A program made the translations under genes and the position numbers. The notes beneath the pieces are model-generated. The model ran no database searches. It was not told the DNA's origin and saw only the letters and a program-made list of their open reading frames with translations. From Limnohabitans sp. Jir61 (GTDB taxonomy: Bacteria; Pseudomonadota; Gammaproteobacteria; Burkholderiales; Burkholderiaceae_C), in assembly GCF_003063545.1 (NCBI RefSeq), contig NZ_NESD01000002.1, positions 558,001 through 622,000 of the forward strand: DNA of 64,000 nucleotides, given 5' to 3'. This document shows positions 1 to 64,000 of this stretch, in pieces (the first letter of the stretch is position 1; each line of letters starts with the position of its first letter).

Positions 1-351
1 ATTTTGAACCTCACCGGCCTGCGCTTTGATGCCAACCTTGGCATCTTGGAGCACGAGAAGATTGACCCACAGCCCATTCAAGTAGACGCCGAGTTGAACC
101 TTGGCACACAACCCCTGCTGCCGCACGACGATGACATTTGCCACGTACTGGACTACCGCAAGGTGCGCCAAATCATCATCACAGAATGCACGGCCGAGCA
201 CGTCAACCTGCTCGAAACCCTCATTGGCAAACTCGCCCATCGCCTCATGCAACTGCCAGGTGTGTTGGGTGTGCGCGTAAAAATCGCCAAGCTTGAAATT
301 TTTGAAGACTGCGAAGTGGCCATTCGCATGGAAACAGGACAATGGAATTAA
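1..351 (+). CDS. folB: Dihydroneopterin aldolase-like protein (FolB), 5' truncated by window edge
   Basis: Frame open from base 1 (ILNLTGLRFDANLGILEHEK...QPIQVDAEL...YRKVRQII); FolB-like pattern; true start lies upstream of the window. Confidence 0.8.
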   Translation: MLNLTGLRFDANLGILEHEKIDPQPIQVDAELNLGTQPLLPHDDDICHVLDYRKVRQIIITECTAEHVNLLETLIGKLAHRLMQLPGVLGVRVKIAKLEIFEDCEVAIRMETGQWN

Positions 352-355
352 TTGC

Positions 356-379
356 GGGACAGACCTTTAGCTCTGTCCC
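356..379. repeat. REP-like perfect hairpin GGGACAGA-CCTTTAGC-TCTGTCCC between folB and ttcA
   Basis: Perfect 8-bp arms, 8-nt loop. Confidence 0.7.
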
Positions 380-391
380 CAACAAATCAAT

Positions 392-1294
392 ATGACTACT
401 GCAGAAAAAGACCCCAAGCAACTCAAAATCGAGCACGAGAACCACAAGCTCGAAAAACGCCTGTGCCGCCAAGTGGGCCAAGCCATCGTCGACTACAACA
501 TGATCGAAGAAGGCGACAAAATCATGGTGTGCATGTCCGGCGGTAAAGACAGCTACGCCATGCTCGACATTTTGTTGATGATGCAGCAGCGCGCGCCCAT
601 CAGCTTTGAGTTGATTGCGGTCAACCTCGACCAAAAGCAGCCCGGCTTCCCTGCCGATGTGCTGCCCAAGTATTTGGCACAAGTGGGCGTGAAGTTCCGC
701 ATCGAAACGCAAGACACGTATTCCATCGTCAAAGAAAAAATTGCCGAAGGCAAAACCATGTGCAGCCTGTGCTCGCGCTTGCGCCGCGGCATTTTGTACC
801 GCGTGGCGGGCGAGTTGGGGTGCAACAAAATTGCGCTGGGCCACCACCGCGATGACATCTTGCAAACCTTCTTCTTGAACATGTTCTACGGCGGTAAGCT
901 CAAAGCCATGCCTCCCAAACTGGTGAGCGATGGCGGCGACCACATGGTGATTCGCCCCCTCGCCTACGTGGCCGAAAAAGACTTAGAACGCTGGGCCAAA
1001 GTGCGCCAGTTCCCCATCATCCCGTGCACGCTGTGCGGCAGCCAAGACGGCCTGCAACGTCAAGTGGTGGGGGAGATGCTGCGCGAGTGGGAGAAGAAGC
1101 ACCCTGGCCGCATCGAGAACATGTTTGCAGCCATGCAAAACGTCGTGCCTTCACACTTGATGGATCACACCAAGTTTGATTTTAAAAACTTGGTGACCAC
1201 GGGCGTGGCATCAGAGGATGGCGACAAGGCGTTTGACCATGAAGAATTTCCAACGCCCACACTACCCGGAATGCAGGTGGTGCAGCTGAGTTAA
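392..1294 (+). CDS. ttcA: tRNA 2-thiocytidine(32) synthetase TtcA
   Basis: PP-loop [24 protein letters not shown] and CTLCGSQ cysteine motifs. Confidence 0.95.
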
Positions 1295-2034
1295 ATATTC
1301 AGCTTGTTAAATACGAACCGTGGCAAGTGCATCACCACCAACATGATGATTTGCCAAATACCGGGCGTGTAAACCACGGGTTTGCCAGCAGCAATGCCTT
1401 TGACAATGTCTTGCGCCACTTGCTCGACCGAGGCCATTTTCTGGCCCTTGGCTTTGAGATCGCTTGTCATGGGGGTGTCGGTGGGGCCTGGCTTGATGAG
1501 CACCACTTTCACGTTCGTGTGCGCCAAGCGGTGCTGCATGCCTTGCGCGTAGCGCGACACCAAGCCTTTGGCTGCGCCATACACATAGTTGGTCTTGCGG
1601 CCACGGTCACCCGCCACCGAGCCAATGATGGCAATCGTGCCGTGGTTAGCTGCCACCATGGGCTTGGCGAATGCTTCGGCAAACAACACGGGTGAAACAC
1701 CATTGACCTGCAATGCAGCATCACACGCCAACACATCGTCTTGGCATGTGGTTTGGTCTGACAGTACGCCGTGGGCAATCAGCACCACATCAATAGGGGC
1801 CCGTGCCACGATGGTGTTGACCGTGTGTTGAATGGCTGATGCATTTACAAAGTCAGCCGTCATGACCTGCACGGTGGACTGTGGGCTACGCACACGCAAG
1901 TCGTCTGCCACTCGGTTGGTGCGCGCTTCGTCGCGGCCCACGAGGGTAAGACGAACGGGGGCAGCTTGCGCCCACAAGCGGGCGCAATGTTCGGCCATGG
2001 CCGAGGTTGCGCCAATGATGACGATGTGTTGCAT
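1291..2034 (-). CDS. SDR-family oxidoreductase, DprE2-like (polyprenyl-P-2-keto-erythro-pentofuranose reductase candidate)
   Basis: [17 protein letters not shown] Rossmann start, YGAAKG active site; located directly after a DprE1-like FAD oxidase. Confidence 0.8.
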
Positions 2035-2036
2035 TC

Positions 2037-3377
2037 TTAAAACTCCATCAAACGGCGCGACATGGCAGAGCTGATGCCCGCATCACGGTACGCCGTAAAT
2101 TCAGACAAGCGCGGATAACCGGCTTCAAACAAGTCGCGCGACATTCGCGCGTCTTTGGCCATGTACAAACGGCCTTTGGCTTCGCGCACGATGGCATCGA
2201 GTTGCTCAAACAGCTTGAGCGTGCGTTCGCCACGGTTGGGGAAATCCAAAGCCAGCGTCACACCCGGTTGCGGGAAGCTGAGCATGCCTTTGGCTTCGCG
2301 GTTGCCAAATGTTTTGAGCACCGCAAGGAACGACCCCTCACCCGATGCGGCGATGGCGTCGAGCATGGCTTGCACGGCGGGCTGCCCCGCTTCACGCGGA
2401 ACCACACTTTGGTATTGGTAAAACCCGCGAGGGCCGTAGATGCGGTTCCAGTGCTGCAAGTTATCCAATGGGTACGAGAAGGGCTCATAGTGCGCCACAT
2501 CAAAACCACGCTTCATTTTTTGTAGCTGGTAGTAGGCCATGTTGAATGGCTTGAGCGATAAGTCATTCACCAGCGAAATCGGTGGCACAAACGGCATGCT
2601 CAAAGGCTGGCTTTGCATCTTGCGCTGCTGCGCAGCCAATGCTTGGCGAAGAGAAGGCTTTGCAGCGGCTTCTTGAGCCGTCATGTGGTTAGCGCGCATG
2701 AAAATGCCACGCGCTGTCTTGCCAGCCAAGCAATCGATCCACGACACGGTGTGCTCCCAATCGTGCTCGGAGGCATCGGCCAGTTCAAAAAACTCTGACA
2801 GCCCTTGGTAAGGCAATGTTTCGGTGCGTAGCCAAGGGCTGCCCACACGACGCAGTTGCAACTCGGCTGTAACGATCACGCCGGTCAACCCCATGCCGCC
2901 TAACGTGGCGCTGAACAGATCTGGCGTGTTAGCCCAATCCAGCCTTAACACTTCACCTGTGGTGCGTGCCAAAGACACACCCAACATATGGTCGCCAAAC
3001 GATCCAACTGCGTGGTGATTTTTGCCATGAACATCGTTGGCAATCGCACCACCTACGGTGATGAGTTGAGTACCAGGGGTAACCGGCAGCATCCAACCGC
3101 GAGGTACAAATAAGCGCTGAATGTCGCGTAGCAACACGCCCGCTTCACACACCAAACGGCCTGTGGCCTCATCAAAAGCGATGAGCTTGTTCAATCCCGA
3201 GGTTTGCCACAAGTTGCCTTTGGGATTGAGGCACACATCACCGTAACTGCGACCATTGCCAAAAGCCAAGCCGGATTGGTGTGCAGCAAAAACAGGGGCC
3301 ACATGCGTGCGGTCCGTCAACACCTGCACCTCGTGCAAGTCATTCGACAAACGTCCCCAAGCACTCACGGGTTTCAT
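2037..3377 (-). CDS. FAD-binding oxidase, DprE1-like
   Basis: GNGRSYGDVCLN, VTPGTQLITVGGAIANDVHGKNHHAVGSFGDHM motifs typical of DprE1/FAD_binding_4 proteins. Confidence 0.85.
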   Translation of the reverse strand: MKPVSAWGRLSNDLHEVQVLTDRTHVAPVFAAHQSGLAFGNGRSYGDVCLNPKGNLWQTSGLNKLIAFDEATGRLVCEAGVLLRDIQRLFVPRGWMLPVTPGTQLITVGGAIANDVHGKNHHAVGSFGDHMLGVSLARTTGEVLRLDWANTPDLFSATLGGMGLTGVIVTAELQLRRVGSPWLRTETLPYQGLSEFFELADASEHDWEHTVSWIDCLAGKTARGIFMRANHMTAQEAAAKPSLRQALAAQQRKMQSQPLSMPFVPPISLVNDLSLKPFNMAYYQLQKMKRGFDVAHYEPFSYPLDNLQHWNRIYGPRGFYQYQSVVPREAGQPAVQAMLDAIAASGEGSFLAVLKTFGNREAKGMLSFPQPGVTLALDFPNRGERTLKLFEQLDAIVREAKGRLYMAKDARMSRDLFEAGYPRLSEFTAYRDAGISSAMSRRLMEF

Positions 3378-3787
3378 GACTGCTCCTGCTTGAAGACAAA
3401 ACGTTTGTCGAGGTGGTATTTGATGAACGAACCCAAAGTCAAACCAATAGCGCCACCCAAGTAGCGCATGGCATCTGTGCCAAAGAAATGGTGAAACCCA
3501 AACTCAACACCCCAAAAAATAGCCGTGGTGAATACGCCCATGAAACCATAGAGGATGAACAAACGCGTGTCGTGGCCTAGGTTGTCGGCCTTGAAATCAA
3601 ACACGTGTTTTTTTTCCAACACGTACTTGATGGGAAACCCCATCGCTGTGCCCGCCAACACCGACAGCTCAACGGCATAAGCACCGCTGTAGATCCACAT
3701 CGACAGAGCTTGCGTCGCAATGTTTGCCACCGTCGCAAAGGCAGACACCAGCGCATAAACAAGCGCAATGCGAGCGGCCGTCTTCAT
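3374..3787 (-). CDS. GtrA-family membrane protein
   Basis: Small 4-TM protein with AMGFPIKYVLEKKHVF and RFVFK pattern; 4-nt overlaps with both neighbours. Confidence 0.85.
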   Translation of the reverse strand: MKTAARIALVYALVSAFATVANIATQALSMWIYSGAYAVELSVLAGTAMGFPIKYVLEKKHVFDFKADNLGHDTRLFILYGFMGVFTTAIFWGVEFGFHHFFGTDAMRYLGGAIGLTLGSFIKYHLDKRFVFKQEQS

Positions 3788-5235
3788 GACAGCACGCGAG
3801 CCAAAGCAAGCACAGCCAACATGAAGACGCCCACGCCCCAGCTGATTTTGTCTTTCAAGGCAAACACAATCGGGTCGTCATGCATACGGCCGCGATGGGC
3901 AATGAGCCACGCGCGTGAAATCCAAAACAACATCACAGGACATGCCAGCCAAATGAGTTGCGGTGTGGCATACAAATGAGCGGCCTGTCCGTCTTGGATA
4001 TACAGCGCCAACACCAAAACAGCGATAAACCCAGAACTACCACCTAGGCTTGACACCAGCTCTAAATCATCGGGTTCGTAACCTCGGCCACGCAGCGCCC
4101 CCGTCTTACCAGCATCTCGTGCGACTTTAAGCTCGCTGTAACGCTTGATCAAAGCCAAGCTCAAGAAGATAAACATGGAAAACAACAACAACCAAAACGA
4201 CACCGCCACATCAATGGCTGCAGCGCCCGCAATGATGCGCAAGGTGTAAAGCGCAGCAAGCGTGAGCACATCCACCACAGCCAACTGTTTGAGATGTAAC
4301 GAATAAGCCACCGTCAACACGAAGTAAATGCCAAGGCTTGCCGTAAACAACAGCGGCATGATTAACAACGACAGCGCAACAGCCACCAGCAATAACGCCG
4401 GCCATGTCGCCCAGCCTGCGATCAAACTCAACGCACCCGACGCAAAAGGACGATTGCGCTTACGCGCATGGTGGCGATCGTCTTGTACGTCCACCAAATC
4501 ATTCAACAAATACACACTGGATGCCGTGAGGCTAAAAATCACAAACGCCATCCATGCCAACACGTCGCGCTGTACATCTGCATATTGATGTGCGGCCATT
4601 AGCGGCACAAACACCAGCAGGTTTTTCATCCATTGGTGCAAGCGCATCGCTTTGAGCACAGCGACAAGCTTTGAAGGCATATGGGTATTGAACACTTGCC
4701 CCACATTGCCCTGCGCCTGTGCGCGACTCAGCAGCGATGCAGGCGCGTCCACCACGTGAGCGGTGTGTGCTTTGGCCCAGACCCGCATATCAGGCCAATC
4801 GTTGCCCACGTAATCGAAACCCCCTTCACCAAAACGCTCTGTCAAAGCTTGAGCTTTGGCGGTTGACTTGAGGTTCGTTGCGCCCTCGGTGGCCAGCACC
4901 TCGTCGAATAATTGCAGGTGTTGCGCCACTTGCTCAGCCAATACGCGATGGCTAGCTGTCGCCAGCACCAAGCGGCGACCACTGCGTTTTTCTGCGCGCA
5001 ACCAATCTAACAAGTCGGCGTTGTAAGGGAGCGCAGAAACGTCCATCTGCACACGTTGAGCCAGCTCGGTTTTCAAAACTGCTTTGCCGCGTAAAAGCCA
5101 CAGCAAAGGTTTAAAAAACTGAAACGGGTGTTGAATCAAAAACTGGCTTGCACTCTCCACCAACATGTCGGTGCGGATGAGCGTGCCATCGAGATCTACA
5201 ACGAGCGGATGGATATTTATTTTGGAACTAACCAT
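3784..5235 (-). CDS. HAD phosphatase-UbiA prenyltransferase fusion (DPPR-synthase-like)
   Basis: N-terminal HAD motif VVDLDGTLIRTD; C-terminal UbiA motif NDLVDVQDDRHHARKRNRPFASG. Confidence 0.9.
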   Translation of the reverse strand: MVSSKINIHPLVVDLDGTLIRTDMLVESASQFLIQHPFQFFKPLLWLLRGKAVLKTELAQRVQMDVSALPYNADLLDWLRAEKRSGRRLVLATASHRVLAEQVAQHLQLFDEVLATEGATNLKSTAKAQALTERFGEGGFDYVGNDWPDMRVWAKAHTAHVVDAPASLLSRAQAQGNVGQVFNTHMPSKLVAVLKAMRLHQWMKNLLVFVPLMAAHQYADVQRDVLAWMAFVIFSLTASSVYLLNDLVDVQDDRHHARKRNRPFASGALSLIAGWATWPALLLVAVALSLLIMPLLFTASLGIYFVLTVAYSLHLKQLAVVDVLTLAALYTLRIIAGAAAIDVAVSFWLLLFSMFIFLSLALIKRYSELKVARDAGKTGALRGRGYEPDDLELVSSLGGSSGFIAVLVLALYIQDGQAAHLYATPQLIWLACPVMLFWISRAWLIAHRGRMHDDPIVFALKDKISWGVGVFMLAVLALARVLS

Positions 5236-5265
5236 CCGCTCATTATCGCGGCTACAGATAAGCCC

Positions 5266-6129
5266 TTAAAGCTTAAAAGCCACAACCTTCTGATGCTGCT
5301 CACCCAAGCCTTCAATGCCCAGTGACATCGTGTCACCGCGCTTCAGATACACAGGTGCAGGTTTGCCATTTTTCTTCACGCCCATGCCCACGCCTGGAGG
5401 GGTACCAGTCGTGATCACGTCACCTGGCAGCAAGGTCATGAACTGGCTCACATAGCTCACCAATTTGGCGACGCCAAAAATCATGGTCTTGGTGCTGCCA
5501 TCTTGCATGCGCACGCCGTTATGGTCGAGCCACATGTGTAGCTTTTGTGGGTTAGGCACTTCGTCGCGCGTGACCAGCCAAGGGCCAATGGGGCCGAAGG
5601 TGTCGCAACCCTTGCCCTTATCCCATGTGCCGCCGCGCTCGAGTTGGTATTCGCGTTCGCTCACGTCGTTGATCAAGCAGTAACCAGCCACGTGATTCAC
5701 CGCATCTTTTTGGGACACGTAACGGGCCTCTGTACCAATGACGATGCCGAGCTCGACTTCCCAATCGGTTTTGACTGAACCTTTGGGCAACATCACGTCG
5801 TCGTTAGGACCCTGGATACAACTGGTCGCTTTGGTGAACACGATAGGTTCTTTGGGAATGGGCATGCCCGACTCCGCCGCGTGATCGGCATAGTTCAAAC
5901 CAATGGCAATGAACTTGCCCACATGACTTATGGGGCAACCCATACGCGGCTTCCCTTTGACCAAAGGCAACTTGTCTGCTTTGAGTTTTGACAACTTGGC
6001 CAGCGCTTTGTCGCCGAGCTGATCGGGGGTGACGTCTTTGATGACCTTGCTCAAGTCACGCAGCTTGCCTTCTGCATCAATCAGACCCGGTTTTTCTTTG
6101 CCAGGATTGCCGTAACGAACCAATTTCAT
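5266..6129 (-). CDS. Fumarylacetoacetate hydrolase family protein
   Basis: IGLNYADHAAESG, DWEVELGIVIG, TTGTPPGVGMG motifs. Confidence 0.92.
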   Translation of the reverse strand: MKLVRYGNPGKEKPGLIDAEGKLRDLSKVIKDVTPDQLGDKALAKLSKLKADKLPLVKGKPRMGCPISHVGKFIAIGLNYADHAAESGMPIPKEPIVFTKATSCIQGPNDDVMLPKGSVKTDWEVELGIVIGTEARYVSQKDAVNHVAGYCLINDVSEREYQLERGGTWDKGKGCDTFGPIGPWLVTRDEVPNPQKLHMWLDHNGVRMQDGSTKTMIFGVAKLVSYVSQFMTLLPGDVITTGTPPGVGMGVKKNGKPAPVYLKRGDTMSLGIEGLGEQHQKVVAFKL

Positions 6130-6201
6130 GGGTTGCCTTTCAGGTGAATGTTGTTCTATTATGGTATGACGATTGCCAATTAACCCCCCGTAAAGTCCCT
6201 G

Positions 6202-7269
6202 ATGTCACACACCTTTAACGACCAAGAGCTCACCCAGCACATCACCCAACTTTTTTTAGCTGCTGGTTGTCACGAAGCAGAAGCGAGCGAAGTCGCCAGC
6301 AATTTGGTGATGGCCAACTTAAGCGGGCATGACTCTCATGGCGTTGGCATGGCCCCGCGATACATCGATGCCGTGCTTGAGAAAAACCTGATTCCCAACA
6401 GCAAAGTGGCTGTGCGCGTGGACAGTGGCATGTTGCTGGGCTTAGACGGACAACGCGGCTTTGGGCAAACCGTGGGCGTGCAGGCCATGGACCTTGCGTT
6501 TGAACGTGTCGCTCAACACGGCGCTTGCATCATGTCGTTGGCGCATGCGCATCACCTTGGACGCATCGGCCATTTCGCCGAGATGGCGGTGGCGCGAGGT
6601 TGGGTATCGCTTCAGTTTGTCAACGTAATGGCAGCACCAGCTGTGGCGCCTTGGCATGGCGGGGACGGACGCTTTGGTACAAACCCCTGCTGCATTGGCA
6701 TTCCTGTGGGTTTAGGTGACAACGCACAAGAGCCCTTTGTGCTCGACTTTGCCACCAGCCGCGTCGCGCAAGGCAAGATGCGCGTGGCCTACAACGAAGG
6801 CAAAACGGTGGCCAGCGGCACCTTGATCGACGAACATGGCCAGCCCACCAACAACCCAGGCGTTGTGGTGGTGCCGCAAAGCAATGGCAAGTTTGGTGCA
6901 CTCATGCCGTTTGGTGAACACAAAGGCTTTGGCCTTGCCGTGGCGTGCGAACTTCTGGGCGGCGCACTCAGCGGTGGGGGCAGTTGGCATGGTGCGGCAG
7001 ACGGCAAACGCGCTGTTTACAACGGCATGCTCAGCATCATCATCGATCCAAAAGCATTGGGCACACAGATGAGCTTTGCACAAGAAACCCTAGCCTTCAT
7101 TGAGTGGCTACGCCAAAGCCCCGCTATCCAAGGCAGCGACGGTGTGCAGCTCGCTGGTGAACCAGAACGCGCTGCTCGACTAGCGCGCAAAAAAAATGGC
7201 ATCGTGGTCGACGATGCCACTTGGCAAGAAATCCAAAATGCCGGCTCGAAAGTAGGCCTGAGCCTTTAA
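6202..7269 (+). CDS. Ldh family (malate/L-sulfolactate/ureidoglycolate-type) NAD(P)-dependent dehydrogenase
   Basis: SGHDSHGVGMAPRY, FGTNPCCIGIPVG, GEHKGFGLA motifs. Confidence 0.9.
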   Translation: MSHTFNDQELTQHITQLFLAAGCHEAEASEVASNLVMANLSGHDSHGVGMAPRYIDAVLEKNLIPNSKVAVRVDSGMLLGLDGQRGFGQTVGVQAMDLAFERVAQHGACIMSLAHAHHLGRIGHFAEMAVARGWVSLQFVNVMAAPAVAPWHGGDGRFGTNPCCIGIPVGLGDNAQEPFVLDFATSRVAQGKMRVAYNEGKTVASGTLIDEHGQPTNNPGVVVVPQSNGKFGALMPFGEHKGFGLAVACELLGGALSGGGSWHGAADGKRAVYNGMLSIIIDPKALGTQMSFAQETLAFIEWLRQSPAIQGSDGVQLAGEPERAARLARKKNGIVVDDATWQEIQNAGSKVGLSL

Positions 7270-7883
7270 ATCAACAAGGCCAATGAAGCATCTAAGTGGT
7301 CGAGTGGCGACCTCTTAAATCCAGATCTCGCAAAGCGCTGCAACTGCCCCAAAGAAAACGCTACCAATGCCGCCGCACGCACGTGCGCGTCAGCCGTGGG
7401 CGTAGCTGATTTATTGGCCTCAGCCGCTGCGCGCAGCACTTGGCGCAAGGCCGATTCGATGCGTTCAAACAATTGATTCATGCGTTGGTGCAAACGCTCG
7501 TTTTCAAACACCAAGGCGTCGCCCACCATCACGCGGGTCATGCCTGGATTTTTCTCGCCGAACTGCAACAACACCGTCACCATGCGCGCGGCTTTTTGTG
7601 CGCCGTCGCCTTCGCGCTCGGCAATTTGGTTGATCAGACTGAACAGGCTGTGCTCGATGAAATCAATCAAGCCTTCAAACATCTGCGCCTTGCTGGCGAA
7701 GTGGCGGTACAGCGCCGCTTCGCTCACATCCAGCTTGGCAGCCAAAAGCGCCGTGGTGATGCGCTCGGTGCCTGGCTGCTCCAGCATGCCCGCCAGCGTT
7801 TGCAAAATTTGCTCACGCCGTTGGCCCGGCTTCATCCGTTGACGTTTGGGAGTGGCTTCGTCGGGCAAGGCGTTGTCGGACAT
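7266..7883 (-). CDS. slmA: Nucleoid occlusion factor SlmA (TetR fold)
   Basis: RREQILQTLAGMLEQPGTERITTALLAAKLDVSEAALYRHFASKAQMFEGLIDFIE; SlmA-type sequence. Confidence 0.88.
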   Translation of the reverse strand: MSDNALPDEATPKRQRMKPGQRREQILQTLAGMLEQPGTERITTALLAAKLDVSEAALYRHFASKAQMFEGLIDFIEHSLFSLINQIAEREGDGAQKAARMVTVLLQFGEKNPGMTRVMVGDALVFENERLHQRMNQLFERIESALRQVLRAAAEANKSATPTADAHVRAAALVAFSLGQLQRFARSGFKRSPLDHLDASLALLI

Positions 7884-7898
7884 GGCTTAGCGGTGAAG

Positions 7899-8771
7899 TT
7901 AGTGCGACCTAATCATGGTGCCAAAGGCTTGTTCGGTCAAGACCTCTAGCAACATGGCGTGGGGCACGCGGCCATCGATGATGTGCACGGCTTTCACGCC
8001 GCTGTTGGCAGCGTCCAAAGCGCCAGCAATCTTAGGAATCATGCCGCCGCTGATCGTGCCATCGGCAATCAGCTCGTCAATGCGACGCGGTGTCAGCTCG
8101 GTCATCAGCTCGCCTTGTTTGTCGAGCACGCCACGGATGTTGGTAAGCATCAACAGCTTTTCAGCGCTGAGCACAGTGGCCAGCTTGGCAGCCACCACGT
8201 CGGCGTTGATGTTGTAGCTCTCATTACCTTCGCCAAAACCAATCGGGCTCACCACAGGGATAAAGGCATCGGCTTGCAAAGCTTTCACCACGCTGGGATC
8301 GATGCTGACGATGTCGCCCACTTGGCCCACGTCGTAGGTTTTGCTAGGGTCTTTGCTGTCGTGCACGGTCAGCTTCTTGGCGCGAATCATCGCGCCATCG
8401 CGTCCGGTCAAGCCCACGGCTTTGCCACCAGCTTGGTTAATGAGGCCAACGATGTCTTGCTGCACTTCGCCGCCCAACACCCACTCCACCACTTCCATGG
8501 TTTCGGCGTCGGTCACGCGCATGCCTTCGATGAACTCGCCCTTTTTCCCTAAGCGTTGCAGCAAACCTTCAATTTGTGGGCCGCCGCCGTGAACCACCAC
8601 AGGGTTCATGCCCACGAGCTTGAGCAACACCACATCTTCGGCAAATGCTTTTTGCAAAGCAGGGTCGGTCATGGCGTTACCGCCGTATTTGATGACCAAG
8701 GTTTTGCCATGGAACTTGCGGATATAGGGCAGCGCCTGGGCCAAGATGTCTGCGGGAGAAAAATCGCTCAT
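7899..8771 (-). CDS. argB: Acetylglutamate kinase
   Basis: [25 protein letters not shown]; start placed at MSDFSPAD (8771), internal to the longer ORF. Confidence 0.95.
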
Positions 8772-8807
8772 GGTGTGTAACTCCGTGATGGGTTTCGTCA
8801 ACGTGGT

Positions 8808-9665
8808 TTATTCAGCGTGTTCCACCGCAGGTGCAGCGGCTGCAGCCTGCGGGCCCAACACCAGTTCACGCACCATTTCGCGCAAGAGCTTTTTCTCTTG
8901 GAAGCTCAGTGCGCGTTCCAACACGCGACGCACGCCCAATAGCAATTGGCGGTCCACCTCTTGTGGAATACCGCGTGTGTTTTGCAGTTCTTCGCGCAGC
9001 TCTTCACGCAGGTCTTCGGGCTCATCGGCCCACCATGTGTTGATGACGGTGTTGAGCTGTTCGCGCAACTGCTCGGGGTCCACCTGAGGCACTGCGTGCA
9101 TCGAGCTGGCGTGGCGCGCGCCACCGTCACGAGCTGCCTGCGCACCCAACACCACACGTTGGTCGGCTTGCGACAACAAGCGTGCCCAACCTGGGTCTTC
9201 GCGATTGAGCTGCGACATGTTGCGCGAGGCTTCATCGGCCAACAAGTGCACAGACACACCGTGCAACTGGGCTTCGTCAATCAGGCTGATCAAGCGTTCG
9301 TCATCGCTGCCCACCAAGAGGTGGTCGCACGCGCCGCGCTCGGCCAAACGTTTCAGGTCAGCACCCAAAGTGCGCAACATTGACAAACCACCGTCTTGGC
9401 TGTGCGGCAAAACGGCGCGGCTCACTTGGCCACCAATCGCTTGATCGTCTGTCGAATCGCTGTACCAATAAATGCGGCGCAGGTTCAGATCGAGGTTATT
9501 GTGCGCAAGCGCGTTGCTGAGCAACTGGTGCAGTTGTGGGCGAACGTGGTCTTGTGCTGTGTCGGTTTGGCCTTGCAACCACGCCAAAAAACGGGCGTCG
9601 ATCAGGGCGATGCAAGATTCAGCGCCTGCTTGCGCTGCAGCGTGAGAAGAGTGTGTGCGTTTCAT
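8808..9665 (-). CDS. NYN/PIN-like domain protein of unknown function
   Basis: IALIDARFLAWL, YWYSD and HLLVGSDDERLISLIDEAQLHGVSVHLL, a NYN-like pattern of spaced acidic residues. Confidence 0.7.
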   Translation of the reverse strand: MKRTHSSHAAAQAGAESCIALIDARFLAWLQGQTDTAQDHVRPQLHQLLSNALAHNNLDLNLRRIYWYSDSTDDQAIGGQVSRAVLPHSQDGGLSMLRTLGADLKRLAERGACDHLLVGSDDERLISLIDEAQLHGVSVHLLADEASRNMSQLNREDPGWARLLSQADQRVVLGAQAARDGGARHASSMHAVPQVDPEQLREQLNTVINTWWADEPEDLREELREELQNTRGIPQEVDRQLLLGVRRVLERALSFQEKKLLREMVRELVLGPQAAAAAPAVEHAE

Positions 9666-9803
9666 GAAAGTACTAAAAAGGTAAAAAGATAGAAATCACT
9701 CACCAGAGCACTAACTGTGCGCACTGGCAAGCTGCATTTATTTTAGGGCCGAGAGCCCGTATCTACAGGGGATAATGGTCAAACTTCACATTTTTTTCGT
9801 GGC

Positions 9804-10826
9804 ATGACACAACCCATTTTGATCACAGGCGGCACGGGCTTTATTGGCTCGCACACCGTCGTCACCCTTGCAGAAGCAGGCCAGCCCGTCGTCATTTTGG
9901 ACAATTTGTGCAATTCCAGCCCCAAAGTGCTGGACCGTTTGGCCAAGCTGGGCGCCAGCCCCATTGAGTTTGTGCAAGCCGACATCCGCGACTCCGCAGC
10001 CTTAGACGCGCTATTTGCCCGCTATGATTTTGCAGGCGTCATCCACTTTGCTGGCCTCAAGGCTGTGGGTGAGTCGGTGGCCCAGCCCCTGCGCTACCTA
10101 GAAAACAACGTCAGCGGCACCATCAACCTGCTGCAAGCCATGGACCGCGCCAATGTGCGCCGCATTGTGTTTAGCTCATCCGCCACCGTGTATGGCGACC
10201 CCGTGAGCGTGCCCATCCCCGAAACGGCAGCCCTCACCGCCACCAACCCCTATGGCCGCACCAAGCTCATGTGCGAAGACGCGCTGCGCGAGTTGCACGC
10301 AGCTGACCCACGCTGGAGCATCGCCATCCTGCGCTACTTCAACCCTGTGGGTGCGCACGAAAGCGGCTTGCTGGGCGAGGCGCCCAACGGCATTCCCAAC
10401 AACCTCATGCCATACATCACACAAGTGGCCTTGGGCCAGCGTGAGCACTTGCAAATTTTTGGCAATGACTACGACACCCCCGACGGCACAGGCGTGCGCG
10501 ACTACCTGCATGTGAGCGATTTGGCCGCAGGCCACTTGGCTGCGCTGCGTGCCTTGAACGAGCCCAAACTCCTCACCGTCAACCTCGGCACAGGCCGCGG
10601 CGTGAGCGTGCAAGACATGGTCGACACCTTTGCTCGCGTCAACGGCGTGCCCATTCCCCACATAGTGGTGCCACGCCGTCCCGGCGATGTGGCCCAGTGC
10701 TTGGCCGATCCACGACAGGCCAAAGCCTTACTGAATTGGGAAACCCGATTCGATCTAGATCGCATGTGCGCCGATGCATGGCGCTGGCAATCCATGAACC
10801 CACAAGGTTTTGACACCCCCCTATGA
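9804..10826 (+). CDS. galE: UDP-glucose 4-epimerase
   Basis: GGTGFIGSHTVV, SSSATVYGDP, NPYGRTK motifs. Confidence 0.95.
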   Translation: MTQPILITGGTGFIGSHTVVTLAEAGQPVVILDNLCNSSPKVLDRLAKLGASPIEFVQADIRDSAALDALFARYDFAGVIHFAGLKAVGESVAQPLRYLENNVSGTINLLQAMDRANVRRIVFSSSATVYGDPVSVPIPETAALTATNPYGRTKLMCEDALRELHAADPRWSIAILRYFNPVGAHESGLLGEAPNGIPNNLMPYITQVALGQREHLQIFGNDYDTPDGTGVRDYLHVSDLAAGHLAALRALNEPKLLTVNLGTGRGVSVQDMVDTFARVNGVPIPHIVVPRRPGDVAQCLADPRQAKALLNWETRFDLDRMCADAWRWQSMNPQGFDTPL

Positions 10827-13720
10827 AAAATCAAGACGACGGCACGCTGTCCCTGTTTGACGACTTCCCGCCGGCTTTTGTGCCGCCTGCGGCGCCTGCA
10901 AAAAAACTACGCGCTAAGCGCAAGGCGGCAGAGCCTAAATTCGAAGTTGCTGACGCCAATGCCAATGAGGCAGCGCATAGTCCAACTGCACCAGCAGTTG
11001 TCATGGAAGACGCTTCACAGCAGACACCCGTCAGTCACGAACCAGCCACCAGCGCTGGCGAGACTGCGAATTCATCGAACGATGTCATTGAAATCACCCC
11101 TAATGAACCTGTGATTGACCATGGCGTAAACGTCGAAAAAACGCTGCACCTAGCTGGCCTCGTCGAACCCCAACGCCGCCGCAACAGTCCATGGGCAAGC
11201 CTAGACCTTGCAGCGTTGCAAGCCGCCGCACAAGTACCGCACGTGATGATCGTCATCACACGCGGCGAAGCCGGTGGTGCTCAGTCGCATGTGCGTGACT
11301 TATGCCAAGCCTTGCAAGCGCGTGTGCAATTCACCGTGATCATTGGCGGACCTGTGGAAGAGTCTGTGTTGGGTCGCGAGCTCACAGCACTCGGTATCAC
11401 CGTCTGCCCCATGCCCGACATGCTGGAGTCGCTCAACCCACTCAAGCTTTGGCCTGCGGTGCAGGAGCTGACCGAACTCATCCACACACACAAGCCAGAC
11501 ATCGTGCATGGCCATAGCGCCATTGGTGGTTTGGTGGCACGCGTGGCTGCGCATCGCGCCCATGTGCCTGCGGTGTACACCGTGCACGGCTTTGGCTTCA
11601 AACCCGAAGTGCCGCTGGTGCGCCGCACCGCTGCCGCATTGGCCGAACGCATGATGGCACGATGGACCACGCAGATGATTTGCGTGTCCAAGTACGAACG
11701 CGAACTGGCCCTGAACCTCGCCATCGACTCTGACCGCGTGCACGTCATCCCCAACGGCATTGCGCGTTTACCCACATCAGAAGTGACAGGCACGGACGTC
11801 TCCTCCGAATCAAGGGACGCAGACGCACAGCCAACACAACAAGCCGCCAGCACGCCGCGCCTCATCATGGTGGCGCGAATGAAAAGTCCGAAGCGGCATA
11901 ACTTACTGCTGCAAGCCTTGGCCAAAGTGCGCAACACCTTGGGGTTCGAGCTGCCCGTCACCTTAGCGGGCGATGGCCCACTCTGCGCTGAACTGCGTGC
12001 AGAGGCCAAAGCGCTCAACCTCAAAAACATCACATGGGCGGGTGACGTGAGCAACGTCAGCGAACTGCTTGCTCAGCACGACGTATTTGTGCTGCTGTCA
12101 GACCATGAAGGCATGCCCATCACCGTGCTCGAAGCCATGCGTGCGGGCCTGTGCGTGCTGGCCAGCAGCCTGCCCGGCATTCGCGAGCAAATCATCCCCT
12201 ACCAAGATGGTGTGCTGACAGCCAACACACCTGACGCTGTAGCCGAAAAACTGTTGCAACTGGTACGCGACCCGCACTTGCGCAAACGCTTAGGCCGCGC
12301 AGCACAGCAAACCTTCGAGAGCGCTTTTGCCGCAGAGCCCATGGCCGAACGCGTGCTGCAGGTGTACCGCCAATGCACGCAAGAAGTCACCGAAACAAAA
12401 GCACTTGCCCAAGATGACGCAAACACAAGCACGCACAACAGCGCTGGTTTGGTATCTGCATCGGTGCGCCGCCGCGATGCCCTGCAACGCTGGGCCTTGT
12501 GGGGCGTGTGGATGCTGCTGCCCAGTCTGATGGCTGCGCAGTTGTTTGAAGACGCGGGCGTCATGACCTACCAGTTTGGCGAAACCCTCTGGTGGTGCGT
12601 GCTGCCCTACGCCATCGCCACGCACTTGCTGATGCGCGCGTCTAACCTACCCGTGGCCGAGCGCAGCGGTGTGTTGTGGGTATCGACCACCGCGCCGTTT
12701 TTGTTTACGCCTTTGGGCTTTGCACTCTTGCAGCAGCCCTACTCACGCGCCGCCGTGGTCTGGGCCTATGCCGCCACCACGCTATGGCTATGGTGGGGTT
12801 ATCACCGCCATGTCAAACACCGCGCCTTGCGTTTGGTGCACCTCGACGCCAATGTACCCGCACAGCTGGCCGCGTGCCTGAGCCCCAACACGCTAGACTC
12901 ACAAGCCGTGCAACTCATCGCGTGGAACCCCAACAGCGACACACCGCTGCCCGCCTGCGACGGCGTGGTGCTCGACCGCCATGTGCGCAGCACCGACGAG
13001 CGCACGCGTTTGTTGGGCGAGCTGAAGATGCAACACCTGCGCTTGTACAGCGTGGAAGCCGTGGCCGAGCTCACCAGCGGTCGCAAGATGCTGCCCACCG
13101 CCGCTGACTCGCTTTGGGAAATCGACAACGACCCGAGTTACGACCGCGCCAAACGTTTGTTGGATGTAATCACCGTCATTGCATTCGCACCCTTGTGGTT
13201 GCCCCTCGCTATAGGCGTGGCCCTCGCTGTGCGCTTTGACTCCAAAGGCCCAGCCCTGTTTTCGCAGCCCCGCGTGGGCCGCGATGGCCACGTGTTCACA
13301 CTGTGGAAATTCCGCAACATGGTGCACGGTTTGCAAGCCCCAGGCGTGCACTTTGCGCAAGCTGAAGACCCACGCATCACCCGCGTAGGCCGCCTATTGC
13401 GCCGCAGCCGTTTGGACGAACTGCCACAACTTTTCAACGTGCTCATGGGCCACATGAGCCTGATTGGCCCGCGCCCCGAGCAAACCGCGTTTGTACGCGA
13501 CTTTGCCGCCACCATTCCTAGCTATCCGTATCGTCACTTGGTGCGCCCCGGCCTCACAGGTTGGGCCCAAGTGCAGCAGGGCTATGCAGACAGTGCAGAC
13601 ACCACGCGCATCAAACTCAGCTACGACTTGTATTACGTGGCGCACTACTCGCTTGCACTGGATTTGCTGATTGCGGCCAAAACCGTCAAGACCGTGTGCA
13701 CAGGTTTTGGCGCGCGCTGA
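10823..13720 (+). CDS. Fused GT4 glycosyltransferase + long-form polyprenol-phosphate sugar-1-phosphate transferase (PGT)
   Basis: Residues ~135-510 GT4 (TRGEAGGAQSHV, DHEGMPITVLEAM); four predicted TM helices; C-terminal Bac_transf (FSQPRVGRDGHVFTLWKFRNM, LDELPQLFNVLMGHMSLIGPRP). ATGA overlap with galE. Confidence 0.9.
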   Translation: MKNQDDGTLSLFDDFPPAFVPPAAPAKKLRAKRKAAEPKFEVADANANEAAHSPTAPAVVMEDASQQTPVSHEPATSAGETANSSNDVIEITPNEPVIDHGVNVEKTLHLAGLVEPQRRRNSPWASLDLAALQAAAQVPHVMIVITRGEAGGAQSHVRDLCQALQARVQFTVIIGGPVEESVLGRELTALGITVCPMPDMLESLNPLKLWPAVQELTELIHTHKPDIVHGHSAIGGLVARVAAHRAHVPAVYTVHGFGFKPEVPLVRRTAAALAERMMARWTTQMICVSKYERELALNLAIDSDRVHVIPNGIARLPTSEVTGTDVSSESRDADAQPTQQAASTPRLIMVARMKSPKRHNLLLQALAKVRNTLGFELPVTLAGDGPLCAELRAEAKALNLKNITWAGDVSNVSELLAQHDVFVLLSDHEGMPITVLEAMRAGLCVLASSLPGIREQIIPYQDGVLTANTPDAVAEKLLQLVRDPHLRKRLGRAAQQTFESAFAAEPMAERVLQVYRQCTQEVTETKALAQDDANTSTHNSAGLVSASVRRRDALQRWALWGVWMLLPSLMAAQLFEDAGVMTYQFGETLWWCVLPYAIATHLLMRASNLPVAERSGVLWVSTTAPFLFTPLGFALLQQPYSRAAVVWAYAATTLWLWWGYHRHVKHRALRLVHLDANVPAQLAACLSPNTLDSQAVQLIAWNPNSDTPLPACDGVVLDRHVRSTDERTRLLGELKMQHLRLYSVEAVAELTSGRKMLPTAADSLWEIDNDPSYDRAKRLLDVITVIAFAPLWLPLAIGVALAVRFDSKGPALFSQPRVGRDGHVFTLWKFRNMVHGLQAPGVHFAQAEDPRITRVGRLLRRSRLDELPQLFNVLMGHMSLIGPRPEQTAFVRDFAATIPSYPYRHLVRPGLTGWAQVQQGYADSADTTRIKLSYDLYYVAHYSLALDLLIAAKTVKTVCTGFGAR

Positions 13721-13735
13721 GCTGTTCAACAACGT

Positions 13736-14749
13736 ATGAGCACCCGCCGCATCCTGTTGCTAGAAGAGCCCACTTGGGGCGGCGTGCACACCATGACGCG
13801 CACCTTGGCCGATGCGCTTAGTGTGCAAGGCTTGCAAGTGACCGCCCTGCCTTGGCAACAAACGCAATGGACTACTTTGGTGAGTGCCGCCAAACAACAC
13901 GATGTGATCGTGGCCACCCACAACTTTGGCCCCACCTACTGCGGCGCAGCGCTCAAAGCCATCACGGGCAAACCACTGGTCAGTTGGGTGCATGGCCCGT
14001 TGATGGATGTGTTGCACGAGGCAGGCACATCGGCACTCAAGAAGCTGTGGCTCAGGCTACTCTACAAACAAGTCAGTCAGTTTGTGTGCGTGTCGCGCAC
14101 CACGCAAGACTCGCTGCTCAGCTTCATCACACTGGGCAAGCAACAACGCTGCACCGTCGTATCCAACGGCATCGCCCCCATGCCCGAAGGCCAAGCCATT
14201 CATGTGCACGCAGGCCATGGTGGTGAAGGAATTCCGCCTTTGCTTCTGGGCTACGTGGGCCGCTTGTCGGCTGAAAAACGCCCACTTCTGTTGCTAGACA
14301 CCATCCGCTATTTGCCCGAAGAAGCGCAGCTAGGCATCGTGGGTGAAGGCCCCATGCATCGCAAAATGATTCACGACGGCATGGACTTGATGTACCACGG
14401 CCGCGTGCACTTCTTGGGCAAACACCCCAGCGGCAAAAGTTTGTACACACCCTGGCAAATGACGCTACTCACCTCCCGCTACGAGGGCTGCCCCATGACA
14501 GCTCTAGAGTCACTCGCCTGCGGCGTGCCCTGCGTGTCACTGCCCATCCCCGCCATGCGCGAACTGTACGACCTGGACGCACCTTATCTGCTGGCCCGTG
14601 GCGACGCACCCGTGTCGTTGGCAGAAGCCGTGATGACAGTGCTGAGTCTGCCCCAACAACAAGTGCGTGACGACATGGCCCGCATCGTGGCGCACCATCA
14701 CATCGATGGGTTTGTGGGCAACTGGCAAGAGGTGCTGCGCACATGTTGA
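13736..14749 (+). CDS. GT4-like glycosyltransferase
   Basis: VSNGIAPMP, GYVGRLSAEKRP, SRYEGCPMTALESLACGVPCVS. Confidence 0.88.
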   Translation: MSTRRILLLEEPTWGGVHTMTRTLADALSVQGLQVTALPWQQTQWTTLVSAAKQHDVIVATHNFGPTYCGAALKAITGKPLVSWVHGPLMDVLHEAGTSALKKLWLRLLYKQVSQFVCVSRTTQDSLLSFITLGKQQRCTVVSNGIAPMPEGQAIHVHAGHGGEGIPPLLLGYVGRLSAEKRPLLLLDTIRYLPEEAQLGIVGEGPMHRKMIHDGMDLMYHGRVHFLGKHPSGKSLYTPWQMTLLTSRYEGCPMTALESLACGVPCVSLPIPAMRELYDLDAPYLLARGDAPVSLAEAVMTVLSLPQQQVRDDMARIVAHHHIDGFVGNWQEVLRTC

Positions 14750-15813
14750 ATACCGCAGCCCCCATCAGCGCTAATGCGCAAAAAGCCATCGTCTGCATCC
14801 ACTTCGTGCGTGGCGGGCCAGCCTACTTGCCTGAGATTGATGCTTACGTTGACTTCATCACCTCGCACGGCCACCAAGCCTTGGTGCACGACGCCGGGGC
14901 CACTGTGCCTCTCAATGCGCAAGTCGTGTGGTGGAGGTGCGGGCGCGTGCCCAGCGCTGAGGCGCGTCGCCTGAAAAACGCATTCCATATCCACGAATAC
15001 GCGTCCACCTCAGCCCCGCCCAAAGCATGGCTGAAAGACTTCATCAAGCACTGGGCACAGCCCAAGCCTGACTACCGTTTGTTCCAAAACGGCTGGGTAC
15101 GCGAGCGCATGGGCTTTGACGATGGCGTGCCATACGCCCTGCGCGACATGGGTGTGGCACAAGCCTTCTTCGATGCGGCAGCGCCTGAATTGCCTGAAGC
15201 CTCGTACGAAGACGATGCCCCCATACGTATTCCGCCTAATGAGTTTGACTTGGTCTACTTGGGCGAAATGAATCGCCTGCTGCCCTTTGTGCCGCTGCTG
15301 CAAAGCATTCATGACGCAAGCCGCACGTTGCTACTGGTTGGCGATGTGCCCGATGCACTGCGCGCACAGCTGCCCGCCAGCGTGACCTGCACTGGCCGCG
15401 TACCCCATGCCGATGTGCTGCACCAACTGCGCCGTGCACGCTTTGGCTTAAACCTGGTGGGCAACATCGAGCCCTACAACCAACAAACCTCCACCAAACT
15501 GCTGGAGTATTGCGCCGTAGGCCTGCCCGTGGTGAGCAACGACTACGCCTGGGTGCGCTACTTTGCGGCGCACTACCAAGGCAACTTTCATTTTCTGCGT
15601 GACGATCCAGGCAGCTGGCAATTCAGCTTTGGTGAGGCGCTAGATGCTTACCCATACGTAGTGCCTGATGTGCGCGAACTCGCGTGGCCTAATTTGCTTG
15701 GCAAGTTAGCGATTTGGAAACATCTGCACATCGTGCCCGAAGTGGCGGCCCCCTATGCAAATGCACACGCACTTGCCCAGGCTATCGCAGGACAGCAAGG
15801 CGGTAAGCGTTGA
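14743..15813 (+). CDS. Glycosyltransferase (GT-B like)
   Basis: TSTKLLEYCAVGLPVVSNDYAW donor-site pattern; overlaps upstream GT. Confidence 0.75.
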   Translation: MLNTAAPISANAQKAIVCIHFVRGGPAYLPEIDAYVDFITSHGHQALVHDAGATVPLNAQVVWWRCGRVPSAEARRLKNAFHIHEYASTSAPPKAWLKDFIKHWAQPKPDYRLFQNGWVRERMGFDDGVPYALRDMGVAQAFFDAAAPELPEASYEDDAPIRIPPNEFDLVYLGEMNRLLPFVPLLQSIHDASRTLLLVGDVPDALRAQLPASVTCTGRVPHADVLHQLRRARFGLNLVGNIEPYNQQTSTKLLEYCAVGLPVVSNDYAWVRYFAAHYQGNFHFLRDDPGSWQFSFGEALDAYPYVVPDVRELAWPNLLGKLAIWKHLHIVPEVAAPYANAHALAQAIAGQQGGKR

Positions 15814-17060
15814 GTCTGTTTAAGCGCTTCAGCAGCACCAGCCGCGTTGTGGCTCTGTCGAGTGCCGTGGCATTTGCCACGCAAGTAGCCTTTGCGCTTC
15901 TCATGCTGCGCTTGTTCTCGCCGCAAGAAGTGGGCGAGTTTTCAGTCATCAGCCAAATCGGTTTTTTCTAGATGACACTGGCTCTGGCGCAATCGCAACT
16001 GGGGATGTTGGCCAACCAGCATTTGCCGGCACACATTGCAGCACAACACGCCTGGCGTGCCAGCGCTTTACGAGGATTGGCCTTGCTGCCAGTGGCAGCA
16101 CTGGCCTTGTGGTTCAGTCAGCTCAGCATTTGGCCTGCCTTGCTGTGGGCATTGTTGCTGGCGTTTTGCCAAATGGGCTGGATGTTGGCGCAAAGCTTTA
16201 CTCTGCGCGCGGGATCCGCTTGGCAGCAAGCGGCTGTGCGTGTGGTACCGCCTGTAACAGCAGCAGCATCGGCGCTCACGTTAGTGCTGCTTGGCGCATC
16301 GGTCGGCTGGAGTGGCCCCACATTAGTACTGTCAGCACTGCTGGGCTATGCCGTGGGTGCGGCATGGCTAGTACCAGCATTGCACGCTCGTGCTGCGCAT
16401 GCCAACAGGGCTTTATCAAATGCATCTACGCCAGAGGCATCCGCCACAGCAAACACCCATCATGCCGACCAGCGCAGTGCCACCCTGCGCATTGCGCACA
16501 AACTGATAGATGCGCTGCTAGCCACAGCCATCATCGTGGTGTGGCAACGCTTGTATGGTGCGGAGGAAACCGGTTGGATGAGCGCCCTGCTGCGCGTGCT
16601 GGGCTTTTTGCCTGCCGTGGTTCACATGGCGTGGGCGCAGGTGGCCTTGGCGCAAGGTAAGCAAACCCTCAACTCACAAACCGCATGGGCTAGCCCGTGG
16701 TGGCTAGGTCTAGGCGCATTCGCCTGTGTCATTGTGTTGGGTATGTCGTGCGCAGCTGCGCTTTACCAAGAGTGGTTAGACCCTCGATGGAGCGGCGTGT
16801 GGCCCTGCATCGCGCCATTAGTGCTGTGGCAAGGCAGCGCATGCTTGTCTGCCGCTTTCGTCCACCGCCCATTTCAGACGCAATCTGCCAACGCGTATTC
16901 ATGGGCATGCATGGCGCTGGGGCTTTTGCAAGCTGTGGTTCTGTTAACACCGATAGGTTTGGCGCAGCCTATCGATGCAGCGCAGCACATGGCGGCTTTT
17001 GCGTTAGTCAGCAGCCTAGGTCTATTTGGGCTGACGGTTTGGATGGCACGTTTGCGCTAA
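15810..17060 (+). pseudogene. Wzx-like polysaccharide flippase gene interrupted by in-frame TAG at 15969-15971
   Basis: Reading from TTG at 15810 gives LSLFKRFSSTSRVVALSSAVAFATQVAFALLMLRLFSPQEVGEFSVISQIGFF*MTLALAQSQLG...; same frame continues to 17060 as multi-TM protein; remaining ORF 15972-17060 lacks the conserved N-terminus. Confidence 0.8.
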
Positions 17061-17085
17061 CGCCCCATCAGGCATCAAACTTGGA

Positions 17086-17628
17086 TTACTCAAAAGTATG
17101 TGCTGCCACATCTTTTGCGGCCAGTAAAGGTGGTGCATCTAGCAAATGCAACGGCCACTCAATACCCACCGTCGCATCGTTCCATAACAAGCTGCGTTCG
17201 TACTCTGGATAGTAATAGTCTGTAGTTTTATACAAAAACTCTGCACCATCGCTCATAACCAAAAAACCATGTGCTAGCCCCGCAGGTATCCACATTTGTT
17301 TTTTATTCTCTGCAGATAACTCTTGTCCATACCATTGGCCAAAAGTGGGCGAACCTTTGCGAATATCCACCGCCACATCAAACACCGCACCCTGCGTCAC
17401 CCGCACCAGTTTTCCCTGTGCGTGTTGACTTTGATAGTGCAAGCCGCGCAGCACGCCCTTGGCCGATTTGCTGTGGTTGTCTTGCACGAAGGTTTCTTTC
17501 AACCCCGTGGCTTGCTCAAAGTCTCGGGCGTTGAAGCTTTCAAAAAAGAAACCGCGTGCATCCCCAAACACTTTGGGCTCTAGCACCAGCACGCCGTCAA
17601 TGGGCGTGGTCGTTACTTGGTAAGGCAT
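17086..17628 (-). CDS. rfbC: dTDP-4-dehydrorhamnose 3,5-epimerase
   Basis: FVQDNHSKSAKGVLRGLHYQ, WIPAGLAHGFLV. Confidence 0.95.
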   Translation of the reverse strand: MPYQVTTTPIDGVLVLEPKVFGDARGFFFESFNARDFEQATGLKETFVQDNHSKSAKGVLRGLHYQSQHAQGKLVRVTQGAVFDVAVDIRKGSPTFGQWYGQELSAENKKQMWIPAGLAHGFLVMSDGAEFLYKTTDYYYPEYERSLLWNDATVGIEWPLHLLDAPPLLAAKDVAAHTFE

Positions 17629-17633
17629 GACGG

Positions 17634-18509
17634 TTACTTCAAGAGATTTAGCAGGTATTGACCGTAACCGTTTTTAGCCAAAGGTGCAGCCAGCTTTTGC
17701 AAGGCAGTTGCGTCAATCCACTTCAAGCCATAGGCGATTTCCTCAGGGCAAGCCACCATCAAGCCTTGGCGCTTTTGCAGCGTGCCAATAAAGCTAGCGG
17801 CTTCTAACAAGCTGTCATGTGTGCCAGTATCTAGCCACGCATAGCCACGGCCCATGATTTCTACATTCAACTGGCCCAGTTCTAAATAGCGCTTGTTCAC
17901 ATCGGTAATTTCTAACTCACCGCGGTGCGATGGCTTGACGGCGGCAGCTATGTCGCACACCTGCTCGTCATAGAAATACAAACCAGTTACGGCATAGTTG
18001 CTCTTGGGCTTGGCTGGCTTTTCTTCAATGCTCAAGGCACGGAACTGGCCATCAAACTCCACCACGCCATAGCGCTCGGGGTCGTGCACATGGTAGGCAA
18101 ACACGCTGGCTCCGCTTCTGCGGGCATCGGCGCTGTGAAGTTGCTTCACCAAGTCATGACCGTAGAAGATGTTGTCGCCCAACACCAAAGCACTGGGGTG
18201 GTCGGCCACAAAGTTTTTACCAATGATGAACGCTTGAGCCAAACCATCGGGGCTAGGTTGCACCGCGTATTCAATGTGCATGCCCCACTGGCTGCCGTCA
18301 CCTAGGAGCTCGGTAAAACGGGGGGTGTCTTGCGGGGTGGAGATGATCAGCACTTCACGAATACCGCTGAGCATCAGCGTGGTGAGCGGGTAGTAAATCA
18401 TGGGCTTGTCATACACGGGCATCAGCTGTTTGCTGACCGCTTGAGTGACGGGGTACAGACGGGTGCCGGAGCCTCCTGCAAGGATGATGCCTTTGCGTTG
18501 TTTGGTCAT
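17634..18509 (-). CDS. rfbA: Glucose-1-phosphate thymidylyltransferase
   Basis: [37 protein letters not shown]. Confidence 0.97.
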
Positions 18510-18524
18510 ATCTGTTCTACTTGT

Positions 18525-19424
18525 TTAGAGTATTTCGGCAAGCATGCGGTCTACGCCCTGCTCCCATGGTGGCAACACCAGGCCAAACGCTTGCTGCAAC
18601 TTTTCTGTGCATAGGCGCGAGTTCAAAGGGCGTGCTGCAGGCGTAGGGAAAGCGCTGGTGGGCACTGGCGCAATGTCAACCACTTTCCAACCAAGCTCGG
18701 GCTTGATGGCTTTAGCCTTCTCAATCACATGGCTGGCATAGCCATGCCATGTTGTTTCACCCGAAGCCACGAGGTGATACACCCCGCTAAATGAAATGTT
18801 TTGTGTGTTCAGCACGCGGCGCATGGCATGTGCCGTAACGTCGGCTATCAGATCTGCGCCTGTAGGCGCGCCATGCTGGTCGTTGATGACGGTTAGCTTG
18901 TCGCGCTCTTGCGCCAAGCGCAGCATGGTCTTGGCAAAGTTGCCGCCTCTAGCGGCATACACCCAGCTGGTGCGGAAGATTAAATACTTGCAGCCACTGG
19001 CCACTATTGCCTTTTCGCCATCGAGCTTGGTTTGGCCATACACGCTCAGCGGGCCTGTGCCCTCGCCCTCTTGCCTGGCGTGTGTGCCACTGCCATCAAA
19101 CACATAGTCGGTGGAATAGTGCACCAGCCATGCCCCCACTTGGGCGGCAGCTTTGGCCAAGGCCGCAGGAGCATCTGTATTTAACACCTTTGCTAGCTCG
19201 GGCTCTGACTCGGCTTTGTCTACCGCTGTGTGCGCAGCAGCATTGACGATGAAATCTGGCTTGTAAGCCAACACCGTTTGCGCCAGTTCTTCGGGCTTAG
19301 ATAAATTACCGCAGTAGGTGGTGCTGTGGCGGTCAAGTGCCAGCACCTCGCCCAAGGGGGCCAAGCTGCGTTGCAGCTCCCAGCCCACTTGGCCGTTTTT
19401 GCCTAAGAGAAGAATTTTCAACAT
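18525..19424 (-). CDS. rfbD: dTDP-4-dehydrorhamnose reductase
   Basis: MLKILLLGKNGQVGWELQRSL, YSTDYVFDG; start at internal Met. Confidence 0.95.
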   Translation of the reverse strand: MLKILLLGKNGQVGWELQRSLAPLGEVLALDRHSTTYCGNLSKPEELAQTVLAYKPDFIVNAAAHTAVDKAESEPELAKVLNTDAPAALAKAAAQVGAWLVHYSTDYVFDGSGTHARQEGEGTGPLSVYGQTKLDGEKAIVASGCKYLIFRTSWVYAARGGNFAKTMLRLAQERDKLTVINDQHGAPTGADLIADVTAHAMRRVLNTQNISFSGVYHLVASGETTWHGYASHVIEKAKAIKPELGWKVVDIAPVPTSAFPTPAARPLNSRLCTEKLQQAFGLVLPPWEQGVDRMLAEIL

Positions 19425-19432
19425 AAACCTAT

Positions 19433-20494
19433 TCAACCGCCGTACTGCTTACCCACCCACTGGCGGTAAGCACCACTGGTCACACCCTCTACCCACGCTT
19501 GGTTGGCCAAATACCACTGCACCGTTTTACGAATGCCGGTCTCAAAGGTTTCTTGCGGCTTCCAGCCTAAGTCGCGCTCGATCTTGCGGGCGTCAATGGC
19601 GTAGCGGCGGTCGTGGCCGGGACGGTCTTTGACGTAGGTAATTTGCTCAGCGTAGCGTTTGCCGTCTGCGCGGGGCTGCAGCTCGTCCAGCACGGCACAC
19701 AAGGTGTTCACCACTTCAAGGTTGGGCTTTTCGTTCCAGCCGCCAATGTTGTAGGTTTCGCCCACTTTGCCAGCTTCTAGTACACGGGCAATGGCGCGGC
19801 AGTGGTCTTCTACATATAACCAATCACGCACTTGCTGGCCATCGCCATAAATAGGCAGTGGCTTGCCAGCCAAGGCGTTGAGCAGCACCAAAGGAATCAG
19901 CTTTTCTGGAAAGTGATACGGCCCATAGTTGTTGCTGCAATTGGTGGTCAGCACAGGCAAGCCATAGGTGTGATGCCATGCGCGCACCAAATGGTCGCTA
20001 GCAGCCTTGCTAGCCGAGTACGGGCTGTTTGGTTCGTAGTTTTTAGTTTCTGCAAACGGCGGGTCGGCGGGCAGCAGCGTGCCATACACCTCGTCGGTCG
20101 ACACATGCAAAAAGCGGAAAGCTTGCTTTTCAGCCGCAGGCAGGTCTTGCCAATAAGCGCGCACGCTTTCTAGCAAGTTGAAAGTGCCCACCACGTTGGT
20201 TTCAATAAAGTCACCGGGGCCGTGGATGGATCGGTCTACGTGGCTTTCGGCAGCAAAGTTCAGCACGGTGCGGGGCTTGTGCTCGGCCAACAGCTTAGAA
20301 ACCAAAGCACGGTCACCAATATCGCCTTGCACAAACACATGGCGCTTGTCGCCTTTCAGGGCGTCCAAATTGGCAATATTTCCTGCGTAGGTGAGTTTGT
20401 CTAAATTAACCACAGGTTCGTCTGACGACGACAGCCATGAGTGAACAAAATTACTGCCGATGAAGCCGGCGCAGCCGGTAACGAGAATAGTCAT
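19433..20494 (-). CDS. rfbB: dTDP-glucose 4,6-dehydratase
   Basis: [46 protein letters not shown]. Confidence 0.97.
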
Positions 20495-20500
20495 ATGAGG

Positions 20501-21805
20501 TTAAATGTTTTCTGATTTTGAGCCATCCAGCCCTAGAGATTTGGGCGCTAAAAACACCAGCAAAATTAACAAGGTGAAGTGCCCCTCCTCCATATCAACC
20601 ATCATGGAGTTGGTGGTGATGCTGAGCATGAACAAAAATACAAACATCACCAAACCAATGCGTTGAACCTCGTCTGTTTTGCCCCATGCCACTCGGCAGG
20701 CTTGGACGAAGATGGCCAAATAAAAAGCCAAACCCACCACGCCTTTGGTGGCCAGCATGTACAGGTACTCGTTATGTGGATTACCCCAGTTATATGTAGC
20801 CCAAGACTGCGGCGACACCTGTAACGCGGTGGCAGCAGTCTGATAAGCCTGCGAAAAGCCGAGACTACCAACCCCCACCCACCAGTTGCTTTGCTTGATA
20901 GCTTCCCATGCAGTAGCTGCATATTGCATACGAACGGAAACCGAGCCAAGAACATTGCCTGATCGCTCTTGCGGGGTCATGTCCAGATATTGGCCAAACT
21001 CAACGGCAGCCAAGGCCATGCGCCGGTGCACCACATCCGATGTGGCCACCACGCTTAAAACGCACGCCACGGCCAGCAACAACAACCATTTGTATTTACC
21101 CACAAACAAACGCTTGGCATTTAACAGCCCCCAAACTCCAAAGCCTGCGGCCATAAGCAGCCAACCCGTTCGGCGCTCGCTGGCCAAGAACAAAGAAGCC
21201 ACCAGTAAAACCAAGGGCACAGCCACACGCCACGCCAACTGAGGGCGCACTAGCCACATTTGAGCCAGCACAAACACCAAGCCCACCAGCGCCTGCCCAT
21301 ACATATGCGACATGTGCGACATACGCATGTGCCCTGTTGTGAAATATTCACCTTGCGGCACATAGCCCGTTAAGGTGAACAGCAAGTTCAAGCTGCCCAA
21401 CACCAACACACCGCCAGCAAATGCACAAAACGCCACACGCGCCACGCGTGGGTTAACAAACACAGCCCACAGCACCACCACAAAACCCAGTGTGCGCAGG
21501 TCATGCAGCAGCTCTTTCAGCGCAGCCCCCAAAGCAAAACCTGCCAACACATTGGTGCAGACATCCCAAACGCACAGGGCCATTACCAAGCCCCAAAATA
21601 GCTTGGCATCGGGTTCTATCACTTGCTTGGTTTTCAAAAAATCACGCCAAGCAAGAGGGGCCAACAACACCAGCCCCAACACCGCAATATTGGTAAAAGC
21701 CACCGAGGTGAATACGGCCATGCCCAATAAACAAACCATGACCATCGCAATTTGAGGATGGCGCGGTTTTTGAGGCATTGCTGTGGCTGCTACTGTGTGT
21801 GTCAT
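20501..21805 (-). CDS. O-antigen ligase/polymerase family protein (WaaL/Wzy type)
   Basis: Multi-TM protein with large periplasmic loop and NPHNEYLYMLATKGVVGL signature of Wzy_C proteins. Confidence 0.85.
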   Translation of the reverse strand: MTHTVAATAMPQKPRHPQIAMVMVCLLGMAVFTSVAFTNIAVLGLVLLAPLAWRDFLKTKQVIEPDAKLFWGLVMALCVWDVCTNVLAGFALGAALKELLHDLRTLGFVVVLWAVFVNPRVARVAFCAFAGGVLVLGSLNLLFTLTGYVPQGEYFTTGHMRMSHMSHMYGQALVGLVFVLAQMWLVRPQLAWRVAVPLVLLVASLFLASERRTGWLLMAAGFGVWGLLNAKRLFVGKYKWLLLLAVACVLSVVATSDVVHRRMALAAVEFGQYLDMTPQERSGNVLGSVSVRMQYAATAWEAIKQSNWWVGVGSLGFSQAYQTAATALQVSPQSWATYNWGNPHNEYLYMLATKGVVGLAFYLAIFVQACRVAWGKTDEVQRIGLVMFVFLFMLSITTNSMMVDMEEGHFTLLILLVFLAPKSLGLDGSKSENI

Positions 21806-23895
21806 GGCGATGTGGTGTTGGTTGGATTGTTTGCCAAATGTATCCAGTCAACCACCTCGCCATCGGCCTGGTAGCCTGGCACGAGACCTTTAAGCAGTGT
21901 CCGAATCAGCGGTACATCGTTGGTGTCCATTGCTAATCCCAAGGCTGCTAACTTGCCTTGTAACTCGGACCAAGGCAAAAAGTCTTCATGTGCTTTCATG
22001 ATGCGGGCATGACTGGTAGCCAGCGGGTTCGTGCCAATCAGCAGCTCTTCATACAGCTTTTCGCCGGGGCGCAATCCTGTCACTTGTATTTCTATGTCGC
22101 CATTTGGGTTGGTCTCGTCTTTCAGCTCAAGTCCTGATAGCTCTATCATGCGCCGGGCTAAGTCAATAATTTTTACTGGCTCGCCCATGTCCAGCACAAA
22201 CACGTCGCCGCCCTGCCCCATGGCATCTGCTTGAATCACCAGCTGAGCTGCTTCAGGGATGGTCATGAAGTAGCGGGTGATGTCTACATGCGTCAGGGTG
22301 ATTGGTCCGCCGTTTTTGATCTGCCTACGAAACAGCGGCACCACCGAGCCACTCGACCCCAACACATTTCCAAAGCGCACCATCGAAAATGTGGTTCTGA
22401 CACCCGTTGCACTACTCCCTTGGGCAGTCACCCCTGCGTTTACCTCGGCCAAGGCTTGTAGCACCATCTCGGCCAAGCGCTTAGTTGCGCCCATGATGTT
22501 TGTTGGCCTCACCGCCTTGTCTGTACTGATCAACACAAAGTTGCGCACGCTGTTGCGCATGGCAGCTTCGGCACATACGCGGGTGCCCCACACGTTGTTG
22601 CGCAAACCTTCGGCCGGGTTGTGTTCCACCAGGGGTACATGCTTGTAGGCCGCCGCGTGATAGACCGTGTGCGGCTTCCATGTAGTCATAATCTCGTGTA
22701 TGCGCATCTCATCGCAGACCGAGGCCAGCAAAGGGACGATTTCAATATCCGAATCATTCACTTTATTAGCGACTTCGGGAGACTCCCCATTCATCGGTAC
22801 AGTGGCATTGAGCCTCTCGCTCGCCAAAATGAACTGCAACTCTTGGTGAATTTGGTAGAGCGCAAACTCACTCATCTCGACCAACAGCAACTGTTTTGGA
22901 TTTGTCTTGATGATCTGGCGGCAAAGTTCGCTGCCAATGCTCCCCCCGGCACCCGTCACCAAAACGGTTTTAGCTTGAGTGTTCAGGTTGAGCAGTAATC
23001 CGTTGGGCTTGACGGGCTCACGGCCCAGCAAGTCGTCAATATCCAACTCACGTACATCGCACAGGCTAACCCTGCCTGTGGCAATGTCGCTGAGGCCTGG
23101 CAGAGTTCGCACCGCCACTTTGTGTGGCTTAAGAGTAATTAAAATCTCGTTCCGCCGCTGGCGGGAAACGCTGGGCAATGCCAATAGCACATCACTGATG
23201 CACGTGCCATTCATCACCTCCGCCAATTTAGCAGGGTTGTGAATGGGCAAACCGTTGAGCACATGGCCGTGGAGACGTTCGTCATCGTCCAGAAAGCCCA
23301 GCACCCGAATCTCAGGGCTGCTGGCCATCGCAGAGGCCAATTGCCGCCCGGCGCTACCAGCGCCATAAATGAGCGCCTGCGGCAAAGACGCCTTGCGCAA
23401 CTGCTGGCGATAAAGTCCCCCCAACCACACGCGTGCTGCTCCGCGCGAAGCCCCCACTAGCAGCAGCAGCAAAATGGGTTGGATCAACCCCACCGTCCGG
23501 GGAACACCGTCCACACCCCAGAACGTGAAAATGGAGGCAAAAACAAATCCGTATAACAGCAGGGCCCGCGCCACGGTCACCATTGCAGACAAACCACTGT
23601 ATCGGAAGATGGCACGATAAAATCCAAAGGTGATAAAAATGGGCAAAGCCAGCACTACAGATACCATTGCAGGCCAAATGCCCGAACCATATAGCGATTC
23701 AATGTTGCCAATGCGCAAGTAAATGGCCAGCCAGACCGACAGAACACAAAGGCCGGCATCAAGCACCAACACTCCCCCGCGTTTAACTTGACGCGGAAGT
23801 TCCAAAGCAAGCGCTGCAAAACGGTTCAAAGTTCGGATCATGATTTCATCACTGTTGTGAATTTTTGCCGAATCTTTATCTAAATCATTGTTCAT
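21802..23895 (-). CDS. Membrane-anchored nucleotide-sugar 4,6-dehydratase (WbpM/CapD/PglF-like)
   Basis: N-terminal TM segments, KTVLVTGAGGSIGSELCRQI, STDKAVRPTNIMGATKRLAEM. Confidence 0.92.
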   Translation of the reverse strand: MNNDLDKDSAKIHNSDEIMIRTLNRFAALALELPRQVKRGGVLVLDAGLCVLSVWLAIYLRIGNIESLYGSGIWPAMVSVVLALPIFITFGFYRAIFRYSGLSAMVTVARALLLYGFVFASIFTFWGVDGVPRTVGLIQPILLLLLVGASRGAARVWLGGLYRQQLRKASLPQALIYGAGSAGRQLASAMASSPEIRVLGFLDDDERLHGHVLNGLPIHNPAKLAEVMNGTCISDVLLALPSVSRQRRNEILITLKPHKVAVRTLPGLSDIATGRVSLCDVRELDIDDLLGREPVKPNGLLLNLNTQAKTVLVTGAGGSIGSELCRQIIKTNPKQLLLVEMSEFALYQIHQELQFILASERLNATVPMNGESPEVANKVNDSDIEIVPLLASVCDEMRIHEIMTTWKPHTVYHAAAYKHVPLVEHNPAEGLRNNVWGTRVCAEAAMRNSVRNFVLISTDKAVRPTNIMGATKRLAEMVLQALAEVNAGVTAQGSSATGVRTTFSMVRFGNVLGSSGSVVPLFRRQIKNGGPITLTHVDITRYFMTIPEAAQLVIQADAMGQGGDVFVLDMGEPVKIIDLARRMIELSGLELKDETNPNGDIEIQVTGLRPGEKLYEELLIGTNPLATSHARIMKAHEDFLPWSELQGKLAALGLAMDTNDVPLIRTLLKGLVPGYQADGEVVDWIHLANNPTNTTSP

Positions 23896-24474
23896 TTTTT
23901 AATTGTTATTTTATTTTTTCTGCGTAACACGGTATCCATTAGTTATCTTTAGAGATTTCGACTTTCCCATCTCAGTGGTTCCATCTGCATCCCTGACCCG
24001 GTCCAGCAGCGTTGCACCAGACAAGCCTTAAGCCAAGGGGCATAGTCTTAAACCAGCACAAGTACACCACTACAGCCCTTCATAACAAATCCCAAATCTT
24101 TAATAGCTTCGGTCCCCATGATGCAACAGGACATCATGACATAACTGCTGCCAACCACCGTGCTTTATATACGCCCATAGCAACGAGAGTTGCAATATCG
24201 ACCTGTGCATTTATCGCAAGTTGCTGCATCAGTTGCTAAGCACAAAGCTGTTGCCAACGGCGGTGATCTTTACCTCATGCGCCACGGCAGCTGACCATGC
24301 TGCACTTTCTTACCTACAAAGACATACCAGTCTAAAACACATCAGCGCCAGTAGACCAGCCCAAATTAAATCGCTAAGAATCCACACCACATCAAATGTC
24401 CCCGATAGCACAGTAACGTTTGCCACTAAATATTCTGGCTCGAATACAACAGAGCAACAATCTAGTCCTGTTCA
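23896..24474. other. ~580-bp gap without convincing ORF inside an otherwise tightly packed operon; possible gene relic
   Basis: Only short ORFs on either strand; neighbours separated elsewhere by only a few nt. Confidence 0.4.
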
Positions 24475-25035
24475 TCAGTGCGACACACCATCACGTTGAA
24501 TTACCTTCAGAAAGGTCATCCATAGAATCTTGATGTCAAACAAGAAGCTTTGACGCTCCAAGTACTCAGCATCAAATGCCACCTTATGCGGGATGGGCAG
24601 TTCATCGCGTCCATTTACTTGAGCCCAACCTGTCAAACCTGGCACCAAGGTGTGCACGCAGTTTAGTGTTCGCAGATCAATCAATTCTTTTTGATTAAAT
24701 AAGGCAGGCCTTGGACCCACAAAGCTCATGTCGCCAATCAAAATACTCCACAGTTGCGGCAATTCGTCCAGGCTGCTTTTGCGTAAAAAGGAACCAATGG
24801 GTGTGAGGTGCTGCTTAGGATTGTTGAGTAAGTGTGTGGCCACTGCAGGTGTGCCGTCTTTCATGCTACGAAACTTCGGCATTTTGAAGATCACATTGTT
24901 TCGACCAATCCGGTCAGACCAATACAGCACCGGGCCATTAGAAGTCAAACGAATAAGCAATGCAACGACAAGCATAGGAATTAATGTAGATAAACCTACA
25001 AAGACAACTAGCAGCAAGTCGAATAACCGTTTCAT
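24475..25035 (-). CDS. Small monotopic phosphoglycosyl transferase (PglC/WbaP C-terminal type)
   Basis: MKRLFDLLL, SDRIGRNNVIFKMPKFRSM, LRKSSLDELPQLWSILIGDMSFVGPRP. Confidence 0.93.
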   Translation of the reverse strand: MKRLFDLLLVVFVGLSTLIPMLVVALLIRLTSNGPVLYWSDRIGRNNVIFKMPKFRSMKDGTPAVATHLLNNPKQHLTPIGSFLRKSSLDELPQLWSILIGDMSFVGPRPALFNQKELIDLRTLNCVHTLVPGLTGWAQVNGRDELPIPHKVAFDAEYLERQSFLFDIKILWMTFLKVIQRDGVSH

Positions 25036-25078
25036 GAGGATTGCAAACGCTTTACAAATAGGACGCTTAAGAATTATC

Positions 25079-26251
25079 TTAACTTCTTTTAGTATTTAAT
25101 TTATTAGCATAGAAAGTCGACATTGCTTGCACAACAAGCGTTTGCGGGTAAAGCATCATCACCCGCTTTCGCGCAGCTACACCTAACTTAATCCGCATCT
25201 CACGATCAGCCGCAATTTTTTGAAGCTTGGCAGCAAGATCAGTAATATTTTTTTGCTCGTGCAACATACCTGTTTCTCCGTCCACCACAACTTCTGTCAC
25301 ACCGTAAATACGTGACGCAACCGCAGGTAAACTCATTGAAGCAGACTCAAGCAATGTCACATTTAATCCCTCCCTATGGCTTGGCAAGCAAAAAATATCA
25401 CTTGCTGCCATGAAATGCTGGGGTGTTTGCGTTACTCCAACTACCCGATGAACACGTCCTGGAAATTTGATTGCCACTTCTGACACTCGCTCTTCCAGAC
25501 TATCTTCATCCTGCCCCACCACCATTAGGAACACGGAGGGGTCAGACTTAGCAACCAGATTAAAAGCAGAACAAAGATCTTCTACCCCTTTATCTCGCTT
25601 GAGACGCCCCAAGTATAAAACCACAACCCCCTCTTGTGGTATCTGAAAACGACTTCTAAGCGCCTTCCGCATTGTCTCATTAGGTGAAAATCGCGTCGTA
25701 TCAACACCACAGATCGATCCATTAGCCAACACTTTGATCCTTCCCGCACTTGAAATGCCTTCATGCACCAAGAAATCAACTTGTTCATGACCATCTGCAA
25801 GCAAATCAGTTGCCGCCCAAATAAGGATCTTGTCTAATTGTTTGAGTAACCACCGAATAATACCGGTCTTACTCACCCAGACCTGCCCCGTGAAGGTATG
25901 CACCCTAACAGGCACCCCCGCGAAGCGAGCAGCAATCATTGAAAGCAATCCCGCCTTGGGTGTCAGCGAATGAACACAATCGAACTTGTGCTTATGAAAA
26001 ATAGTAATTAGCTTGATAAGCGCTAGAAAGTCTCTCCAAGGAGAAATATCGCGCTCAATGTTCAGCGGTTGAAATGCGACTTGCTTTGATAGCACCCCCC
26101 CCAACTCCGAGGCATCACCACGTGCAACCAGCGTTATGACGTAAGTTTTTGACAATTCTAAAACATGCGGTGACATAAAAAAAATCAGACTGTTTGTAAT
26201 TGTTGAAACAAAACAAATTTTTTTATGGTTATTATTTATCTGCATCATCAT
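25079..26251 (-). CDS. GT4 glycosyltransferase
   Basis: LANGSICGVDTTRF, LGRLKRDKGVEDL, SHREGLNVTLLESASMSLPAVAS; start probably at one of the MMM codons near 26245-26251. Confidence 0.9.
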   Translation of the reverse strand: MMMQINNNHKKICFVSTITNSLIFFMSPHVLELSKTYVITLVARGDASELGGVLSKQVAFQPLNIERDISPWRDFLALIKLITIFHKHKFDCVHSLTPKAGLLSMIAARFAGVPVRVHTFTGQVWVSKTGIIRWLLKQLDKILIWAATDLLADGHEQVDFLVHEGISSAGRIKVLANGSICGVDTTRFSPNETMRKALRSRFQIPQEGVVVLYLGRLKRDKGVEDLCSAFNLVAKSDPSVFLMVVGQDEDSLEERVSEVAIKFPGRVHRVVGVTQTPQHFMAASDIFCLPSHREGLNVTLLESASMSLPAVASRIYGVTEVVVDGETGMLHEQKNITDLAAKLQKIAADREMRIKLGVAARKRVMMLYPQTLVVQAMSTFYANKLNTKRS

Positions 26252-27023
26252 TACCTTTTCTGCGCTGTGAAAAAAACCAACGTTTTGCACACGTTAGCAA
26301 AGCAGACACCAGCCAACGGGGATCCCCCCCTCGAACGAAGTTAGACCATTGTGCCCCTGCGACGACGGCATAAGCAACTGCAGAACGTCTAGCTATACCG
26401 CCAGCTTCAGCTCGATATCCTAGGAGAACCTCAGGAATATTTGCAAATTTAATATCTACAGTATTCATTAAACGCAACCATAAATCGTAGTCCTCCGCAT
26501 ATAGGCCACCTAAATACCCGCCAGCCTGCGCGACGATTTCGCGTCGAAACATTACAGTCGGGTGACACAGAGGGTTGCGTAAAAATAAAGCACGTCGAAT
26601 AAATTCATTTTCAGTTGGTAGCCGCACAGTTTCGAATGGAATATCATTTATATCGATCATCGAATACCAAGAGCCACATACTGCAATTTCAGGATTGCTC
26701 TCCATAAATTCAAACTGCGTTGATAGTCTATTAGGATAAGAAATATCATCCGCATCCATGCGAGCGATGTACTTTGCACTCGCAAAGTCCAACCCCAAGT
26801 TTAAAGAATGATTTAAATAAGATACACTCGAATTAATAATTTTGATCTGATCGTACGGTAATAGTGTATCTTTAACCAAATCCAACGAGAGTGACGCCTC
26901 ACCATTCAAGACAATAATTATTTCATAATTATTTTTGAAATCCTGCTGCAAAACTGAGTTAATTGCTCGATAGAAAAAACAGTCTACCCGATTAGTGCAG
27001 ATAAGTATGGATACTTCAATCAA
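26232..27023 (-). CDS. GT2 glycosyltransferase
   Basis: VSILICTNRVDCFFYRAINSVLQQDF, ARMDADDISYPNRL. Confidence 0.92.
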   Translation of the reverse strand: MIEVSILICTNRVDCFFYRAINSVLQQDFKNNYEIIIVLNGEASLSLDLVKDTLLPYDQIKIINSSVSYLNHSLNLGLDFASAKYIARMDADDISYPNRLSTQFEFMESNPEIAVCGSWYSMIDINDIPFETVRLPTENEFIRRALFLRNPLCHPTVMFRREIVAQAGGYLGGLYAEDYDLWLRLMNTVDIKFANIPEVLLGYRAEAGGIARRSAVAYAVVAGAQWSNFVRGGDPRWLVSALLTCAKRWFFSQRRKGNDDADK

Positions 27024-27045
27024 CAGAAACCCCTTGTAAATTCAC

Positions 27046-28410
27046 TTATTTACCCTGATAAGCATGATGAGAATGCCAACTTTTATACAAATCAATCAAT
27101 GCAGCAAAACCGAAACATAAAATTAGCATCCACCAAGTGTATCTATAACGATAGAGTGCGCCCAAATACGGAACAGCAACACCATAAACAGCCATCATTG
27201 ATACTGACAAACCAACAGGGATTATAATTAATGCATCCCTTTTGCGCCCGCCCCACAAAATTAAGGCAATCATGCCCATATAAAAAAATAGTGCCTCAAA
27301 AGGAACAATAGTATAAAAAAGAGATATTTCATTTTTAAAATTATAGAACCAATGATCTGGCCAAGGTGAAAAAACTCCAATTAATGCACCGCGAGGAATA
27401 TATTCAAGTCCTTCAATAGTGGTTTTTGGGAAAATATTTGTATCTGTAAACGAGTATATTGTTGCCAAATTTCTCTGTCCTTCTAAAGTAGAAAAGATTA
27501 GACAACGATTAGCCATCAATGCTTTTATTTTTTTATTTACAATTGAAGGCATAAATTCAGCATCGTGCCAAACGCTCGCGTCTATAAATGAAAGACATTG
27601 CACATAAATCTTCTCAGACTTGTGTGATTGCATTGAAGCATCTGCATAGTTATCAAATCCATTTAACGTGCTGTCTGAAACTGCCCCAGTTCCTAAAGCA
27701 GAACACGTAACAATGAGAACAGATGCATAGGACAAAAAACGAATTAATATCCATGGCTTAAGCCCTGTTGATGCGCAATAAACACTCCTTATCAAAAACA
27801 CAATAGATATTATTGGAAGTAATATTTGATTGACGTACGGGCGCATTAAAAAAATTAAGAAAAGTCCAGACACCGCCATTACTAATGATTGAAGCCCGCT
27901 CTTACCCGATATGTCATCTTTCGCAGATTCATACAATTTTACGAAACCATAAACAAATAAAACCCCTCCAGTTATAACAAAACTTTCCTTATTAATTTGT
28001 GAAAACCAAACAATCATGTATGGAGATATTGCTAGAGGTAAAGACGCTATTATAGATGTATGTAATGTAAACCACATGCGAAGTAGCAAAACAATCACTG
28101 CTACTGATGTAGCATGTAGCAAGGCATTAACCAATACTATTGAATAGATATTATCATAAATTAAGAATAGCAAAGCAGCAACGCCGGAAATTCCTTGCCC
28201 TTCTGGACGAAGCTCATATGCATTGAAACCATTAGTGTTTATGGCTGTAAGGATTTTTTGAGCTAAAACTAAATAATACTGCGGATCGCCACCGATGTTT
28301 CCATTTGTCGACAATGGCATTAAAGCAACTAAGTACTCGCGTATAAAATACATAGCAGAAAATGCATATGCGAAAACACAAAAAAACAACTTAGCAACTA
28401 TTCTTTTCAT
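27046..28410 (-). CDS. Polytopic membrane protein, Wzy-like polymerase or GT-C glycosyltransferase candidate
   Basis: Many hydrophobic segments; GDPQYYLVLAQKI in the first external loop; position in O-antigen cluster. Confidence 0.6.
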   Translation of the reverse strand: MKRIVAKLFFCVFAYAFSAMYFIREYLVALMPLSTNGNIGGDPQYYLVLAQKILTAINTNGFNAYELRPEGQGISGVAALLFLIYDNIYSIVLVNALLHATSVAVIVLLLRMWFTLHTSIIASLPLAISPYMIVWFSQINKESFVITGGVLFVYGFVKLYESAKDDISGKSGLQSLVMAVSGLFLIFLMRPYVNQILLPIISIVFLIRSVYCASTGLKPWILIRFLSYASVLIVTCSALGTGAVSDSTLNGFDNYADASMQSHKSEKIYVQCLSFIDASVWHDAEFMPSIVNKKIKALMANRCLIFSTLEGQRNLATIYSFTDTNIFPKTTIEGLEYIPRGALIGVFSPWPDHWFYNFKNEISLFYTIVPFEALFFYMGMIALILWGGRKRDALIIIPVGLSVSMMAVYGVAVPYLGALYRYRYTWWMLILCFGFAALIDLYKSWHSHHAYQGK

Positions 28411-28429
28411 TATTGGTTGTAATCTTTTT

Positions 28430-29818
28430 TTATAGTTTTTTTACTAAATGATCGGCCATTCTTAGTGACAAAGCAGCAATTGTAAGTCCGGTATTGGCAT
28501 AACCACTTGCAGGTATGAGTGATCCATCGCAAACATATAAATTATCAATACCGTGAACTTTACCGTTTTCATTGCAAACGCCTTGACTTGGTGAAACATG
28601 CATTCTTGCTGTTCCTGAGTGATGTGATGATGATTGAAGATCATTATTCCAGCAAGGAAATACGTGTGCGTTTAAAAGCTTGCCCCCAAGTTTATTGATC
28701 ACTTGATTAATAGCTTTCTGCAGGACATCGGTATAAGATTTATCCAATTTCCAATTGCGGAAAATCAACCGTCTTTCGTTATCTGTCCACACGCTACGAA
28801 CAGCTTCTGTCGGTTGTTCTGCCACCATTAGTAATGTGTAATGGCGAGTTGGGAGGTGAATACCAAATTTAAAGGATAGCACATCAAGAAAATCATCCCA
28901 GTGTGAAAGTATTCGAAAATAATTACGTATTTTATAGGGCTGATTTCTCAAATCGCTAAGCACACTAGAAACTTTGTTTCGTGGCCGAAATTGCACTGCC
29001 GGCCTAAGCTGAAAAGATACAAGTAATCCATCCTGCGACACAACCATTGGCAGCCGCAAAGTACCTTTTCCACCGAGTACTTGAAAATTCCATAATTTAT
29101 AGATCGGAGCATCAAGCGTCACTTCAGCGACAAACCCTGTTGGATGATCCTCATAATTAAAACCCGCCAAGTCTGAGCCACTGTAATTTTTCACATCATT
29201 TAGTTTCTGAAGCAAAAGTGGAGTACTCAAACCACCAGCGGCAATTACAAAAATATCACCTTCAATAAGAAATTCACCATTCGCGCAAGACAGCTTTAAC
29301 TGGCGTATTTTAAAAGATGAATCCACAGTAAAATCCGTAACCTCACCCTTTATTAATTTTACTCTGCTTTTAAGTTTGAATTTTTTCCATACATTTATCC
29401 TTCGACTAGGATAATACAGCCCCTGATGCAATAAATTTTCTGGTATACCATTAGCTATAAGTTTACTCCGCAAAGCCTGAGTTGCATCCATAACAGCATG
29501 CCGAGAAACCCCTGATAGCTTATTAAAAGCAGCATCATAATAATCACTCAATTCAGTTTTACTAAATGGCCATTTCTTTGCAAAGATCTCGTCTTCAATC
29601 TCAATTAGACCGTTATGCCAAACAGTCGTCGAGCCACCTAGCCCAGAACCGACATGTGGGTAGGTGATGGCCGCCTTTCCAATATCCTTAATTCGCGACT
29701 GCAACTGTGTTGATCGCGACCCTAGCTCAACAACAGTAACATCCCAAATTTCAGCTAGCGCATCAGCCAAAAAACAACCACCAAGACCCGCACCAACTAT
29801 CACCAGTCTTGGCATCAA
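28430..29818 (-). CDS. FAD-dependent GMC-family oxidoreductase
   Basis: N-terminal VIVGAGLGGCFLADAL; C-terminal GMC signature HHSGTARMHVSPSQGVCNENGKVHGIDNLYVCDGSLIPASGYANTGLTIAALSLRMADHL. Confidence 0.85.
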   Translation of the reverse strand: MMPRLVIVGAGLGGCFLADALAEIWDVTVVELGSRSTQLQSRIKDIGKAAITYPHVGSGLGGSTTVWHNGLIEIEDEIFAKKWPFSKTELSDYYDAAFNKLSGVSRHAVMDATQALRSKLIANGIPENLLHQGLYYPSRRINVWKKFKLKSRVKLIKGEVTDFTVDSSFKIRQLKLSCANGEFLIEGDIFVIAAGGLSTPLLLQKLNDVKNYSGSDLAGFNYEDHPTGFVAEVTLDAPIYKLWNFQVLGGKGTLRLPMVVSQDGLLVSFQLRPAVQFRPRNKVSSVLSDLRNQPYKIRNYFRILSHWDDFLDVLSFKFGIHLPTRHYTLLMVAEQPTEAVRSVWTDNERRLIFRNWKLDKSYTDVLQKAINQVINKLGGKLLNAHVFPCWNNDLQSSSHHSGTARMHVSPSQGVCNENGKVHGIDNLYVCDGSLIPASGYANTGLTIAALSLRMADHLVKKL

Positions 29819-30792
29819 GATCTCCTTTTGAATTTTATTACATGCTCTTCGTGTGGCGCTAAAGGTATATGATCTTTAAATACACTTGTATCTATCATCA
29901 TCCCATTATTCCATTGCTCTAACAAAAATAGAGCAGATACACTACCACTTAGATTTTGTATCTCATTTTGTACTCTGTTGATCGGCAAATTAAGAATTTT
30001 GCTTTCCCTAAAACAAACTCCAACACGCTGTGTCATTAGATCATTAAATGTTTTTAGGGCGACCTCGTAACTATTTGGAGCTTTAAATTTTGAAATTCGA
30101 CTCAAAACACGCACTTCTGCCGTTGAAAGAATATGCCCATCAACCGACCATGGATCTGACCACTCGCAACCCCGCTCAAACCATGCAAACATAAGTAAAT
30201 CCGGAGAGATTTCACTTTGAAAAAAATTTGGAGGTAATTGACTTACATTCGCTGTATAACTTCGTCGAAGATTCGGACTGTGTCGCAGACTAAGAGTTGT
30301 GTGTCGCGAATCTAGATTTGCCACAATACTCAAATCAAATGGGCGGATAAAAACAATATCATCGACCAAAAAGAAAATCGAGGTGACTTTCACATTATCC
30401 AAAACAGATAATAGACTAGTGCGAAAATTATGAGATTCATTAACGAAAGTGACTGTTACAGATCTATTGAAAAATATTTCCTCAACCTCACGATAGGCTT
30501 TCTCATGTTCGTCGCTACTAACAGCGTAAATCACGAAGACTGGAACTGGATTTTTCACGCAAATGAAATAGGTATTCAATAAAGCGTGGAGTTGTAGCGC
30601 TCGATCCTTGCTGAACACCACACAAACAAGCCCTTGCTCCAACTTGCAGCATTCAATTTCGACCAATTCTTTAACAGCACATGCTCGCTGGATCAGTATT
30701 TGTTTATAAATAATATTTGACAGTAGTGTACCGCCAAAATAAGCAGCAAATTTACGAGAAAGTTTAACAACGGCAGTACGAAAAAAATTCAT
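29815..30792 (-). CDS. Uncharacterised GT-A-like protein (putative glycosyltransferase)
   Basis: VVFSKDRALQLHALLNTY, DxD-like FFLVDDIVFIRPFD; 4-nt overlap with GMC oxidoreductase gene. Confidence 0.6.
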   Translation of the reverse strand: MNFFRTAVVKLSRKFAAYFGGTLLSNIIYKQILIQRACAVKELVEIECCKLEQGLVCVVFSKDRALQLHALLNTYFICVKNPVPVFVIYAVSSDEHEKAYREVEEIFFNRSVTVTFVNESHNFRTSLLSVLDNVKVTSIFFLVDDIVFIRPFDLSIVANLDSRHTTLSLRHSPNLRRSYTANVSQLPPNFFQSEISPDLLMFAWFERGCEWSDPWSVDGHILSTAEVRVLSRISKFKAPNSYEVALKTFNDLMTQRVGVCFRESKILNLPINRVQNEIQNLSGSVSALFLLEQWNNGMMIDTSVFKDHIPLAPHEEHVIKFKRRS

Positions 30793-30885
30793 TACAAAAA
30801 CTTCATTTAATTAAATTACAATAAATATTTGCAAAAAATATTAGGCACTAGGATTTTGCAAATTAATTTTTTCAAACACCTAAAT

Positions 30886-31557
30886 TTACAATCCAAGCTT
30901 ATTCATAAGCCGATTAAGAAACCTACGAATAGGCGTTTTATTTTTAATAAATGATACCGACGGAAGAAGTCTATCGATTTCGCTAGTTTTTTCAATAAAA
31001 AAAGGCCGATCAAATTCAACACCCTCAAAAAAAAGCTTTTTATTGGTTGCGCAGATATCATCCCAACCAAATTCGAGTGTTTTATGAAAGAATAAGGCTA
31101 CAGCAGAAAACTCATTGAAGTTAGTTTCAAATTTGGGCAGATATCTCAACACATTCCGTTCGAAATCAAACTTAACGAAATTTAAATGAACATCGAAGTC
31201 GTATAAATATTCGTAAGTGATCAAGGGATATTCCAGATATCCACGTCCAGAAGACACTCTAAATAACTCACCTAGGAAATAAACTGGATCAGGAACATGC
31301 TCAATTACGTGAGAGCAAATTACATAATCGAATTGATTATTTTCAAAAGGAAACCCCCCCCCATCATAATAATAGACAGGTCGGCCATTGAAATTAGCTT
31401 CGTTAACAATTCCGCCACGCTGAGAAATTTTATCTTGAACCGTATCAAAATTAAGCTCAAGAAATGCATTGCTTCTGGGATGAGGCGAGGCGCCCGGCCC
31501 GATTTCAAGTACCTTATCTTTAGGACGAATTGAATTTACTCTTTCAGGAAAAAACAT
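30886..31557 (-). CDS. Class I SAM-dependent methyltransferase
   Basis: VLEIGPGASPHPRSNAFLELNFD, DYVICSHVIEHVPDP; start at MFFPERVN immediately after upstream stop. Confidence 0.85.
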   Translation of the reverse strand: MFFPERVNSIRPKDKVLEIGPGASPHPRSNAFLELNFDTVQDKISQRGGIVNEANFNGRPVYYYDGGGFPFENNQFDYVICSHVIEHVPDPVYFLGELFRVSSGRGYLEYPLITYEYLYDFDVHLNFVKFDFERNVLRYLPKFETNFNEFSAVALFFHKTLEFGWDDICATNKKLFFEGVEFDRPFFIEKTSEIDRLLPSVSFIKNKTPIRRFLNRLMNKLGL

Positions 31558-31558
31558 T

Positions 31559-32278
31559 TCAATCCTCTTGACGCTTGATAGCAATGCAGTGCCAGCCAAA
31601 ACAAGCAACATCCGATGCTGATTGAGATTTGCCACGTAACATGAAATATACAAAAGCAACACCAGCAACTAGATAAGCCAACGGCCAGCACCTGTCACCA
31701 TAGCGCTTCGCCATTACTGGCAGCCTTAGGATTTCTTGCTTAGCATAAGAGAACCAATCACCGTTTGAAGTCAACTCTTGAATCTCAAAACTTCGTGATG
31801 GAAGATGATATTCATACCAGTAGCGGCTATATCCGGTTGCGTAATGATAGGGGGCAAAATGAACTAAAGATGCAAAAGGAGCGGTAATAATCAGTTTGCC
31901 GCCTGGTTTGAGAAGGCGCCGAAATTCATCCAAGGCCTTGAGCGCGCAAGGCAAATGCTCAAATACCTCGCTGCACAGAATTACATCAAATGAGGCGTCT
32001 GATTCTGGAATATTCACAATATCACAGACCAAGTCAATCTTGCTGGTGTCCCAAGCACCAGTTTGCAAACCCAGTTCGTCCCCAATACCCTCATATTGAC
32101 ACACATCTTGCGAAACATTGGCAAGATGGTTGCATAGTGGTTTATTCCTTAGCTCACCCGCCCCTGCGTCAAGTATGCGTGCACCTGCCGGGATGGCTGC
32201 CAGTGTCTGCTCAAGCCACTTATTGCGCATGTCTTCATTGATGCTAAGTCCCGCGACTTTCCTTACTATTTTTATCAT
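31559..32278 (-). CDS. Class I SAM-dependent methyltransferase
   Basis: RILDAGAGELRNKPLCNHL, FDVILCSEVFEHLPCALKALDEFRRLLKPGGKLIITAPF. Confidence 0.9.
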   Translation of the reverse strand: MIKIVRKVAGLSINEDMRNKWLEQTLAAIPAGARILDAGAGELRNKPLCNHLANVSQDVCQYEGIGDELGLQTGAWDTSKIDLVCDIVNIPESDASFDVILCSEVFEHLPCALKALDEFRRLLKPGGKLIITAPFASLVHFAPYHYATGYSRYWYEYHLPSRSFEIQELTSNGDWFSYAKQEILRLPVMAKRYGDRCWPLAYLVAGVAFVYFMLRGKSQSASDVACFGWHCIAIKRQED

Positions 32279-32288
32279 TTATGCTGTC

Positions 32289-33065
32289 TCATTCTTTGAT
32301 AAATGTAAATATACCTAATGCATAACGCAACTTGGACAAGTCCGTCATATCCTGCTTAGGATTTGAGGCATGCACAAGCGTACGACTTGGATCTACCCAA
32401 GAAAACTTACTTAGTACTAGTCCATGAACTGCGGCAAGCTTCACCAAAGAAAGTGGATCAAATATTCGATGTGCATTAAATTCCACGCGCTCCTGACCAA
32501 TAGGAACAGAAAGATAAAATACTCCTCCACGCTTCAGTATCTTAGCCATGTTACCCAATCCGGCCACATATCCATTAGGGTCTATCGGATCACCATAACG
32601 ACCCAAACCGAAATGCTCTAAAGCATGTAAACAGGATAGAGAATCACAATACTCAATAAGCGAATCTTCTGGACTCATAAGATTTGCCTGCCTAAATATG
32701 ACCCCCTGAATTTTAGAGGTAATAGGGCGAATATCAAATACTTCTATATCTCTGAAGCTAGCCACATGCGCGACAAAACCATCAATGCGAGAACCGACAT
32801 CCACATGCTTAATAGGATTTGCATAATTAATCTCTTTAGCCACATACAGATCCTGCCAAAAATACTCATCCTTGGTGGATCCACCTTCGTCATACCAATC
32901 AAACAAACAAGGACGGAACTTGAGATTCCCCTTGTAATTCTTACGAAAACGAATCCATCCAACTATGTAGCGCGGAATACCTCTGCATGACCTCACCATT
33001 CGCCTAGGATCAAAGCCGAACTGCGCACTGACAATCCAATAAATTTTCTTAATTATTTCATTCAT
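32289..33065 (-). CDS. DUF268-like protein (methyltransferase-fold)
   Basis: HVDVGSRIDGFVAHVASF, LSCLHALEHFGLGRYGDPIDPNGY, KRGGVFYLSVPIGQERVEFNAHRIFDP. Confidence 0.75.
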   Translation of the reverse strand: MNEIIKKIYWIVSAQFGFDPRRMVRSCRGIPRYIVGWIRFRKNYKGNLKFRPCLFDWYDEGGSTKDEYFWQDLYVAKEINYANPIKHVDVGSRIDGFVAHVASFRDIEVFDIRPITSKIQGVIFRQANLMSPEDSLIEYCDSLSCLHALEHFGLGRYGDPIDPNGYVAGLGNMAKILKRGGVFYLSVPIGQERVEFNAHRIFDPLSLVKLAAVHGLVLSKFSWVDPSRTLVHASNPKQDMTDLSKLRYALGIFTFIKE

Positions 33066-34329
33066 CTGTTTTTTTTAGCCATTCTAAGCTGATTAAAAGT
33101 CCAATAAAATTGATCGACAACCACCCAAAGGTTGCGCCGATTGGCCCTTGCCACGCGACAAGGGGCGGGATCAAAAGAACTGAGAGCACCAGAGCTAGAG
33201 TATTTACTAGAAGCATCCGGTGAATTCTTTTCTTCACAATCCAGTTCAAATATCCAACATTGTAAAGGTAGTTGCAGCAGGTGCCCACCAGCAAGACAGT
33301 CAGCAATGGATAGATTACCTCTGCCGCCTGCGGGTTTCTTAGCCAAATAGTAAGCAACCATTTACCGACAAGTAGAAAAATCACGATTACCAAGCTAGTC
33401 ATTACCAAAATAAATATCGACAACTTAACGTAAAGCGCACGCAAAGCAATAGGCGCTGCTCTCAATAGAATCGCACGTGGCATTACCGCTTGAACCAAGG
33501 GGCCAATCAATTGCAACAGTCCCGCTGCGACTGTAGCGGCGACAGTGTAATAACCAAATTGTTCAATACTCACCATCCGACTAAGAATGATCTTGTCCAT
33601 TTGTACTGTAAGTGCACCAAGCAACGCAACCCCTGACATGCTTGCAATCACTCGCCACACCTCTTGAAACTCTTGTTTATCCCATATAACCTGTCCGCGC
33701 TTTACACCCAGAACTCTCCACGCAAGATTGCACCGTATCAATGTTTCCAGAAGTGCAGCGCATGCATGCCAAATGATATACGCAGAAAATGTTGGCCATA
33801 AAAATACAACGATTACGCCGCCGAAATGCCTTATCAAGGTTCCACCCGAAATAACAGCATTCAGAGCAACTTGCGCCTGAGCCCCGACCAGCAAACTGCG
33901 ATAGATTGACCCTGGAAACTGGGCTGCAAAGATGGCGGCTGCTCCATAAATTGCATTCCTACCAGTTGCAACTGGCAGCCCTTCTAAATTTAACCAATGG
34001 CTTGCAAAAGTGTCAGCAAACACCGCCCCGCCCACACCCACAAAAAACGCAATGCCCCAGTATATTCGTTCGAAACCAAAAAGCAGCGACGCAGCTCTGT
34101 CTCGCCCCTGATCAGTGGCGTTAAAACGAAGAGAAATCTCACGCACCAGTGCTTGACCCATGCCAGCATCCAGCATACCAAGGACCGCTTGCAACATTGC
34201 AATAAATCCGATCAAGCCAAACTGCTTGGAGCCGAGCTCCGAAAGATACCAAGGTAAAGCAAGAATTGGCGCCAACACTGCGACACCTGTTCCGATGTAA
34301 TTCGCAATAATATTTCTTTTAATTGACAT
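33058..34329 (-). CDS. Oligosaccharide flippase, Wzx-like
   Basis: Multi-TM; MSIKRNIIANYIGTGVAVLAPILALPWYLSELGSKQFGLIGFI, polysaccharide synthase family start. Confidence 0.85.
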   Translation of the reverse strand: MSIKRNIIANYIGTGVAVLAPILALPWYLSELGSKQFGLIGFIAMLQAVLGMLDAGMGQALVREISLRFNATDQGRDRAASLLFGFERIYWGIAFFVGVGGAVFADTFASHWLNLEGLPVATGRNAIYGAAAIFAAQFPGSIYRSLLVGAQAQVALNAVISGGTLIRHFGGVIVVFLWPTFSAYIIWHACAALLETLIRCNLAWRVLGVKRGQVIWDKQEFQEVWRVIASMSGVALLGALTVQMDKIILSRMVSIEQFGYYTVAATVAAGLLQLIGPLVQAVMPRAILLRAAPIALRALYVKLSIFILVMTSLVIVIFLLVGKWLLTIWLRNPQAAEVIYPLLTVLLVGTCCNYLYNVGYLNWIVKKRIHRMLLVNTLALVLSVLLIPPLVAWQGPIGATFGWLSINFIGLLISLEWLKKTDE

Positions 34330-34974
34330 TGTTTACTTAGCAATTCCCACTTAATAAATTACTACAAGTTGGCTCCGTCTTTTAATAAAATATTTGAAAG
34401 GCTTGCTCTTTAAATATCGAGCTATAGTTGGGTATTTTGATTATGTTGAATCATTAGAGCTACATGTATGCTTTAATTTTACCGACTATAAATTCTGTTG
34501 TAAAACTCTTTAAAGTTAAAAAAGCGCTTTGGTACATCTGGACTACCACCCGTGCTGTTGATGCGTAATCAGTTTTGTATTTGAATTCGATAACGGATGT
34601 GTATTCAAGAAAATAGTTTGACACGGATCCAAGTTCGTTTTCAGACCTCGCATAAGGTTAGAGTGCGCGATGCTTGTTGGCACGTTCAATCATTACTTGA
34701 TTCTGCAGTTTAACTAGGCATCTCGACTATCAGCTAAATTCGCCTTAAGCTGCCAAACTATCAAGCAATTCATACGAAGCACAGTTTGACGTGTTCAATG
34801 AAAGATGACTACTACTTTTAGCAACACATACTGAAGGAACGGATGAATGGAATCATAGGCAGGTTGCAATTTCAAAAATTTGAAATGTATTGCTCGCCGA
34901 CTGTACGAATAAGCGGCCCCCTTCAGTCAAGCCTGAAGTGCTGGGCCTCCTGGCTTGTTAGCCGATGTCTATTG

Positions 34975-35450
34975 AGTGTCGGGTTGGTGACATGCCAGTT
35001 TTAAACTGACCGCCACTGCTTCCTCATCCAACTGAGCGCCGAAGCTATCAACCACGTACAGGGTAATCGCTTGTTTGTTTTTATGTGGCAACAGCAACAT
35101 CTCCTGCGGGATGAGTTCGATTTTGAAACTCTGACGAAAAACCTTCCTTACCCCCAAAGGTCTTCAGACGCACACCTGCAGCGGCGAGTGCGTCCATTTC
35201 TTTTTAAAGGTAATAAACAAACAGCTCCATTAAGGTGAACACCTCGCCTACAGGGCGGCCCCAGTTTTGTCACTGCGGAAAAAGTGCGTAATGCTCTTAA
35301 TACCTATCTTGGCGCAATGCTCAACTAGCGCTTTAAGCCCGCCCAGCCCTCAGCATGCCCCACAGGGCGAGGCATTTGACGCGCTTCCGCCCAACAACTA
35401 TTTCCTTCTATGATGATGATGATGATGATGATGGCAATATGTTGAGGCCA
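34975..35450 (-). pseudogene. Degenerate undecaprenyl-diphosphate synthase (uppS relic)
   Basis: Collinear nucleotide similarity to the intact uppS at 37695-38477 (e.g. AGCATGCCCCACAGGGCGAGGCATTTGACGCGCTTCCGCCCAAC vs GGCATGCCCCACAGTTCTGGGCATGTGTCGCTTTTGCGCCCAAC; CGCACACCTGCAGCGGCGAG...TCCATTTCTTTTT vs CGTACGCCCGCAGCAGCCAAG...TCCATTTCTTTTT; peptide AITLYVVDSFGAQLD vs [15 protein letters not shown]); frameshifts and stops. Confidence 0.82.
35410..35433. repeat. (ATG)8 trinucleotide microsatellite inside uppS relic
   Basis: Direct reading; the aligned site in intact uppS has three ATG units. Confidence 0.95.
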
Positions 35451-35597
35451 TCTGACAAGAGTTTGTACGGACACGAACTTAATGAATAAATAAAGTGGGC
35501 ACGCTATAGGCCGTTAACAAAGCTTTCGTTTATCAGGTGCGTAGGGTTATCCACACTAGAGAGTACGATGCTAAATTGATTTTTTATCAACCCCCTT

Positions 35598-36731
35598 TTA
35601 CTCAACACTCACATTAAGGTTGTAACCATGCTTTTTTAGGAGTGCGTGTTTTTTGGCTTCTTCTAAATCAGTCGCCACCATCTCAGCACACATTTGCTGT
35701 ACGGTAATTTCTGGCGTCCAGCCCAGCTTGGCTTTGGCTTTAGATGGATCGCCCAGCAGAGTTTCGACCTCTGTGGGACGGAAGTATCGCGGGTCGATCT
35801 TGACCACCACATCACCCACATTGAGACAAGGGGCTTTATCACCCTTGATAGCGGCGACAGTAGCCGTCTCATCCACGCCTTTGCCTTCAAACTTCAATGT
35901 CACGCCCAGCTCCTCAGAGCTCCATTGGATGAACTGGCGCACGCTGTATTGCACGCCTGTGGCTATGACAAAGTCGTCGGCTTGTGGCTGCTGCAACATC
36001 ATCCATTGCATGCGCACATAATCTTTGGCATGACCCCAGTCGCGCAGCGCGTCTAGGTTGCCCATGTACAGGCATTGCTCTAAGCCTTGGGCGATGTTGG
36101 CTAAGCCACGGGTGATTTTTCGGGTGACGAAGGTTTCACCACGGCGTGGGCTTTCGTGGTTAAACAAAATGCCGTTACAAGCATACATGCCATAGGCTTC
36201 GCGGTAGTTGACGACGATCCAATACGCATACATCTTGGCCACGGCGTAGGGGCTGCGCGGGTAGAAAGGCGTGGTTTCTTTTTGCGGGATTTCTTGCACC
36301 AAGCCATACAGCTCTGAGGTGCTGGCTTGGTAAAAACGGGTTTTCTTTTCAAGGCCCAATATACGGATGGCCTCTAACAAGCGAAGGGTGCCAATGCCGT
36401 CCACATCGGCAGTGTATTCAGGGGACTCAAATGAGACAGCCACATGGCTTTGTGCGCCGAGGTTGTAGATTTCATCCGGCTGCGTTTCTTGCACGATTCG
36501 AATGAGGTTGCTGGTGTCACTCAGGTCACCATAGTGCAGCTTGAAGTTGGCGTGCTCAATGTGCGGGTCTTGGTAGATGTGGTCAATACGCTGGGTGTTG
36601 AACAACGATGCGCGACGCTTGATGCCGTGGACTATGTAGCCCTTCTCTAACAAAAACTCAGCAAGGTACGAACCGTCTTGGCCTGTGATGCCCGTAATGA
36701 GGGCTACTTTGGGTTGGTTTTGTTGGGTCAT
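35598..36731 (-). CDS. gmd: GDP-mannose 4,6-dehydratase
   Basis: [43 protein letters not shown]; start MTQQNQPK at 36731, not the 5'-extended ORF. Confidence 0.97.
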
Positions 36732-37693
36732 AGTTTGCTCACAAAGTCTTGATAGGCGGCAACAAGGCCATGTTGTAAATCCACCTTGGCTTGCCAGCCT
36801 AGGGCGTTGAGGCGCGAGCTGTCCATCCACTTGCGTGGGGCGCCGTCGGGCTTGGATGTATCGAATTCGATTTGGCCTTGGTAGCCCAAGGTTTGGGCGA
36901 TGGTGTGTGCCACTTCGGCAATGGTCACATCCGAGCCGCTGCCCACGTTGATGTGACTTTGCATGGGCGTGGTGTGTTGGTCGTAAGTGGCCTTGGGCAA
37001 CTGCATGACATGCACACTGGCCGCCGCCATGTCGTCTACATACAAAAACTCGCGGCGTGGTGTGCCTGTGCCCCAAATGGCTACGCTGTGCGTATTGGCC
37101 AGCTTAGCCTCGTGGAAGCGGCGAATGAGTGCAGGAATGACGTGGCTGTTTTCGGGGTGATAGTTGTCGCCCGGACCATACAGATTGGTGGGCATGACGC
37201 TGCGGTAGTCCACGCCGTGGCTAGCGCCATATTGGCGGTTGTAGCTCTCGCACAGTTTGATGCCGGCAATTTTGGCAATGGCGTAGGGCTCATTCGTTGG
37301 CTCTAGCGTGCCCGTAAGCAGGGCGTCTTCACGCATGGGTTGCTGCACCATGCGCGGGTAGATGCAGCTCGAGCCTAAGAACAAAAGCTTTTGCACACCA
37401 TTTTGAAATGCAGCCTCAATGACGTTGGCTTGCACCATGAGGTTTTGGTAAATGAAGTCGGCGGGGTAGGTGTTGTTGGCGTGGATGCCCCCCACTTTTG
37501 CTGCGGCTAAGTACACCTGCGAGGGCTTTTCTGCCGCGAAGAACTGATGCACGGCCAACTGATTGGTTAAATCTAGCTCAGCATGCGTGCGGGTCACGAT
37601 GTCTACTTGCCCTTGTTTTTCTAAGACCCGAACAATGGCAGAACCCACCATGCCTCGATGACCAGCGATGTAAATTTTTTCCATGCTACTCAT
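36728..37693 (-). CDS. fcl: GDP-L-fucose synthase
   Basis: [36 protein letters not shown]. Confidence 0.97.
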
Positions 37694-37694
37694 T

Positions 37695-38477
37695 TCAATG
37701 ACTCACCTTGCCAAAGCGTCGTTCACGCGTTTTATACCAATGCAGCGCCTTGCTGATTTCAGCCTCATCAAATTCAGGCCACAGTGCATCAGAAAAATAC
37801 AACTCAGCATAGGCGGATTGCCACAACAAGAAGTTGCTGATGCGCTGCTCACCGCCTGTTCGGATGAGCAAATCTACATCAGGCATACCCTCTGTGCTGA
37901 GGTGCTGAGCCAATGCATCTTGCGACAGCTGTGACACATGCAGAGAAGGGTTGGCTTGCTGCCAGTTTTTGACGGCTTGAACTATGTCCCACTGACCGCC
38001 GTAGTTGGCAGCCACTGTTAAGGTGATGGCGTGGTTATGGGCTGTGGCCTCTTCTGTCGATTGGATTCGAGCTTGTAACTCAGCAGGAAAAGCCGAAATA
38101 TCGCCAATGACTTTGAGGCGTACGCCCGCAGCAGCCAAGCTTTCCATTTCTTTTTCGAGGTACTGCACAAACAACCCCATCAGTGTGGACACTTCGTCTT
38201 CAGGTCGTTTCCAGTTTTCGGTACTGAATGCAAACAAGGTGAGGTAGGGAATGCCTTGCTTGGCACAGAACTCCACCAAACTGCGAACGCCGGCAGCGCC
38301 TTTGGCATGCCCCACAGTTCTGGGCATGTGTCGCTTTTGCGCCCAACGCCCATTACCGTCCATGATGATGGCAATGTGCTCAGGTAAATTGGAAGAGTTA
38401 AATGTCACTAGATCAGAGCAAAAGTGGCGCAGACACGCTACCGCTTTTCGCGCTTTAGCAAAGTCTTCAATTATCAA
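37695..38477 (-). CDS. uppS: Undecaprenyl-diphosphate synthase-like cis-prenyltransferase
   Basis: [56 protein letters not shown]. Confidence 0.93.
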
Positions 38478-38518
38478 CTACGACAAATATGTCGAAGTAG
38501 ATAAAAAGTAGACTTACA

Positions 38519-39970
38519 CTATCCTCTACCGTAGGTATCTTCAAAACGCACGATGTCGTCTTCACCCAAATAGCTGCCTGTTTGCACTTCAATGATTTCC
38601 AGCGGAATGCTGCCAGGATTGGCCAAGCGGTGAACTTCGCCTAGAGGGATGTAGATGGATTGGTTTTCACCCAACAAGGTGACTTTGTCGCCACACATCA
38701 CCTCAGCCGTGCCCTTCACCACAATCCAATGCTCAGCGCGGTGATGATGCTTTTGCAAGCTCAGGCTTGCACCGGGTTTAACTTGGATGCGTTTGACTTT
38801 GAATCGTTCGGCCTCATCAATGCTGTCGTACCAGCCCCAAGGGCGGTGCACTTTGCGGTGTAAGGATAGCTCTTCGCGCTTGTTAGCTTCGAGTTGCTGC
38901 ACAAGCTTTTTGACGTTTTGGCTTTGTGAGCGATCGGCCACCAGCACGGCATCGGCCGTTTCCACCACGATAAGGTTGCTCACTCCCACTGCGCCCACCA
39001 GGCGGCTGCTGGCGTGAATGAAGGTATTGGATGTATCGACCAACAAAGCGTCGCCTTGCACCACATTGCCTTGGGCGTCTTGGTGGCCGTCTTGGTTGAC
39101 CTGCCAAACGGCATCCCAGGCGCCTAGGTCGTTCCAGCCCGCGTCTAAGGGCACCATGTGGATCGGGTAGCTAGAACTTGGGCACTTTTCCATGACAGCG
39201 TAGTCGACCGACTCAGACGGCACTTGGATGAAGGCCTCTTTGTTAGGGCGAATGAAAGGTGTGTCGATGGTTTTACATTGCCACGCCACTTGTGTAGCCT
39301 TAGCGATATCAGGGCGAAAGTGCTGCAACGCTTTGAGCCATGTGCTGGCACGCAGCACAAACATGCCGCTATTCCACGTGTGTTGGCCGCCAGACAAATA
39401 GGCTTTGGCCACTTCTAAGCTGGGCTTTTCGGCAAACTGGGCTACGGTGTATTCACCATGCGTGCCCGCTGCACCCCACTGCTGGATGTAGCCATAGCCC
39501 GTTTCGGGCTTATCAGGGGTGATGCCCAAGATGACGATGCTGCCATCTGCTGCGATACGAATGCTTTGTTGCAGCGCATGTTGAAACGCCACTGGGTTTT
39601 GCACGGTTTGGTCGGCGGGTGTGACGACCAGAATTGGGTCTTGCCCATCTTCGGTCGCTTGTAGTGCCGCTAAGGTGAGAGCGGGCGCCGTGTTGCGGCC
39701 TGTGGGCTCTAGCAACAAAGTGGCATCCACACCTTTGATTTCGCGCAGTTGCTCAAGTGACAAAAAACGATGTTCTTCGTTGGTCACAACCAAAGTGCGG
39801 CCCACTGTGATGTCTGCCGCACCCAGTTGGTTCACGCGCTCAACCGCTTGCTGAAACAAGCTGGTGGTGCCCGACAAAACCAAAAACTGTTTTGGAAAAC
39901 CCGCACGAGACAGGGGCCACAGGCGCGTGCCAGAACCGCCGCAAAGAATGACTGGTACTACTTGATGCAT
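38519..39970 (-). CDS. manC: Mannose-1-phosphate guanylyltransferase/mannose-6-phosphate isomerase
   Basis: PVILCGGSGTRLWPLSRAGFPKQFL; C-terminal cupin VHRPWGWYDSID, LSLQKHHHRAEHWIVV. Confidence 0.95.
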   Translation of the reverse strand: MHQVVPVILCGGSGTRLWPLSRAGFPKQFLVLSGTTSLFQQAVERVNQLGAADITVGRTLVVTNEEHRFLSLEQLREIKGVDATLLLEPTGRNTAPALTLAALQATEDGQDPILVVTPADQTVQNPVAFQHALQQSIRIAADGSIVILGITPDKPETGYGYIQQWGAAGTHGEYTVAQFAEKPSLEVAKAYLSGGQHTWNSGMFVLRASTWLKALQHFRPDIAKATQVAWQCKTIDTPFIRPNKEAFIQVPSESVDYAVMEKCPSSSYPIHMVPLDAGWNDLGAWDAVWQVNQDGHQDAQGNVVQGDALLVDTSNTFIHASSRLVGAVGVSNLIVVETADAVLVADRSQSQNVKKLVQQLEANKREELSLHRKVHRPWGWYDSIDEAERFKVKRIQVKPGASLSLQKHHHRAEHWIVVKGTAEVMCGDKVTLLGENQSIYIPLGEVHRLANPGSIPLEIIEVQTGSYLGEDDIVRFEDTYGRG

Positions 39971-39991
39971 TTGAGAATTATCGCTGTGAAG

Positions 39992-40501
39992 CTAGACCAC
40001 GCGCAGGCTCTCGACCGCCATGCGCAGCTTTTGTGGCTGCCCAAGCAAATCAACCAACACAAAGGCTCGAGTTTCGCCATCGTGGGCGATGTATTTGCCC
40101 TCTAAGCCTTGCAGGGGGCCGCTGGCGACTTGCACGCTGTCGCCGGGGGCGAACATGCGCTCTAGGGTTTCGGGCGGGGCCTCTTTTAAGAATGCAATGA
40201 ACTCATGGGGCACTTTGGCGGGCTGCGGACCAAAGCTGACCAGCTTGCTCACACCCAAGGTGGAACGGATGGGGCCCCAGTTTTGGGTTTGGTCGTCGAG
40301 CTGAATGAACAGATAACGGCTGAACATGGGCTCGGTGATGGTCTGCACTTTTTGGTTGCGCAGCTTTTGCACCTGCATGGTGGGCAAGAAGCAGTTGAAA
40401 CCTTGGTTTTGCAAGTTTTCAAGGGCTCGGGCTTCTTGACGGGGCTTGGTGTGCACCACATACCAAGCTTGGTGGTTTGTCTCGGGTTTTTCGCTACTCA
40501 T
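39992..40501 (-). CDS. rfaH: RfaH/NusG-family transcription antiterminator
   Basis: WYVVHTKPRQEARALENLQNQGFNCFLPTMQV, MFSRYLFIQLD, KOW-like C-terminus. Confidence 0.85.
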   Translation of the reverse strand: MSSEKPETNHQAWYVVHTKPRQEARALENLQNQGFNCFLPTMQVQKLRNQKVQTITEPMFSRYLFIQLDDQTQNWGPIRSTLGVSKLVSFGPQPAKVPHEFIAFLKEAPPETLERMFAPGDSVQVASGPLQGLEGKYIAHDGETRAFVLVDLLGQPQKLRMAVESLRVV

Positions 40502-40591
40502 TGTTAGAGAAGTCTAACTAAACTTCATATGGTGTTTGGCTGCACTCGGCGTTAAAGTGCGGTTTTATGTTTTGTTTGAAAGTGTGCCCAC

Positions 40592-41065
40592 ATGTCTACC
40601 AAAAACCCGTTTGATCCCGCAGCGATGTCTGACAACGTGAAAGAGCAAGCCCAGCAAATTTGGCTGGCTGGTTTGGGCGCATTTGCCAAGGCACAACAAG
40701 ACGGCACCAAAGCGTTTGAAAAACTGGTGAGCGATGGCATCACCATGCAACGCAAGGTGCACACCACCGCTGAAGAAAAGCTGGCCGAGGCCACACAGAA
40801 GGCCCAACAAGCGGCCCACACGCTGAGCGAACGCGCCACAGGCCAATGGGGCAAGCTAGAAGGCATTTTTGAAGAGCGCGTGGCCAAGGCCATGCATGGT
40901 TTGGGCGTGCCATCGGCTGCTGAATTGCAAGCGCTGCATGCGCGTGTGGCGGCACTGGAGGCGCAGCTAGGTATGAAGCCTAAAGCCGCAACAAAGACTG
41001 CAGCCAAGCCTGCGACTAAAACTGCCGCAAAGAAAGCGCCAGCTAAGAAAACAGTCAAGAAATAA
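40592..41065 (+). CDS. Phasin-like/PHA-granule-associated protein with Lys/Ala-rich tail
   Basis: WLAGLGAFAKAQQDGTKAFEKLV; tail KAATKTAAKPATKTAAKKAPAKKTVKK. Confidence 0.8.
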   Translation: MSTKNPFDPAAMSDNVKEQAQQIWLAGLGAFAKAQQDGTKAFEKLVSDGITMQRKVHTTAEEKLAEATQKAQQAAHTLSERATGQWGKLEGIFEERVAKAMHGLGVPSAAELQALHARVAALEAQLGMKPKAATKTAAKPATKTAAKKAPAKKTVKK

Positions 41066-41068
41066 TTG

Positions 41069-41716
41069 ATGGCAAAGAAAGCGCCACGCCGTACCGCAGA
41101 GCGGATTTTGGAGGTCACGCTTGACCTCTTTAACCGCTTTGGCGAGCCCAATGTATCGACCACATTGATCTCGTCCGAGCTCAACATCAGCCCCGGCAAC
41201 CTCTACTACCACTACCCTGCCAAAGAGGAGTTGGTCACGGCGCTGTTCAACCGCTACGAAGCGGCGCTGGATGAACTGCTAGAGGCTGCACCCGGCGTGC
41301 ACGACGTGGAAGACGCTTGGTTTTTCATGCACACGTTGTTTGAGCTGGTGTGGCAATACCGCTTTTTGTACCGCGATTTGAACGACTTGCTCAGCAAGAA
41401 CCGCAAGCTTGAAACGCACATAAAAGACGCGCTGCTGCACAAGACCACCGCGTTTCGCACGCTGCTAGACAGCCTTGAACACGACGGCGCATTGGCCATC
41501 ACCGTGAGCGAACGCGAAGCCACTGCCACACACATGGTGGTGATGCTGACGTGGTGGCTGAGCTACGAATACGTGCGCGATCCGCGCCATGCTCTAGAGC
41601 CCGAAAGCGCGCAGGCTTCGCTGTTGCGCGGGGCTAAGAGTGTGTTGAGTTTGCTACTGCCGTATGCAACTGCAGAACACAAAGCACACTTAAACGCGCT
41701 GCTATCGGCTTATTAA
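41069..41716 (+). CDS. TetR-family transcriptional regulator
   Basis: RTAERILEVTLDLFNRFGEPNVSTTLISSELNISPGNLYYHYPAKEEL HTH. Confidence 0.9.
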   Translation: MAKKAPRRTAERILEVTLDLFNRFGEPNVSTTLISSELNISPGNLYYHYPAKEELVTALFNRYEAALDELLEAAPGVHDVEDAWFFMHTLFELVWQYRFLYRDLNDLLSKNRKLETHIKDALLHKTTAFRTLLDSLEHDGALAITVSEREATATHMVVMLTWWLSYEYVRDPRHALEPESAQASLLRGAKSVLSLLLPYATAEHKAHLNALLSAY

Positions 41717-41775
41717 GCCAGCCATTGTCTAAGATTGACATAAATTGACACTTTCGCCACAATTCGTAGCAGAAC

Positions 41776-42042
41776 TTGGAGTCAATCATGGGCATGAATG
41801 TCAACCTTACGCCGCAACTTGAAGAGCTCGTTCGCGCCAAAGTCGCAACAGGTATGTACAACTCAGCAAGCGAAGTGGTACGCGACGCATTGCGCCTGAT
41901 GGCGCAAAACGACCACGCTCAATCTATCAAGCTTGAGCAGTTACGCCAAGAAATTCAACTCGGACTTAACAGCGGTGAGTCGTCAAAGTGGGATGCTGCA
42001 AGTTTTAAACAGCAAGCCCGCATCAATGCCGACTGTTCATAA
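41776..42042 (+). CDS. parD: ParD-family antitoxin
   Basis: MGMNVNLTPQLEELVRAKVATGMYNSASEVVRDALRLM. Confidence 0.9.
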   Translation: MESIMGMNVNLTPQLEELVRAKVATGMYNSASEVVRDALRLMAQNDHAQSIKLEQLRQEIQLGLNSGESSKWDAASFKQQARINADCS

Positions 42043-42322
42043 GCTCCCGAAGGTAAACGCAGACCTATTCGATATTTGGAGTTTCATCGCAGAAGACCAT
42101 ATTGCCGCTGCAGATGCTTGGATTGACAAACTTGATGCGCAATTTTTCTTACTCGCATCACATCCCCTCATGGGACGAGAACGACGTGAACTTGCCAAAG
42201 ACTTGCGGTCTTTTCCATTTGGACGTTACGTGATTTTTTATTTACCAGACACAAACGGCATCACTGTTGTACGAGTTCTTCACTCAGCCAGAGACATCGA
42301 AACAACTATTGATTTTCATTAA
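42026..42322 (+). CDS. parE: ParE/RelE-superfamily toxin
   Basis: MPTVHKLPKVNADLFDIWSFIAEDH...ASHPLMGRERRELAKDLRSFPFGRYVIFY; 17-nt overlap with parD. Confidence 0.9.
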   Translation: MPTVHKLPKVNADLFDIWSFIAEDHIAAADAWIDKLDAQFFLLASHPLMGRERRELAKDLRSFPFGRYVIFYLPDTNGITVVRVLHSARDIETTIDFH

Positions 42323-42342
42323 TTAGGTTCTGACCCCAATTA
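42320..42342. repeat. REP-like hairpin TAATTAGGTTCTGACCCCAATTA overlapping the parE stop codon
   Basis: TAATTAGG / CCCAATTA arms; resembles element at 356-379. Confidence 0.55.
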
Positions 42343-42348
42343 GAAAGA

Positions 42349-43533
42349 TCAGCGCAGCGATGCCTCGACCAGCTTCACCCAATAGCTCGCCCCCAAGGGG
42401 ATGAGTGCGTCGTTGAAGTCGTAGTTGGGGTTGTGCAGGGTGCACGGGCCTTCGCCGTGGCCGATTTCTCTGTGCACACCATCACCATTGCCGATGAAGC
42501 AATACGCACCGGGCTTGGCTTGCAGCATGTACGAAAAGTCTTCTGCGCCCATGGTGGGTTCTTGCGCCAGCACGTTGTCTGCACCCACGATGTCGGCAAT
42601 GACTTCGCGTGCAAAGTTGGCTTCTGCGGGGTGGTTGATGGTGGGTGGGTAGTTGCGTTCAAACTCAAAGCTACAGGTTGCGCCAAAAGCTGCGCTGGTG
42701 TGTGCGGCTACGTCGCGCATGCGCTGCTCAATCATGTCGAGCACTTCGACGCTGAAGGTGCGCACCGTGCCTTGCAGCTCGCAATGGTCGGGCACCACGT
42801 TGGTGGCTTCGCCGGCGTTGATCATGGTGACCGAAATCACGCCTGCATCGACTGGCTTTTTGTTGCGACTGATGATGGTTTGAAAGGCTTGCACCATTTG
42901 GCAAGCAATGACTACGGGGTCAATGCCGTTGTGGGGCAACGCGGCATGACAGCCTTTGCCATGAATGGTGATTTTGAATTCGTTGCTTGATGCCATCACA
43001 GGGCCAGCGCTGAGTGCGAACTGCCCTTCTTTCAGGCCCGGCCAGTTGTGCATGCCGTAGACGGCTTGCATGGGGAACTTATCGAACAAGCCATCGCGAA
43101 TCATCTCGCGAGCGCCGCCGCCGCCCTCTTCGGCGGGTTGGAAGATGAAGTACACCGTGCCATCAAAGTCTTGGTGCTTTGACAAATATTGCGCCGCCGC
43201 CAAAAGCATGGCCACATGGCCGTCGTGGCCGCACGCGTGCATCTTGCCGGCGTGTTGGCTGGCGTGGGCGAATTGGTTGAACTCTTGCATGGGCAAGGCG
43301 TCCATGTCGGCGCGCAAGCCAATCGCGCGATCACTCGTGCCGCATTTCAAGATACCCACCACACCTGTTTTGCCCATGCCGCGATGAATGGGAATGCCCC
43401 ACTCAGTTAGCTTTTGCGCCACCAAATCGGCGGTGCGAATTTCTTCAAAACACAGCTCGGGGTGGGCGTGAATATCGCGGCGAATGGCCGCGATGGAGGA
43501 AGCTTGCTTGGTGAGTGAATCAAGGACTTTCAT
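42349..43533 (-). CDS. M20-family amidohydrolase (hippurate hydrolase-like)
   Basis: IRRDIHAHPELCFEEIRTADLVA, MHACGHDGHVAMLL, MGAEDFSYML. Confidence 0.94.
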   Translation of the reverse strand: MKVLDSLTKQASSIAAIRRDIHAHPELCFEEIRTADLVAQKLTEWGIPIHRGMGKTGVVGILKCGTSDRAIGLRADMDALPMQEFNQFAHASQHAGKMHACGHDGHVAMLLAAAQYLSKHQDFDGTVYFIFQPAEEGGGGAREMIRDGLFDKFPMQAVYGMHNWPGLKEGQFALSAGPVMASSNEFKITIHGKGCHAALPHNGIDPVVIACQMVQAFQTIISRNKKPVDAGVISVTMINAGEATNVVPDHCELQGTVRTFSVEVLDMIEQRMRDVAAHTSAAFGATCSFEFERNYPPTINHPAEANFAREVIADIVGADNVLAQEPTMGAEDFSYMLQAKPGAYCFIGNGDGVHREIGHGEGPCTLHNPNYDFNDALIPLGASYWVKLVEASLR

Positions 43534-43606
43534 GGCTTGAGTCTAGCCGCAGCGCTGGCCCTCTGTCATGAAGGGCTATCCCGTTCAAACCAAAGTTAGT
43601 AATGCA

Positions 43607-44416
43607 CTAATAAAGCGCACGTGAGGGCCACACAGGCGATGGATGGTCCAAGCGCTGCTTGGCGATTTCAAGCAAGCCATCAAAAATCAGCGAATCAACC
43701 AGCTCAAACTGCACCGACATGCTGGGCGCCATCTTCCAACCTGCGCCACCGGTCATGTAGCACGCGGGCTCTGCGCTGCAATGTTGGCGCACATGATGCA
43801 CCATGCGTTCAACCGCGCCAGCAATGGCGTAGGTGCCGCCGCTGGTGAGGGCATCGCTGGTGTTGGTTGGGAACTCGCAAACTTCGCCAGTTGGTACGCG
43901 TAAGCCCGCAGTACCAGACTCCAGAGCACGCAACATGATGCCGTGGCCGGGCAAGATGAAACCACCCAAAAACTTACCACTCGCGTCAATGGCCTCCACG
44001 GTCACTGCCGTGCCAACCATGACCACCACCATGGGCTTGGGGGCATCACCGTGAATGCTTCGAAGCATGCGTGCATGTGCGCCAATCATGGCCACCCAAC
44101 GGTCTGCACCTAAGCGCGTGGGGTGGTCATAGCCATTGGTCAACCCTGCTTCTGCGGCAGACGATACGGCCCAATGTGGCGTGATGTCCCACAGCTCCAT
44201 TTGTTCTTCTACGCGACGGCGAATGGCCTCACCAGCCACGATGCAGCCCAACATGTGCGTGGGCTCTGGCAGTTCGCGCCAGTCTTCGTCGGCCAAGCGG
44301 TCAATGTTTTCTAAAAACACTGCGCCACTACCCAGCAGTTTGGCTCCGGGCGCGGGACTGTCGTACAGACCCCACTTGAGGCGCGTGTTGCCCACATCGA
44401 GTGCAAGGAATGTCAT
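43607..44416 (-). CDS. coaX: Type III pantothenate kinase
   Basis: [30 protein letters not shown]; start at 44416. Confidence 0.92.
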
Positions 44417-44426
44417 AGGGTGTGAA

Positions 44427-44849
44427 TCAGTTTTGACGCCATGGCAAACCGCGCATGCGCCAGCCACCTTGGGTACCGCGATGACCGTCGGCATTGGCAT
44501 CGCCTTCGAAGCCTTCGAGGATGTTGTAGGCCTCAAGGCCAAGCTCTGTGGCACGTTGGGCGGCGACGATCGACCGCACACCGCTGCGACACAGCAGCAC
44601 AATTTTTTTGCCTTTGGCCGCGGTTTTCACCGCCTCATCAAACGCGGGGTTCATGGCCATACCCGGCCATTGCTTCCACGGCACGGGCACTGCGCCTGGC
44701 ACAAAGCCCACCCAAGCCAGCTCAGCTTCAGAGCGCACATCCACCATCACAGCCTCGCCAGACTGCATCCACGCGTTGGCAGTTTCTGGCGTGACGTCGC
44801 CCGCATAGCCATCGGCTGGGCGCACTTGCGAAGAGGAAGAAACAGGCAT
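44427..44849 (-). CDS. Rhodanese-like domain protein
   Basis: [26 protein letters not shown] active-site loop; start MPVSSSSQ. Confidence 0.9.
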
Positions 44850-44958
44850 GAAATAAGGAAGGAGCGTGAAAACATGGGCAGTATAGAGACTGAACCCACG
44901 TTTTCCGCCCCTTTCGGAGGAAAACCCTAGAAGGTTTTTCGTAAACCCTAAAGCCTGA

Positions 44959-45681
44959 TCAATGGCCTCCGCCCAAATAGGCAGCTTTGACCGCTGGGTC
45001 GTCTTTGAGCTTGCTGGCTTCACCATGCACAGAGATACGACCGTTTTCCATGACGTAGCCATAGTCGGCCACGTTCAAGGCGGCGGCAGCGAACTGCTCC
45101 ACCAACAACATGGTCACACCTTGACTCTTGAGGTTTTCAATGATTTTGAAAACTTCTTCCACCAAGATAGGCGCCAAGCCCATAGAAGGCTCATCGAGCA
45201 ACACCACTTCGGGGTTGAGCATGACAGCGCGGGCCATGGCCAACATTTGTTGCTCACCGCCCGACAAAGTGCCGGCCAATTGGTTGCGACGCTCTTTGAG
45301 GCGAGGGAACAAGTCCATCGCGCGGTCCAAGTCACCTGCCACGTCGCCTTTGGGGCGGCTGCCAGTCAAACGAGGGAAAGCGCCCAAGGTGAGGTTGTCT
45401 GTCACGGTCATGGTGGCAAACACGCGGCGACCTTCGGGTGAGTGGGCCAGGCCGCGCTTGGCGATGGAGAAAGACTCCATGCCGTCAATGCGTTCTCCGT
45501 TTAAGGTGATCTCGCCGGCAGTGGGCGCGATCATGCCGCTGATAGCGCGCATGGTGGTGGTTTTGCCAGCACCGTTGGAGCCAATCAGGGTCACCACTTT
45601 GCCTTTGGGCACTTCCAAAGAAATGCCGTGCAGCACGTGGACTTTGCCGTAACCGGCTTCGAGGTTTTTAATCGTCAACAT
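44959..45681 (-). CDS. livF: Branched-chain amino acid ABC transporter ATPase (LivF)
   Basis: GSNGAGKTT, LSGGEQQMLAMARAVMLNPEVVLLDEPSMGLAP. Confidence 0.94.
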   Translation of the reverse strand: MLTIKNLEAGYGKVHVLHGISLEVPKGKVVTLIGSNGAGKTTTMRAISGMIAPTAGEITLNGERIDGMESFSIAKRGLAHSPEGRRVFATMTVTDNLTLGAFPRLTGSRPKGDVAGDLDRAMDLFPRLKERRNQLAGTLSGGEQQMLAMARAVMLNPEVVLLDEPSMGLAPILVEEVFKIIENLKSQGVTMLLVEQFAAAALNVADYGYVMENGRISVHGEASKLKDDPAVKAAYLGGGH

Positions 45682-45701
45682 CTCTAATTCTCCGTATGCG
45701 C

Positions 45702-47624
45702 TTAGGCCGCTGTGCCGCCGAGGTAGGCTTCAATCACCTTCTCGTCAGCCTGCACTTCTGCGGGCAAACCTTCGGCAATCTTTTGACCGAAGTCGAGGAC
45801 CGAGACCGTGTCGCAAACACCCATCACCACATCCATGTGATGCTCGATCAAGATCACGGTGATGCCGTGGTCGCGAATCTTGCGGATGATTTGAATGAGC
45901 TCTTTGATGTCTGGTGCGGTCAAGCCTGCAGCTGGCTCGTCCAACAACAAGAGTTGTGGGTCAAGCGCCAAAGCGCGGGCGATTTCGAGCAAGCGCTGTT
46001 TGCCATAGGGCAAGTTACGCGCTTGTTCATCAGCCAGTTCAGACAAGCCCACAAAGTTGAGCAGACCCATGGCACGTTCATTAGCGGCTGTGTCTTCGCC
46101 TACATAGCGTGAAGAGTTGAACGCCACATCCACAAAATTGCTGTGGAAGGTGTGGTGCAAACCGACCAACACGTTTTGCAAGGCGGTCATTTCGCCAAAC
46201 AACTGCACGTTTTGGAAAGTACGCGCAATGCCAGACAACGCGATGTCTGACGAGGTACGGCCAACGACTGAAGTGCCTTCAAACTCAATGCTGCCGGCAG
46301 TTGGCACATAGATGCCTGTCAGCACGTTCATCATCGTGCTCTTGCCTGAGCCGTTGGGGCCAATCAAGCCGTGAATGGTGCCGCGCTTGATGCGCAGATC
46401 GACTTGGTTGATCGCCTTCAAGCCGCCAAACTGCATCAACACTTGCTTGGCCACCAACAAGTCTTCGCCGCCATGCTTGGCAGCACGAATGATGGGGTCG
46501 CCACTGCTGGTCACATGCTCGACGTGTTGCACAGCGGCATGTTTGCGATGCGCCCACAAGCTACGCACAAAACCCACGATACCGTCTTGGAGGTAATACA
46601 CCACGAACAGAATCATCAAGCCGAAGATGGACAAGCGCCAGTCAGTGATGCTTTCCAACCAGAAAGCAAACACGGCCAAAGCAGCTGTACCCACCACTGG
46701 CACAGCCATGGTTTGTGGCGTGGTGATTTTGCGAGCAACGCCAATGATGGCGCCAATCAACATCAACACAGCCAACACACTGGCGACCATGCGGAACATT
46801 TCCAAATCATCCAGCAGCTTAGGCAGCAACACGATGATGGTGGCACCCAACATCGAACCAATGCGTGTCTTGCGACCGCCCATGATGACGGCCAACAAGA
46901 ACATAACGGTGAGTTCGTTGTTGTAGGTGTTGGGAGAAATGTATTGCTCAGAGTAGGCATACAAGCAACCAGCCAAGCCAGCAAAACCAGCGCTGATCAC
47001 AAAGGCATACACCTTGTATTTGTAAACCGACACACCCATACAGTCAGACGCCACAGGGCTACCGCGCAGCGCTTCAAACGCGCGGCCAAGTTGTGAGCGC
47101 AACACTCGGTGCACCACCAGCAGCGACAAGGCCAACAAAGCCGTGACCACCCAGTAGAAGGTTTGTTCGTCAAACTTGTAGCCAGCCACAGTCGGCTTAG
47201 GGATCTTGATACCCATGGGGCCTTCGGTGAGGAAGGTCATTTCATTGATCAAGATTTGGATGATGGTGCCAAAGGCCATGGTCACCATCGCCAAGTAAGG
47301 CCCAGAAACCCGCAGCGCGGGCAACGCGAGCAATGCGCCAAACACAGCAGTCACGGCAATGCTGGCGGGCACGATCACCCAGAAAGGCGCACCGAGTTTC
47401 ATGAACAGCACGCCTGCTGTGTAGGCACCAATGCCAAACAAACCAGCATGGCCCAAAGACACTTGACCGGTGTAGCCCACCACGATGTCCAAACCAAACA
47501 GCAAGATCGCGTAGATCATGATGGTTTCGACCAAGTGAATGTAGTACGGGTTGTGCGTGAACACGGGCACGAGTGCCAACAGCACAAAGCCCACGATAGA
47601 AGCGAGTAGATATTTGCGATTCAT
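45702..47624 (-). CDS. Fused branched-chain amino acid permease-ATPase (LivM-LivG)
   Basis: N-terminal LivM (VETIMIYAILLFGLDIVVGYTGQVSLGHAGLFGIGAY) and C-terminal LivG (GPNGSGKSTMMNVLTGIY) in one 640-aa ORF. Confidence 0.93.
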   Translation of the reverse strand: MNRKYLLASIVGFVLLALVPVFTHNPYYIHLVETIMIYAILLFGLDIVVGYTGQVSLGHAGLFGIGAYTAGVLFMKLGAPFWVIVPASIAVTAVFGALLALPALRVSGPYLAMVTMAFGTIIQILINEMTFLTEGPMGIKIPKPTVAGYKFDEQTFYWVVTALLALSLLVVHRVLRSQLGRAFEALRGSPVASDCMGVSVYKYKVYAFVISAGFAGLAGCLYAYSEQYISPNTYNNELTVMFLLAVIMGGRKTRIGSMLGATIIVLLPKLLDDLEMFRMVASVLAVLMLIGAIIGVARKITTPQTMAVPVVGTAALAVFAFWLESITDWRLSIFGLMILFVVYYLQDGIVGFVRSLWAHRKHAAVQHVEHVTSSGDPIIRAAKHGGEDLLVAKQVLMQFGGLKAINQVDLRIKRGTIHGLIGPNGSGKSTMMNVLTGIYVPTAGSIEFEGTSVVGRTSSDIALSGIARTFQNVQLFGEMTALQNVLVGLHHTFHSNFVDVAFNSSRYVGEDTAANERAMGLLNFVGLSELADEQARNLPYGKQRLLEIARALALDPQLLLLDEPAAGLTAPDIKELIQIIRKIRDHGITVILIEHHMDVVMGVCDTVSVLDFGQKIAEGLPAEVQADEKVIEAYLGGTAA

Positions 47625-47626
47625 GT

Positions 47627-48505
47627 TTAAACCTTCTTGATCGCAGATTTACCAAACAGTCCCGCAGGTTTGACTGCCAAGACCAAGAGCAACAAGACCA
47701 AGCCCGGCACGTCTTTGTAGCCAGTGGAAATGTAAAAACCTGTTGTTGTTTCGGCCACACCCAAAATGATGCCGCCTACGATAATGCCCATGCCGCTTGT
47801 CAAACCACCAATGATGGCGACCGCAAAAGCTTTGAGCCCCAAAACCGCACCCATGGTGGCACCAGTCAACGTGAGCGGCGCAATCAACACACCTGCAAAC
47901 GAAGCAGTGAGAGAAGACAAGGCATACGAAAAGGTGATGACCAAGCCCGTGTTGATGCCCATCAACTTAGCTGCATCACGGTCGTTGAACGTGGCAACCA
48001 CGGCTTTGCCGTAAATGGTTTTGCGGTTGAAAAACTCCACCGCCAACATCATCACCAAAGCGCCAGCGATCACCAGCAGTTCCATCGGCAGCACGTTGGC
48101 GCCCAAGACTTTCATGGGCGCTTCTGGTAGAGGTGATGGGAATTTCAAATCATCCCGGCCCCAAATGTTTTCGGCCACGTTTTTAAAAATAATGCCCAAG
48201 GCGATGGTGGACATGATCCAACCAAACTCGCTCTTGATTTTGATGGCGGGTCGCACACCAATGCGTTCAACCAAAGCGCCTTGCAGCAAGCCGAATGCTC
48301 CGACCACGGGGAGGGCCAGCCAGTAATTGACGCCCAAGCTGTCAACCAGTGTCAAGCCCACCAAGGCGCCCAACATCAAGGCCTCGCCTTGACCGAAGTT
48401 CAAGGTGTCAGAGGTAGCAAACGTCAACTGGTAGCCAAACGCGATGACCGCGTAAATCATGCCCAGCGCGATGCCACTGTAGATAAGTTGCAGCAGAATT
48501 TCCAT
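47627..48505 (-). CDS. livH: Branched-chain amino acid permease (LivH)
   Basis: LIYSGIALGMIYAVIAFGYQLTFATSDTLNFGQGE. Confidence 0.94.
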   Translation of the reverse strand: MEILLQLIYSGIALGMIYAVIAFGYQLTFATSDTLNFGQGEALMLGALVGLTLVDSLGVNYWLALPVVGAFGLLQGALVERIGVRPAIKIKSEFGWIMSTIALGIIFKNVAENIWGRDDLKFPSPLPEAPMKVLGANVLPMELLVIAGALVMMLAVEFFNRKTIYGKAVVATFNDRDAAKLMGINTGLVITFSYALSSLTASFAGVLIAPLTLTGATMGAVLGLKAFAVAIIGGLTSGMGIIVGGIILGVAETTTGFYISTGYKDVPGLVLLLLVLAVKPAGLFGKSAIKKV

Positions 48506-48540
48506 AAATGCGCTCTTGTTTCTTATTAAATACTCAACAC

Positions 48541-48583
48541 AAAAAAAGCACCGTACTGCTCGCTATGCAAATAGTACGGTGCT
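48541..48583 (-). terminator. Rho-independent terminator between livK and livH
   Basis: Perfect 11-bp arms AGCACCGTACT (48547-48557)/AGTACGGTGCT (48573-48583) followed on minus strand by a T-run. Confidence 0.9.
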
Positions 48584-48597
48584 GGTGTGCCTAGAAA

Positions 48598-49824
48598 TTA
48601 CTTCTTGGCAGGTTGCTTGGCTGCCTTTGTACGGATGTCAGAGCCACGCTTGGCATCTTCTTCGTAGGCATACACCACACGGCTGCCTTTGACTTCACCG
48701 AACACTGGAATGTTGGCAGTGATGGCTTCGTGGTCGTCGTGTGTGAATGGCTTGTCATAAGTTGTCACAACGCCTTCCACTTTGGCTTGCAAGCTTTCCA
48801 AAGCTTCGCGAACCTTTGGACCGTCTGTGGTACCGGCTTGCTTGATCGCAGCAGTCAACAGGTACACAGAGTCGTAACCTTGAGCCGCGGACACGGGTGA
48901 ATCGATGCGGTTGTTCTTTGGCTTAAAGGTCTTCAGGTAGCTTTCGATGAAGGCTTTGCGCTTCATGGTGTTGGGCTCTTGAATGAAGGTTTGTGGCATG
49001 CGCGCACCTTCACCACCAGGGCCTGCGTTGTCAATGAAGTTGGCCATTGACAAAGTCCAGCTGCCGATCATTGGGACTTTCCAGCCCAACTTGGTCATGC
49101 CGTTGGCGATTTGTGCCAACTCTGGGCCAATCGCGTAAGTCAAGATCACTTCAGCGCCAGCTTCTTTGGCCTTGAGCAACTGAGCGGTCATGTCAACGTC
49201 TTTGACGTTGAACTTCTCAACTGCAACAGCCTTCACGCCTTTGACAGCCAAGGCTTTTTCCAAGTCATCACGGCCCAGTTGGCCGTAGTTTGTAGAGTCA
49301 GCCAAGATGGCAACTTTCTTGAAGCCACGACGTGTGATAGCTTCTTCCACAATCATTGGTGCTTGGATGCTGTCGTGCGCGGCGTTGCGGAAAATGTAGT
49401 TATCTGGGAACTCAGGCGCTTTGAACTGCTGCGTCACGATCGAGCCGGTGGCCACGTTGTTGAAAACGGGGATCTTGGCTTCTTGGTAGAAGCGTTGTGA
49501 GGCCAAAGCCACGCCCGTGTTGATGAAGCCCATGGTCGCAACCACTTGCTCTTTGTTGATCAGCTCTTGGGCGATTTGCACGCCACGTTCGTTTTTGGCT
49601 TCGTCATCGCGCTCGACCAGCTGGATTTGTTTGCCCAACACGCCGCCGGCTTTGTTGATTTCTTGTGCTGCCAAGCGAACGCCATCGCGCATGCTCACGC
49701 CCATAGAAGATGAGCCACCGGTATAGGGGCCAGTCACGCCAATTTTGATGGTGTCAGCCGCTGTAGCCAAGCCAGCAGCAAACATCATGGATGCAATGGC
49801 GGTAAGTTTGAGGGTTCGAATCAT
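48598..49824 (-). CDS. livK: Branched-chain amino acid ABC transporter substrate-binding protein (LivK/BraC type)
   Basis: Signal peptide; TIKIGVTGPYTGGSSSMGVSMRDGVRLAAQEINKAGGVLGKQIQLVERDD. Confidence 0.92.
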   Translation of the reverse strand: MIRTLKLTAIASMMFAAGLATAADTIKIGVTGPYTGGSSSMGVSMRDGVRLAAQEINKAGGVLGKQIQLVERDDEAKNERGVQIAQELINKEQVVATMGFINTGVALASQRFYQEAKIPVFNNVATGSIVTQQFKAPEFPDNYIFRNAAHDSIQAPMIVEEAITRRGFKKVAILADSTNYGQLGRDDLEKALAVKGVKAVAVEKFNVKDVDMTAQLLKAKEAGAEVILTYAIGPELAQIANGMTKLGWKVPMIGSWTLSMANFIDNAGPGGEGARMPQTFIQEPNTMKRKAFIESYLKTFKPKNNRIDSPVSAAQGYDSVYLLTAAIKQAGTTDGPKVREALESLQAKVEGVVTTYDKPFTHDDHEAITANIPVFGEVKGSRVVYAYEEDAKRGSDIRTKAAKQPAKK

Positions 49825-50018
49825 GTTGTCTCCTTCGATGTCGGATGAAAAAATTTACCTAAATACAGGTTGCGATTTTGATCGTCTTGGACAGCTTTGG
49901 GCGCTTTTCTTTGTACGTAAAACTACGATTTAGTCGCGCGTGGGACTAGTGCAAACCCTAGTCGTGACGCGCTTTGCAAGCGATGTTGAGCAAAATTCAC
50001 GAAGCACAGCTATGATTG

Positions 50019-50034
50019 ACGTTTACGTAAACGT
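50019..50034. promoter_or_regulatory. Perfect 16-bp palindrome ACGTTTACGTAAACGT upstream of icmF
   Basis: Self-complementary; arms extend to 50016-50037 (TTGACGTTTACGTAAACGTAAA) with one mismatched pair; ends 35 bp before the icmF start. Confidence 0.8.
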
Positions 50035-50069
50035 AAATTCACCCTCCCTTCCGTCTTCCGGAGCACCGC

Positions 50070-53000
50070 ATGTCTGACTTGTCCGCCGAATTCCAAGCCC
50101 TTGCCAACTACAAGCCCACGCAAAAAGTGCGCTTCGTCACCGCTGCCTCTTTGTTTGACGGCCACGACGCCGCCATCAACATCATGCGACGCATCTTGCA
50201 GGGCATGGGCGCTGAAGTGATTCACTTAGGCCACAACCGCTCGGTGGACGAAGTGGTGACTGCTGCGCTGCAAGAAGACGTGCAAGGCATTGCCATCAGC
50301 TCGTACCAAGGCGGCCACGTGGAGTACTTCAAGTACATGGTCGATTTGCTGCGCGCGCGTGGCGGCGAACACATCCAAGTGTTTGGCGGCGGCGGCGGTG
50401 TGATCGTGCCTCCAGAAATTCGCGAGCTGCAAGCCTACGGCGTGACCCGCATTTACAGCCCAGAAGACGGCCAGAAGATGGGCCTGCAAGGCATGATCGG
50501 CGAAATGATCATGCGCTGCGACAAAGACTTGTCGAGCTACGCCCCCTCTGCCGTGAAAGAGATTCAAGGCCACGACGAAATGGCATGGCGCAAACTGGCA
50601 CAGCTCATCACCGCCTTGGAGAACGAAAAGGCTGACCCCAAAGTGGTTGAAGCCGTTCGCAAAGAGTCGCTGAACCACAAAGTGCCCGTGCTCGGCATCA
50701 CCGGCACCGGCGGTGCGGGCAAGTCTTCGCTGACCGACGAACTTGTGCGCCGCATTCGTTTGGACCAAGGCGACGCGCTGCGCATTGCTGTCATTTCTAT
50801 TGACCCTTCTCGTCGCAAGAGCGGTGGCGCTTTGCTCGGCGACCGCATTCGCATGAATGCCATTTCGCCTTGGGCGAAATCTTCTAATTCTGGCCTTGGA
50901 GATAGCGGTCAACGCGTGTTCATGCGCTCACTCGCCACCCGCGACTTTGGCAGCGAAATCAGCGCGGCCCTGCCCGATGTGTTGGCCGCCACCAAGTGCG
51001 CTGGCTTTGATCTGATCATTGTGGAAACCTCGGGCATTGGCCAAGGCGACGCCGCCATCGTGCCGCATGTGGATGTGCCCATGTATGTGATGACGCCTGA
51101 GTTTGGCGCAGCCAGCCAGCTGGAAAAAATCGACATGCTCGACTTTGCCGAGTTTGTGGCTATCAACAAGTTTGACCGCAAAGGCGCCAGCGACGCGCTG
51201 CGCGATGTGGCCAAACAAGTGCAACGAAACAAGGAAGCGTGGCACACACCGACTGAGCAAATGCCGGTGTTTGGCACCATGGCCGCGCGCTTCAACGACG
51301 ACGGCGTGACTGCGCTGTACCAAGCCCTAAAAGGCCGCTTGACCGAGCTGGGCCTGACTTTCAAAGAAGGCCGTTTGCCATTGGTGGACGTGCGCCACAG
51401 CAGCAACCAAACGCCTGTGGTGCCTGCCGCACGCACACGCTACTTGGCCGAAATCACCGACACCGTGCGCGGCTACAAAAAGCGTGCACGTACACAAGCC
51501 AAACTGGCTCGCGAAATTCAACAACTGCGCGAAGCTGCGCGCATGTTGTCCGAAGACAAGCCAGGCCGCGCCAAAGCATCAGAAGCAGCCATCGACTTGG
51601 CCTTTGCGCGCGAAGAAAACTTAGGTGCTGCAGAGCGCAAACTCTTGGCCCAATGGCCAGACATGCAAGCCGCCTATGCAGGCGACGAGTACGTGGTGAA
51701 GATTCGCGACAAAGAGATTCGCACAGCGCTCACCACCAAGTCCCTCAGCGGCACGGTGATTCGCAAAGTGGCTTTACCTACTTACGAAGACCACGGCGAA
51801 ATTTTGAAGTGGCTCATGCTCGACAACGTGCCCGGCAGCTACCCCTACACCGCTGGCACATTCGCTTTCAAGCGCGAGGGCGAAGACCCAACCCGCATGT
51901 TTGCGGGCGAAGGCGACCCCTTCCGCACCAACCGCCGCTTCAAGTTGGTGAGCGAAGGCATGGATGCCAAGCGTTTGTCCACCGCGTTTGACTCGGTCAC
52001 GCTTTATGGCAACGACCCAGACCCACGTCCAGACATTTACGGCAAGGTAGGCAACTCAGGCGTCAACGTGGCCACGCTGGACGACATGAAGGTGTTGTAC
52101 GACGGGTTTGACCTGTGCAATCCCACCACCAGCGTGTCGATGACCATCAACGGCCCAGCGCCCTCCATCTTGGCGATGTTCATGAACACCGCCATCGACC
52201 AAAACATTGAGAAGTTCAAAAAGGACAACGGCCGCGACCCGACCGAAACTGAGACCGCCAAGATCAAAGAGTGGGTCATGCAAAACGTGCGCGGCACGGT
52301 GCAAGCTGACATCTTGAAAGAAGACCAAGGCCAAAACACGTGCTTGTTCAGCACCGAGTTTTCACTGAAGGTGATGGGCGACATCGCGCAGTACTTTGTG
52401 CACAACCAAGTGCGCAACTTCTATAGCGTGTCGATCAGCGGTTATCACATTGCAGAAGCGGGTGCGAACCCCATTTCTCAATTGGCGTTCACGCTCTCCA
52501 ACGGCTTCACCTTTGTGGAAGCCTACTTGGCGCGCGGCATGCACATTGACGACTTCGCACCTAACCTGAGCTTCTTCTTCAGCAACGGCATGGACCCCGA
52601 GTACACCGTGATGGGCCGCGTGGCACGTCGCATTTGGGCTGTGGCGATGAAAGAGAAGTACGGCGCAAACGAGCGTTCACAAAAGCTTAAATATCACATC
52701 CAAACCTCTGGCCGTTCATTGCACGCGCAAGAGATTCAGTTCAACGACATCCGCACCACGCTGCAAGCGCTGATTGCGATTTACGACAACTGCAACTCCC
52801 TGCATACCAACGCGTTTGACGAAGCCATCACCACGCCCACCGAAGATTCTGTGCGTCGCGCCATGGCGATTCAGCTCATCATCAACCGCGAGTGGGGCTT
52901 GGCCAAAAACGAAAACCCCAACCAAGGTGCGTTCATCATCGAAGAACTCACCGAGTTGGTCGAAGAGGCCGTGCTGGCCGAGTTCGAGCGCATTGCCGAA

Positions 53001-53390
53001 CGAGGCGGTGTGTTGGGCGCGATGGAAACCGGCTACCAACGCGGCAAGATTCAAGACGAATCGATGACCTACGAAATGCTCAAGCACACAGGCGAGCTGC
53101 CCATCATCGGCGTCAACACCTTCCGCAACCCGCACGGCGAGCAAGTGATGGACAAGCTGGAATTGGCCCGCTCGACCGAAGAGGAAAAGCAAAGCCAACT
53201 CAACCGCTTGAACGACTTCCACACCCGCCACAAAGCCGAAGCCGAGGTGCAACTGGCACGCCTGCAACAAGCCGTGATCGACAACGCCAACGTATTTGAG
53301 GTGTTGATGGATGCGGTGCGTGTGTGTTCACTGGGCCAGATCACCAACGCCTTGTTTGAGGTGGGTGGTCAGTACCGTCGCAATATGTAA
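50070..53390 (+). CDS. icmF: Fused isobutyryl-CoA/methylmalonyl-CoA-type mutase IcmF (B12-binding + MeaB-like GTPase + mutase)
   Basis: B12 motif [26 protein letters not shown]; GTPase [21 protein letters not shown]; mutase core [33 protein letters not shown]. Confidence 0.95.
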
Positions 53391-53445
53391 TAGGGCTGTT
53401 GCGAGCGCGCTCAAAAGTGACACAAAGCGCTCGTAACATCGGGGC

Positions 53446-54939
53446 ATGAGTATTCGCCCGCCCTTCACCGCCCCCACCCGTCACAGCGACGCCGACAGCG
53501 CCCTTGCCCAAGTGCAGGCGCTGTACCAAACCAGTCTTGACCACCTTCGCCAAGCCATGCGCGAGTTTGTGGCTGGCAAGCAGTTTGAACAACGTGTGCG
53601 GGCCTTCTACCCGTTTGTGCGCATCCACACCAAAACCGGCGCGCTACAAGCCAACAGCGAAGGCGCAGGCTTGAGCTACGGCTTTGTGGCCGAGCCTGGC
53701 CGCTACGAGACCACCCTCACCCGCCCCGATTTGTTTGCTGCTTATTGCCGCGAGCAATTCCGCCTGCTATTGCAAAACCATGGCGGTACGTTAGAGGTGG
53801 GCATGAGCCACCAGCCTATCCCTGTGCATTTCTCCTTCGCCGACCACGACCATGTGGAAGGCGAGATGAGCGCCGAGCGTCGCCAGCTCATGCGCGAGGT
53901 GTTTGACCTGCCCGACCTCACTGCGATGGACGACGGGATTGCCAATGGCACGTTTGAGGCTAGACCTAACGAGCCACAGCCTTTGTCGCTGTTCACCGCT
54001 GCGCGCATGGACTATTCGTTACAGCGCCTGCGCCACTACAGCGGCACATCGCCTGAGCATTTTCAGAACTATGTGTTGTTCACCAACTACCAGTTCTACA
54101 TTGACGAGTTTGTGCGCTTGGGCCATGAGGCCATGCAAGACCCTAAGAGCGAATACATCGCGTTTGTGGAACCCGGCAACGTGGTGACGCGCCGCGTTGG
54201 CCTAACCGCAGAAGCCAACGATGCCTTGGGCAAAGTGCCACCACGTTTGCCACAAATGCCCGGCTACCACTTGGTGCGCGCAGACCACACGGGCATCACC
54301 ATGGTGAACATCGGCGTAGGTCCTGCCAACGCCAAAAACATCACCGACCACATCGCCGTGCTGCGCCCACATGCGTGGCTGATGCTGGGCCACTGCGCAG
54401 GCCTGCGCAACACGCAGCAACTGGGCGACTACGTGCTAGCCCACGGCTATGTGCGTGAAGACCATGTGTTGGATGAAGAGCTGCCTCTGTGGGTGCCTAT
54501 CCCTGCACTGGCTGAAATTCAAGTCGCGCTCGAGCAAGCGGTGAAGGATGTTACACAATGCGAAGGCGCAGAACTCAAACGCATCTTGCGCACAGGCACC
54601 GTGGCCAGCACCGATAACCGCAACTGGGAACTGTTGCCAGACAACACACCGCAACGCCGCTTTAGCCAAAGCCGCGCTGTGGCACTCGACATGGAAAGCG
54701 CCACGATTGCCGCGAACGGTTTTCGATTCCGTGTGCCCTACGGCACGCTGCTGTGCGTGAGCGACAAACCGCTGCACGGCGAAATCAAGCTGCCGGGCAT
54801 GGCCAACCACTTCTACCGCGAGCGTGTAGACCAACACTTGCGCATCGGCATGCGCGCGATTGAGCTGCTGCGCCAGCAAGGGCCTGCACAACTGCACAGC
54901 CGCAAGTTGCGCAGCTTTGCGGAAGTTGCGTTTCAATAA
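53446..54939 (+). CDS. amn: AMP nucleosidase
   Basis: GMSHQPIPVHFSFADHDHVEG, MVNIGVGPANAKNITDHIAVLRPHAWLMLGHCAGLRNTQQLGDYVLAH. Confidence 0.94.
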   Translation: MSIRPPFTAPTRHSDADSALAQVQALYQTSLDHLRQAMREFVAGKQFEQRVRAFYPFVRIHTKTGALQANSEGAGLSYGFVAEPGRYETTLTRPDLFAAYCREQFRLLLQNHGGTLEVGMSHQPIPVHFSFADHDHVEGEMSAERRQLMREVFDLPDLTAMDDGIANGTFEARPNEPQPLSLFTAARMDYSLQRLRHYSGTSPEHFQNYVLFTNYQFYIDEFVRLGHEAMQDPKSEYIAFVEPGNVVTRRVGLTAEANDALGKVPPRLPQMPGYHLVRADHTGITMVNIGVGPANAKNITDHIAVLRPHAWLMLGHCAGLRNTQQLGDYVLAHGYVREDHVLDEELPLWVPIPALAEIQVALEQAVKDVTQCEGAELKRILRTGTVASTDNRNWELLPDNTPQRRFSQSRAVALDMESATIAANGFRFRVPYGTLLCVSDKPLHGEIKLPGMANHFYRERVDQHLRIGMRAIELLRQQGPAQLHSRKLRSFAEVAFQ

Positions 54940-54963
54940 GCCTCACATCAACCGCCCAAAAAG

Positions 54964-54988
54964 AAACCGCCTCAACAGAGGCGGTTTT
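54964..54988. terminator. Intrinsic terminator between convergent amn and psd
   Basis: AAACCGCCTC-AACA-GAGGCGGTTT perfect 10-bp stem followed by T. Confidence 0.85.
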
Positions 54989-55008
54989 CACGTGTGCAGG
55001 GCGCTGCT

Positions 55009-55878
55009 TTAAGCGTGCACTGCATCACCCATCTTCTCGCCCAAGCGCACACCTTGTGCGGCTTGCCAAGCAGAGTTGAGCGCGATGGTGTTTTTAGGCC
55101 ACAGCAACACCACGGTCGAGCCCAACAAGAAGCGGCCCATTTCGTCGCCTTGGTTCAGGCTCAGGTCTTGGTCGTCATAGGTCCATTCACGCACCGTGCC
55201 TGGGCGAGGTGGGTTGACCACACCATGCCATGGTGTGGCCATGCTGCCCACGATGGTCGCACCGACCAACACCAACACGTATTGCTGAGGTGTTTCACCT
55301 GAGGCTGCGGGCATGTCAAACACGCACACCACACGCTCGTTACGCGCAAACAAGCCGGGCACGCCACGTGCGGTGGCTGGGTTGACCGAGAACAAATCAC
55401 CGGGCACATGAATCATGCGGCGCAGGCGGCCTGCGCTGGGCATGTGGATGCGGTGGTAATCCTTAGGGCTGAGGTAAATCGTGGCGAATTCGCCGTCTTG
55501 GAACTGCGCGGCCAAGGTGGCATCACCGCCCACCAGCGCTTGCGTGCTGTAGCTGTGGCCTTTGGCTTGAAACACTTGGTCGCCATCGATGTGACCCAGC
55601 TGGCTGATCGCGCCGTCCACCGGGCACACAAACGCGGCATCGGCCAAGGGGCGTGCGCCGGGCTTGAGGGCACGTGTAAAGAAGTCGTTGAAACATTCGT
55701 ACTGCGTGATGTCGGGCTGGGCTGCCTCGTCCATGTTCACTTGGTACTTGCCCACAAACCATTGGATGAGGGCATGTGTCCATTTGCCGCAACGCGCACG
55801 CGCCACAGCGCCCGCAAACTGCGTGAGCAACTGTTTGGGCATCACATATTGGGAGAGAACAAATAAAGTATCGGACAC
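55009..55878 (-). CDS. psd: Phosphatidylserine decarboxylase
   Basis: YECFNDFFTRALKPGARPL, ending LGSTVVLLWPKNTIAL (LGST cleavage motif). Confidence 0.94.
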   Translation of the reverse strand: MSDTLFVLSQYVMPKQLLTQFAGAVARARCGKWTHALIQWFVGKYQVNMDEAAQPDITQYECFNDFFTRALKPGARPLADAAFVCPVDGAISQLGHIDGDQVFQAKGHSYSTQALVGGDATLAAQFQDGEFATIYLSPKDYHRIHMPSAGRLRRMIHVPGDLFSVNPATARGVPGLFARNERVVCVFDMPAASGETPQQYVLVLVGATIVGSMATPWHGVVNPPRPGTVREWTYDDQDLSLNQGDEMGRFLLGSTVVLLWPKNTIALNSAWQAAQGVRLGEKMGDAVHA

Positions 55879-55983
55879 AGCGTAGCCTTGAAGTAAGTTG
55901 CGCAGATTTTAGGCGCTTCACACCATGCACCCGAGCGACAGACCGCACAGCGAAACTGCCGTGCCACAGGCACAATCAAACCT

Positions 55984-56907
55984 ATGAGCACCCCACTTTT
56001 TGAATGCAACCACCTTCTCAAACGCTACGGTGACAACACCGTGGTGAACGATGTGTCGTTCAGCATCGCCCCCGGCGAATGCTTGGGCGTCATTGGCCCC
56101 AATGGCGCGGGTAAAACCACCACGCTTCGCATGTGTCTCGGCCTCGCGCAGCCCGATGGCGGCAGCATCAACGCGTTTGGTTTGTCCATGCCCGACGATG
56201 CACTGGCCATCAAAGCGCGCTTAGGGGTAGTGAGCCAATTCGACACGCTCGACCCCGACTTCACTTGCGCCGAAAACCTGATGGTGTTTGGCCGCTACTT
56301 CGGCATGAAGAAGGCCGACATCCAAGCGCGTATTCCGCAACTGCTGGAGTTCGCTGCGCTCTCGCACAAGGCCAACGCCAAACCCGGCGAGTTGTCGGGC
56401 GGCATGAAGCGCCGACTCAGCCTAGCGCGCGCCCTGATCAACAACCCAGATTTGCTGCTGCTTGACGAGCCAACGACTGGCCTGGACCCGCAAGCGCGCC
56501 ACCTGATGTGGGAGCGTTTGCAACAGCTGCTGCAACAAGGCAAATCGATTTTGCTGACCACCCACTTCATGGACGAGGCTGAGCGCTTGTGCAACCGTTT
56601 GTTGGTGCTCGACCACGGCAAAAAAATTGCCGAAGGCACACCGCGTGATTTGATTGCGCAGCACCTAGAACCCGATGTGGTGGAGGTGTACGGCAATGGC
56701 GCGCTAGCGTTGGTCGACAGCCACATCGCCAGCTTGGCACAACGCGTTGAAACCAGCGGCGAAACCGTGTTCTTCTACACCCAAGACGCAGCCCAACTGC
56801 TGCAAGCGCTCAGCGCTCATACGGGCCTGCGCACGCTGCACCGCCCAGCCAATTTGGAAGACTTGTTTTTGAAAATGACCGGACGCCAAATCCGTGAGGA
56901 AGGCTAA
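55984..56907 (+). CDS. NodI-like ABC transporter ATP-binding protein
   Basis: GPNGAGKTTTLRMCLGL, LSGGMKRRLSLARALINNPDLLLLDEPTTGLDPQARH. Confidence 0.92.
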   Translation: MSTPLFECNHLLKRYGDNTVVNDVSFSIAPGECLGVIGPNGAGKTTTLRMCLGLAQPDGGSINAFGLSMPDDALAIKARLGVVSQFDTLDPDFTCAENLMVFGRYFGMKKADIQARIPQLLEFAALSHKANAKPGELSGGMKRRLSLARALINNPDLLLLDEPTTGLDPQARHLMWERLQQLLQQGKSILLTTHFMDEAERLCNRLLVLDHGKKIAEGTPRDLIAQHLEPDVVEVYGNGALALVDSHIASLAQRVETSGETVFFYTQDAAQLLQALSAHTGLRTLHRPANLEDLFLKMTGRQIREEG

Positions 56908-56912
56908 ACGCG

Positions 56913-57686
56913 ATGCACACCTATTTCCGCTTCTGGCCCGTGTTCATGCGCAACCTTTTGGTGTGGCGCAAGCTCGCTATTCCTAGCCTCGTGGCCAACA
57001 TTGCTGAACCTTTGATGTGGCTTGTTGCCTTTGGCTATGGCTTAGGCGCGCTAGTTGGCGAGGTGACTTTGAATGAACAAAAAGTGCCCTACATCTTGTT
57101 CTTGGCCAGCGGCTCCATCTGCATGAGCGCCATGAACGCCGCCACGTTTGAAGCGCTGTACTCGGCCTTCTCACGCATGCATGTGCAAAAAACGTGGGAC
57201 GGCATCTTGAATGCGCCCATGCGTTTGGACGACGTGCTCTTGGCCGAAATGCTGTGGGCAGCCTTCAAAGCCCTGTTCACCATCACCGCCATCTTGGGCG
57301 TGATGTTTGCACTGGGCATCACCCAAAGCTGGAAGCTCTTGGCCGCCTGGCCCATCCTCTTGTGCGTGGGCATCACCTTCAGCTGCATCGCACTCATCTT
57401 CAACGCGCTAGCCAAAGGCTACGATTTCTTCACCTACTACTTCACGCTGTTCCTCACCCCCATGATGTTCTTGAGCGGCGTGTTCTTCCCGCGCGATCAA
57501 CTGCCAGGCATCGTGCGCGACATCTCAGCGTGGCTGCCCCTCACCCAAGCCATCGACCTCGTGCGCCCATTGTTTCTAGATCAGTGGCCTGCCAACCCTG
57601 CGCTGCACCTAGGCGTGCTGGCGGCATATGCACTGATAGGTTGGAAGATTGCCCTGCACCTGACGAAGAAGCGCTTTCGCGCCTAA
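56913..57686 (+). CDS. NodJ-like ABC-2 type permease
   Basis: NLLVWRKLAIPSLVANIAEPLMWLVAFGYGLG; GVFFPRDQLP. Confidence 0.9.
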   Translation: MHTYFRFWPVFMRNLLVWRKLAIPSLVANIAEPLMWLVAFGYGLGALVGEVTLNEQKVPYILFLASGSICMSAMNAATFEALYSAFSRMHVQKTWDGILNAPMRLDDVLLAEMLWAAFKALFTITAILGVMFALGITQSWKLLAAWPILLCVGITFSCIALIFNALAKGYDFFTYYFTLFLTPMMFLSGVFFPRDQLPGIVRDISAWLPLTQAIDLVRPLFLDQWPANPALHLGVLAAYALIGWKIALHLTKKRFRA

Positions 57687-57695
57687 CTCCCGTAA

Positions 57696-57765
57696 GCGAG
57701 TTGGCTTGGGGCGGCTGACGATTTCTGGTACTCCAGTATGAGGAAGCCGCCCCAAGTCAATTCGC
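57696..57765. repeat. 21-bp inverted repeat (19/21 paired) with 28-nt loop downstream of nodJ-like gene
   Basis: GCGAGTTGGCTTGGGGCGGCT (57696-57716) vs AGCCGCCCCAAGTCAATTCGC (57745-57765). Confidence 0.85.
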
Positions 57766-57858
57766 TGGAGCGCAAGAAATTGATGCACGTCAGCCAAACG
57801 CAACCCTTCCCCCGCTAATATCGTTTTTTTGATTTAACAGTAAAACAAGGATTCCCCA

Positions 57859-58707
57859 ATGAGCATTCAAACCGTAGGCATCATCGGCGCTGGCACCATG
57901 GGCAATGGCATTGCACAAGCATGTGCTGTGTCTGGCGTGAACGTGGTGATGGTCGACATCTCTGACGCAGCTGTGGCCAAAGGCCTCGCCACTGTGTCGG
58001 GCAGCTTGGACCGTTTGATCAAGAAAGAAAAAATCACCGAAGCCGACAAAGCAGCCGCCTTGTCGCGCATCAAAACCAGCACCAGCTACGACGACCTCAA
58101 AGGCGCACAACTCGTCATCGAAGCCGCGACTGAGAACTATGACCTCAAGGTCAAGATCGTCAAACAACTCGACGGCATGTTGGCCCCAGAAGCCATCATC
58201 GCATCCAACACATCATCTATCTCCATCACCAAGCTGGCCGCGGTCACCACACGTGCTGACCGCTTCATTGGCATGCACTTTTTCAACCCCGTGCCGATGA
58301 TGGCCTTGGTTGAAATCATCCGTGGCTTGCAAACCTCTGATGCCACACATGCTGCGGTGCATGACCTGTCCACACGCTTGGGCAAGAGCCCCATCACCGT
58401 GAAGAACGCGCCTGGCTTTGTAGTGAACCGCATCTTGGTGCCCATGATCAACGAAGCCTTCTTTGTGTTGGCCGAAGGTGTGGCTACCGCCGAAGACATC
58501 GACGCAGGCATGAAGCTCGGTTGCAACCAACCCATCGGCCCATTGGCCTTGGCCGACATGATTGGCTTGGATGTGTGCTTGGCCGTGATGGACGTGTACT
58601 TGCAAGAGTTTGGCGACAGCAAATACCGTGCATGCCCATTGCTCAAAGAGATGGTGGCCGCAGGCCAGTTGGGTCGCAAGACCGGCAAAGGCGTTTACAC
58701 CTACTAA
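57859..58707 (+). CDS. 3-hydroxybutyryl-CoA dehydrogenase
   Basis: VGIIGAGTMGNGIAQACA, FNPVPMMALVEIIRG, KNAPGFVVNRIL. Confidence 0.95.
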   Translation: MSIQTVGIIGAGTMGNGIAQACAVSGVNVVMVDISDAAVAKGLATVSGSLDRLIKKEKITEADKAAALSRIKTSTSYDDLKGAQLVIEAATENYDLKVKIVKQLDGMLAPEAIIASNTSSISITKLAAVTTRADRFIGMHFFNPVPMMALVEIIRGLQTSDATHAAVHDLSTRLGKSPITVKNAPGFVVNRILVPMINEAFFVLAEGVATAEDIDAGMKLGCNQPIGPLALADMIGLDVCLAVMDVYLQEFGDSKYRACPLLKEMVAAGQLGRKTGKGVYTY

Positions 58708-58728
58708 GCCACAGCGCTTTGCGTTGAC

Positions 58729-59487
58729 ATGAAATACGCCCTGCTCTCTGACATCCACAGCAATTTGCATGCGCTTGACGCTTGCTTGGCACATGCGCAA
58801 ACGCAAGGCGTTGAGCGCTTTGCCATCTTGGGTGACATGGTGAGCTATGGCGCATTTCCTTCTGAAGTAGTGGCACGTTGCCAAGCGCTGCAAGATGAAG
58901 GCGCTGTGGTGATTCGTGGCAACCACGAAGAGCTGGTGCAAACACACAACGTCAACACACCCAACCCGTCGTTGGGCAGCCAAACTGCGCAGTGGACACA
59001 CGACAAACTTTCACCAGCGCAACGTTTCTGGCTAGAAACCTTGCCATTGACCGAGCGTGTAGACCAAATGTTTTTCGTGCACGCCAGTGCCGATGCACCC
59101 GAGCGTTGGCGCTATGTAGAAGACGAACGCATTGCTGGCCTTAGCCTCGACGCCGCATGCAGCCACCCCGATGTGCGCTACGTGTTCGGTGGTCATGTGC
59201 ACCACCAGTCGTTGTACTACCGAGGTACAGGCCGCCAGTTGATGCCCTTCAAGCCCACTTCGGGCGTGCCCATTCCCACCCCCAAACACCGCCAGTGGAT
59301 TGCCACCATCGGATCGGTTGGGCAACCACGCGATGGCAACCCGCGCGCCATGTATGCGGTGTTTGATAGCACTGCAGCCAAGCTCACCTTTCATCGCGTG
59401 GCGTATGACCATCGCGCTGCTGCAAGTGCCGTGCGCGAAGAGGGCTTTCCTGAATTCTTTGCCCAGCGCTTGGAGACCGGCAAATGA
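58729..59487 (+). CDS. Calcineurin-like metallophosphoesterase
   Basis: LLSDIHSNLHAL, ILGDMVSYG, RGNHEE, VFGGHVHH. Confidence 0.92.
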   Translation: MKYALLSDIHSNLHALDACLAHAQTQGVERFAILGDMVSYGAFPSEVVARCQALQDEGAVVIRGNHEELVQTHNVNTPNPSLGSQTAQWTHDKLSPAQRFWLETLPLTERVDQMFFVHASADAPERWRYVEDERIAGLSLDAACSHPDVRYVFGGHVHHQSLYYRGTGRQLMPFKPTSGVPIPTPKHRQWIATIGSVGQPRDGNPRAMYAVFDSTAAKLTFHRVAYDHRAAASAVREEGFPEFFAQRLETGK

Positions 59488-60917
59488 AACGCCTAGAAGC
59501 AGGCACCGAGCTGGACGGGTTCCGCATCGGCGCTTGCTTGCATGCCGGGGGCATGGCGCACATCTACGAAGTCACATACGCCGACGAGCGCCCCGCGCCG
59601 TTTGACATGGTGATGAAAGTACCGCGCATGACCGCAGGTGACGGCGCTGAAAACATTGTGGGCTTCGAGGTCGAGCACCAAATTTTGCAAGTGTTGAACG
59701 GCACACATGTGCCGCGCTTTGTAGCGGCGGGCGACTTGGTGACTCTGCCCTACTTGGTAATGGAGCATGTCAAAGGTCAGACCTTGCAACAAGTGCTTGA
59801 TGCACACACACATGACCGCACCCTTGCAGAAGTGACAGACATCGCGCGGCTGGGTGCAGCCATTGCCCGCGCCGCGCACAGCTTGCACCAGCAAAACACC
59901 TGCCACCTTGACATCAAGCCCGCCAACGTGCTGCTACACCCCAACGGCCATGCTGTGTTGTTGGATTTTGGTTTGTCGTGCCACGCGCACTACCCAGACT
60001 TGTTGGCCGAAGAGCTACGCAAAGCCGTTGGCTCACCCGCATGGATTGCACCCGAACAAGTGGTGGGCGTGCGCGGTGACCCGCGCAGCGACATTTTTGC
60101 CATTGGCGTGTTGTTGTACGAACTCGCCACGGGCGAACTGCCCTTTGGTAACCCACAAACACAAGGCGGTATGCGCCAGCGTTTGTGGATGGACCCCTCC
60201 CCGCCACGCCGCTTGCGCGATGACTTGCCCGAGTGGTTGCAAGAAGTGGTGTTGCGCTGCTTGGAACCCGAAGCGGCCAAGCGTTACCCCTCGGCCGCAC
60301 ACTTGGCGTTTGACCTTGAGCACCCCGAGCAAGTGAAGGTCACCAAACGCGGTAAGCAGCTGCAAGGTACGCCGTTTTTCACGCACTTCAAACGCTGGCT
60401 CAAAGCGGCTGGTATGCACTACCAGCCTAGCCCTCTGCCATCGCAACAAATTGATGAAGTGCCGATTCTGATGGTGGCTGTGCCCAACCATGATGTGAGT
60501 GATGCCACGCTGTATTCGCTGCGCCAAGCGGTGGCACGTTCGCTGGGCATCCGCCCTGGTGCACGCTTGGCCGTGGTGACGGTGATCTCGCCCAACCTCA
60601 GCAGCACGTCTGAGCACGACAAGAGCGAAACCACATTGCACCGCCAGTACCGAACCATGCTTCAGCAGTGGGCGCAACCACTGGATTTGGATGATCACCA
60701 AACTTCGTACCACGTGCTTGAAGCCAGCGATGTGGCCAACGCCATCGTGCGTTACGCCGAAGGCAACAACGTGAGCATGATCGTGATGGGCGCAGCCACC
60801 CACGGACTACAAATGCAACGCTTTGTCGCGACCGTCCCCATCAAGGTGGCGATGGATGCACCTTGCACCGTGATCTTGGTCAAGCAAGCGCTGCCCTTTG
60901 AACACCTGATGGGCTAA
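59484..60917 (+). CDS. Ser/Thr protein kinase with C-terminal UspA domain
   Basis: HLDIKPANVLLH, LLDFGLS, IAPEQV kinase motifs; C-terminal USP-like VPILMVAVPN...IVRYAEGNNVSMIVMGAATHG...APCTVILVK. Confidence 0.9.
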   Translation: MKRLEAGTELDGFRIGACLHAGGMAHIYEVTYADERPAPFDMVMKVPRMTAGDGAENIVGFEVEHQILQVLNGTHVPRFVAAGDLVTLPYLVMEHVKGQTLQQVLDAHTHDRTLAEVTDIARLGAAIARAAHSLHQQNTCHLDIKPANVLLHPNGHAVLLDFGLSCHAHYPDLLAEELRKAVGSPAWIAPEQVVGVRGDPRSDIFAIGVLLYELATGELPFGNPQTQGGMRQRLWMDPSPPRRLRDDLPEWLQEVVLRCLEPEAAKRYPSAAHLAFDLEHPEQVKVTKRGKQLQGTPFFTHFKRWLKAAGMHYQPSPLPSQQIDEVPILMVAVPNHDVSDATLYSLRQAVARSLGIRPGARLAVVTVISPNLSSTSEHDKSETTLHRQYRTMLQQWAQPLDLDDHQTSYHVLEASDVANAIVRYAEGNNVSMIVMGAATHGLQMQRFVATVPIKVAMDAPCTVILVKQALPFEHLMG

Positions 60918-60926
60918 ACCAGCGCT

Positions 60927-61931
60927 TCAGTCGACCTTGGCGCCCGACACCTTCACCACCTGCGCCCACTTCTTGTGTTCGGCATCAATAAACTTGGCAA
61001 ATTCTTCAGGCGTGTTGCCGCCTGGAATCGCACCTTGTGCCAACAACTTTTCTTTCACGGAGGGTGTACTTATGGCTTTGGCTGTTTCTTGCTGAATGCG
61101 ACGCACCACCTCAGGTGGTGTGCCTGCAGGCGCTAACAAACCAAACCATGAACTGGCCTCATAGCCCTTCAATGTGGGGCCACCGGCTTCTTCGATCGTT
61201 GGCAACTCAGGCATGGCCTCAGAACGTTGAGCGCTGGTGACGGCCAACGCTTTGAATTTGCCAGACTTGATGTGCGGCATCGCTGCAGGCAAGTTGTCAA
61301 ACATCACGTCCATCGAGCCACCCAACATGTCGAGAATGGCAGGACCAGAGCCTTTGTAAGGGAAGTGGACCATGTAGGTGCCACTCATACTTTTAAACAG
61401 CTCACCCGCCAAATGGATGGAGGTGCCATTGCCGCTCGATGCCATGTTGAGCTTACCCGGATTCGCTTTGGCATACGCAATGAAGTCAGCCACTGAATTG
61501 ATGTTGCGGCTCTTGGCAATCTCGGCATTCATCACCATCACATTGGGTACGCCCGCCACCACAGTGATCGGCGCAAAGTCTTTGATCGGGTCAAACGGCA
61601 ACTTGTTGTACAAAGCACGGTTGATGCCGTGCGTACCCACTGTTCCCATGAGCAGCGTGTAACCATCGCTGGGAGATTTGGCCACGATGTCGGCGCCTAA
61701 ATTACCGCCTGCTCCCGCTTTGTTTTCGACAAAAAAGGTTTGCCCAAATGCCCGCGTCAACTCTGGCGCAATGGCGCGCGCCAAGATGTCTGTCGTTCCA
61801 CCTGGGGCAAATGGGACCACGATTCGCACGGGTTTACTGGGCCAAGCCTGCTGCGCTTGTGCTGTAACGACTAGTAACAACAAAATGCTGAGCAAAGAGG
61901 CTTGCGTGAATCGACGGCGTTGGAGGGGCAT
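60927..61931 (-). CDS. Bug/TctC-family solute-binding protein
   Basis: [58 protein letters not shown]. Confidence 0.94.
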
Positions 61932-62025
61932 GGTGGGTCCTTGATGTTTGACATGTCCATGGTGCCATTCACGCACGTTTGCAACTGTCACTTCGGCATC
62001 GAAATGCGTCCGTATTTACCCCATG

Positions 62026-62054
62026 AAAAAAGCCACCCGAAGGTGGCTTTTTTT
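62026..62054. terminator. Bidirectional-looking intrinsic terminator
   Basis: AAAAAAGCCACC-CGAA-GGTGGCTTTTTTT. Confidence 0.9.
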
Positions 62055-63033
62055 AGTCAGCGTAAACGCCAGCTTCCTGAATGATGGGTCCCCACTTGGC
62101 AATTTCAGATGCCACGAACTTTTTGTGATCGGCGGGTTCGATGCGTTTGTCGGTCACGACCACAGCACCCAAGCCTTGTTGCTTCTTAATGAACTCTGGG
62201 TCTTTCAATGCGGCCTTCAAGGCTTTGTTGATCTTGGCGGTCACATCAGCGGGTGTCCCTTTGGGGGCATACAAACCGTGCCAAATGGTGACTTCAAAAC
62301 CTTTGAGACCTGACTCATCCAAGGTAGGCAAGTTCTTCAAAGCGGGCGTGTTCAAACGCTTGAGCGTGGTGACCGCAAATGCTTTGACGGTCTTGCCTTC
62401 AATCTGGCTGGTGGTGTTGGTGGTTTGATCACACAGCAAGTCGATCTGGCCGCCCATCAAATCGTTCATAGCCGGCGCTGTACCTTTGTAGGGCACGGTC
62501 GTCATGTCGGTCTTCAACGCGCTTTGGAACAACAAGCCGCACAGGTGGGATGCAGCGCCCAAGCCAGCGTTACCTAAGTTCACCGTGCCTTTGCTTTGGT
62601 TGATCCAACCTTGCAACTCTTTGAAGTTCGTCGCTGGCAATGTGGGGCGACCGATCAATGTCATGGGCACATCGTTGACCATTCCCAAGTATTCAAAGTC
62701 GTCCATCGTGTTGTAAGGCATCTTGCGGTAAAGCGCTGGCGATGTGGCCATGCCAATGTGATGCAACAACACAGTGTGTCCGTCTTGCGGTGCTTTGGCC
62801 ACCTTGTTGGCGCCAATCGTGCCACCTGCGCCTGCCACGTTTTCAACGACCACATTGGCACCTAATGGTTTGCGCAGAGCTTCAGCCAAATCACGTGCCA
62901 CACGGTCCGTTGGACCGCCAGCTGTAAACGGCACCACGATGGTGACGGGTTTGTCTTTGACTGGGAAATCTGCAGCGTTAGCGTTTGTCAAGGCGGCAAC
63001 TGCAAGCAAGCTCAATGTGAATAGTTGTTTCAT
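62053..63033 (-). CDS. Bug/TctC-family solute-binding protein
   Basis: DKPVTIVVPFTAGGPTDRVARDLAEALRKPLGANVVVENVAGAGGTIGANKVAKAPQDGHTVLL. Confidence 0.94.
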   Translation of the reverse strand: MKQLFTLSLLAVAALTNANAADFPVKDKPVTIVVPFTAGGPTDRVARDLAEALRKPLGANVVVENVAGAGGTIGANKVAKAPQDGHTVLLHHIGMATSPALYRKMPYNTMDDFEYLGMVNDVPMTLIGRPTLPATNFKELQGWINQSKGTVNLGNAGLGAASHLCGLLFQSALKTDMTTVPYKGTAPAMNDLMGGQIDLLCDQTTNTTSQIEGKTVKAFAVTTLKRLNTPALKNLPTLDESGLKGFEVTIWHGLYAPKGTPADVTAKINKALKAALKDPEFIKKQQGLGAVVVTDKRIEPADHKKFVASEIAKWGPIIQEAGVYAD

Positions 63034-63146
63034 TGGGGACTCCTCTAAATAAGTCCCCATACTAAAGCACTATTGACATTTCTGTCATTTCGGTTATCAC
63101 GTAAGGGCTTTCCTTGACGCACGTCAATCGAAATGCCCCAAGCCGT

Positions 63147-64000
63147 TTATTGGTAGGTACGTGCGTCCTCAATGACCTTGCCGTCATTGGGCAAACTACC
63201 CTCTGCAACCAAGGTCACATCGGCGCGCAGCTTGGTGATGTCGCGCACAGCATCACCAATTTTTTGCACCAAGCCATCCACATCTTGAGCTTCGACTTTG
63301 AGGCTCATTTGGTCGTTGGCCATCTCACCCGTCACCACCAAGCGCGCACGCCTAATTCCGGGGAAACGCTTGACCACTTCAGCCACTTGACCTGGGTGCA
63401 CGAACATGCCGCGCACTTTGGTGGTTTGATCTGCACGGCCCATCCAACCCTTGATGCGCACGTTGGTTCGCCCTGTGGGGCAATGGCTGGGCAGAACGGC
63501 AGACAAGTCGCCCGTGCCAAAACGAATGAGGGGGTAGTCGGGGTTAAGTGATGTCACCACCAGCTCGCCCACTTCGCCTTCAGGCACAGGGTCGCCCGTG
63601 CCGGGGCGAACGATTTCAACAATCACGCCTTCGTCCAACACCAAGCCTTCACGGGCTTCGGTCTCATAGGCAATCAAACCGAGGTCGGCGGTAGCGTAGC
63701 ACTGGTAGCCAGCCACACCGCGCTCTGCCAACCAATCGCGCAAGCTGGGAGGAAAAGCCTCACCCGACACCAAGGCCTTGGTAACGCTGGGCAACTTCAC
63801 GCCCATCTCGGCCGCTTTTTCAACAATGATTTTCAAGAAGCTCGGTGTGCCGATGTAGCCCGCAGGCTTTAGCTCAGCCATCGCTCCCACTTGCTGCTCG
63901 GTCTGACCTGTACCACCTGCAAACACGGTGCAACCAATGGCGTGCGCGCCAGTTTCCATCATCGAACCCGCAGGCGTGAAGTGGTAGCTAAAGCAGTTGT
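63147..64000 (-). CDS. Phenylacetate-CoA ligase-like AMP-forming enzyme, partial (continues beyond window)
   Basis: Open reading continues to window edge (NCFSYHFTPAGSMMETGAHAIG...); YIGTPSFLKIIVE, YATADLGLIAYE, RGMFVHPGQV. Confidence 0.88.
   Translation of the reverse strand, partial: NCFSYHFTPAGSMMETGAHAIGCTVFAGGTGQTEQQVGAMAELKPAGYIGTPSFLKIIVEKAAEMGVKLPSVTKALVSGEAFPPSLRDWLAERGVAGYQCYATADLGLIAYETEAREGLVLDEGVIVEIVRPGTGDPVPEGEVGELVVTSLNPDYPLIRFGTGDLSAVLPSHCPTGRTNVRIKGWMGRADQTTKVRGMFVHPGQVAEVVKRFPGIRRARLVVTGEMANDQMSLKVEAQDVDGLVQKIGDAVRDITKLRADVTLVAEGSLPNDGKVIEDARTYQ

Follow-up and report, generated by a model that had tools for sequence, protein, structure and literature searches.

An unusual, conserved sub-operon is present in the O-antigen cluster of Limnohabitans sp. 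Jir61, in which the gene of a GMC-superfamily flavoenzyme adjoins that of a GT-A-fold protein and genes for methyltransferase-like proteins. It was analysed within a window of 64,000 nucleotides of the genome (contig NZ_NESD01000002.1, positions 558,001 to 622,000); all positions given here are those of the window. The sub-operon is real. Its gene content, reading frames, synteny in three genomes, folds and intact catalytic residues were observed directly. It brings known folds into a new combination and is not categorically new, and its chemistry is putative. Since the set of genes for DUF268, a methyltransferase (MT1), the GT-A protein and the GMC enzyme is found also in two other, distant bacteria, it probably represents a real, putative route by which a coat sugar would be oxidised and methylated.

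The five open reading frames span 28430-33065, as placed in the earlier note, and all are on the minus strand (Table 1). The core block is low in G+C (35-47%) compared with its flanks (~52-55%). To one side of the block lie rmlABCD and genes for a Wzy_C protein (ligase/polymerase), a WbpM/CapD-like protein, a sugar-phosphate transferase, GT4 and GT2 glycosyltransferases and a membrane protein; to the other lie genes for Wzx, gmd, fcl, uppS and manC. The O-antigen setting proposed in the earlier note is borne out by rml, Wzx, the WbpM/CapD-like protein, the sugar-phosphate transferase, gmd/fcl and manC. Polysacc_synt, Bac_transf, rml, gmd, fcl and manC are all found, as in a Wzx/Wzy-type cluster, with Wzy as a candidate only, either the Wzy_C gene or the 27046-28410 protein. 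The latter is very AT-rich and has no family, its PMT_2 match being below cut-off. As the rml and gmd/fcl families are present, dTDP-rhamnose and GDP-fucose are likely donors. The only full-length copy of uppS (undecaprenyl diphosphate synthase) found in the genome is located inside the O-antigen cluster (37695-38477). A broken uppS remnant with 67.5% DNA identity over 234 bp and one stop is seen at the cluster edge (~35193-35447) and is perhaps a recombination scar.

Table 1. Genes of the sub-operon and its immediate neighbours, with the evidence for each assignment
Feature	Position	Strand	Evidence
GMC-superfamily FAD oxidoreductase, 461 aa	28430..29815	-	Pfam PF05199 62.8 bits; GAGLGG 8-13, HHSGTARM 398-405, Asn441
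GT-A-fold glycosyltransferase-like protein, 325 aa, FFLVDDIVF motif	29815..30792	-	AF2 model + Foldseek
Class I SAM methyltransferase MT2	30886..31557	-	Methyltransf_11 33.1 bits
Class I SAM methyltransferase MT1	31559..32278	-	Methyltransf_23; Methyltransf_11 47.1 bits
DUF268 protein, methyltransferase-like	32289..33065	-	DUF268 61.2 bits
Wzx-type flippase (polysaccharide biosynthesis protein)	33058..34329	-	Polysacc_synt 34.5 bits
Multi-pass membrane protein, candidate O-antigen polymerase or GT-C	27046..28410	-	8 hydropathy segments
GT2 glycosyltransferase	26232..27023	-	Glycos_transf_2; 47% in L004, directly after GMC
GT4 glycosyltransferase	25079..26290	-	Glycos_transf_1; 39% in L004, same order
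Polyprenyl-phosphate sugar-phosphate transferase (PGT)	24475..25035	-	Bac_transf 190.7 bits; 69% in L004

The GMC enzyme, the two SAM methyltransferases and the DUF268 protein, all named in the earlier note, each score above the respective Pfam cut-off (24.6 for GMC_oxred_C, 21.2 for Methyltransf_11 and 25 for DUF268). A 4-nt overlap between the GMC and GT genes had also been described. Such an overlap needs a TTG start; the GMC start is ATG 29815, preceded by a Shine-Dalgarno sequence (AGGAG-atcttg-ATG), which gives TGATG and an overlap of 1 nt. The start of MT2 is ATG 31557 and not TTG 31668; MT2 therefore does not overlap MT1.

The FAD-binding and catalytic residues of the GMC enzyme are intact. 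H398, H399 and N441 do not vary across 16 relatives, the GxGxxG motif (G8 to G13) and E30 at the end of strand 2 vary little or not at all, and the spacing of 43 residues between H398 and N441 is that of other GMC enzymes. In a Foldseek search with the AF2 model (pLDDT 85.5), the closest folds were the large subunits of fructose and glucose dehydrogenases, pyranose 2-oxidases and C-glycoside oxidases, the whole chain matching fructose dehydrogenase with a probability of 1.00 and a TM-score of ~0.6; TM-scores of this order were obtained against solved GMC enzymes in general. A match to GMC_oxred_N is absent up to E = 1, even though the model as a whole agrees with GMC structures. The GMC sugar oxidoreductases (fructose dehydrogenase large subunit, FAD-glucose dehydrogenase, bacterial pyranose 2-oxidase/C-glycoside oxidase), which are the best matches in both sequence and structure, thus have the fold, the FAD motif and the catalytic His/Asn pair in common with the window enzyme. 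The latter is only ~16% identical to them, ~80 residues shorter and, unlike them, has no secreted gamma or cytochrome partner among the annotated neighbour genes and is encoded in a glycan-assembly locus. The mycofactocin GMC enzyme MftG was rejected as an assignment, the NCBIfam equivalog score being 39 bits against a cut-off of 400. No PHROGs family was found for the GMC, GT-like or DUF268 protein.

No family in Pfam, NCBIfam or PHROGs fits the GT-like protein convincingly, and searches of PDB sequences with its profile gave chance matches; the fold search alone settled its assignment. Its AlphaFold model (mean pLDDT 92.9) has GT-A enzymes as best Foldseek matches, GnT-I and SpsA first, and nearly all of the top 50 hits are GT-A glycosyltransferases, the few others being related nucleotidyltransferases. 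An acidic metal-binding motif of the DxD type, D144-D145, is invariant in 32 relatives. GnT-I (GT13) and SpsA (GT2) share with the protein the GT-A fold and an acidic D-D at the end of the same type of strand, at an identity of ~10-12%. The GT-A-like assignment made from the sequence is thereby upheld by the model, and sugar transfer is its predicted activity.

Within the DUF268 protein, Methyltransf_23 also matches, at 17.5 bits and below its cut-off. Identification of this protein as a 2-O-methylfucose methyltransferase was considered, as gmd/fcl are present and DUF268 genes occur in C. elegans glycosylation clusters; it is not claimed here, the worm enzyme being still unidentified (PMC7614267).

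The conservation of the set was followed through 16 relatives of the GMC enzyme (15 and one more, in L052). In an Undibacterium MAG (L004), eight genes are collinear with the window, DUF268-MT1-GT-A-GMC-GT2-GT4-PGT-WbpM-like, with neither MT2 nor the membrane protein gene in the cluster, and the identities of the first four are 70, 68, 58 and 57%. In L052 (genome G543) the order is GT2-DUF268-MT1-GT-A-GMC, running to near the contig end, and the identities are 36% for DUF268, 37% for MT1, 59% for GT-A and 63% for GMC. MT2 has no clear counterpart beside MT1 in L004 or L052, the weak matches falling onto the MT1 gene. The start-stop overlap between GT-A and GMC is kept in all three loci, and their GMC enzymes form one clade (support 85/84). 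As GT-A and GMC are far better conserved in L052 than the methyltransferases, the GT-A/GMC pair is the tightest unit. The earlier note had named failure of the GMC-GT pair to recur elsewhere as grounds against its proposal; the pair is kept in two other genomes, and the proposal stands on this point.

The GMC subfamily is rare. It was found in 2 of 399 genomes of the order, both with an adjoining GT-A gene, and was absent from 36 searched genomes of the same genus, where the matches were confined to the C-terminal part of ordinary GMC proteins (~530 aa). No further copies were detected in a search of 400 genomes of the phylum or in the family of G543, and viral contigs carry no relatives of the window GMC. 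The plasmid collections (72,556 plasmids for GMC) contain relatives of neither the GMC enzyme nor the GT-like protein. Such a patchy distribution, together with the low G+C, points to acquisition by horizontal transfer, and in our best reading the sub-operon has spread horizontally.

With moderate confidence, we propose that the GT-A protein, of an uncurated family, and the GMC enzyme act consecutively in the O-antigen sub-operon, with methylation by the neighbouring products and export by Wzx. The GT-A enzyme would extend the undecaprenyl-linked oligosaccharide by a residue. Through its FAD, the GMC enzyme would next oxidise a hydroxyl to a ketone or aldehyde, either on the added residue or on the donor of that residue; a glycan as the substrate, the order of the steps and the position oxidised are what we infer. 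DUF268, MT1 and, in the window only, MT2 may add methyl groups to hydroxyls of the same repeat unit or at its end, presumably as O- rather than C-methylation, and Wzx would then export the finished unit. This reading is supported by the nearest GMC folds, which oxidise sugars, and the divergence of the methyltransferases in L052 beside a conserved pair argues that GT-A and GMC act together. It is weakened by the missing GMC_oxred_N match, by the TM-scores and by the association of methyltransferases with GT-A also where GMC is absent.

The wider GMC subfamily has other partners. Relatives at ~50% identity (47-51%), mostly from Burkholderiales (Massilia, Roseateles, Rubrivivax and relatives, within L005-L018), belong to SDR-GMC-GT4 sets in exopolysaccharide loci that have no GT-A, DUF268 or MT1. 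GT4 is directly downstream of GMC in all 13 of these other loci, and an SDR (NAD epimerase/dehydratase) is directly upstream in 11 of the 13, several with an ATGA-type overlap; one relative outside these 13 loci, L016 (from an alphaproteobacterial MAG), has an SDR-like gene downstream. Several of the 13 are exosortase-A/PEP-CTERM loci, with exosortase A in L008 and an exosortase-A-associated ligase, decarboxylase and hydrolase in L018; an exosortase-A-associated amidotransferase match in L010 is partial and below cut-off. Owing to this SDR pairing, the main rival is a two-step epimerisation, in which oxidation by GMC yields a keto sugar and an SDR then reduces it to the epimer, giving an O-antigen with a rare epimer and no keto group. 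The pairing resembles DprE1/DprE2 of mycobacteria, where flavin oxidation is followed by SDR reduction, although DprE1 belongs to the VAO family and not to GMC, and it weakens our reading, as it points to epimerisation and not to a retained keto group. The three O-antigen loci, however, have no SDR partner: the sister-locus SDR has no dedicated homologue in the window (best match rmlB, 26%), and GT-A occupies the slot directly before GMC. For these loci we therefore regard epimerisation as unlikely. Since the wider subfamily usually occurs with SDR and GT4 and without the window methyltransferases, these are not obligate partners of the oxidase; the oxidation followed by methylation, or terminal capping, put forward in the earlier note is a possible reading, and the association of GT-A with methyltransferase genes across many loci is supported.

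That association could also mean that DUF268, MT1 and GT-A are the functional unit, methylating and perhaps capping the chain, with GMC as an accessory that does something else, such as acting on a different residue. GT-A relatives without GMC adjoin DUF268 in L053, L055 and L056, and adjoin or are fused to an MT1-like domain in L042 and L054, twice as multidomain or overlapping frames; a ninth GT-A locus (L041/L020) has other methyltransferase-like neighbours, one of them FkbM-like by eye. This alternative appears rather improbable against the ~60% identity of GT-A/GMC versus ~37% of the methyltransferases in L052 and the overlap kept in all three O-antigen loci. In L055 and L056 the GT-A relative forms the N-terminal domain of multi-glycosyltransferase proteins of great length, that of L055 having 1749 aa. 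L055 also has a flagellin gene close by and may therefore be an island for flagellin glycosylation. GT-A relatives are encoded in at least 119 stretches of viral contigs; in 80 such loci (L057-L136), DUF268 is near GT-A in 6, and matches to fcl and gmd are seen in 27 and 8. It is very improbable that the GMC enzyme is a passenger from alcohol metabolism and plays no part in the O-antigen. Many GMC enzymes do act on non-sugar alcohols, which counts against the sugar reading, and a second, ordinary GMC gene is present elsewhere in the genome; but the subfamily members inspected in detail, except L016, stand among glycosyltransferase genes, GT-A being directly upstream in 3/3 O-antigen loci and GT4 directly downstream in 13/13 others, and the 72,556 plasmids searched carry none.

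The GMC sets recur in different polysaccharide loci, which makes the enzyme a recurring component of polysaccharide assembly whose partners differ by locus. More tentatively, a dedicated GMC subfamily may oxidise sugars in the cytoplasm, with the new GT-A family in O-antigen loci (where the keto or uronic sugar would be retained and then methylated) and with an SDR in exopolysaccharide loci (epimerisation). Within a limited open-access coverage, the literature yielded nothing on GMC enzymes in O-antigen synthesis or in connection with LPS, polysaccharide or exosortase. The GT-A family beside GMC is widespread, viral contigs included, yet none of the libraries searched contains a curated family for it. 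Oxidised and keto sugars of bacterial polysaccharides normally arise from NAD-dependent enzymes acting on nucleotide sugars. A GMC enzyme acting in O-antigen or exopolysaccharide assembly would, if true, be a different route to keto, uronic and epimerised sugars, and would provide a genetic handle to predict such residues.
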